Of a DNA stretch of 34,415 bases, positions 1-34,415 are shown piece after piece (position 1 is the stretch's first letter; every line of letters starts with the position of its first letter). The notes under the pieces were generated by a model. That model saw nothing but the letters and a program-made list of their open reading frames with translations, had not been told where the DNA came from and did no database searches. The stretch is from positions 1-34,415 of the forward strand of contig JAFAWX010000099.1 in assembly GCA_019241535.1 (NCBI GenBank), read 5' to 3'. This stretch comes from Acidobacteriota bacterium. Lineage in GTDB: Bacteria; Acidobacteriota; Terriglobia; Terriglobales; Acidobacteriaceae. A program made the position numbers and the translations under genes.

Positions 1-1254
1 TGGCGCGACGGCAAGGGACCCGGCCAGCCGCCCAATAACTGGCAGTCGTGGTTCGGACACTCGGCCTGGACCTACGATCCAAAGACCGGCCAATGGTATT
101 ACCACTACTTCTACGTGCAGCAGCCCGACCTGAACTGGCGCAACCCGCAAGTCCGCAAGGCCATGTACGATGTCCTGCGCTTCTGGCTCGATCGCGGTGC
201 GGCAGGATTCCGCATGGACGCTGTGTCGCGCCTTTTTGAAGACCCCAATCTGCACGATGATCCCATTCTTCCCGGCAGAAACGCCTTCGGCGACCCAAAC
301 ATCCAGCACAAATACACCGACGATCTTCCCGAAGTCCACGACGTCCTCCGGGAAATACGCAGCGTTGTCGATGGCTATTCCGGGGATCCGGTGCTGATCA
401 GTGAGGCCGATGAGCCTACGATTCAGGATCTGGTGAAAATCTACGGCACGAACGACGACGAAGTTCAGTTGCCCATGGATTTTCAGGTTGCCCTGGTGAA
501 CCGGCTCTCGGCGTCCACGTTCCGTAAATTGCTGGATGAAATCGAGTTCAATCCTGTCGACGGGCAGCCCTATTTCTTTTTCAGCAACCACGACCAGGTC
601 CGGACCTGGGACCGCTACGGCGACGGCGTTCACAACGATCAGATTGCCAAGCTCATGGCGGCGCTGCTGCTTACCACCCGGGCCACACCGCAGATGTATT
701 ACGGCGAGGAGCTGGGCATGCGTACCACCACTCCCACCCGCAAAGAAGACGTGAAGGATCCGGTAGGCATAACCGGCTGGCCCAAAGACAAAGGCCGTGA
801 CGGGGAACGCACTCCGATGCAATGGGACAGTTCACCCACTGCCGGCTTCAGCACCGCGCATAAGACTTGGCTGCCGGTTCCGCCGAGTGCCGCCGAGTAC
901 AACGTCGCCCGGGAACAACGCGATCCGGATTCGATCCTGAACTTTTATAAGAAAGTCATACGGCTTCGCCGCGAGCTGCCCGCCTTGCAGAAGGGCAATT
1001 ATGTGGCGGTGAACCGGGACGATCAGAAAGTTCTCGCCTATCTGCGCCAAGATGACGCCGTTCACAGTACGGTTCTCGTTGCCCTCAACATGAGCCCGGA
1101 GTCGCGAAAGGTAAGATTCAAGCTTCGCGGATTTGGGGTGGCGGGAAATTCACTCGACGTGCTCGCCGCCGCTCCCGGCCAATCGGGCTCTGAGCTCTCG
1201 CTCGATTCGGTTGAACTTGCGCCTTTTGGAGTGCTGATTGCGGCCGTAAAGTAA
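1..1254 (+). CDS. GH13 alpha-glucosidase-like enzyme, 5' end cut by window edge
   Basis: The reading frame is open from base 1, so about 417 C-terminal residues are visible and the N-terminus lies outside the window. It is a retaining GH13 alpha-glycosidase. Visible catalytic motifs are GFRMDAV (Asp nucleophile, codon 217-219), VLISEA (Glu acid/base, codon 403-405) and SNHD (transition-state His-Asp, 589-594). A C-terminal beta domain follows. It is clearly paralogous to the complete GH13 gene at 5755-7500; the stretches WRDGKGP, QQPDLNWRNP and GERTPMQW are shared almost unchanged. By analogy with that copy it is probably exported and releases glucose from alpha-linked oligosaccharides. The substrate (maltose, isomaltose, sucrose or trehalose type) cannot be fixed from sequence alone. 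It converges on the 1280-3106 gene with a 25-bp gap. Confidence 0.93.
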   Translation, partial: WRDGKGPGQPPNNWQSWFGHSAWTYDPKTGQWYYHYFYVQQPDLNWRNPQVRKAMYDVLRFWLDRGAAGFRMDAVSRLFEDPNLHDDPILPGRNAFGDPNIQHKYTDDLPEVHDVLREIRSVVDGYSGDPVLISEADEPTIQDLVKIYGTNDDEVQLPMDFQVALVNRLSASTFRKLLDEIEFNPVDGQPYFFFSNHDQVRTWDRYGDGVHNDQIAKLMAALLLTTRATPQMYYGEELGMRTTTPTRKEDVKDPVGITGWPKDKGRDGERTPMQWDSSPTAGFSTAHKTWLPVPPSAAEYNVAREQRDPDSILNFYKKVIRLRRELPALQKGNYVAVNRDDQKVLAYLRQDDAVHSTVLVALNMSPESRKVRFKLRGFGVAGNSLDVLAAAPGQSGSELSLDSVELAPFGVLIAAVK

Positions 1255-1279
1255 GCGCACCTCATCTCCCTGCCAGGAT

Positions 1280-3106
1280 CTATTTTGCCGGGCGGCTGCC
1301 GGAACGGCCCGTTCCCCCGCTAAACTTTGCCGCGCTTATTATTCCCTCTCCCTCTTTTATGACGACCAGCTGGTTTGCCGGAACGTCTTTCGCCGTGTCC
1401 ACGACCCCGCTCGGCCAGCGCACTTCAAGCGCATCCACTTTTTCCGCTTTCCCGATGCCGAAATGGATGCGCAGGTCGTTTTGCGAGAAATAGCTTCCCC
1501 CGCTGCGCACCTCGTCAGTTTGGCGGTGCGGCCTCGTTTCTCCGGGAACCGTAGTAAGGCAGGCGAGACGCGCCCCGATTCCGGTGCGATTTGATTTCGT
1601 GCCCAGTACCTTGATCTTGATCCAGTTGTTCCCGGCCGTAGAATCGGCGCGCAAAAGCTGCGGAAGACCGTTCACGGTGCTCACGACTAAGTCAACATCG
1701 CCGTCGTTATCGAAATCTCCAAAAGCGCAACCGCGTGCCGCCGAAGGCGTTGAAATTCCCGGCCCGGCGCTTTCCGAGACATCCTCAAATCTGCCGTTGC
1801 GGAGGTTACGGTAGAGCAGCTTGCGCTGCGCGTAGCCGGCTTCGGTCTTGAGTTGCTCGACCTCAGGATACACATGGCCATTCGAGATCAGGATGTCGGC
1901 CCAGCCGTCGTTATCGAAGTCCAGGAACCCGCAGCCCCAGCCGAGATACTGCGTGTGCGCTCCCAGGCCGGCGCTGAAGGTCGTATCTTCAAAGTTTGCG
2001 CCGCCCAGGTTGTGATATAGCGAAGGAGTATCGCCGGCGAAATTGGTCTTCACGATATCAAGATTGCCATCGAGATCATAGTCGGCAGCCGAGACCCCCA
2101 TGCCGGCCTGCGGCTTGCCGTCCGGACTCAGTGCACAACCTGCCTCAACGGCAATATCTGTGAAAGTTCCGTTTCGCTTGTTTTGATAAAGCGCGCTCGG
2201 AGCCGAGTCGTTGGCCACGTAAATGTCCGGCCAGCCGTCGTTGTCGAAGTCCCCCGTCAGAACGCCCAACCCATAGGTTGCCCCGGAGAGCAAAATCCCG
2301 GCACTTTCCGAAACATCGCGGAACGTGCCGTCGCCGTTATTGTGGAAGAGGATGTTCTTGCCGCCTTTCAGCCCGGGCGGCCCACAGGCAACCATCACGC
2401 CCTTATAAAGACATGGCCCGGATTCGGGCACCGGTGCGGTGGCGAGGTCAAGGTCGATATAGTTGGCTACGAACAAATCGAGTTTGCCGTCGCGGTCGTA
2501 ATCGACGAAGGCGCACCCGGTGTTCCAGCGCTTGCCGTTGCCGCCCACTCCTGCCTTAACAGTTACGTCCGTGAAAGTGCCGTTGCCGTTGTTGTGGTAG
2601 AGCACGTTGCTGCCGAAGTAGCTGACAAACAGATCATCGAAGCCGTCATTGTCGTAGTCTCCGATACAGACACCCTGGCCCCAGCCGTGATGAACCAGGC
2701 CCGCCTGGACGGTGACGTCGGTAAAAGTGCCGTCGCGGTTGTTTTTGAACAGGTGCGATGTGGGTTCCTGGCCGGATGGAAAGCCTTCGAGCCGCCAGCC
2801 GTTAACCAGGAAAATATCCAGCCAGCCGTCCTGGTCGTAGTCGTAAAAGGCCACTCCGCAGCCGGTGGTCTCAAGCAGGTATTTATTCTTGTGCTCGCCG
2901 CCGTAGATAATCTTCGCATTCAGCCCCGCTTCACGGGCAATGTCAAGAAAACGCACGCCCAAGTCTCGGGTTTTCTCGGGCGTTGTTTCTTCGGCCACGA
3001 GGAGCCCGCACCTTTCCATTCCCAGGACGCTTTCGAGCGGGAGGACGAGGGCCGTGTGACTCAAGGATTTCAGGAACCGGCGACGGGAAAACAAAAGCGG
3101 CAACAC
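1280..3106 (-). CDS. CRTAC1-family protein: Tat-exported FG-GAP/VCBS repeats with ASPIC/UnbV domain
   Basis: A 608-aa protein. Residues 7-13 (SRRRFLK) followed by a hydrophobic stretch form a twin-arginine export signal. The body carries repeated blades with DxDxDG-type calcium-binding loops (for example DYDQDGWLDI, DYDNDGFDDL, DFDNDGWPDI), as in FG-GAP/VCBS beta-propellers. The C-terminal ~100 residues match the ASPIC/UnbV type, with GSYFSQNDLRIHFGIG and VRWPSG. Such proteins are frequent in Acidobacteria and Planctomycetes; their function is not established. The only in-frame starts are GTG at 3106 and nearby TTG codons, because an in-frame stop lies just upstream; GGAAAG abuts the GTG, so a slightly later TTG start is possible. 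It is divergent from the glycosidase at 3184 and sits on the opposite strand inside the glucan cluster, so a direct role in glucan use is uncertain. Confidence 0.9.
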   Translation of the reverse strand: MLPLLFSRRRFLKSLSHTALVLPLESVLGMERCGLLVAEETTPEKTRDLGVRFLDIAREAGLNAKIIYGGEHKNKYLLETTGCGVAFYDYDQDGWLDIFLVNGWRLEGFPSGQEPTSHLFKNNRDGTFTDVTVQAGLVHHGWGQGVCIGDYDNDGFDDLFVSYFGSNVLYHNNGNGTFTDVTVKAGVGGNGKRWNTGCAFVDYDRDGKLDLFVANYIDLDLATAPVPESGPCLYKGVMVACGPPGLKGGKNILFHNNGDGTFRDVSESAGILLSGATYGLGVLTGDFDNDGWPDIYVANDSAPSALYQNKRNGTFTDIAVEAGCALSPDGKPQAGMGVSAADYDLDGNLDIVKTNFAGDTPSLYHNLGGANFEDTTFSAGLGAHTQYLGWGCGFLDFDNDGWADILISNGHVYPEVEQLKTEAGYAQRKLLYRNLRNGRFEDVSESAGPGISTPSAARGCAFGDFDNDGDVDLVVSTVNGLPQLLRADSTAGNNWIKIKVLGTKSNRTGIGARLACLTTVPGETRPHRQTDEVRSGGSYFSQNDLRIHFGIGKAEKVDALEVRWPSGVVDTAKDVPANQLVVIKEGEGIISAAKFSGGTGRSGSRPAK

Positions 3107-3121
3107 CTTTCCAAATGATCA

Positions 3122-3130
3122 TGTTACAAT
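3122..3130 (+). promoter_or_regulatory. candidate extended -10 promoter for the glycosidase at 3184
   Basis: TGTTACAAT is a TGn-extended -10 box; no good -35 is visible. Transcription would start near 3137, giving a leader of about 45 nt before ATG 3184. This argues against upstream in-frame starts at 2983 or 3121. Confidence 0.4.
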
Positions 3131-3183
3131 GCGCCGCTGCTAAACAGCTTCCCGCTTTCAAAGTCTTCCGGCGGCTTAGGCGA

Positions 3184-4833
3184 ATGGGCATAAGCGGTCT
3201 GCTTCGGCGACGTGAGCTGGTTCTATTAGGTTTGTTCTCCCTTCTGAGCGCAGCCGATACCGCAAAGGCTAGGGCCGAGCAGCTGGAACTAGTTCGCAGC
3301 GCCCGTCCGTGGGAGTTTTTCTGCGCGACCGGGTCCCGCGCCGGCCTGTTTGGCGATGAGGCGGGCAACGTTGAAGCTTGGGTTTACCCGCTCAAGATCC
3401 TACGCAACTTCGGCGTCCGTTTTCTGGTTGAAAGCCGCACCATGCCGGCTGAATCGCTTGCCCGCACGGTCGAAATCCGCCCCGGCGAGAGCTCAATCCT
3501 CTATAGCGGCGACACGTTCTCGGTCAAAGAGACATTTTTCGTACCGCGCGAACAGCCCGGCGCAGTCATTGTCTTCGAAGTCGAGACCGCCCATCCGCTT
3601 GAAATCGAAGTTTTTTTTGAACGGGACTTTCAGCTCATGTGGCCGGCCTCGCTGGGTGGGACATATATGAACTGGGAGGCTCCGCTTCGCGCCTTCTATT
3701 TAGGCGAAGAACAGAAAAAATATGCGGCGCTCGTCGGCTCACCCACGGCGACACTAACCAGGCTGGAGTATCAAACGAATTATTCTGCAACTCCCGACAG
3801 CGGGTTTCGGCTGGGCGCCACCACAAAGGGAAAGGAGACCAAAGTGGTCGTCCTTGCGGGGGCGATGAATGGCCGCGCACAGGCCGAAGCCATGTACCGG
3901 CACCTGGTCTCTGATTACGCTTCTCTCGAGAAAGAGTCGGCGTCTTACTGGGAGGCTTATCTGACCCGCACCATGGCGGTCGAGCTTCCGGACGGCGATG
4001 TCCAGCGGGCCTACGACTGGGCGAGGATCAGCGTGCTCCAGGGGCTGGTTACGAATCCCTTTCTCGGGACTGGCCTCGTAGCCGGCTATCGCACCTCCGG
4101 CTTGAGCCAGCGCCCCGGCTTCGCCTGGTTCTTCGGGCGGGACTCGTTCTGGACGGACTTGGCGCTTGACGCCGCAGGCGATTTTCAGACTGCCCGGACG
4201 GCGCTCGATTTCATCTCGAAATTTCAGCGCCCGGACGGAAAAATGCCGCATGAAATTTCCCAGGGCGCGAGCTTTGTCAACTGGTTCAAGGATTTTCCCT
4301 ATGGCTACGCGTCGGTAGATGCGACGCCGCTCTATATCATCGCCCTGAACGATTACGTAAAGGAAAGCGGAGACCGGCGATTTGCCGAGGAGAAGTGGGA
4401 GAGCGCCATGAAGGCGTATCAATTCCTGCGCTCAACTTACGATTCCGCAGGCTTGCCTCAGAACTTCGGCTTCGGGCATGGATGGGTCGAGGGCGGGCCG
4501 CTTCTTCCCGTCAAGACTGAGCTCTATCAAAGCGGCCTCGGCACCGAGGCGCTTCGCTCCCTGGCAAACCTTGCGCGAATGGCGGGCAAGGCGGATCTGA
4601 GCCCGGAGCTTGAGGATGAGTTCCGCAAGCGGCAACAGCTCATTAATCAGGCCTTCTGGTCCTCCGAGTCCGGCAGCTATGCCTTTGCGCTCGACCAGAA
4701 CAATCAGAAAATCATGGAGCCCAGTGTTCTCGCCACCGTCCCCATGTGGTTCGGGCTGCTTGATGGGGACAAGGCAGCCCGCATGCTGGCGCAGCTTGCC
4801 GGCCCCGAGCACGAAACCGACTGGGGAATGTGA
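3184..4833 (+). CDS. six-hairpin glycosidase, amylo-alpha-1,6-glucosidase-like, N-terminal part up to an in-frame TGA
   Basis: This is the first 549 codons of what should be one ~856-aa exported glycosidase. ATG 3184 opens a signal peptide (arginines, then LVLLGLFSLLSAA, cleavage near KARA), is preceded by AGGCG and lies downstream of a plausible -10. Residues ~30-270 form a beta-sandwich domain. From ~270 on the sequence resembles the (alpha/alpha)6 barrel of glycogen-debranching and related glucosidases (GRDSFWTDLAL, FQRPDGKMPHE, YGYASVDATPLYI, GHGWVEGGP). The frame stops at TGA 4831-4833 directly after DWGM, yet the same frame continues with typical family sequence to 5754. The truncated product would lack the last barrel helices and C-terminal beta domain and is probably inactive unless the stop is read through or is a sequencing error. 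The neighbouring GH13 genes suggest debranching of alpha-glucans. Confidence 0.8.
   Translation: MGISGLLRRRELVLLGLFSLLSAADTAKARAEQLELVRSARPWEFFCATGSRAGLFGDEAGNVEAWVYPLKILRNFGVRFLVESRTMPAESLARTVEIRPGESSILYSGDTFSVKETFFVPREQPGAVIVFEVETAHPLEIEVFFERDFQLMWPASLGGTYMNWEAPLRAFYLGEEQKKYAALVGSPTATLTRLEYQTNYSATPDSGFRLGATTKGKETKVVVLAGAMNGRAQAEAMYRHLVSDYASLEKESASYWEAYLTRTMAVELPDGDVQRAYDWARISVLQGLVTNPFLGTGLVAGYRTSGLSQRPGFAWFFGRDSFWTDLALDAAGDFQTARTALDFISKFQRPDGKMPHEISQGASFVNWFKDFPYGYASVDATPLYIIALNDYVKESGDRRFAEEKWESAMKAYQFLRSTYDSAGLPQNFGFGHGWVEGGPLLPVKTELYQSGLGTEALRSLANLARMAGKADLSPELEDEFRKRQQLINQAFWSSESGSYAFALDQNNQKIMEPSVLATVPMWFGLLDGDKAARMLAQLAGPEHETDWGM
4831..4833 (+). other. in-frame TGA interrupting the glycosidase
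   Basis: The reading is ...DWGM-stop-IISAS...YHYGSVWP. Related debranching-type enzymes have an arginine here (WG-x-R-T/I-L/I-S, then YH-x-GSVWP), so a single C-to-T change of a CGA codon would explain the stop. There is no frame change on either side. Confidence 0.8.
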
Positions 4834-5754
4834 ATTATCTCCGCCAGCGCTTCCCGCTATGACGCCGGAGGTTACCACTACGGCTCGGTGTGGCCCCTCT
4901 TCACGGGATGGGCCTCGGTAGGAGAGTACCGTTATCATCGGCCGTTCCCTGCCTACAGCAACCTCCGTGCCAACGACCTGCTCGCCCTCGACGGGTCGCT
5001 CGGCCACTTCACCGAAGTTCTTTCCGGGGATTACTATCAACCGCTCTCGACGAGTTCGCCCCACCAGATATGGTCGGCGGCCATGGTCATCTCTTCCCTG
5101 CTCCGTGGCTTGCTGGGTATCGAGACCGATGCATCCGCAGCGCGTGTCGCCCTGCGTCCGCACGTTCCCGCGGAGTGGCTTTGGTTCCGACTGCAGCGGG
5201 TGCGGGCCGGAGACGTGGTCCTGGATTTCAGTTTTCGAAGGACTCAGGACCGGATTGTGTTGGAGGTCGACAGCAGCCAGGACTCAAACCTCGAGTTTTC
5301 GCCCGCATTCAGCCCTCGCGCAGAGGTTATCGCTGCCGACAAGGACGGACAGCGGCTTTCATTCAAAATCGAAGCCAGCGACTTCGATCAACATGCGACG
5401 GTGCGCGTTCCCCTGGCCAAAGGCCGGAGCACACTTACCATTCGGCTGCGAAACGATTTCACCCTGAGCTACCGCAATGTCCTCCCGCCGCTTGGGACCC
5501 GCAGCCGCGAACTGCGCGTCATTTCAGAAACGTGGTCGGCCTCACGCGACATGGTCACCATGGAGGTGGCGGGGGCAGCGGGCAGTAGTTATGAGCTGGT
5601 GCTCTCAAACCCCTCCCAAGTTGCTGAGGTTCAGGGCGGAGAGATGCGCGACGGAAAGCTCAAGATTCAAATGCCCGCAGGAGAAACGTCAGAATCCTAC
5701 CCCCACGAAAAAGTTACAATCCGTTTTGCCAATAAAGTTCCGAGGAGACACTGA
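4834..5754 (+). pseudogene. C-terminal part of the glycosidase, downstream of the in-frame TGA
   Basis: The 306 codons after the TGA continue the same frame as 3184-4833. They hold the end of the (alpha/alpha)6 barrel (YHYGSVWPLFTGWASVGEY, HQIWSAAMVIS, then RVALRPHVP, a typical lead into the C-terminal beta domain) and two beta-rich segments to residue ~856. No convincing separate start exists: the first candidate is the GTG at 4888, inside the conserved GSVWP motif and without a ribosome binding site. It is therefore scored as the second half of a broken gene rather than an independent CDS. The long intact frame and normal codon use mean the lesion is very recent, is an assembly error, or is tolerated through readthrough. 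The terminal TGA (5752-5754) abuts the ATG of the next gene, as in an operon. Confidence 0.75.
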
Positions 5755-7500
5755 ATGGTTGTCATCGAGCGCTCGAAGCTGAGACACGCCCTGATCGGGT
5801 GCTCTCTCGGCCCCTGTCTGGGTGCGATTCTGCTCGTAATTGGCGTACCCACGAATACCCACGGACAAGCGGCCGGGAGAGACTCCGAGGGCCATCAGTG
5901 GTGGCAGCACGCGGTCTTCTACGAAATTTATCCCCGCAGCTTCGCCGACAGCAACGATGACGGAATCGGCGACCTGAATGGAATTACCCGCAAGCTTGAC
6001 TACCTCAAGGAGCTGGGCGTCGACGCCATCTGGATTACCCCGTGCTATCCCTCGCCGCAGGTGGATTTCGGCTACGACGTCTCCGACTACCAGAATATCG
6101 ACCCCATGTACGGCACGCTTGAAGATTTTGATCGCCTGGAAAGCGAGGCGCGAAAGCGTGGCATCCGCATCATCATGGATTTTGTCATGAACCACACCTC
6201 CGACCAGCATGCCTGGTTCAAGGAGTCGCGTTCCTCGCGCGACAATCCCAGACGGGACTGGTATATCTGGCGGGACGGCAAAGGGCCGAACCAGCCGCCC
6301 AACAACTGGCTTTCAACCTTCGGCGGCTCGGCCTGGAAGTTCGATCCCACGACCGGGCAGTGGTATTACCACTTTTTCTATCCCCAGCAGCCGGACCTCA
6401 ACTGGCGCAATCCCGAGGTGGAGAAAGCCATGTTCGATGTCACCCGTTGGTGGTACCGCCGGGGAGTGGCGGGATTCCGCCTGGACGCCGTCGACACCCT
6501 GTTTGAGGATCCCGCGCTTCACGACAATCCCGTGCTCCCGGGCAAAAATCAGTACGGCGATCCCAACATGGCAAATCTCTATAACACCAAACTCCCTGAA
6601 CTCCACGGCGTGCTCGAACGGCTGCGGCAGGTTGCGGACGAGCACAATGCGGTCCTCATCGGTGAAACATGGACGAAGGATCTTGAGGAGCTGAAGCGCT
6701 ACTATGGCGAGCACAGTAATGAACTGCAGATGCCCATGGACTTTCTATTCACACGCGTGGACAAGCTCTCCGCCGGGGAATTCCGCAAGCAGATTGCCGG
6801 GGTGAACGCCGCCGGCTGGCCGGTTTACGTGCTCAGCAACCATGACATTGTGCGCTCCTACGTGCGTTACGGCGACGGTCGCCATAACGATGAAATCGCC
6901 AAGCTCATGGCCGGCCTGTACCTCACCCTGCGGGGGACAGCCATCCTGTACTACGGCGAGGAAATCGGGATGGAGAATAACGACCCCAAACGCAAAGAAG
7001 ACGTGAAAGACCCGATCGGAAGACTGGGGTGGCCGAAGGAAAAGGGTCGCGACGGAGAGCGCACGCCAATGCAATGGAACAGCTCTCAAAACGCAGGCTT
7101 CACCAAGGCGAAGCCCTGGCTGCCGGTAGATCCAAACTACCGGACGCACAACGTCGAAAGCGAGGGGAAAGACCCGGGTTCGATTCTGAACTTTTATCGG
7201 CGGCTGCTCGAGCTCAGACACCAGAATCCCGCCCTGCTCGAAGGCGCTTACGTTCCACTGAACGAGGATGATCCGAACGTCCTTTGTTACCTGCGCACCT
7301 ATAAAGACGAAGCCGTCCTGGTCGTGCTCAACATGTCCGCCGAGAGGCAAACGACCACCCTGAATCTCACCTCTCAGGGATTCGCCGGCGCACAGGCGAC
7401 AACGCTCCTGACAACGCTCGCCACCCACCCCGAGCGCCTGTCGCTTTCATCCGTCTCGGTCGATCCCTTTGCCGTTTATATTGGCAAAATCTCGAAATGA
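5755..7500 (+). CDS. exported GH13 alpha-glucosidase-like enzyme, complete paralogue of the gene at 1
   Basis: A 581-aa GH13 enzyme. ATG 5755 directly follows the upstream stop and has GAGGAG about 7 nt before it. Residues 1-38 look like a signal peptide (hydrophobic 19-32, end near THGQA), so it probably acts outside the cytoplasm. The TIM barrel starts with WWQHAVFYEIYPRSF. The four GH13 motifs are intact: DFVMNH (142-147), GFRLDAV (nucleophile D244), LIGETW (acid/base E304) and LSNHD (H363/D364). The QQPDLNWRNP segment is typical of alpha-glucosidase and oligo-1,6-glucosidase subfamilies. It is most likely co-transcribed with the interrupted debranching-like gene upstream. The partial gene at the window start is a close paralogue, pointing to tandem duplication. 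Linkage specificity cannot be read from the sequence. Confidence 0.93.
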   Translation: MVVIERSKLRHALIGCSLGPCLGAILLVIGVPTNTHGQAAGRDSEGHQWWQHAVFYEIYPRSFADSNDDGIGDLNGITRKLDYLKELGVDAIWITPCYPSPQVDFGYDVSDYQNIDPMYGTLEDFDRLESEARKRGIRIIMDFVMNHTSDQHAWFKESRSSRDNPRRDWYIWRDGKGPNQPPNNWLSTFGGSAWKFDPTTGQWYYHFFYPQQPDLNWRNPEVEKAMFDVTRWWYRRGVAGFRLDAVDTLFEDPALHDNPVLPGKNQYGDPNMANLYNTKLPELHGVLERLRQVADEHNAVLIGETWTKDLEELKRYYGEHSNELQMPMDFLFTRVDKLSAGEFRKQIAGVNAAGWPVYVLSNHDIVRSYVRYGDGRHNDEIAKLMAGLYLTLRGTAILYYGEEIGMENNDPKRKEDVKDPIGRLGWPKEKGRDGERTPMQWNSSQNAGFTKAKPWLPVDPNYRTHNVESEGKDPGSILNFYRRLLELRHQNPALLEGAYVPLNEDDPNVLCYLRTYKDEAVLVVLNMSAERQTTTLNLTSQGFAGAQATTLLTTLATHPERLSLSSVSVDPFAVYIGKISK

Positions 7501-7567
7501 CTCGGCGCGAGGAGCTTCCCGGTCCCATAGGTGCCCATGTCCGCTTGCCCTGTTACCCTGCGAGTAC

Positions 7568-7612
7568 GGTGACTAACGTCACATTGCCTAGCCGCGGCCG
7601 AGGTTAGATACT
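7568..7612 (+). promoter_or_regulatory. candidate promoter with CRP/FNR-like site upstream of the HEAT-repeat gene
   Basis: GGTGACTAACGTCACA (7568-7583) contains a perfect inverted repeat GTGAC-N4-GTCAC and resembles the CRP/FNR-family consensus TGTGA-N6-TCACA with one mismatch. TTGCCT (7584-7589) and GATACT (7607-7612) sit 17 bp apart as a weak sigma-70 pair. A start near 7619 would place the site around -43, a common activator position. Weak evidence, no known regulator. Confidence 0.3.
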
Positions 7613-7663
7613 CAACGATGCCCGCCGTGAGCGGGATTCCCCCTTTGACCAAGCCTCGAATCC

Positions 7664-10300
7664 ATGCTCGATAGCAAACAAGTCAAGAACTTGGGACTAC
7701 GTTTTGCCCGTGCCCTGCAGATGACGGTCAAGACCGCAGGCGTGTTTACGATTGAACACAAAAGCTGCGAGCGCCCAGTACAGCAAAGCTTCCTGCTCTT
7801 GAACAATCTGCTGAAAGAGGTTGGGCAATTCACCTTCGGCTTCGTCGACAACCAGGTGATGCTCAACAATCTGCTTACGACCGACCCTACTGTGCGCCAT
7901 CTCGAGACCGAATTTCTCAAACGCGGGGTTGCCGGGATTACCTTTGAACCCGGCCTGACGCTCAGTCGTTACAAAAAAGTAGTGCACGTGCTCGCAGCCT
8001 CAACCGCCGTGATTGAAGCGGCGGGTGGCTTTCTGGCATTCCTCGATCAGAACGAAGTCGAGGGTGTGCGTATCCTTCCCGCCGCCAGGAATCAGAAGAA
8101 GAACGAGCAGGGAGACACGATTCTAGAAACTGATTCGGAATCCTACATACTTTCCAAGCAGAATGTCGAAGACCGGGAATCACGTGATTTCCTGGATTCG
8201 GTCGACGCTCTGCTTGAATCCGGCTGCTTCGATCCCAGTATGCGCACCGAAGTGCTGTCGAACATCGCGCTCCAGGGTGCCGAAAATCCAGGCCCGGGCT
8301 TCGGAGGCGGGTCCCCATACGGAGTTCCCATAAATTCACCGACTTTGGCGGGCATGGGACAGATGCTCGGGCCTGCAGCGGCCTTTCCGGGCTCTGATGG
8401 AGGTGGCGGAGCTCGGCGCTCGCTGCATGCGGCCGCCGGACAGGGTCCCGGCCGGGGGTCCTCAACACGAGGTCTGGCTGCGCCTCTCAGGAACCGATCG
8501 GCGGGCGTGGCCGCCGGGCCGGCGACGGGGGGATCCGCTGCGACCGGACAAGCCCGGGAGAGTGCCGGAGATCAATCGAGTGTAGGAGCCGAGGACACTG
8601 CGGGAGCAGGGGGCGCGTTCCCCATCGGACAAATTCCGGGACCCGAATGCGGCACCTTGCTCGAGCTGGTCGAAGCATCCGTGCGCCGATCGCTTGTCGA
8701 GCAAAGGGGCAACCCGGAAAAGTCTTACGCTTCTCTGGCGAGGATTTTGCGTAATACCGGGGTCGATAAGATCCTGGAGTATTTTCCCGAGGAGCGCCGG
8801 CAAGAGCTACGCACACTGACACCGGAGCAACTGGCCGCCGAGTACATCGAGGACACGGCGCTCGGACTCGCCGGCGCAAAGCTAAAGGCCGCGGGTCAGC
8901 CCAGCCAAAAGCTGGTGATAGAAGAAGAAGTTGTACACCTACTCGGGCGCAGTTTGCAGGCCACGCACATGGCCGACCGGCTGGCGCAAAAGCTGACCAA
9001 GTTCATCCAGGACTACGCGGTCCCGGCCAACATTCAGGAGAAAATCCGCGAAGAACTGCAGTGGACGGCCTTGAACAGCACCAAGAAATACGCGCGCCTG
9101 ATGGAGCTCAAGCACTACTCGAACATCGACTTTCGCCGCCTACTCGAATTCTCCAAGGAACTTGTAAACCAGCGGGACATGGACCGGGCCACGACGCTGG
9201 GCAGCCACTACTTCGAGTTCCTCGACGACCCCAAGGTGCAGATCGGAACTACCGAGCTCAGCCGCGTCCCGGAATTAATTCGCTCGATACCTCTGGCTCA
9301 GGTTGGTTTTGCACCTAAGACCGCCGAGCGGCTGGTACGAGTGCTGGTGCGGGAAGATCTTTCCGATTTTGTACATTTTCAGGCAGCCAGCGCGCTGACG
9401 GTGCTGGGACAGTCGGTTGCGATGTTTGAAAATTTTCAGGACGTGCTCTCGATTGCGCTCGCGTTAGAGAGTTCCAGCCAGCGAAACCTGGAAAAGCACA
9501 GAAACTGTTGTCTCGCCGGGCTGGCTCACCTGATTCCCGCTGCGGCGGTTGAGCGAATCATCGAGTTGTACTTGCAACAGCGAGGCGACTCCGGTTGGGC
9601 GAAGACGGCCGCCACTCTGCTTCGCTTTGCCTCTCCGGGCAGCATTGAAATGGTCTTTGCGAAGCTCGTCGGCGAGCAGCAGGCCCGCAACCGGTTGGCA
9701 CTGGTGCGTCTGGCCGGTCAGCTGGGCAAAGAAAGCCTGGATGTCGCCCGGCGCTACCTGGACGATGAACGCTGGTATGTGGTTCGCAATATCTGCAGCG
9801 TGCTGGCGGAACTCGCCGACCCCAACCTGGTTGAAGATATCGTTCCCGCTCTCGAGCACTCCGACGCCCGGGTCCAGCAGGCTGCCCTGAAAACCCTGGC
9901 GAAGAGCCGCTCCCGAAACAAGGCCTCGGTTCTGGCAGCTTCCCTGCCGAAGCTCACTCCGGATATTCTCGATGAAGCCCTCGACGAGCTGATGTTCCTG
10001 AAGGATCGCAGTGCGGTTGAAGCTCTCGAGCGCTTTGTAAGCGCCCGAGCCAGCAACGTGGCATGCCTGCGCAAGGCCGTTCAGGCGCTCGGCGCGATCA
10101 ACGACGATGCCGCCCTGCATGCCCTGGGGCGCCTGTTCCGCACCGAGGAGCTTGAACCTGGCGTCCGCCAGGCGGCGCTCAGCGCCATTTCCCGCCATCC
10201 CTCGGGTCTCGCAACCGGGCTGTTGCGCGAACTTGCTTCGAGCTGGGGGCCGCTGGCGGAAGAGGCGCGAAACGAGCTCGAAAAGCGCAAGTCCGTATAA
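7664..10300 (+). CDS. HEAT-repeat protein with long Gly/Ala-rich linker, function unknown
   Basis: An 878-aa protein with no signal peptide or membrane segment, so presumably cytoplasmic. Residues 1-~205 form an N-terminal region I do not recognise. Residues ~206-325 are a Gly/Ala/Ser/Arg-rich low-complexity linker. The remainder is alpha-helical, and from ~480 shows HEAT-like repeats (for example WYVVRNICSVLAELADPNLV, then VQQAALKTLAKSRSR, and CLRKAVQALGAINDDAAL). HEAT proteins are usually scaffolds for protein-protein contact; no catalytic motif is visible. The start has no obvious ribosome binding site, but no better in-frame start precedes it. The linker's codon-position composition differs from the rest of the gene, so paired frameshifts there are possible. 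It converges on recJ with a 22-bp gap. Confidence 0.82.
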   Translation: MLDSKQVKNLGLRFARALQMTVKTAGVFTIEHKSCERPVQQSFLLLNNLLKEVGQFTFGFVDNQVMLNNLLTTDPTVRHLETEFLKRGVAGITFEPGLTLSRYKKVVHVLAASTAVIEAAGGFLAFLDQNEVEGVRILPAARNQKKNEQGDTILETDSESYILSKQNVEDRESRDFLDSVDALLESGCFDPSMRTEVLSNIALQGAENPGPGFGGGSPYGVPINSPTLAGMGQMLGPAAAFPGSDGGGGARRSLHAAAGQGPGRGSSTRGLAAPLRNRSAGVAAGPATGGSAATGQARESAGDQSSVGAEDTAGAGGAFPIGQIPGPECGTLLELVEASVRRSLVEQRGNPEKSYASLARILRNTGVDKILEYFPEERRQELRTLTPEQLAAEYIEDTALGLAGAKLKAAGQPSQKLVIEEEVVHLLGRSLQATHMADRLAQKLTKFIQDYAVPANIQEKIREELQWTALNSTKKYARLMELKHYSNIDFRRLLEFSKELVNQRDMDRATTLGSHYFEFLDDPKVQIGTTELSRVPELIRSIPLAQVGFAPKTAERLVRVLVREDLSDFVHFQAASALTVLGQSVAMFENFQDVLSIALALESSSQRNLEKHRNCCLAGLAHLIPAAAVERIIELYLQQRGDSGWAKTAATLLRFASPGSIEMVFAKLVGEQQARNRLALVRLAGQLGKESLDVARRYLDDERWYVVRNICSVLAELADPNLVEDIVPALEHSDARVQQAALKTLAKSRSRNKASVLAASLPKLTPDILDEALDELMFLKDRSAVEALERFVSARASNVACLRKAVQALGAINDDAALHALGRLFRTEELEPGVRQAALSAISRHPSGLATGLLRELASSWGPLAEEARNELEKRKSV

Positions 10301-10322
10301 TCGAAAAAATTTAATTCTGAGC

Positions 10323-12122
10323 TCAGGTGCCGGAGCGGGCGCCCTTGGCGGCAACCGCACGTTCAAAGTCACGAACCGCAAGTTCAAGACCGCCGAATTC
10401 CGGGTGCTGGTTGCAGTCGATGGTGAAGGCTAAATTCAGGATGTCGCCGGCGAGCAGTTTTGCCTCTGCCGTGGCCTCCGCCAGCCGCCATCCCATGGCA
10501 CTATAAGTCAGCGACCGGCGCCAGCCCTGCCCGGCATTTTCTTCCGCGTCGGGCCCCAGCTTCAAGCGCACATGTCTTTGTTTCAGAAGCTTCGGGGGAG
10601 CAATCAGCCTCGCGGTTGTCCGAAACACCGGCTCGGGATTTCCCGTTCCGAAGGGCTCGAGCATTCCAATCAGGCGAAAGAGTTCGGGAGTGATCTCGGC
10701 CAGCTCCAGCTCGGCATCGATCTCGACGACGGGCTCGAAATCGACGGCAGAGAGGTGAGCCCGGGCGTATTGATCAAAACGTGCCCGCAGTTCGGGGACG
10801 CGGGCAGAAGGCAGAGAGAATCCTACGGCTTGGGCGTGCCCGCCATAACGGGTAAAGAGCTCCGAGCACGACTCGAGGGCATTCAGCAGGTGAAAGCCGG
10901 GAATCGACCTGCCCGAACCGTGCGCCTCCTCACCATCTGCGGCCACGACCAGTGTGGGGCGGCGGTAACGATCGACGATGCGCTTGGCGGTTATTCCTAT
11001 CACTCCGCGGTGCCACCCGTCGCCATCAATCACCAGGGCGAAAGCTTCTCGCAAGACCGGAAGCTCCGTGAGCCGCTGCTCGATCGCATCCAGGATTCGG
11101 CGCTCCTCTTCCTGGCGCTGGTGGTTCAGCTGGTCCAGACGCTCGGCAATTTCTTGCGCTTTGGCCGCATCCTTTACGGCGAATAAATCAATCACGTCGC
11201 GCGCGACATCCATGCGTCCGGCGGCATTGATCCGCGGCGCAATGCGGAATGCAACTTCGCCCGAGCGAAGCGGCCTGCCGGCAAGTTCGGCCACTTCGAG
11301 CAGGGCTTTGAGTCCGGGATTGACTGCCGCGCGCAGGGCGTCGAGTCCCAGGCTGGCGATCACGCGGTTTTCGCCCACCAACGGCACGGCATCGGCGACC
11401 GTCGCAATGGCGGCAATTTTCATGAACGACAGCAGCAGCTGCGATTGGTCGCGGTGAGCGAGTCTCTTCTCGAGAAGCGCCTGGGCCAACTTCAGGGCGA
11501 TGCCGGCGGCGCAGAGCGACTTGCAGGGATAGCCACAGCCGGCCTGGTTGGGATTTACCACGGCATAAGCTTGCGGCAAGCCGTCCTGGCCGGGGAGGTG
11601 ATGGTCGGTGATGATCAGGTCGACGCCCGTGCGCCGTGCGCTCTCGGCGGCGGCAAAGGCGCGAGTGCCGGCGTCAACCGTGACCACCAGGCGGATGCCG
11701 GCCGCCGCCGCCCGCTCAATTAAATCGCCACGTAAATCGTAACCTTCGCGAATACGGTGCGGTACATGGAACTCGGCCGAGCCTCCGGCCAGTTCAACCG
11801 CAGTTTTCAGGATGACTACGGCTGCGGTTCCATCCACGTCGTAATCGCCAAAAATCAAAACTCGTTCCTTGCGCTCGATGGCCATCTCGAGACGCTCGAT
11901 GGCCGCCTTTAATCCCGTCATCAGATAAGGCGAGTGGAGATGAGCGAGCGCGGGAGACAGGAATGCGCGGGCGGCTTCGGCGAAGTCGATGCCGCGCAAT
12001 ACCAGCAGCCGGGCAAGCGTTTCGGCGAGCGCCGGGTGCGCGGAAACGTAGGGGAGCGTACGAAGCTCTCCGGCAAGTGAATGAACGCGTTCGGGCGCAG
12101 CCTGTCTGAGCTTCCAGCGCAC
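10323..12122 (-). CDS. recJ: single-stranded-DNA-specific 5'-3' exonuclease RecJ
   Basis: 599 aa, normal for the family. RecJ degrades single-stranded DNA 5' to 3' in RecF-pathway recombination, mismatch repair and base excision repair. DHH-superfamily metal-binding motifs are present: FGDYDVDG (91-98), VDAGT (149-153) and the signature DHH (173-175). The DHHA1 domain follows with RYGGHAQAVGFS, and the C-terminus has the RecJ OB-fold region (EPFGTGNPEPVF). The start is GTG 12122, two bases after the TAG of the upstream gene (12125-12601), with no clear ribosome binding site, so translation is probably coupled. Alternative starts would lie inside the conserved N-terminus. Confidence 0.95.
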   Translation of the reverse strand: MRWKLRQAAPERVHSLAGELRTLPYVSAHPALAETLARLLVLRGIDFAEAARAFLSPALAHLHSPYLMTGLKAAIERLEMAIERKERVLIFGDYDVDGTAAVVILKTAVELAGGSAEFHVPHRIREGYDLRGDLIERAAAAGIRLVVTVDAGTRAFAAAESARRTGVDLIITDHHLPGQDGLPQAYAVVNPNQAGCGYPCKSLCAAGIALKLAQALLEKRLAHRDQSQLLLSFMKIAAIATVADAVPLVGENRVIASLGLDALRAAVNPGLKALLEVAELAGRPLRSGEVAFRIAPRINAAGRMDVARDVIDLFAVKDAAKAQEIAERLDQLNHQRQEEERRILDAIEQRLTELPVLREAFALVIDGDGWHRGVIGITAKRIVDRYRRPTLVVAADGEEAHGSGRSIPGFHLLNALESCSELFTRYGGHAQAVGFSLPSARVPELRARFDQYARAHLSAVDFEPVVEIDAELELAEITPELFRLIGMLEPFGTGNPEPVFRTTARLIAPPKLLKQRHVRLKLGPDAEENAGQGWRRSLTYSAMGWRLAEATAEAKLLAGDILNLAFTIDCNQHPEFGGLELAVRDFERAVAAKGARSGT

Positions 12123-12124
12123 GG

Positions 12125-12601
12125 CTAAGTGTCTTCGTCAGGTCCGGACTCGTCGATGGCCATGCCCCCAAAGTCCTCCGCTACCTCGACCAGACGCTGG
12201 TAATGGTCGTACCATTCGGTCGAGGACTCATAGAGCATCATCACTCCCTGAAAGGCAAAGCCGAGTTGCAGGAAGCCCGTCTTGCCGAGATAGGTTCGCA
12301 GCCAGCGGGCATCTTCGAGGTCGTCGTCGCTGGTAAATTCCGCATTGCTCAAGCGCTCGATCATCTCTTCGAGTTCATCGCGCTCGAGCTGCCAAGAATC
12401 CATGGTGATGAAGGGGGTGCCGGCCGCTTTGGCGAGCTCAACAAAGTCTTTCCAGCTCTCGGCGTCATCACTTGGCTTCCAGGTGACCGTCTGCACTTCT
12501 TCATGATCTACGTAACCCGGAAAGCGGCGAATACCGTGGCCCTCAATAAAAGCCACCATATCGTCCTTCAGGCTGGCGAGATCCTCGGGCAGGGCGGGCA
12601 T
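12125..12601 (-). CDS. acidic protein of unknown function upstream of recJ
   Basis: 158 aa, strongly acidic (many Asp/Glu, C-terminus ESGPDEDT), with no signal peptide or membrane helix. I do not recognise a family. Visible features are an N-terminal PEDLASLKDDMVAFIEGHG, a tryptophan-containing middle (TWKPSDDAESW) and a helical, aromatic C-terminal half (WLRTYLGKTG, STEWYDHYQRL). It sits two bases before recJ on the same strand and is almost certainly co-transcribed, so a DNA-repair link is possible but not shown. A TACAAT box lies 12 nt before the ATG, predicting a very short leader. Codon use resembles the neighbours, supporting a real gene. Confidence 0.8.
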   Translation of the reverse strand: MPALPEDLASLKDDMVAFIEGHGIRRFPGYVDHEEVQTVTWKPSDDAESWKDFVELAKAAGTPFITMDSWQLERDELEEMIERLSNAEFTSDDDLEDARWLRTYLGKTGFLQLGFAFQGVMMLYESSTEWYDHYQRLVEVAEDFGGMAIDESGPDEDT

Positions 12602-12613
12602 GATTCATCGAGC

Positions 12614-12643
12614 ATTGTATGCCAGCTCACCCGCACTCGTCAG
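12614..12643 (-). promoter_or_regulatory. candidate promoter of the 158-aa gene and recJ
   Basis: On the minus strand, -10 TACAAT (12619-12614) and a weak -35 CTGACG (12643-12638) are separated by 18 bp. Transcription would start about 5 nt before ATG 12601, leaving no room for a ribosome binding site; none is seen. Confidence 0.4.
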
Positions 12644-12724
12644 CCTGGGTAACGGCGGGAACTGCGGGCCCAAAAACAGGGAACAGGGAGCGCGCGGCTC
12701 TGTGCCGGACTGCCATGTTTGCTG

Positions 12725-12733
12725 TGCTACACT
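12725..12733 (+). promoter_or_regulatory. candidate extended -10 promoter of the DUF507 pair
   Basis: TGCTACACT is a TGn-extended -10 box with no clear -35. It would give a leader of about 22 nt before ATG 12762, and excludes the upstream in-frame start at 12600. Confidence 0.4.
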
Positions 12734-12761
12734 AACTTCACCGCAAGCGCCCTTACCGCAC

Positions 12762-13040
12762 ATGCTGCTTTCGAAAGAATATGTGAGCTATCTCGCCCGC
12801 GAAGCCGTTAAAAGACTGGCCGCCTCAGAATTTATAGAAACCACGTCACTGCCGGCAGTTAGAGACAAAGTGTATACCGCCATGCTGGATGAACTCTCGC
12901 TTGAAGACCGCATCAACGACGAAGTCCGCGTGATCCTCGAGACCTATTCGGAAGAGATGCGCAATACCGGAGCAAATTACCAGGAGATGTTCCGCAAGGT
13001 AAAAAATGAGCTGGTTCGCAAGTACAAGGCGGTTTTGTGA
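12762..13040 (+). CDS. DUF507 family protein, first of a tandem pair
   Basis: 92 aa starting MLLSKEYVSYLAREAVKRL. DUF507 proteins are ~90-aa, helix-rich proteins of unknown function found mostly in Acidobacteria, Aquificae and deltaproteobacterial lineages. The sequence is highly charged, predicted mostly helical, and ends with MFRKVKNELVRKYKAVL. The frame is open back to 12600, but the family N-terminus and the -10 box at 12725-12733 put the start at 12762. Its TGA overlaps the GTG of the next gene (GTGA, 13037-13040), so the two are translationally coupled and may form a heteromer. I infer no biochemical role. Confidence 0.88.
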   Translation: MLLSKEYVSYLAREAVKRLAASEFIETTSLPAVRDKVYTAMLDELSLEDRINDEVRVILETYSEEMRNTGANYQEMFRKVKNELVRKYKAVL

Positions 13041-13312
13041 GGATCAGCCGCGACAAGGTTAACAAAGTCGCGCACGTTGTGACCGACGCCCTCGCCGGCA
13101 TGGACGAGGTGGATTTTATCGAGGACCGCAACACCATCCGTTTGGAAGTAAGAAAGATCCTCGAAGATCTGCTGAACCAGGAAGCGAAAATTGATCAGAG
13201 CGCCCGGCAGAAAATCGAGAGCCAGAAGCGCACCATCCTCGAAGGCAGCCAGGAGTGGGACATACTCTACCGTAAGTACTACAACGAAGAAGTGAAAAAG
13301 CTGGGACTGTAG
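13037..13312 (+). CDS. DUF507 family protein, second of a tandem pair
   Basis: 91 aa starting at GTG 13037 (MRISRDKVNKVAHVVTDAL). It has the same size and fold class as the preceding DUF507 protein but a distinct sequence, with IRLEVRKILEDLL in the middle and WDILYRKYYNEEVKKLGL at the end. The 4-bp stop/start overlap indicates coupled translation and a fixed ratio of the two products. Two adjacent DUF507 genes suggest an ancient duplication followed by specialisation; function unknown. queG follows on the same strand after ~100 bp. Confidence 0.88.
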   Translation: MRISRDKVNKVAHVVTDALAGMDEVDFIEDRNTIRLEVRKILEDLLNQEAKIDQSARQKIESQKRTILEGSQEWDILYRKYYNEEVKKLGL

Positions 13313-13413
13313 GCTGACCCCCCGGATGAGGCGCTCCTTTAGGGGCTGGCTGGCGCGGTTTAATGCTGTTCTCTCCTGCCCCGAGCGAGTCAATTGAAGA
13401 GGCGGGCCATGCC

Positions 13414-14475
13414 ATGCGGCGGAATGGGAATTTATCGGAACTGATCAAGACGGCAGCCCGGAAGGCAGGCTTTGACCTGGCGGGGATCGCTCCGGCCGAC
13501 GATTTTCCCGAGTTGGCCCGCTTTCCCGAATGGATCGCCAAAGGACGCGCCGGCGATATGAAATATCTCGAATCGCGTGCCCCTTCGGGCGAGCTGCGGC
13601 GCGCGTGCCTGCGCTCGGCTTTCTCTTGGGCTCGCAGTGTGGTGGTTTGCGCCATAAACTACAACACCGCGCATCCTTATTCGACCGAGAACGGCGATGC
13701 GGATCACGGGTGGGTTTCGCGTTATGCCTGGAGCCGCGACGACTATCACCATTCCATCATGCGGCGTCTTGGCGACGTTGAAGCGCAGTTGAAGACGATC
13801 TGCGGCGCGGCCACTCAGACGCGCGCATACGTCGATACCGGGCCGATTGTTGAGCGTGTCTACGCCCGCTACGCGGGTATCGGCTGGTTGGGCAAGAACA
13901 CCTGCTTCATCAACCAGCAGATTGGCTCATGGCTGTTTCTGGGAGTGATCGTCACATCGATTGAACTCTCGCCCGATCTGCCGCAGCCGGACCGTTGTGG
14001 AACCTGCACGCGATGCCTCGAAGCCTGCCCCACGGGCGCTTTTCCCGCACCTTACGAGCTTGACTCGAACCGCTGCATCGCCTACTTGACAATCGAAAAG
14101 CGTGGCCAGATTCCGGAGGAGCTGCGACCGGGCATGGGGCGCCATGTGTTCGGCTGCGATATCTGCCAGGAGGTTTGTCCGTGGAACCGGCGGGCCCCGG
14201 TTAGCAACAAGGAGGAGTTCGAGCCGCGCGAGGGCCTAGTGAATCCTGCTCTGGCGTGGCTGGCAGAGCTTTCCCCAGAGACATTCGGCGAGAAATTCCG
14301 CCGCTCGCCGCTCAAGCGTGCCCGGCGTAACGGCTTGCGTCGAAACGCCCTGATAGCTATCGGCAACAGCGGAAATCCGAGTTTCTTGCCGGTTGTTGAA
14401 CGGGCCGCTCAGGACGAGGATCTGGTCGTAGCCGACACCGCACAGTGGGCCAGACGTCGCATTCTCGACGAGTGA
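13414..14475 (+). CDS. queG: epoxyqueuosine reductase QueG
   Basis: Catalyses the last step of queuosine biosynthesis, reduction of epoxyqueuosine to queuosine in tRNA, using cobalamin and two [4Fe-4S] clusters. Both ferredoxin-like cysteine sets are visible: CGTCTRCLEACPTGAF and CDICQEVCPWN. Also present are YVDTGPIVERVYARYAGIGWLGKNT (the conserved Asp and cobalamin region) and an N-terminal FDLAGIAPAD. ATG 13414 gives 353 aa, typical of the family, and has AAGAGG 11 nt upstream. The frame also allows ATG 13363, but a TTTAAT -10-like box overlaps that codon (13359-13364). The C-terminus (FLPVVERAAQDEDLVVADTAQWA) is HEAT-like, as in many QueG proteins. Confidence 0.94.
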   Translation: MRRNGNLSELIKTAARKAGFDLAGIAPADDFPELARFPEWIAKGRAGDMKYLESRAPSGELRRACLRSAFSWARSVVVCAINYNTAHPYSTENGDADHGWVSRYAWSRDDYHHSIMRRLGDVEAQLKTICGAATQTRAYVDTGPIVERVYARYAGIGWLGKNTCFINQQIGSWLFLGVIVTSIELSPDLPQPDRCGTCTRCLEACPTGAFPAPYELDSNRCIAYLTIEKRGQIPEELRPGMGRHVFGCDICQEVCPWNRRAPVSNKEEFEPREGLVNPALAWLAELSPETFGEKFRRSPLKRARRNGLRRNALIAIGNSGNPSFLPVVERAAQDEDLVVADTAQWARRRILDE

Positions 14476-14534
14476 TTGCTTGCGATGTGACTAAGGTTTG
14501 ACATTCGAAAATGCTGGCGAGCGGCGGCCCAAGC

Positions 14535-14540
14535 TATAAT
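14535..14540 (+). promoter_or_regulatory. candidate -10 promoter of the aminotransferase gene
   Basis: A perfect TATAAT. A TTGACA at 14498-14503 is 31 bp away, too far to be its -35. Transcription from about 14547 gives a ~20-nt leader carrying AGGAG before ATG 14567 and rules out the in-frame ATG at 14543. Confidence 0.45.
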
Positions 14541-14566
14541 CAATGCAGGCCTCACCAGGAGCGTTC

Positions 14567-15511
14567 ATGGCTCTCGAGAAAACCGATAGAGTCTGGCACA
14601 ACGGGAAACTGATCCGCTGGGAAGACGCGACCGTTCACGTCATGTCCCACGTGATTCACTACGGTTCCTCGATTTTTGAAGGTGTTCGTTGCTACAACCC
14701 GCCCTCGGGCCCGGCGCTGTTCCGGGCCGATGACCACATTGAGCGCTTAATCGACTCCGCAAAGATTTACCGCATGGAGGTCGGATTCAGCCGCGAGGAA
14801 CTGACTTGCGCCATGGTCGACCTCGTAAGTACCAACGGCGTCTGGCCATGCTATTTGCGTCCGGTGGTGTTTCGGGGTTATGGAGATGCGGGAGTGTCTC
14901 CGGAAAATTGTCCGGTCGAGGTATACATCTGCAACTATCCCTGGGGTAAGTATCTGACCCAGGATGATTCCGGCGTGGATGCTTGTGTCTCCTCCTGGAC
15001 CCGGATCGCGCCTAACACCCTCCCGGCTCTGGCGAAATCAGGCGCAAACTATATGAATTCGCAGCTTATCCGCATGGAAGCGACCACCAACGGCTATGCC
15101 GAAGGGATTGCGCTCGACGTCCACGGCTATGTGAGCGAAGGCTCGGGAGAAAACGTTTTTATCGTTCGCCACGGGGTACTGCAGACGGCCCCTTTGGGCA
15201 ACTCCGTATTGCCAGGAATCACTCGCGATTCGGTACTAAAGCTGGCGCGCGACCTCGGCATCCCCGTCGTCGAAGCCGGCGTGCCCCGGGAACTCCTCTA
15301 CATCGCCGATGAGGCGTTTTTTACCGGCACGGCGGCTGAGATTACCCCTATCCGCTCGATCGACCGCATTCCAGTCGGCGATGGAACGGTTGGTCCCCTC
15401 ACCAGCCTTCTGCAACGGGAATTCTTTGGCATCGTGCGGGGAGAAAAGCCGGACCGCTTCCACTGGCTGACCCAGGTGCCGGTTAGAAGCAAGCAGCCGG
15501 TCGGCGTCTAG
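14567..15511 (+). CDS. ilvE: branched-chain amino acid aminotransferase (class IV, PLP)
   Basis: A 314-aa fold-type IV PLP aminotransferase catalysing the last, reversible step of Val, Leu and Ile synthesis with glutamate/2-oxoglutarate. Recognisable segments are MSHVIHYGSSIFEGVRCY (substrate-binding N-domain), LAKSGANYMNSQL (PLP Schiff-base Lys region), EGSGENVFIV (PLP-pyridine Glu region), LPGITRDSVLKLARDLGI and EAFFTGTAAEITPI. Length and motifs fit IlvE rather than D-alanine aminotransferase or aminodeoxychorismate lyase. ATG 14567 has AGGAG 7 nt upstream and follows a TATAAT box. It appears monocistronic; the cupin gene downstream has its own promoter-like box. Confidence 0.94.
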   Translation: MALEKTDRVWHNGKLIRWEDATVHVMSHVIHYGSSIFEGVRCYNPPSGPALFRADDHIERLIDSAKIYRMEVGFSREELTCAMVDLVSTNGVWPCYLRPVVFRGYGDAGVSPENCPVEVYICNYPWGKYLTQDDSGVDACVSSWTRIAPNTLPALAKSGANYMNSQLIRMEATTNGYAEGIALDVHGYVSEGSGENVFIVRHGVLQTAPLGNSVLPGITRDSVLKLARDLGIPVVEAGVPRELLYIADEAFFTGTAAEITPIRSIDRIPVGDGTVGPLTSLLQREFFGIVRGEKPDRFHWLTQVPVRSKQPVGV

Positions 15512-15597
15512 TCCGGCAGCGGGCCGCAAGGCTTCCTCCTAATCCCGGCCTGACTGACTGGACTGACTGCCTACGCCTTCTTTCCTTTGCCTTCGGC

Positions 15598-15606
15598 TGG
15601 TATACT
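15598..15606 (+). promoter_or_regulatory. candidate extended -10 promoter of the cupin gene
   Basis: TGGTATACT is a TGn-extended -10 box without a good -35. It predicts a ~25-nt leader including AGGAG before ATG 15638 and argues against the in-frame start at 15587. Confidence 0.4.
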
Positions 15607-15637
15607 CCCGTACGCGATTTCCGCTCAGGAGAACCTC

Positions 15638-16159
15638 ATGCGCTTTCCGACGTGCTGTCTCCTCTTCCCTCTGTTTGTCCTTGGACCCGGGCTTCGGTTC
15701 CTTGGTGCCGAAGATGCGAAAGTGGTCTACTCAGCTAGCGCCAATGCCAAGTTTGTGAACTTCCCCGGGGTTCCCAACTGCATGACGGGTGCCGTCCAAA
15801 ATGGCGATCCCTCGAAAGGGCCATCGGTCATGCTGGCGAAGGCTGGGGCCGGCTGTAAGGTCCCCTGGCACTGGCACACTCCTACGGAACAACTCATGAT
15901 GGTTTCCGGGAGCGGCAAAGGAGAAATGAAGGACGGGTCGCCGGTCCTGTTGCATGCCGGCGATTACTTGAGCCTTCCCGCAAAGGGAGTTCATCAGTTC
16001 ACTTGTCTTCGCGCCTGCACTTTCTTCCTCTCAAGCGATGCCACCTTTGACCTGCACTACGTGGATGGGAGCGGCAAGGAGATTTCGCCCGAGGAGGCGC
16101 TCAAGGGTCAGGAACGGGCGCGAACGTCACCCAAGCAGACTGCCAAGGAGCCAAAATGA
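15638..16159 (+). CDS. exported cupin-domain protein
   Basis: 173 aa. AGGAG lies 7 nt before ATG 15638. Residues 1-~24 (MRFPTCCLLFPLFVLGPG...) are a signal peptide, so the product is probably periplasmic. The cupin barrel shows the first metal motif WHWHTPTEQLMMVSGSGKGE (two His, a Glu) and the second motif AGDYLSLPAKGVHQF (His), consistent with a bound metal ion. The C-terminal tail is Lys/Glu-rich and probably disordered. Periplasmic small cupins have varied or unknown roles, so no substrate is inferred. The STAS-like gene follows after 78 bp on the same strand. Confidence 0.85.
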   Translation: MRFPTCCLLFPLFVLGPGLRFLGAEDAKVVYSASANAKFVNFPGVPNCMTGAVQNGDPSKGPSVMLAKAGAGCKVPWHWHTPTEQLMMVSGSGKGEMKDGSPVLLHAGDYLSLPAKGVHQFTCLRACTFFLSSDATFDLHYVDGSGKEISPEEALKGQERARTSPKQTAKEPK

Positions 16160-16237
16160 CGTCTCATTGAGGTCACGTCGCCTGCGACCGGGTCCGGCGG
16201 TTTTTCTTCGCGCCCCTTCGTCCCGCAGGAGGTTGAA

Positions 16238-16600
16238 ATGCCAGAGCGAATCCGCTTTCTCACCCACAAAGGCAAGCAGATCCTGCTGGTGGATATTACG
16301 AATTGCACGCCGGAGGAGGTTTCCCGGATCTCTCATCTCGTGCCCTCCTACGTCTCTGGTGAACCGCCTGACTCAGTTTTGTTGTTGGCTGATTTCACCG
16401 GATCGAAGATCAATAAATCGGCTCTGGCCAGCCTCAAGGAAGCAACCGTTTATGATCGGCCGCACCTGAAGCGTTCGGCTTGGGTCGGGACGGAAGCGCT
16501 TCCCAAGGTCTTTTACGAGAACCTACGCTCGTTCTCGCAACGCGAGCTGCCAACGTTTAAGACCCGTGAAGAAGCCCTGGAGTGGCTGGTAAGCGCTTAG
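16238..16600 (+). CDS. STAS/SpoIIAA-like domain protein
   Basis: 120 aa with a strong ribosome binding site (AGGAGG, 6 nt before ATG 16238). The pattern MPERIRFLTHKGKQILLVDI, then SVLLLADFTGSKINKSALASL, then HLKRSAWVGTEALPK and a terminal TREEALEWLVSA fits the single-domain STAS/SpoIIAA-like family with alternating beta strands and helices. Such proteins are cytoplasmic and often regulatory or lipid-binding; the biochemical role here is unknown. It converges on the Rieske oxygenase gene (55-bp gap). No anti-sigma kinase or partner switch gene is adjacent, so a classical anti-sigma antagonist role is not supported. Confidence 0.8.
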   Translation: MPERIRFLTHKGKQILLVDITNCTPEEVSRISHLVPSYVSGEPPDSVLLLADFTGSKINKSALASLKEATVYDRPHLKRSAWVGTEALPKVFYENLRSFSQRELPTFKTREEALEWLVSA

Positions 16601-16655
16601 CCCCTTCTACGACAGCGGCAGGAAGTTCCTTACACTGGCAGGGCTTCTCAAACCC

Positions 16656-17771
16656 TCAGCTTCTCCACTTCAATACCACTGGCCCCTCGAGCGGATGCCT
16701 GAGTTCGCCGCCCGTGCGCCTGGCCTCAAGATATGCGGACTTCAGCCCGAAGTACCACTTCGCCGGACGGTCGGCGTCGTCAATGAGCATCAAATGCGGA
16801 CCGTGCTTGAGCCCCTCGGCCTGCCGCGCCATGGTCCGCCGGTCCTGTTCGACAAATTTCGCGAACACGAATTTCAGCAACCGGGTACCGAAAGGAAACC
16901 AGCGAAATATGTTCCAGCAAGCGACCACATCGATCCTTGAGCGATCACGAGTAATCGGTGTCACCGTGGTGAGCGAAGAAAACCAGTATTTCCCCGCCCG
17001 GATCGTCTCCCGTCGCAGGTTGGGAAGGACAAAGTCAATAGTGGTTGTGATCGAGTCCGCATCGCTATAGATTTTCAAGAGCTTGTAAGGAGCGCTGTTC
17101 GAGCTCGGTTTGTGGGCGCTCATGCGAAAGCCGTTCGGAATGGGCTCAAATTGCTTCTGCTTTTCATGGATGCTGTGCCCGGTTCGCCACCACCAGGCTT
17201 GATGTACAAAAGGCCCGTGCGCCGGGTCCATCAGGCCGATAATTCCGTGGTCGATGCTGCCCGGCAGCTCAGCACTGAGATACGCTGTTCTGTAGCGCTC
17301 GCCGAACGTAGCAACGCGCGGGGCAGAGCCCTCAGGCTCTTCGCGCCGCGTAAATCCCGCTCCCCGCGGGCCGGGATCGGGAACGAAGACCCAGATAAAG
17401 CTGTCCTGTTCCTGACAGGCATAACTGCCAGCAAAAATTCGCTCGACCCGCAGATTCTGTCCCTCGACCAGCGACGGAATGAGGCGGCATTGACCGCTTT
17501 GGGCGTCAAATCTCCAGCCGTGATAACTGCATTCGAGTTCCTGCCCGTGCAAGCGGCCGCAGGAAAGGGGCATTCCCCGGTGCGGACATGCGTCCTGCAG
17601 AGCAAAGACCCGTCCGTTCGAGTCGCGACCAATCACCAGGGGAACTTCAAGCAGGGTTGTCTTCGCGAGCCGTTTTCCTCGGAGCTTGTCGGCTGGCAGA
17701 GCCCGATACCAGAAGCCGGTCAACATTAGGCAATCTGGGGTCTCGCGCCTGAGCGGTTCAGCAATGGACAT
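16656..17771 (-). CDS. Rieske [2Fe-2S] non-heme iron oxygenase, alpha-subunit type
   Basis: A 371-aa oxygenase of the ring-hydroxylating / PaO-like superfamily. The Rieske site is complete: CPHRGM (C62, H64) and CSYHGW (C81, H84). The mononuclear iron site is visible as MDPAHGPFVHQAWWW (D182, H185, H190). It therefore needs a separate reductase, and none lies nearby. One-component PaO-like oxygenases act on pigments, sterols, vanillate-type aromatics and lipids; the substrate here cannot be named. ATG 17771 has no obvious ribosome binding site; a TGn-extended -10-like TGGTAGGCT (17792-17784) lies only 12 nt before it, so the transcript may have almost no leader. The N-terminus MSIAEPL and WYRALPADKL fits other family members. 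Confidence 0.9.
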   Translation of the reverse strand: MSIAEPLRRETPDCLMLTGFWYRALPADKLRGKRLAKTTLLEVPLVIGRDSNGRVFALQDACPHRGMPLSCGRLHGQELECSYHGWRFDAQSGQCRLIPSLVEGQNLRVERIFAGSYACQEQDSFIWVFVPDPGPRGAGFTRREEPEGSAPRVATFGERYRTAYLSAELPGSIDHGIIGLMDPAHGPFVHQAWWWRTGHSIHEKQKQFEPIPNGFRMSAHKPSSNSAPYKLLKIYSDADSITTTIDFVLPNLRRETIRAGKYWFSSLTTVTPITRDRSRIDVVACWNIFRWFPFGTRLLKFVFAKFVEQDRRTMARQAEGLKHGPHLMLIDDADRPAKWYFGLKSAYLEARRTGGELRHPLEGPVVLKWRS

Positions 17772-17853
17772 GGAGGAAAATTCAGCCTACCACACGGCCT
17801 GTGGCCGAGATACACGCCTGCGTCTCGCCATCCTCGTGCAGAACGATCCCCTC

Positions 17854-17899
17854 AATCACAAATATAGTGTTGCTGAATTTTGAGAGATGTATTGTGATT
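17854..17899. promoter_or_regulatory. 8-bp inverted repeat around a -10-like box before the small membrane protein gene
   Basis: AATCACAA (17854-17861) and TTGTGATT (17892-17899) are perfect inverted copies with 30 bp between them. A TATAGT box (17863-17868) lies just inside the left arm. The arrangement could be paired operator half-sites flanking the promoter of the 56-aa gene and Amt-like gene; the regulator is unknown. Confidence 0.35.
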
Positions 17900-17915
17900 A
17901 CCAGATCGGCAACGA

Positions 17916-18086
17916 ATGAAAATCAGCGGATTTCTGCTCCTCGTCTCTGGGTGGCTCATCGTCATTGCCGCCCTTATACTGCTGCACGGCCGGGCCCTCC
18001 CGCCATTTGTCCTGGCGGGACTCGGAACTGAGCTTTTGGGCCTGGTGCTGGTTGCCCGGGCACATCTCGGCAGGGACAATCCGTGA
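17916..18086 (+). CDS. small two-helix membrane protein, coupled to the Amt-like gene
   Basis: 56 aa, shorter than usual annotation cut-offs. The sequence starts MKISGFLLLVSGWLIVIAAL. Two hydrophobic segments (~5-24 and ~30-47) are separated by a short HGRALP turn, and the C-terminus ARAHLGRDNP is polar. It is a likely helical-hairpin inner-membrane protein. Its TGA overlaps the GTG start of the Amt-family gene in the 4-bp GTGA at 18083-18086, so translation is coupled, which strongly supports it being real. No canonical ribosome binding site precedes ATG 17916. By position it may be an accessory or assembly subunit of the Amt-like protein; this is inference, as I know no named family for it. 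Confidence 0.7.
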   Translation: MKISGFLLLVSGWLIVIAALILLHGRALPPFVLAGLGTELLGLVLVARAHLGRDNP

Positions 18087-19330
18087 TCTTTGCTGCCGCT
18101 CTATCCTCCGCTCTGTCGCTGGCGGCAATTTTTCTCGTCCCCCTGGCCATCGCCGGCCTGGCCCTCACCAACGCCGGCCTGGGGCGTTCGCGCAGCGCAG
18201 CCCACGCCATGACGTCGTCGTTGTGCGCCGTTGCGGTTGCCGGCCTCGCGTACTTCACTTGCGGCTTCAGGCTGCAGGGGTATCCAGTCTCGTGGAACTC
18301 CCTCGCGGACGCGGTCCGGAAACCGGAATTTTTTCTCCAGGGAATGGATCCCGGCTTCGGCTCACTTCCCATATTGCTGGGGCTTTTCAGTGTAGGCCTG
18401 TCAGCCCTGATTCCTCTGGGCGCGGCCGCCGACCGGTGGCGTCTGGCTGCCTGCTGGCTTTCAACGCTCCTGTTTGCCGCCATCACCTATCCGGCTTTTG
18501 CTCACCTGGCATGGGGCGGCTTGCTGGCACGCCTGGCAAACTCAAGCCTGGGGCATGGCTACCTGGACGCCGGCGGCGCTGGAGCGATCCAGGCCACGGG
18601 CGGGCTGACGGCGCTCGCGATTGCCTGGCTGCTTGAGCCAAGGCGCGGAAAGTATCCCGCGTCCGGCATGCCGGCCGCAATACCCGCGCACAATGGTGTC
18701 TTCGTTCTTTTCGGCTGCATGCTGGCCTGGGCCGGATGGCTCGGACTGAACGCCGCCGGAGCCATAATTTATGGTCGAGTGCCGCCGGAAAACTCGCTCG
18801 CGATTGCCCTCAACACCAGCCTTGCGGCATCGGCGTCCAGCCTGGCTGCGGCCGTGACCACGCGCGTCCGATTCCGCCGCCCGGATGCATCCCTGATCGC
18901 GAACGGCTGGATGGCGGGGCTGGTGGCAAGCAGCGCCGGGTGCGCGATGCTCAAGCCGGCCACGGCAAGCCTGACCGGCCTGCTTGCGGGAATCCTGGTA
19001 GTGCTTTCGGTCGAGTGGTTCGAGCTTCATCTTAAGGTCGACGACCCGTGCGGGTCGATTTCCGTGCACGCCGTGGGGGGAATCTGGGGTATCCTAGCCG
19101 CAGGAATTTTCAGCGGCAACAGCGGGCAGTTGGTTGCCCAACTGACGGCTATCGCCACCCTGCTCGGTTTTACTTTCCCCATGTCGTACGGGCTCAACTG
19201 GGCCGCAGCCCGATTTGTGCGCTATCGCGTTTCGGAGCATGGCGAGCAGCAGGGCCTCGATCTTGACGAGCTCGGTGCCGACGCCTACCCGGAATTTGTG
19301 GTACACGCCGACGAGTTCGTTCAAAGATGA
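18083..19330 (+). CDS. Amt/Mep/Rh-family membrane protein with altered pore residues
   Basis: A 415-aa, roughly 11-helix member of the ammonium transporter family. Family landmarks are present: AHLAWGG (W144, matching AmtB W148), the helix-5 motif starting LDAGGAG (D162, matching D160), DDPCGSISVHAVGGIWG (H329, matching H318) and the cytoplasmic tail RVSEHGEQQGLDLDELGADAY. However, the helix-5 motif, normally D-F-A-G-S/G-x-V-V-H-x-T-G-G, reads DAGGAGAIQATGG, so the first pore histidine is Gln (Q170). The GWFGFNAGS motif is GWLGLNAAG, replacing the inner-gate Phe (AmtB F215) with Leu and the site-S1 Ser with Gly. Ammonium conduction cannot be assumed; a changed transport mechanism, another small substrate or a sensory role are options. 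GTG 18083 overlaps the preceding 56-aa gene. No glnK/glnB is adjacent. Confidence 0.9.
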   Translation: MIFAAALSSALSLAAIFLVPLAIAGLALTNAGLGRSRSAAHAMTSSLCAVAVAGLAYFTCGFRLQGYPVSWNSLADAVRKPEFFLQGMDPGFGSLPILLGLFSVGLSALIPLGAAADRWRLAACWLSTLLFAAITYPAFAHLAWGGLLARLANSSLGHGYLDAGGAGAIQATGGLTALAIAWLLEPRRGKYPASGMPAAIPAHNGVFVLFGCMLAWAGWLGLNAAGAIIYGRVPPENSLAIALNTSLAASASSLAAAVTTRVRFRRPDASLIANGWMAGLVASSAGCAMLKPATASLTGLLAGILVVLSVEWFELHLKVDDPCGSISVHAVGGIWGILAAGIFSGNSGQLVAQLTAIATLLGFTFPMSYGLNWAAARFVRYRVSEHGEQQGLDLDELGADAYPEFVVHADEFVQR

Positions 19331-19363
19331 AGTAGTCGTTCGGCGAATGACAGCGGCGGGCCA

Positions 19364-19630
19364 TCAGCCCTGTCCAGGGTGAGGTCCTTCTTCCGCCAGA
19401 TAGGCGATCTGGTCCTTAAAGATGAACAGATTCGGTTTACCCTCGCGCGTCAGCCGCAGCATGTTGCGGTCGTAGTACTCGATCCAGCCGCGCAGAGTTT
19501 CACCATTCACGAGCTTTACCAGAATGCGGCGTTGTTTATCCGCCAGGAATTTCAGATATCTCGCTTCCGCGCTGGTCGATTCGGCAGGCAAAGCCTTCGA
19601 CCTCCGCCGTGCAGTGTCAAAAAAGGCCAT
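19364..19630 (-). CDS. divergent Hfq/Sm-like protein
   Basis: 88 aa. Residues ~25-80 fit an Sm fold as in Hfq: helix (RYLKFLADKQRR), Sm1-like strands (ILVKLVNGETLRGWIEYYDRN, with the NG and G-x-I-x-x-D spacing) and an Sm2-like strand ending FIFKDQIAYL. In canonical Hfq the last motif is YKHAIS; here KH is replaced by KD, which would alter the proximal RNA-binding site. The N-terminal ~20 residues (ARRRSKALPAEST) are basic and could aid RNA contact. No ribosome binding site is obvious at ATG 19630. It lies 67 bp after the TonB receptor gene on the same strand. A cytoplasmic RNA-binding hexamer is the likely form; targets are unknown. Confidence 0.7.
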   Translation of the reverse strand: MAFFDTARRRSKALPAESTSAEARYLKFLADKQRRILVKLVNGETLRGWIEYYDRNMLRLTREGKPNLFIFKDQIAYLAEEGPHPGQG

Positions 19631-19697
19631 GGGAAAATCTTACGCCCGTCTCCGCCGCAGACGGGAAACTCGAATGCCGGATCCTTTCATCGAGGTC

Positions 19698-22600
19698 TCA
19701 AAACGAGATCTTTACTCCCCACTCGATCGATCGTGGTGCGCCCTGTCCATTGAGGCCAGACTGCAACGAGGCGCGGTTAGTGCGGCCTGAAATCGATTTG
19801 AGGTCGGCCGAGGTGCCGCCGACGGTGCTTTGCAGTTGTTGAGGGGTGGCTGACGGTGATAAGCTCCCCGCCCCGAAGCTCAGGATGCCGCCCTGGGTAT
19901 TGCCGGGGAGGTCGAAGTTCGAGAAATTGAAGAAGTTGAAAACGCCTACGCTTGGCTCAATAGAGAAGCGGTCCCCCAGTGTGTGCTGCCAGCTGAGCTT
20001 GACATCGAAGGTCTTGAGCCAGCCGAGCCCGGCTACGTCCAAAACCGGCGCGGCGAGCGGTTGAAGAACACCTCCCATCCTCACAAGATCGCTGAGCGAA
20101 AACACCCCACCATTTATGAGCATGTTTCCGGCGGGCGTGGCCGGGTTCGAGCTCCCCGCAAGGTTTGCGTTGTAACTCTTAATAAATGTCGCAAGGCCCT
20201 GCGGTTTTATAGCGCGCATGTAGGACCCGACATTCGTTCCCGGGATAATGTCACCGGTAGTTCCGTCTCCTGTCCAGTCGGTGACCAGCACCTCGGCTCC
20301 ACCGGAATTCTCGGGAAAAGCTAAGGTCACCGGCAGCGGGCTGGCGAAGTGCCCGGTTATTGCGAGGCGCAACGAATAATGCAACTCGAAATATCCGCCG
20401 ATCGCGATCTGGTGGGTACGATCGAGCGCCGTGGGCCCGGTGAAACGATCCGGGTTGTCGAAATCCGTCGCCTGGTGAACAAACTCCTCATCCGCCGTCT
20501 GGCTCACGAAGCGCGAGTGCGAATAGGAGAGATCGAAACTGGCGCGTTCGACCGCAGGCACGAAGAATTTGGCAAGGTGCTCCTTCAGCGAAACATCAAA
20601 TGCACCGAAAAGCGAGCGTCCCACGGGGAAGTTCATCACGTTCATTCCCAGGTTGGGGTGAATGCCGGGAAAGGCGCAGAAAGGACAAGGGGCACCTCCG
20701 GTCACCTGCGCCGGCCCTCCGATGCCGGCACGGCCGTAGGCGGCAAGCGCGCCAGCCGGGCCAAGCTTCGCGATCATGCAGCCGAGTTGATTGCTTCCCG
20801 CCGGGCAGCCCGTAGACACCTGGGCGGCGTCGCGATCGGCAAGCGCATTAGCGGCGTTGAACGTCGAGGCCGCTCCCCCGTGGTTTACATCGACCCCGAG
20901 AAGGTTGTGGGTCGTGACATTGCGGAAATAATCGAAGGTAAAGATCAACCCCGGCCTGAATTGGTGCTCGAGGCCAAGATTCATCTCGACCGAACGCGGG
21001 GTCTGGTAGTTCGGGGCGAGCAGGCTCAGGCCATTCTGGTTCGGTCCGGCGAAGGCATTCGGGGCGCCGATGAATGATGGGTTCGCTGAGGAGCCGGCGG
21101 CCGTAGAAGCCTGGTATGCCCGCTCGAGCGAAGCCGCAAGCGGCGCCGCTGCTCGAATCGACTGGTCACACCAGGTCGGGGAGACCGTGCCATTGCTGTT
21201 CACGACGCCGGCCCCGCCCGCCACCAGGGTGCCGGGAGTTCCTGGACTTGATGGCCACTCAATCGAGCCCGGCGCCCCGCCCAGGCACGCAGCCGGGGTG
21301 CTGAGAAACGAGCCCTGCGCAAGGCGCAGCGGGCGGTCAAAAAATAAATTGTTGAAAATAGCGTGGTTATAAAAAAGGCCGATTCCTGCCCGCAGGGTCG
21401 TCTTGCCTTCTCCCGGGTTCCAGGCGATTCCAAGCTGCGGGGCAAAATTTAACCCAGGCTGGCGCACCCTCGTTCCCAGCCTCGGGCCCCAGGCATTCAG
21501 CTGGGGAATGGGACTGAGATCGCTGTCGGTGCGACCATCATCTCTGATCCAGCGCACCCCGTAGCTCACGGCGAGATTGGGTTGAACCCTCCAGAGGTCA
21601 CCAACATAGGCAGATAGCTGGTTGTCCCGCCACCCGCCGCCGGGCAATCCGAACTGAGAGCGCTCGCTTGTAAAGCCCTGCCCGTTGCCGAGGAACGCCC
21701 ATTCCACAGGATAGTTCAGCGGATCGGCAGGATTACCCGTTGAGCCGAGGAGCGGGTTCGCCGCTAACGGTGTGCCCCCCTGGTTTGAAAGCGCGGGTCC
21801 AAGCGAGAAAAACGCAGCGAACCCTGCGGTCAAGATGCGCGTGTAGCTGAAGCCGTAGCGGAATGCGTGAGTATCGTAGCCGTGAATGCCGTCGTAACGG
21901 AATTGCCAGTCTGACTGCAGCGTTCTTTGCGGCGCAACTGAGCTCAGGCCCGAGCAGAAGAGGGATCCCGAAGCGCAGAATTGTTTCGCCCCGCCGCCAA
22001 TATTGATGCTGACGTAGGGCAACGGATTTGCCGCCGGGTTGATCTCTGAAGAGCGGTCAGCGATTGAATTTGTGAACTTCAGGTACCCAAAACGGAGTGA
22101 ATGGGTGAAGGCCTCAGAACTGTGGTCGATGCCCGCGGCGTGGACCGGCACGGTGGTTCGGGTGAGAAGCGGCTCGAGGCTGGGCCCGGAGGCGAATGGG
22201 CGAAGGTCGCTGTTGCGATCGTAGCTGAAGCGATAAAAAATCCGGGCTGCCGACGAAGGTTTGTAGTCGAGACGCTCAAGTGTCTGCGTCTCACGAAAAG
22301 GCTCCCGCAGGGCCGTCGATGAAGGCGACAATACGGTGAATGGTCCGCCGAAGAGCACCGGGTTGGTGAGGTCAATACGGCTGCGCTCGGCGTCGACAAA
22401 AAACCACAATTTGTCCTCGATCAGCGCGCCGCCAAGCCGGCCTGCATAACGCTGGCGTTGCCAGGAGTGACTGTTGCCGCCCGGCAGGCTGGCGGACAGG
22501 ACGGCGCCATTGCCATACAGGCCGAACGCTTCACCGTGGAGCTCGTTTGTACCTGAACGGCTCACAATGTTCACGGCTCCGTCAGATATTAACTGGTTCG

Positions 22601-23249
22601 CAAGCGGCGCCCGCACTCCTCCGAAATCGACCTCCTGGACGGCACCGGCGGGGACGTTCCCGGCAGCAGTCCCGACCGTTTCATCCGTGATATTCAGGCC
22701 GTCAACCTCAATCGGGCGAGCCCGACCGAACCGCCCGTCGAAAGAGAGCGAGGCAAAACCGCTTTTACTGGGATCGAAAACACCAGCATCCAGATTTTGC
22801 ACTCCCGGTTCGAGTTGGGCGTACTCGGGAAAACTCTGGTTGCTGGCCGGCAGATTCTCGGTCGTGTGGGCAGGCACGATCCCCGGCAAAGGCTCGGGAT
22901 CGAGCCTGAGGTCAATCGGGACCTTACCGCCGACTTGCAAGTTCAGAACGGCGGTTGCGGAAATGAACCCCTTAGCCTCTGCCCGCAAGCTGTAATCGTC
23001 GCGGGGCAGATCGGGCGAATTAAACTTTCCCGCCGCGTCGGTTTCGATAACTGAGGTTTGTCCCGTGGAGCGGTTGGTAATTGTGACCTTCGCTCCGCTG
23101 ATAGCAGCGCCTCCGGCGCTGACGACCTTGCCTGAAATCGTTCCGGTATCAGGTTGCTGACCCACGGCAGCGATGGCCATCAAGTTTAAAAAGAGCAACC
23201 CTACGTAAAGCGATCCCACTCTGCCTTTGTTCGGCGAGACCATTCTCAT
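19698..23249 (-). CDS. TonB-dependent receptor, Oar-like, with carboxypeptidase-regulatory-like domain
   Basis: A 1183-aa outer-membrane protein. Residues 1-~31 are a signal peptide (LLFLNLMAIAAVGQ). Residues ~36-115 form a carboxypeptidase-regulatory-like beta-sandwich (GTISGKVVSAGGAAISGAKV, DAAGKFNSPDLPRDDYSL). A plug domain follows (~125-240: IEVDGLNITDETVGT, GGVRAPLANQLISDGAVNIV, SRSGTNELHGEAFGL). The rest is a beta-barrel ending in KISF, with the terminal Phe expected for BAM recognition. Acidobacteria encode many such receptors; ligands are generally unknown and may be oligosaccharides, peptides or metal chelates. GAAAG lies shortly before ATG 23249. No SusD-like partner or TonB/ExbBD gene is adjacent, so the substrate cannot be inferred from context. 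Confidence 0.92.
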   Translation of the reverse strand: MRMVSPNKGRVGSLYVGLLFLNLMAIAAVGQQPDTGTISGKVVSAGGAAISGAKVTITNRSTGQTSVIETDAAGKFNSPDLPRDDYSLRAEAKGFISATAVLNLQVGGKVPIDLRLDPEPLPGIVPAHTTENLPASNQSFPEYAQLEPGVQNLDAGVFDPSKSGFASLSFDGRFGRARPIEVDGLNITDETVGTAAGNVPAGAVQEVDFGGVRAPLANQLISDGAVNIVSRSGTNELHGEAFGLYGNGAVLSASLPGGNSHSWQRQRYAGRLGGALIEDKLWFFVDAERSRIDLTNPVLFGGPFTVLSPSSTALREPFRETQTLERLDYKPSSAARIFYRFSYDRNSDLRPFASGPSLEPLLTRTTVPVHAAGIDHSSEAFTHSLRFGYLKFTNSIADRSSEINPAANPLPYVSINIGGGAKQFCASGSLFCSGLSSVAPQRTLQSDWQFRYDGIHGYDTHAFRYGFSYTRILTAGFAAFFSLGPALSNQGGTPLAANPLLGSTGNPADPLNYPVEWAFLGNGQGFTSERSQFGLPGGGWRDNQLSAYVGDLWRVQPNLAVSYGVRWIRDDGRTDSDLSPIPQLNAWGPRLGTRVRQPGLNFAPQLGIAWNPGEGKTTLRAGIGLFYNHAIFNNLFFDRPLRLAQGSFLSTPAACLGGAPGSIEWPSSPGTPGTLVAGGAGVVNSNGTVSPTWCDQSIRAAAPLAASLERAYQASTAAGSSANPSFIGAPNAFAGPNQNGLSLLAPNYQTPRSVEMNLGLEHQFRPGLIFTFDYFRNVTTHNLLGVDVNHGGAASTFNAANALADRDAAQVSTGCPAGSNQLGCMIAKLGPAGALAAYGRAGIGGPAQVTGGAPCPFCAFPGIHPNLGMNVMNFPVGRSLFGAFDVSLKEHLAKFFVPAVERASFDLSYSHSRFVSQTADEEFVHQATDFDNPDRFTGPTALDRTHQIAIGGYFELHYSLRLAITGHFASPLPVTLAFPENSGGAEVLVTDWTGDGTTGDIIPGTNVGSYMRAIKPQGLATFIKSYNANLAGSSNPATPAGNMLINGGVFSLSDLVRMGGVLQPLAAPVLDVAGLGWLKTFDVKLSWQHTLGDRFSIEPSVGVFNFFNFSNFDLPGNTQGGILSFGAGSLSPSATPQQLQSTVGGTSADLKSISGRTNRASLQSGLNGQGAPRSIEWGVKISF

Positions 23250-23295
23250 GGGCGACTTTCTGATTTACCTGAATGTCATGGATTTGCTGATGCCT

Positions 23296-23305
23296 GACAA
23301 TTGTC
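23296..23305. promoter_or_regulatory. 10-bp palindrome upstream of the TonB receptor gene
   Basis: GACAATTGTC is a perfect palindrome about 47 bp before the receptor start. It could be an operator, but a 10-bp palindrome may be chance. Nothing else recognisable is seen in 23250-23452. Confidence 0.2.
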
Positions 23306-23452
23306 TTTGCCTTGAAAGCAATTTGCAAACCCCGGCACGGGTTCCGATTCCGCCGGTTTGATCGCGAATTGTCGCGCCGGCAGTCGAGAAGTTCTCGGTT
23401 CCGGCACCGGATGGGACAGGAAAAGGCATCACTCTACCTGATAAGCAGAGTC

Positions 23453-24433
23453 TCAGCGTAACTTCGAGGTGTAGTATCCGGTGCGATGGCGAGCATTGTA
23501 ATCCGAGCTGGCGGGAACTCCCGTAAGCTTCACCTCAATGCGGCGGTAGTCGGAATCGGCGAGGCGCCGGGCAGGATAATAAGCGAGCAGATACTGCGTA
23601 CGCAGCTCGTCTGAAATGGCCCGGAATGCCTGATCCAACTGGGGCAGGGTGGTGGCGTAGAAATACTTCCCTCCGGTATCTTCGGAAAGCTGGATAAGAG
23701 CATGCTCCCCTCCCGTATCCCGTCCGGCGCTGGCTTCAATAGGCACGACAATAATGCTGTAAACGATGGCCTCGGAAATCTGGGTGGCGCGCAGCGCCTC
23801 CTGATAGTCGGTCTTGCTGACGGTGTCGCCGCCGTCGGTGATGATGACCATGACCTTTCTTCCCTGCCGGCTCTCGAGCGCCTGGGAGCCGAGATAAACC
23901 GCGTCGTAGAGTGCGGTGGCGGCGCCCATCGGCAAATGGTCAATACCGTGGTCGATCGTTCGCAGGTCGGCAGTGAAAGGGACTGCCTGGTCGACGACCT
24001 CATTGAACCCGTAAACTGCCAAAGCATCAACCGGGCGCAGGATAGAGTGGGCGAAGCGACGGGCAGAGTTGAGCTCCAGCGGCAGATCCTTGCGCGTGCT
24101 CAGGCTGGTGTCAATCTCAACTACGATCGAGAGCGGCAGCTCGGACTCTTTGGCAAAAACCGAGATCTTCTGCGTCTGGCCATCCTCAAAAACTTGGAAG
24201 TTTTCTTTGCCCAGAGTGCTGACCGGGCGGCCGTGCTCGTCGGTGATGGTCACAAAAACATTCACCAGCTTCACGTCGACGCGGATGGTGTTGTCATCCT
24301 GAGCAGCGGCCGGCGCAGCGCTCGGCTCCGCGGGCTTGGCCGTAGAAGCCCAGGGTGGCTTAGGCACACTGCCCGAGACCTGTGCCGTCGACACCGGGAC
24401 GATGAAAAGCAGGAACAGGAGCAAGCTTCTCAT
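23453..24433 (-). CDS. exported VWA-domain protein (VWFA-related acidobacterial type)
   Basis: 326 aa. Signal peptide at residues 1-~17 (LLLFLLFIVPVSTAQ), then a Pro/Ala-rich spacer to ~48. Residues ~50-95 form a beta segment ending in GKENFQVFEDGQTQKISVF, characteristic of the VWFA-related proteins abundant in Acidobacteria. The VWA domain keeps a complete MIDAS site: DTSLS (108-112), T173 and D200 (IITDGGDT), so it should bind a divalent metal and a protein ligand. The C-terminal region LRTQYLLAYYPAR, followed by VKLTGVP and RTGYYTS, is also typical. Biological role unknown. It starts 10 bp after the stop of the MoaD-MoaE gene on the same strand, with no ribosome binding site, so it may be co-transcribed. 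Confidence 0.9.
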   Translation of the reverse strand: MRSLLLFLLFIVPVSTAQVSGSVPKPPWASTAKPAEPSAAPAAAQDDNTIRVDVKLVNVFVTITDEHGRPVSTLGKENFQVFEDGQTQKISVFAKESELPLSIVVEIDTSLSTRKDLPLELNSARRFAHSILRPVDALAVYGFNEVVDQAVPFTADLRTIDHGIDHLPMGAATALYDAVYLGSQALESRQGRKVMVIITDGGDTVSKTDYQEALRATQISEAIVYSIIVVPIEASAGRDTGGEHALIQLSEDTGGKYFYATTLPQLDQAFRAISDELRTQYLLAYYPARRLADSDYRRIEVKLTGVPASSDYNARHRTGYYTSKLR

Positions 24434-24443
24434 ATTGAACTAG

Positions 24444-25193
24444 TTAATTGGATGCAGGGTTTGAAGAATGTATGCCCGGTGCGAGTTCCTCTGGGAAGGG
24501 CTCTCCGTCGGCCCAGACGGCACCTCCGGTGAAATACTCCTTCTTCCAAATGGGCACGGTGCGCTTGAGGGTATCGATAAGCCAGCGACAGGCCTCAAAC
24601 GCGGGCGCGCGATGCGCGGAGGCGACGCCGATGAGAACGCTGGTTTCCCCGATCTCTATTCTCCCCAGGCGGTGCACTATGGCGACCTGCCGGATATTGA
24701 AGTCGGCGAGCGCTCGTGCCGCAAGCGATCTCAGCTCGGCCAGCGCCATGGCTTCGTAAGCTTCATATTCCAGAAACAAGGTGGCTCGCCCGCGCGTGTG
24801 ATTGCGCACAATTCCCTCAAACGAGACCAGCGCGCCGTCCTCGGGCTGCTTTAAGCCCGCCAAAAAAGCCGGGCTGTCGATTTTCGGGCGCACAATCCTT
24901 ACGTCTGCCGGAGCTCTGAGCGCCGAGTTGTCGCTTCCGTACGGCGCTGAACCTCCGCTGACCGGCGGAAGCAGTCCGATCTCGTCGCCCGGAGACAGTT
25001 GCTCTTCGGCGCTCGCGTATCTCTGATTAACGGAAACGGCAATCGACGAGAATATGCCTTTAAGCGATGGGAGCTGGTGTTCGTAATGCTCGATTACGTC
25101 GGCCGCCCGAGAGCGCTCAGGAAGGGTAAGCACGTCGGAACTGCGGCCAGCGAGATCTTTGAGTACGCCAAAAAATAGGACACGAACCTGCAT
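24444..25193 (-). CDS. MoaD-MoaE fusion, molybdopterin synthase
   Basis: 249 aa with two domains. Residues 1-81 are MoaD, a ubiquitin-like sulfur carrier (VRVLFFGVLKDLAG, ending LLPPVSGG with the diglycine at 80-81). Residues ~97-235 are MoaE, the catalytic subunit (VSFEGIVRNHTRG, YEAYEAMA, VAIVHRLGRIEIGE, ASAHRAPAFEACRW, KRTVPIWKKEYF). Together they convert cyclic pyranopterin monophosphate to molybdopterin. In separate MoaD the glycine is the free C-terminus and carries the thiocarboxylate; here a ~15-residue linker (SAPYGSDNSALRAPA) follows it, so cleavage after GG is probably needed, as known for mycobacterial MoaX. ATG 25193 follows a TACACT box. No other moa/mog genes are in the window. 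Confidence 0.92.
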   Translation of the reverse strand: MQVRVLFFGVLKDLAGRSSDVLTLPERSRAADVIEHYEHQLPSLKGIFSSIAVSVNQRYASAEEQLSPGDEIGLLPPVSGGSAPYGSDNSALRAPADVRIVRPKIDSPAFLAGLKQPEDGALVSFEGIVRNHTRGRATLFLEYEAYEAMALAELRSLAARALADFNIRQVAIVHRLGRIEIGETSVLIGVASAHRAPAFEACRWLIDTLKRTVPIWKKEYFTGGAVWADGEPFPEELAPGIHSSNPASN

Positions 25194-25220
25194 GCGCGAG
25201 TACGGTACTGCCCGCCCTGT

Positions 25221-25226
25221 AGTGTA
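25221..25226 (-). promoter_or_regulatory. candidate -10 promoter of the MoaD-MoaE gene
   Basis: TACACT on the minus strand, giving a ~20-nt leader before ATG 25193. No clear -35. Confidence 0.3.
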
Positions 25227-25242
25227 CCGTGAAAGCCTGCTA

Positions 25243-25255
25243 GCCGCCGGGCGGC
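25243..25255 (-). terminator. GC-rich hairpin downstream of the DUF6600 gene
   Basis: GCCGC-CGG-GCGGC is a 5-bp GC stem with a 3-nt loop, 13 bp past the stop of the 25268-27610 gene. It lacks a following T-run, so intrinsic termination is doubtful. Confidence 0.25.
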
Positions 25256-25267
25256 GCCTCGCGGCTC

Positions 25268-27610
25268 TTAGCGATATCTTGCCGGCTCTTTGTCCTTGTT
25301 CCGCTCGCTCGAAGAACTCCCGTTAGTCGACCCTCCAGATCTGCCTTCATGCGGAGCCGGGCGGGCGGGAGCTTCCATGCGCGCCTGGGGAGGGGCAGGA
25401 TGACGCTGATCGGACGGCGGAGCCGGTCTCGTCTCGGGACGCGGTGATTCAGGCCGTGGAGCTTCCTGGCGCGGAGCTTCAGGACGCGCATAAGGCGCAT
25501 TCCCCCGCGGCTGCTCCGGCATGCCACCGCGTTGGGGTGGCGTGGCGGGGCGTGCTTCCGGGCGCGGCGCAGGCTCGGTACGGTTATCGGGTCGAGGAGG
25601 GGCTTCTACCCGGGATGGCGGAGCTGCGGGCTGGGGCCGGCTTTCCGGACGGACCGGCTGCTCGGGCATGGTCCGCGGAGTTTCCGGGCGCGAATAAGGA
25701 GCGCTCGGGCGCTGTTGCTCGGCTCCGGGTTGGGGAACTGCGGGCTGCCGGGTTTCCGGACGGACTGGCTGCTCGGGCGTGGTCCTTGGACTTTCGGGTC
25801 GCGAATAAGGAGCGCTCGGGCGTTGCTGCTCCGCTCCGGGCTGAGGTTCGGGCCTTGCCGATGGCGGGCGCGGAACTTCGCGCCCGGGCCGATTGTTTCC
25901 CGTAGCTGGAGGGCCGCCTACGCTCTCGCCACGTCCCGGAGTGCCGGCCGGGTTCTCCTGAATTCTGGGCTGCGGAGCCACCGGGCCTCGCTCCGGAGCC
26001 GGCGGGTTGTTGGGCGCGCCGGCGCGCGCGCCCCCAGGTAACGGCTCGGCTGGACGCGTTCCCGCCGCCGGGACGGCACCATGCGCTCCGCGCGGAAGCG
26101 GCTGGGCTTCAGACGGGGGCACCGCGCGCACGGTCCTGATGGGCGGCGGGGTGACTGTACGGACTCCGGCATTTGCGGTCGGGCGAACCGGCGGCGCGGG
26201 CTCGCGGGTTGCGACTACCGGACGGCTCATGACCTGCGCTGGCGGGGCCACCGCTACGCGATGGGCTGCGCCCACAATACTTTGCGGCGCCGGTTGTAGG
26301 TTGCGCGCCACTTCGTGGGTGACCGGTGCCGATGCGACCTGGCGTGCGTCTACGCGCACCATGTTTGCGGCCACCGGACGGGCGTTCACAAACGTGTCGC
26401 GGTTGACCACCGTCACGCTGTTAGCCACCCGCTGGTTGACATAAGTTACGTTACTGACGTTGTTGACAGTCACATTGTTGTACACATTCGTGACCTGGAC
26501 CACGTTGACGCGCGTATTAGTGATGTTCACGTTCTGTACGTAGCGCGGGCTTGTCCGATACCAGGGGACAAAGACCTCACCGGGTGCGAGCGGGAACCAG
26601 CCCACGCCACCACCCACCCCGATAGCCATATTGAAGCCGCCGCCGCCGACAAAGGCGACCAGTGCCGGCGAGTAAACGGGAGCCACCGCCATCGGCCCCG
26701 GCACCCAGCACCAGGCACTGTCGACAAAAGCCCAGCGCCCGTAGTGGAATGGAGCGAATCCCCAGGGCTCCTCCTCAACCCAGGTCCATCCCCAGGGGGC
26801 GACGTAGACCCAATGCCCGTAGCGGTACGGAGCCCATCCGTAGGGTACGCCGGCCGGAGTCCACACGTATCCGTAATCGCCGGCATTGTGCCAGCGACCG
26901 TACTCGTCGAGATCCTGGTAACCTGTGATTTCAGGCGAAACGTAGCGGGCGCTGCGGACGTGGTCTTCGCGATCATCGCGCGACAGGCACCAGCGATCGA
27001 AGCTGTCGTAGGGGCCGATCTCGCCTACGTCGTAGCGCAACTGGTCGACGCCCGAAAACGTTCCCTGCTGTCCTGCCGATAGGCGGTAGGAATTGCCACC
27101 ACCCGTGATTTCGCCTTCACCGCGCCACACCATGGCGAGCGTCTGATCGCCATTTTGGTTGACATCCAGGCGGTATTCGCCGGGCTGATAGACGGTGAAA
27201 GCAAGATTCGGAGTATCGATTTCTATGTTGTCGTCTTGGTCAAGGTGGCGCACACGAAAAAACAAAGTTCCCATCGACAAGCGGAGTTGATTGATGTGGT
27301 CGAGGTCGAGAAAAGTTACGCTCGTTTCCGATCCGAGGCGGATGGATGTAGACCCAATCTGTACTTCGGCGCGCGAATCCCGATCGGCCCAGAGATTATC
27401 GCCGCTGGTAAGCGGACGATTGGGAACCGCATTCAGCCACTCTCCGCTGCCGCCCGGCTGGAATGAAACCGAACCCTGAACATAGTCAATGCGGCCGGCG
27501 CGAGCGGGGGGGTCGCGGTCGTCCTGGGCCGCAGCAACCGGCGCCAGATGGAAGAGCAAAAAAATAGCTGCTAACAGCGCTTCGAGGCACAATGCTCCGC
27601 GTAGCTTCAT
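25268..27610 (-). CDS. exported FecR/DUF6600 protein with long Pro-rich C-terminus
   Basis: 780 aa, signal peptide at 1-~28 (LLAAIFLLFHLAPVAAAQ). Residues ~40-185 resemble a FecR domain (VQGSVSFQPGG, RAEVQIGSTSIRLG, YRLSAGQQGTF). Residues ~235-310 are the Trp/Tyr-rich DUF6600 repeats (YGRWHN, YGYVWTP, YGHWVYV, WGWTWVEEEPWG, YGRWAFV). A Gly-rich stretch and an Asn/Val-rich segment (VNITNTRVNVVQVTNVYNNV) follow. From ~440 to the end it is Pro/Arg/Glu-rich and probably disordered, with a 37-residue unit repeated twice in tandem. An extracytoplasmic structural or surface-associated role seems likely; no enzymatic motif is seen. AGGGAG lies 6 nt before ATG 27610. No FecI-type sigma factor is adjacent, so a FecR signalling role is not supported. 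Confidence 0.85.
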   Translation of the reverse strand: MKLRGALCLEALLAAIFLLFHLAPVAAAQDDRDPPARAGRIDYVQGSVSFQPGGSGEWLNAVPNRPLTSGDNLWADRDSRAEVQIGSTSIRLGSETSVTFLDLDHINQLRLSMGTLFFRVRHLDQDDNIEIDTPNLAFTVYQPGEYRLDVNQNGDQTLAMVWRGEGEITGGGNSYRLSAGQQGTFSGVDQLRYDVGEIGPYDSFDRWCLSRDDREDHVRSARYVSPEITGYQDLDEYGRWHNAGDYGYVWTPAGVPYGWAPYRYGHWVYVAPWGWTWVEEEPWGFAPFHYGRWAFVDSAWCWVPGPMAVAPVYSPALVAFVGGGGFNMAIGVGGGVGWFPLAPGEVFVPWYRTSPRYVQNVNITNTRVNVVQVTNVYNNVTVNNVSNVTYVNQRVANSVTVVNRDTFVNARPVAANMVRVDARQVASAPVTHEVARNLQPAPQSIVGAAHRVAVAPPAQVMSRPVVATREPAPPVRPTANAGVRTVTPPPIRTVRAVPPSEAQPLPRGAHGAVPAAGTRPAEPLPGGARAGAPNNPPAPERGPVAPQPRIQENPAGTPGRGESVGGPPATGNNRPGREVPRPPSARPEPQPGAEQQRPSAPYSRPESPRTTPEQPVRPETRQPAVPQPGAEQQRPSAPYSRPETPRTMPEQPVRPESRPQPAAPPSRVEAPPRPDNRTEPAPRPEARPATPPQRGGMPEQPRGNAPYARPEAPRQEAPRPESPRPETRPAPPSDQRHPAPPQARMEAPARPAPHEGRSGGSTNGSSSSERNKDKEPARYR
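25625..25846 (-). repeat. two tandem 111-bp units in the Pro-rich region
   Basis: Two adjacent 37-codon units (25846-25736 and 25735-25625), each starting PQPGAEQQRPSAPYSRPE and continuing P-R-T-x-PEQPVRPE. They differ at a few residues and several synonymous bases, indicating a duplication that is not brand new. Confidence 0.85.
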
Positions 27611-27802
27611 AGCATCTCCCTCCCACGGCGTATAAGTTCTTCATGCCGCCGAGGACCAACAATCGACTCATTTCATTAAACCCGCCCCCCTGACACAAGT
27701 TCCATCAGGTGAAGTTCGCACTTAGGACGGCTGAGAAGCGTATGAGGTTGTGATGGATTTTAAATGCTTTAGCCGGCGGGAGAGCAACCCGAGGCGGAAG
27801 CG

Positions 27803-27830
27803 GTTAACCCCTTAGTAACTAGGGGGTAAC
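27803..27830 (-). terminator. hairpin downstream of lon
   Basis: GTTAACCCCT (27803-27812) pairs with AGGGGGTAAC (27821-27830) with one mismatch and an 8-nt loop, about 30 bp past the lon stop. No T-run follows on either strand, so it may be a transcript-end stabilising structure instead. The rest of 27611-27861 shows nothing else clear. Confidence 0.4.
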
Positions 27831-27861
27831 AGTTGGCTGCGACCGGCAGACTGGCCGCGCG

Positions 27862-30258
27862 TCAGCTGACGGTCTGTTCGGCCAGGACCTTTTCCCGCTC
27901 TTCGGCATCGCGCTGCTCCTCTCCGAGAGAGCTCGGCAGGGCGAGATCGAGAGCCTCGCGGATGGTTTTCACATAATGGATTCTGAGGTTTTCGAGCTGC
28001 TCCGGCGTGAGGTCCTCGTCAACGTTCATCTTGTTTTCGGCCGGCAGGATGACATCGTGCACACCCGCACGCTTGGCGGCGAGAACCTTCTCCTTGATCC
28101 CGCCCACCGGCAACACATTTCCGCTCAGGGTGATTTCCCCGGTCATGGCCGTCAATGGTCGCACCGGGCGGTCGTTAAGCAGCGACACCAAAGCCGTCGC
28201 CATGGTCACACCAGCCGATGGGCCGTCCTTGGGGATAGCTCCCGCGGGGACGTGGATGTGGATGTCGTGGTCGGCGAAGAATCCCTCCTCGAGGCCTAGC
28301 TGCTTGGCATTCGACCGCACCCAGGTAAGCGCCGCCTGCATGGACTCCTGCATCACCTGTCCGATCTGTCCAGTCATGGTGAAGCCGCCTTTGCCGCGCA
28401 TAACATTGGCCTCGACGAACAGGACGTCACCGCCCGTAGGAGTCCAGGCAAGGCCTACGGCCACCCCCGCCCGCTTTGTGCGTTCCGCGATTTCACCCTC
28501 GCTGCGTAGCTTGATTCCACCCAGGAAATCCTGCACGATCTCACGGGTGACCACCAGCTTTTCGGTTTTTCCTTCCGCCAGGCGGCGCGCCTGTTTGCGG
28601 CAGATCGTCCCGATGTTGCGCTCGAGATTACGCACGCCCGCCTCCCGGGTGTAGTGACGGATAAGGTAGCTCATGGTCTCGGGCGGGAACTCGATCTGGT
28701 CAGGGGAGACTCCATTTTCATCAATCTGCCGCGGCACCAGATATTGAAAGGCAATGTGGACCTTTTCCTCTTCCGTGTAGCCTTGCAGTTCGATGATCTC
28801 CATGCGGTCGCGCAAGGGCTCAGCGATCGGATCAAGCATGTTTGCGGTGGTGATGAAGAGCACCTTCGAAAGATCGAAGGGCACATCCAGGTAGTTATCG
28901 CGGAAGGTCGAATTCTGCTCCGGATCCAGGGCCTCAAGCAGAGCCGAACCCGGGTCACCGCGGAAATCGCGTCCCACTTTGTCGATCTCGTCGAGCATGA
29001 AAACCGGGTCTTTCGTCTCCGCCCGGCGAATGCCCTGAATGATCTGGCCAGGCAGGGCGCCGATGTAGGTGCGACGATGGCCCCGAATCTCGGCTTCGTC
29101 GTGAACGCCACCGAGCGAGATGCGGACGAACTTCCGTCCCAGGGCACGGGCGATGGAGCGCCCGAGCGAGGTCTTGCCCACCCCGGGAGGCCCGACAAAG
29201 CACAGAATCGGCCCCTTCATCGCCGGTTTCAGGCGCCGTACGGACAGGTAATCGAGAATCCTGTCCTTCACTTTTTGCAGGTCGTAATGATCAGCATCGA
29301 GAATCTCCTTGGCCTTCGGAATATCGACCTCTCCGCCCGAGGTCTTCGCCCAGGGCAGCACCGCCAGCCATTCGATATAGTTCCGGGTCACCCCGTAATC
29401 GGCGGCCATCGGCGACATGCGCGTGAGCCGGCCGAGCTCCTTGAGCGCTTCCTTCTTTACCTCGTCGGGCATGCCGGCGGCTTCGATCTTCTGCCGCAGC
29501 TCTTCGGTATCGCGCTGCCCTTCATCCTGCTCGCCCAGCTCCTTTTGAATGGCCTTCATCTGCTCGCGCAGGTAATACTCGCGCTGGCTTTGCTGTACCC
29601 GGTCCTGCACCTCGGACTGGATCTTATTGCGCAGCTGCTGCACTTCGAGCTCTTTCGCCAGGTGCTGGTTCACCTTCTCGAGACGCACTCGCACGTCGGT
29701 GGTCTCAAGCGTATCCTGCTTATCGGCGGTTGAGAGCGAGGGCAGCGATGAAGCGATGAAGTCTACCAGCCGTCCCGGCTCTTCAATGTTCATGGCTACG
29801 GTCGAGAGTTCGTCCGACAAGGTCGGCGAGCCGGCCACAATCTGCTGAAACAGCGTGAGCACGTTGCGCTGCAGGGCCTCGACCTCGGCGGTCTTCGGCG
29901 GAATGGATTCGGGAACGGTTTCTACCCGGGCCTGCATGAAAGGCGTAAGCTGGCTGAATTCGACCAGGCGCACGCGTTCGAGCCCCTCAGCGAAGACGAA
30001 CAGGCTCTGGTTCGGCATCTTCACCACCTTGTGAACCACCGCCAGAGTACCGACCGTATAAAGATCCGTCGGCTGAGGAACGTCGACACGTGCCTCGCGC
30101 TGCGCCACCACGATGATGGTCTTGTCCTCGCCGAGCGAGTTGATGAGCTGAACCGAGCTCTCCCGTCCCACGGTCAGAGGCAGCACCGCATGCGGGAAAA
30201 GGACCGTGTCGCGGACAGGTAATACGGGAAGCGATCGATTATTTCCAGGCATTTCCAT
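27862..30258 (-). CDS. lon: ATP-dependent Lon protease
   Basis: A 798-aa LonA-type protease that degrades misfolded and regulatory proteins in the cytoplasm. Residues ~10-205 form the substrate-binding N-domain ([19 protein letters not shown]), followed by a coiled-coil/helical linker ([19 protein letters not shown]). The AAA+ module has Walker A GPPGVGKT (356-363) and Walker B FMLDEID (420-426). The protease domain keeps the Ser-Lys dyad: S681 in [10 protein letters not shown] and K722 in [14 protein letters not shown], numbering almost as in E. coli Lon. All catalytic residues are intact. A HAIR-type operator 42 bp upstream of the start suggests control by HspR, the MerR-family heat-shock repressor. 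A 12-bp palindrome (27860-27871) covers the stop codon and may be chance. Confidence 0.97.
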
Positions 30259-30299
30259 CTCGTGGACGCCTCAACAAAGACGCCGGCTTTCAAAACTAG

Positions 30300-30320
30300 C
30301 TTGAGTGTACTCTACTCAAC
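30300..30320 (-). promoter_or_regulatory. HAIR (HspR-binding) inverted repeat and -10 box upstream of lon
   Basis: CTTGAGT-N7-ACTCAAC matches the HspR-associated inverted repeat CTTGAGT-N7-ACTCAAG at 13 of 14 arm positions. It lies 42 bp before ATG 30258. On the minus strand a TACACT -10 box (30309-30304) lies within it, so a bound repressor would block RNA polymerase. A further CTTGAGT half-site occurs at 30366-30372. HspR control of lon is known in Streptomyces. Confidence 0.75.
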
Positions 30321-30490
30321 CCTTGGATGTTGTCCGGGCGGCAGAAGATTCATTCCGGCACGCAGCTTGAGTCGCAAAGCACTTGGATTCTAAACCCGCG
30401 CAGCGCGTTTCGGACAAACCCGGATTGCGAAGTGAGATTCCGGCGGACCAGCGGGTCGGCTTGGGAATCGAAGCTCAAGGGCCATTGCTC

Positions 30491-31297
30491 TTATGCTGCC
30501 GGATAAATGCCGAGCACTTTGACCATCTCCGCGACCCTGCCCAGTGCAGCCAGGGCTCCTCTGGCCAGTTTGTCGTCACCGCGAAGGAAATCGGCATAAA
30601 AAAGGTATTCCCAGGGGTGGCCGCGCATGGGACGCGATTCGATCTTACTAAGACTGATGTGGCGGTCGGAAAAGGCGCCGAGCGCGCGGTAGAGGGCTCC
30701 GGGAACGTTTTTCACGGCGAAGGCGATGGAGGTTTTATTCGCTCCCGGCAATATGCCGCGCTTGGGACGCAAGAGAAAAAAGCGGGTAAAGTTGCGCTTG
30801 TCATCCTCGATGGCGGCCGCCAGAATGCGCCCGCGGTAAAGCTTGGCGGCATAGCGACCGGCAATGGCCGCGGCGTCGCCCGCCCCGCCTGCGACGACAT
30901 GCTTGACGCTTCCGGCGGTGTCGTAGAACGGGGTGGCTTCGATCTCGGGATGGCGGCGGAAAAATTCGCGACACTGGTCAAGCGCGACCGGATGCGACAG
31001 CACGCGCCGGATGCTTGATCTTTTTACTTCCCGGGCGGCAATCAGGTTGTGCACAATGCGCAGATAGAACTCGCGCTGAATAAAAACCTGACGCGCAACC
31101 AGCAGGTCGGCGTGCTCGGTGACGGTTCCGGCAAGCGTGTTCTCGATCGGAATTACCGCGGCCTCTACGTCACCCCCAACCAGTCGCTCGAAGACCTCGA
31201 GCGAGCGAGCGCAGGCGACCACAGTTGAGCCCGGTAGCATCGTTCGTGCAGCCTCGTGACTGAACGAGCCGGCTTCGCCCTGGATGGCAACCTGCAC
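30491..31297 (-). CDS. pheA: prephenate dehydratase with ACT domain
   Basis: A 268-aa monofunctional prephenate dehydratase converting prephenate to phenylpyruvate in phenylalanine synthesis. The catalytic domain shows IQGEAGSFSHEAA, AVIPIENTLAGTV, LSHPVALDQC, FYDTAGSVKHV and the conserved Thr in NFTRFFLL. The C-terminal ACT domain has the Phe-binding motif KIESRP and NVPGALYRALGAF, consistent with feedback inhibition. No chorismate mutase domain is fused. The start is GTG 31297, 9 bp after the stop of the acetyltransferase gene, indicating an operon; no clear ribosome binding site is seen. Confidence 0.95.
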   Translation of the reverse strand: MQVAIQGEAGSFSHEAARTMLPGSTVVACARSLEVFERLVGGDVEAAVIPIENTLAGTVTEHADLLVARQVFIQREFYLRIVHNLIAAREVKRSSIRRVLSHPVALDQCREFFRRHPEIEATPFYDTAGSVKHVVAGGAGDAAAIAGRYAAKLYRGRILAAAIEDDKRNFTRFFLLRPKRGILPGANKTSIAFAVKNVPGALYRALGAFSDRHISLSKIESRPMRGHPWEYLFYADFLRGDDKLARGALAALGRVAEMVKVLGIYPAA

Positions 31298-31306
31298 ACC
31301 AGCAAC

Positions 31307-31810
31307 TTACCCATGAGCGAGGACGGAAAGCAAATGTTTCTCAAGGACCAGGGCATCAACTCCATTTGAGTAATAGCGGGGAAGGGTTCTGATTACGCTG
31401 TAGCCATGCCGCTTGTAAAAGCAGAGGGCGGCGCGGTTATCTACTGCGGTCTCCAGGCATACCCGACCGCAGCTCGCCTGCCGCAGTTCGCCCTCGGCCG
31501 CTTCGAGCAGGCAGGAGCCAATCCCGTGCCGCCGCGCCTCCGAGCACACATCGATGGTGATAATGTGGCCTGCCCGGCGTCCCTGCTCGGCCACCAGGAA
31601 CCCGCAAATCCGCGCCCTCGCTTCGCTTTCTGGACCACTTTCGGTTTGAGCTTCGGCCACCAGGGTAAACGCCTGCGGGCGCCCGATATAGAGCCTCAGC
31701 TCGGCCGGTGAGTAGGAAACACCGGGGGCAAAACAGGACTGGTCGATTGCCCACAGGGTCTTAAAGTCGGGCGCGCGGTATGGACGGATTGTGAATCGCA
31801 CCGATAACAT
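31307..31810 (-). CDS. GNAT acetyltransferase, RimI-like
   Basis: 167 aa from ATG 31810. It is a GNAT fold that transfers an acetyl group from acetyl-CoA. IRPYRAPDFKTLWAIDQSCF opens the domain, EARRHGIGSCLLEAAE is the acetyl-CoA-binding motif A (R/Q-x-x-G-x-G/S), and DNRAALCFYKRHGYSVI is motif B. The pattern resembles RimI, the ribosomal protein S18 N-acetyltransferase, but many GNATs look alike, so the symbol is withheld. The frame stays open upstream to 32149, but that extension overlaps the divergent gene at 31946 and looks non-coding. It precedes pheA by 9 bp; the functional link is unclear. Confidence 0.87.
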   Translation of the reverse strand: MLSVRFTIRPYRAPDFKTLWAIDQSCFAPGVSYSPAELRLYIGRPQAFTLVAEAQTESGPESEARARICGFLVAEQGRRAGHIITIDVCSEARRHGIGSCLLEAAEGELRQASCGRVCLETAVDNRAALCFYKRHGYSVIRTLPRYYSNGVDALVLEKHLLSVLAHG

Positions 31811-31945
31811 TCTAGCCGCCCACGTTCGCCCAGCTAAATTTCTGGCCGGCAAATACTTAGAGCGGGACGGAAAAATTTCAAAAAACTGCCTTCCAGAGCT
31901 TGCTCCTTTACACCCTAAGTCGTACCATTCGCATCTGAGGTGTTT

Positions 31946-32599
31946 GTGGTGCACCTGCTGGCAATTGCCGCGCTCTCGGCGACGGCCGTAGACATCCTCT
32001 GGTTTCTGGTCTTCTCGCGTTACAACCGTAAGAAAGGAGCGCTGGTTTTGCGCTGGGTGGAAGCCGCGTGCGCCGCCCGGGGGCGCATTCTCGACAGCCG
32101 CTGGCTGACCCGGAGCTGCTTGCAGGCTCACTTGAGTTTTGCGGCGCACTGGTTTGAAAACGCCCGGGTCACCATCAAACTCCTGCCCCGGCCGCTGCTG
32201 GTACAGTGGCTAATCTGCCTGTGGCGCCATCAGAGAGAAACCATAACCTTCGAGGCCGATCTCGACGACGGTCCAAATTTCCATCTCGAAATCTCGCGCC
32301 ACCGCTGGCTGACGGAAAAACCCAAAGAGATTTCAAGTCCCAGCCGCAACTGGAGCGTATCCCGTCCAGGGCCCGTAGTACTGACAACGCGAACCGAATG
32401 GACGCATGAGCTCACCCCGCTGGTGAACACGCTCATGACGTCGCGCGGCCATAATCTTCTTACCGTGCGCTTTCGCCCTGATTCCCCCAATCTCTCGGCC
32501 ACCATTCCGCTTGACGCACTCTCGGATGAAGAAACCACGGCATCCTTCCTCAGCGTTTTGCGAGATCTGGCAGCGGGATCATCCGCCTCCCGGCACTGA
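31946..32599 (+). CDS. membrane-anchored protein of unknown function
   Basis: About 217 aa. One N-terminal hydrophobic segment (VHLLAIAALSATAVDILWFLVF) followed by SRYNRKKG suggests a single helix with the basic side in the cytoplasm. The remaining ~185 residues are soluble, mixed alpha/beta, and match no family I know. The starts are GTG codons: 31946 is preceded by GAGG at 5 nt, while 31940 and 31949 are also possible. It is divergent from the acetyltransferase gene (135-bp gap) and converges on the response regulator gene (12-bp gap). Codon use resembles that of the neighbours. No motif supports an enzymatic role. Confidence 0.72.
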   Translation: MVHLLAIAALSATAVDILWFLVFSRYNRKKGALVLRWVEAACAARGRILDSRWLTRSCLQAHLSFAAHWFENARVTIKLLPRPLLVQWLICLWRHQRETITFEADLDDGPNFHLEISRHRWLTEKPKEISSPSRNWSVSRPGPVVLTTRTEWTHELTPLVNTLMTSRGHNLLTVRFRPDSPNLSATIPLDALSDEETTASFLSVLRDLAAGSSASRH

Positions 32600-32611
32600 C
32601 CGATCCCCGAT

Positions 32612-33355
32612 CTAATCGTCATCGTTATCGAAGCGGTAGCCTACGCCGCGAACCGTGCGCAGGTGCTTCGGCCGGGCGGGATTGTCTTCGAGATAGCGGC
32701 GCAGGCGAACGATAAAGTTGTCGATAGCCCGGGTATCGGTATCTTCCCGTAGTCCCCAAACCTCTTCGAGGATCGATTTGCGGGAGACAACCCGGCCACG
32801 GTTGTGAACCAGGTGGCGCAACAACTCCGATTCCATCACGGTAAGGTGGATGGTGGTTTCGCCCGCCCGCAGCTCCTGGTTGCCAAAATCGATGGTTCGC
32901 CCCTGAAACGAATACAGGCCGAACTGCTCCCCGGAGCGGTCGCGAGCCGCACTCTGCGGCTCGCTCGTGAGCGATTGCCGCGCCCACTCCCGCCGCCTGA
33001 GAAGGCCGCCGAGGCGCGCAAGCAGAATGGAAAGCTCGAAAGGTTTGGCCAGGTAATCGTCGGCTCCGGCGGCAAAGCCTCTCAGCACATCTTCCGGGCG
33101 CCCGCGCGCGGTCAGCATGAGGATAGGGACAAAGTTGCAGGCTTCGCGCAGCTCCGCTGCGACGGCAAAGCCGTCCTTGCCGGGCAGCATGACGTCGAGC
33201 ACCACCAGGTCGAACTCCTGGCTCTGTCTGAGCAGCAGATCGAGAGCAGTCTCGGCATCCGCGGCCGTGACCGTCGAATGGCCTTCGGCTGCGAGATTGA
33301 ATTCGAGACCGCGGGCAAGGTGCGCCTCATCCTCTACAATGAGGATCCGGCTCAA
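32612..33355 (-). CDS. OmpR/PhoB-type response regulator
   Basis: 247 aa. The receiver domain (1-~120) has the acidic pocket (IVEDE), phosphoacceptor D54 (VVLDVMLPGKDG), the switch Thr (LTARG) and K104 (LAKPFE). The C-terminal winged-helix DNA-binding domain shows LTVMESELLRHLVHNRGRVVSRKSILEEVW and TVRGVGYRF. The start is TTG 33355, with GGAG 6 nt upstream, overlapping the kinase stop by 4 bp (TTGA), so the two are coupled. Target genes cannot be inferred; no other transport or stress gene is in the operon. Confidence 0.94.
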   Translation of the reverse strand: MSRILIVEDEAHLARGLEFNLAAEGHSTVTAADAETALDLLLRQSQEFDLVVLDVMLPGKDGFAVAAELREACNFVPILMLTARGRPEDVLRGFAAGADDYLAKPFELSILLARLGGLLRRREWARQSLTSEPQSAARDRSGEQFGLYSFQGRTIDFGNQELRAGETTIHLTVMESELLRHLVHNRGRVVSRKSILEEVWGLREDTDTRAIDNFIVRLRRYLEDNPARPKHLRTVRGVGYRFDNDDD

Positions 33356-34248
33356 GAGAGTCTCCTCGGCAATTCCAGGATGAAGGTTGCACCCCGGCCT
33401 TCTCCGGCACTCTCGGCAGAAACCCGACCGCCATGACGCTTGGCAATCGTGCGCACCAGAAACAGTCCGAGCCCGGTGCCTCGCGCCTGCGGCAGAGCGC
33501 GTCCCGGGACGCGATAAAAGCGTTTGAAGACGCTTCTCAGTTGCGCCGACGGAATGCCTACGCCCCGGTCTCGCACCCTGAGCACCAGCCGTTTTTCCCC
33601 CTCGAGGCCGAGCTCGACAGAAACATCCACATCCTGGCCCGAATACTTCACCGCATTGTCGAGGATGTTCGAGACCGCGGTAGAAAGATCTTCGGGATCG
33701 CCGCTCACCTCCGAGCCCGTGCCGTTCACGTCCGAGCGGAATCTGAGGGCGCTTGCCGAGAGGCGATGGCTGGCGCGCGCGCTGTCCACGCAGCGTTCAA
33801 CCAGGGCCGAAAAATCGACGGGCACTCGCTCTCCCTTCCTCGCCCCCGCCTTTCCCGCCTTGAGCACCTGTTCGACGGTCCTCGTCAGGCGGTCGGTATC
33901 TTCGATCATCAGACGAAAAAACTCCTGGCGTTCGCCAGCGTCAACCTGCCGCGCCTGCAAGGTTTCAAGATAGAGGCGGATGGAAGCGATCGGGGTCTTA
34001 AGCTCGTGAGTTACGGCATTGATAAAACTATCGTGCTGCTCGTTTTTGCGGATTTCACGCACCAGAAAACCGGTATTCAGAATCAGGCCGGTGGCAATGG
34101 CGGCAAAGAAGATGATGCCGAGAAGAACCTTCGCGCCTTCGCGCCAGTTGACGATGATCCACCCGAAACCAACCGCTACGGCGGTCCCGGCCAGAAGCAC
34201 GCCCAGTGAAAGAAAGAAAATGATCTTGCCGCGCCGGCTGAAACGCAT
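33352..34248 (-). CDS. sensor histidine kinase of an OmpR-type two-component system
   Basis: 298 aa. Two membrane helices (~8-32 and ~40-62) with a very short loop, so there is no periplasmic sensor domain; the signal is probably sensed in the membrane or via a partner. The dimerisation/phosphoacceptor motif is FINAVTHELKTPIASIR with H81. The catalytic domain shows the N box (NILDNAVKYSG), G1 (DRGVGIP), F (FKRFYRV) and G2 (GTGLGLFLV). No HAMP or PAS domain is present. ATG 34248 lacks a ribosome binding site, and a TAGAAT box ends 6 nt before it, so the mRNA may be leaderless. Its TGA overlaps the TTG start of the response regulator. Confidence 0.93.
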   Translation of the reverse strand: MRFSRRGKIIFFLSLGVLLAGTAVAVGFGWIIVNWREGAKVLLGIIFFAAIATGLILNTGFLVREIRKNEQHDSFINAVTHELKTPIASIRLYLETLQARQVDAGERQEFFRLMIEDTDRLTRTVEQVLKAGKAGARKGERVPVDFSALVERCVDSARASHRLSASALRFRSDVNGTGSEVSGDPEDLSTAVSNILDNAVKYSGQDVDVSVELGLEGEKRLVLRVRDRGVGIPSAQLRSVFKRFYRVPGRALPQARGTGLGLFLVRTIAKRHGGRVSAESAGEGRGATFILELPRRLS

Positions 34249-34254
34249 AGAGAG

Positions 34255-34260
34255 ATTCTA
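34255..34260 (-). promoter_or_regulatory. candidate -10 box giving a leaderless kinase mRNA
   Basis: TAGAAT, then 6 nt, then the ATG at 34248. Transcription would begin at or next to the start codon. No strong -35 at 16-18 bp upstream. Confidence 0.4.
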
Positions 34261-34323
34261 GCGCGCCGAATTTAACTCAGGAACAGCAGGAGCACCGGGC
34301 CAAAGCTCGCCGAACTGCTCACT

Positions 34324-34415
34324 TTATAGAGAGACCAGCTCCGGCTGCGCGGGGGCGGCGGCCGCCTGCTCGCGTCCCTGCTTCTCTATCTCAGAAAGCT
34401 TCACGCGGTAAACAT
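34324..34415 (-). CDS. C-terminal end of a gene cut by the window edge (unidentified)
   Basis: A minus-strand frame is open from the window edge to TAA at 34324-34326. It ends with about 30 residues, VYRVKLSEIEKQGREQAAAA followed by PAQPELVSL. The GC-rich third positions and Lys/Glu-then-Ala/Pro composition look like a real protein tail. Only the tail is visible, so no function can be given. It is transcribed toward the kinase gene. Confidence 0.45.
   Translation of the reverse strand, partial: VYRVKLSEIEKQGREQAAAAPAQPELVSL

What the first reader, a model, noticed from the sequence alone, without database searches (positions are those of the whole stretch)
17916..19330. Amt-family protein with Gln in place of the first pore histidine and other altered pore residues
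The helix-5 motif reads DAGGAGAIQATGG where family members have D-F-A-G-S-G-V-V-H-x-T-G-G, an ungapped match that puts Q170 at the AmtB H168 position. The second histidine (H329, in SISVHAVGG), the S1 tryptophan (W144) and D162 are kept, but AmtB F215 is Leu and S219 is Gly (GWLGLNAAG). The twin-His pair and Phe gate are the core of ammonium deprotonation and conduction. This gene may be a mechanistic variant, a different small-molecule channel, or a sensor. It has no adjacent PII gene but has a coupled small membrane protein.
Basis: partly seen in the sequence, partly recalled or inferred. Interest (0 to 1): 0.7.

Follow-up and report, generated by a model that had tools for sequence, protein, structure and literature searches.

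The report
Gate-less ammonium-channel relative with small partner
Soil Acidobacteriota carry an ammonium-transporter relative that has lost the usual pore gate and often one of two signature histidines, is made together with a tiny membrane protein, and is inherited together with a membrane-bound protein kinase, so it may sense or conduct ammonium in a new way.

Summary
The Amt-fold ORF is 18083-19330 (GTG start, 415 aa); 17916-18086 is a separate 56-aa two-helix membrane protein whose stop overlaps the Amt start by 4 nt. Q170 sits at AmtB H168. It is not a one-off: the protein belongs to a strongly supported clade (SH-aLRT 100) across Terriglobia (Acidobacteriota). Among 80 named homologues the first pore His is Gln in 61, His in 17, Asn in 1, Ala in 1. 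Q and His interchange repeatedly on the tree, so Gln is tolerated rather than clade-defining. The fixed changes are at the gate: AmtB F107 to Ser/Ala/Cys/Gly/Thr (79/80), F215 to Leu (78/80), S219 to Gly (77/80). D160, W148 and H318 are kept. The small protein precedes 75/80. Both genes are under purifying selection. The new result is linkage: a tail-anchored Ser/Thr kinase, usually next to a PP2C phosphatase and an amino-acid permease, occurs in 33/34 genomes with this Amt and 4/43 without (permease 19/21 versus 0/20). In the window's own genome they lie on another contig. Best reading: an ammonium-handling Amt paralogue with altered conduction, probably a receptor or transceptor for the kinase. 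Substrate and flux are untested. New variant of a known kind.

The parts
17916..18086 (+). small 56-aa membrane protein (two-helix hairpin), upstream partner, stop overlaps the Amt start by 4 nt
   Evidence: homologue directly upstream of 75/80 named clade members and all 30 in-family loci; AF2 helices 3-22 and 25-54, pLDDT 86.7
18083..19330 (+). divergent Amt/Mep/Rh-family protein, GTG start, 415 aa
   Evidence: PF00909 222 bits; AF2 pLDDT 91.8, pTM 0.92; Z 51.5 to AmtB, 54.6 to Ks-Amt5; only PF00909 gene found in its genome
18386..18391 (+). F102-S103, the AmtB S106-F107 positions: outer Phe of the gate replaced by Ser
   Evidence: alignment; S/A/C/G/T in 79/80
18512..18514 (+). W144, AmtB W148 (S1 site), kept
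   Evidence: W in 78/80
18566..18568 (+). D162, AmtB D160, kept
   Evidence: D in 80/80
18590..18592 (+). Q170 (CAG), AmtB H168, first pore histidine
   Evidence: Q 61, H 17, N 1, A 1 of 80; codons CAG/CAA and CAC/CAT
18746..18748 (+). L222, AmtB F215, inner Phe of the gate replaced by Leu
   Evidence: L in 78/80
18758..18760 (+). G226, AmtB S219 (S1 serine) replaced by Gly
   Evidence: G in 77/80
19067..19069 (+). H329, AmtB H318, second pore histidine, kept
   Evidence: H in 78/80
19226..19327 (+). C-terminal tail, conserved R-V-x-x-x-G-E-x-Q-G-[ML]-D-L-x-E-L-G-A-x-A-Y-P-E-F
   Evidence: G391, D393, E396-G398, A401-P403 invariant in 81 sequences

Best explanation
The gene pair encodes a divergent Amt protein and a dedicated two-helix membrane partner. 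Shown: the Amt fold is kept (predicted model), the Phe gate and S1 serine are lost across a whole clade, the first pore His is free to be Gln, both genes are under purifying selection, and the pair is co-inherited with a membrane-tail-anchored Ser/Thr kinase and an amino-acid permease, usually with a PP2C phosphatase. Inferred: ammonium still enters at the S1 Trp/Asp vestibule and reaches the single remaining pore His. Without the Phe gate, flux is low or no longer follows the deprotonating Amt mechanism. The protein mainly reports external ammonium, as a receptor or transceptor, through the small partner to the kinase, which has no sensor domain of its own. The kinase/phosphatase pair then sets the phosphorylation of nitrogen-uptake or assimilation proteins such as the permease. 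Canonical Amts supply bulk ammonium uptake where present.
For: Clade with fixed pore changes. Co-occurrence: kinase in 33/34 carriers and 4/43 non-carriers, with at least one carrier-with and non-carrier-without contrast in 14 genera; permease 19/21 versus 0/20; control gene (Rieske) 20/21 versus 15/20. The kinase is in the neighbourhood in 32/41 fully flanked loci, permease 30, phosphatase 27; all 53 kinases examined end in a single TM segment with no outside domain. In the window's genome the trio is intact on another contig, so linkage alone does not explain co-inheritance. Carriers usually also have a canonical Amt: 37/42. Neighbours include GlnA, PII and GlnD. Closest folds are the sensor Amts Ks-Amt5 and Sd-Amt1. 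Published AmtB F215L strongly reduces transport while F107A/L does not (PMC6856177); twin-His variants turn AmtB from transporter to unselective channel (PMC9040831).
Against: In a few genomes this is the only Amt found: G072 (96% complete) and G197 (94%), both with His at the first site, and the window's own genome (96%), with Gln. That argues it can still move ammonium. Closeness to sensor Amts in fold may be phylogeny only. Ks-Amt5 keeps both histidines and both Phe, so it is not a precedent for these changes. No physical contact between Amt, small protein and kinase was tested. The small protein also accompanies canonical-pore sister Amts, so it is not specific to a sensor role. No conserved Ser/Thr target is obvious in the Amt tail.
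Confidence: 0.4

Rival explanations
1. A genuine ammonium importer that uses a relaxed pore: without the Phe gate and with Gln or His at the first site it passes ammonium by a more channel-like route, tuned by the small subunit; the kinase module regulates it.
For: Sole Amt in G072, G197 and the own genome. Q/H swaps suggest a site that tolerates either residue. Neighbouring glnA, PII, glnD. Literature: single His variants of AmtB still support growth on ammonia (PMC3647058); W148L partly rescues F215L, so the gate is dispensable in some contexts (PMC6856177).
Against: W148 is retained, not Leu as in the AmtB rescue; AmtB F215L alone is strongly impaired. Most carriers also hold a canonical Amt, so a second plain importer looks redundant.
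Confidence: 0.37
2. A channel for another small solute (for example a larger amine, urea or a neutral gas) that evolved from Amt by opening the gate.
For: Phe gate and S1 Ser replaced by smaller residues across the clade, which should widen the vestibule; an amino-acid permease is a frequent neighbour.
Against: S1 Trp, Asp and second pore His are almost invariant; neighbours point to ammonium assimilation; no substrate evidence of any kind.
Confidence: 0.15
3. Local error, pseudogene or one-off mutation.
For: None found.
Against: Same residues in dozens of independent assemblies, dN/dS 0.06-0.20 for the Amt and 0.06-0.39 for the small protein, open frames throughout.
Confidence: 0.01

Closest known systems
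Sister canonical-pore Amts of the same bacteria (e.g. L116, L120, L121 and second Amt of L113-L115)
   Same: 38-43% identity, same family, several also preceded by a homologue of the small two-helix protein
   Different: keep F107, W148, H168, F215, S219 and H318 equivalents
Ks-Amt5 ammonium sensor histidine kinase (6eu6) and Sd-Amt1 receptor (8qj3/8qj4)
   Same: nearest solved folds, Z about 54, best sequence matches; ammonium receptor idea
   Different: Ks-Amt5 is fused to an output domain and keeps twin His, Phe gate and S1 residues (PMC5764959); the Sd-Amt1 chain is 644 aa, longer than an Amt domain. Here there is no fused domain and the pore itself is changed
E. coli AmtB
   Same: fold (Z 51.5), D160, W148, H318, W212
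   Different: H168 to Q, F107 to S, F215 to L, S219 to G, no adjacent glnK
Fungal Mep1/Mep3
   Same: natural substitution of the first pore histidine
   Different: theirs is Glu (PMC3647058, PMC9040831), here Gln/His; the Phe gate change is additional

Membership tests
Amt/Mep/Rh superfamily (PF00909) | PF00909 domain over the whole protein | tested here: met
   222 bits versus cut-off 23.2, positions 4-399 of 399
Amt/Mep/Rh superfamily (PF00909) | Amt fold | tested here: met
   AF2 model pLDDT 91.8; Z 51.5 to AmtB over 380 residues
Amt/Mep/Rh superfamily (PF00909) | twin pore histidines (H168/H318) | tested here: not met
   Q170/H329; second His kept
Amt/Mep/Rh superfamily (PF00909) | Phe gate (F107/F215) | tested here: not met
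   S103/L222; clade-wide
Amt/Mep/Rh superfamily (PF00909) | trimeric assembly and ammonium conduction | not testable with these tools
   needs protein biochemistry
TIGR00836 ammonium transporter subfamily | curated score cut-off 343.3 bits | tested here: not met
   212.3 bits
glnK-amtB type ammonium channel | PII gene paired with the Amt gene | tested here: not met
   no PII in the genes scanned around the Amt; the genome's single PII found is on another contig; PII near 5/80 clade loci
Sensor Amts (Ks-Amt5/Sd-Amt1 type) | fused cytosolic output domain | tested here: not met
   415 aa, PF00909 only
Sensor Amts (Ks-Amt5/Sd-Amt1 type) | pore plugged by F27, Y30, F34 of Ks-Amt5 | tested here: not met
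   phmmer alignment gives L26, T29, L33
Sensor Amts (Ks-Amt5/Sd-Amt1 type) | binds but does not translocate ammonium | not testable with these tools
   experiment needed
Fungal Mep1/Mep3 type | acidic residue at the first pore His position | tested here: not met
   Gln, His, Asn or Ala in the 80 named members, never Glu/Asp

The most novel reading that the evidence does not exclude
A new kind of ammonium receptor complex: an Amt paralogue that gave up the gated, twin-His pore, with a dedicated two-helix subunit that relays ammonium occupancy to a tail-anchored Ser/Thr kinase and PP2C phosphatase controlling nitrogen uptake in Terriglobia.
Probability: 0.3. Interest if true: 0.82.

Novelty: new variant of a known kind. 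Interest (0 to 1): 0.63.

Why it matters
Whether the twin-His pair and the Phe gate are essential in ammonium transporters is debated from mutants. Here is a large natural clade that dispensed with the gate and lets the first His be Gln while under strong purifying selection, with closely related His and Gln homologues (L061/L100, dN 0.046) for direct comparison. The linked kinase and small partner offer a testable bacterial ammonium-signalling route outside PII in abundant soil bacteria.

Tried and rejected
Sigma-54 sites upstream of the pair: no enrichment over shuffles. Sigma-70-type promoter in the window: none found. Family assignment of the small protein: only weak Pfam, NCBIfam and PDB matches (PGPGW, DUF7470, SWEET2b), not reliable. 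The small protein as a marker of the altered pore: rejected, since canonical sister Amts also have it. Q170 as clade-defining: rejected. A literature precedent for Gln at this site: not found in the held papers (H168Q not mentioned in PMC3647058 or PMC9040831); the PNAS paper on replaceable twin His and aromatic triad is not held. The phylum search with a profile scored only four candidates per genome, so its absences were not used. First pass of the 30-locus alignment ignored strand and was redone.

Full report
What is there. The window lies in an acidobacterial genome (G000, 4.95 Mb, 96% complete; nearest named records are Acidobacteriota MAGs of Terriglobia). Two overlapping ORFs make up the finding. 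17916-18086 encodes a 56-aa hydrophobic protein; its stop overlaps by 4 nt the GTG start of the 415-aa Amt-like protein at 18083-19330. PF00909 covers the whole Amt protein (222 bits) but the NCBIfam amt subfamily cut-off is missed (212 versus 343 bits). It is the only PF00909 gene found in its genome.

The pore. It adds S103 at F107, A163 at F161 and G164 at A162. Among 80 named homologues, found through C-terminal and loop motifs and not through these residues, the first pore site is Q 61, H 17, N 1, A 1; F107 is small or polar in 79; F215 is Leu in 78; S219 is Gly in 77; D160 is kept in 80, W148 and H318 in 78. Codons are CAG/CAA versus CAC/CAT, one base apart. Canonical-pore Amts from the same family of bacteria (38-43% identity) keep every one of these residues.

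Evolution. A maximum-likelihood tree with the pore column removed puts the divergent proteins in one clade of 86 rows with SH-aLRT 100 on a long stem (1.27), sister to the canonical group. Q versus not-Q needs 14 changes (quick tree). So the gate loss is ancestral and stable, while the first His is labile. dN/dS between close pairs is 0.06-0.20 for the Amt and 0.06-0.39 for the small protein: both are functional. Members occur in 57 of 299 genomes sampled from the class, in four families.

The small partner. A homologue lies directly upstream of 75 of 80 named members (missing in L054, L072, L074, L091, L110) and of all 30 in-family loci. A start codon overlapping its stop by 4 nt is available in 55 of 75. 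AF2 predicts a helical hairpin (helices 3-22 and 25-54, pLDDT 86.7). Pfam, NCBIfam and PDB give no convincing family. More distant homologues sit upstream of several canonical sister Amts (L116, L117, L120, L121, L122, L130), so the pair probably predates the pore change.

Structure. The AF2 model of the Amt (81-sequence alignment) has pLDDT 91.8 and pTM 0.92. Nearest solved folds are the sensor Amt Ks-Amt5 (Z 54.6), receptor Sd-Amt1 (about 54), then AmtB-GlnK (51.5) and A. fulgidus Amt-1 (51.4).

Neighbourhood and co-inheritance. Next to the pair, in 32 of 41 loci with full flanks, is an orthologous Ser/Thr kinase (median 69% identity among copies). An AA_permease_2 transporter is there in 30 and a PP2C phosphatase in 27. 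glnA, PII and glnD also recur. In L113 and L115 a porin, a canonical Amt, a CPA2 exchanger, the small protein, the divergent Amt, the kinase and glnA follow one another on one strand. All 53 kinases examined end in one TM helix with nothing outside. I then asked whether the kinase is inherited with the Amt. Over two searches it is present (E <= 1e-70) in 33 of 34 carriers and 4 of 43 non-carriers (Fisher p 3e-16, not corrected for relatedness). Non-carriers were picked for lacking the divergent Amt, without knowledge of the kinase. Concordant contrasts occur within 14 genera, including the window's own, where G027 lacks the divergent Amt, kinase and permease; exceptions are G260, G245, G225, G122 and G081. 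The permease is in 19 of 21 carriers and 0 of 20 non-carriers. A control, the Rieske gene next to the pair in the window, shows no such pattern: 20/21 and 15/20. In the window's genome the kinase, phosphatase and permease are together on contig C203, away from the Amt.

Relation to canonical Amts. Of 42 carriers, 37 also have at least one canonical Amt; each has one divergent one. Only the divergent one was found in G072 (96%), G197 (94%), three less complete MAGs and the own genome. G072 and G197 have His (L019 and L026), the own genome has Gln. The six non-carriers looked at have canonical Amts. So the divergent protein is not needed for ammonium uptake in general, but may suffice in some species.

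Mechanism. From published work: AmtB F107A or F107L is active, F215L strongly reduces transport, W148L rescues gate mutants (PMC6856177); F215A/H/E/S/W abolish it (PMC10433425); single His variants allow growth on ammonia but not methylamine transport, and Glu is the natural substitution discussed there (PMC3647058); twin-His variants switch AmtB towards an unselective channel (PMC9040831); [quoted passage not shown] By inference, a protein with Ser/Leu at the gate, Gln at the first site and Trp retained should be a poor or mechanistically different ammonium conductor. Together with co-inheritance with a kinase lacking its own sensor, I favour a receptor or transceptor role (0.4) over a relaxed-pore importer (0.37) or another solute (0.15). 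These steps are inferred, not shown.

Verdict. It is a member of the Amt/Mep/Rh superfamily by domain and fold that fails two of the features held to define its mechanism. I rate it a new variant of a known kind, interest 0.63.

Noticed in passing
L067 4980-6320; L107 4965-6269: L067 has lost both pore histidines (Ala and Phe) and, like L058 and L085, lies beside genes that look like tryptophan-synthesis genes; L107 has Tyr at the second site. L067 is a natural member without either pore His.
   Followed up: no
upstream of the pair in L051, L080, L096, L048, L052, L066, L078, L099 and others: Conserved promoter-like element AAAATTCGATTGGACG followed by a TTAGCCT-like stretch; 14 of 74 loci at 3 or fewer mismatches versus 0.3 in shuffles; no such match in the window.
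   Followed up: partly
L113 and L115: One-strand nitrogen cluster: BBP2 porin, small proteins, canonical Amt, CPA2 exchanger, small protein, divergent Amt, kinase, glnA.
   Followed up: partly
L133 4086-9557 (own genome contig C203): A gene in the porin position of other loci, then permease, PP2C and kinase in a row; PP2C 55% identical by tblastn.
   Followed up: yes
window 19364-19630: 88-aa Hfq-like protein (PF21979, 29 bits versus cut-off 27), convergent with the Amt; a relative is also next to the Amt in same-genus L033.
   Followed up: no
window 16656-17771: Rieske oxygenase-like protein conserved widely in the family, next to the pair in several loci; used as control gene.
   Followed up: partly
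L134 (own genome C189): The only PII gene found in the own genome sits beside what look like ATP synthase genes, not beside an Amt.
   Followed up: no
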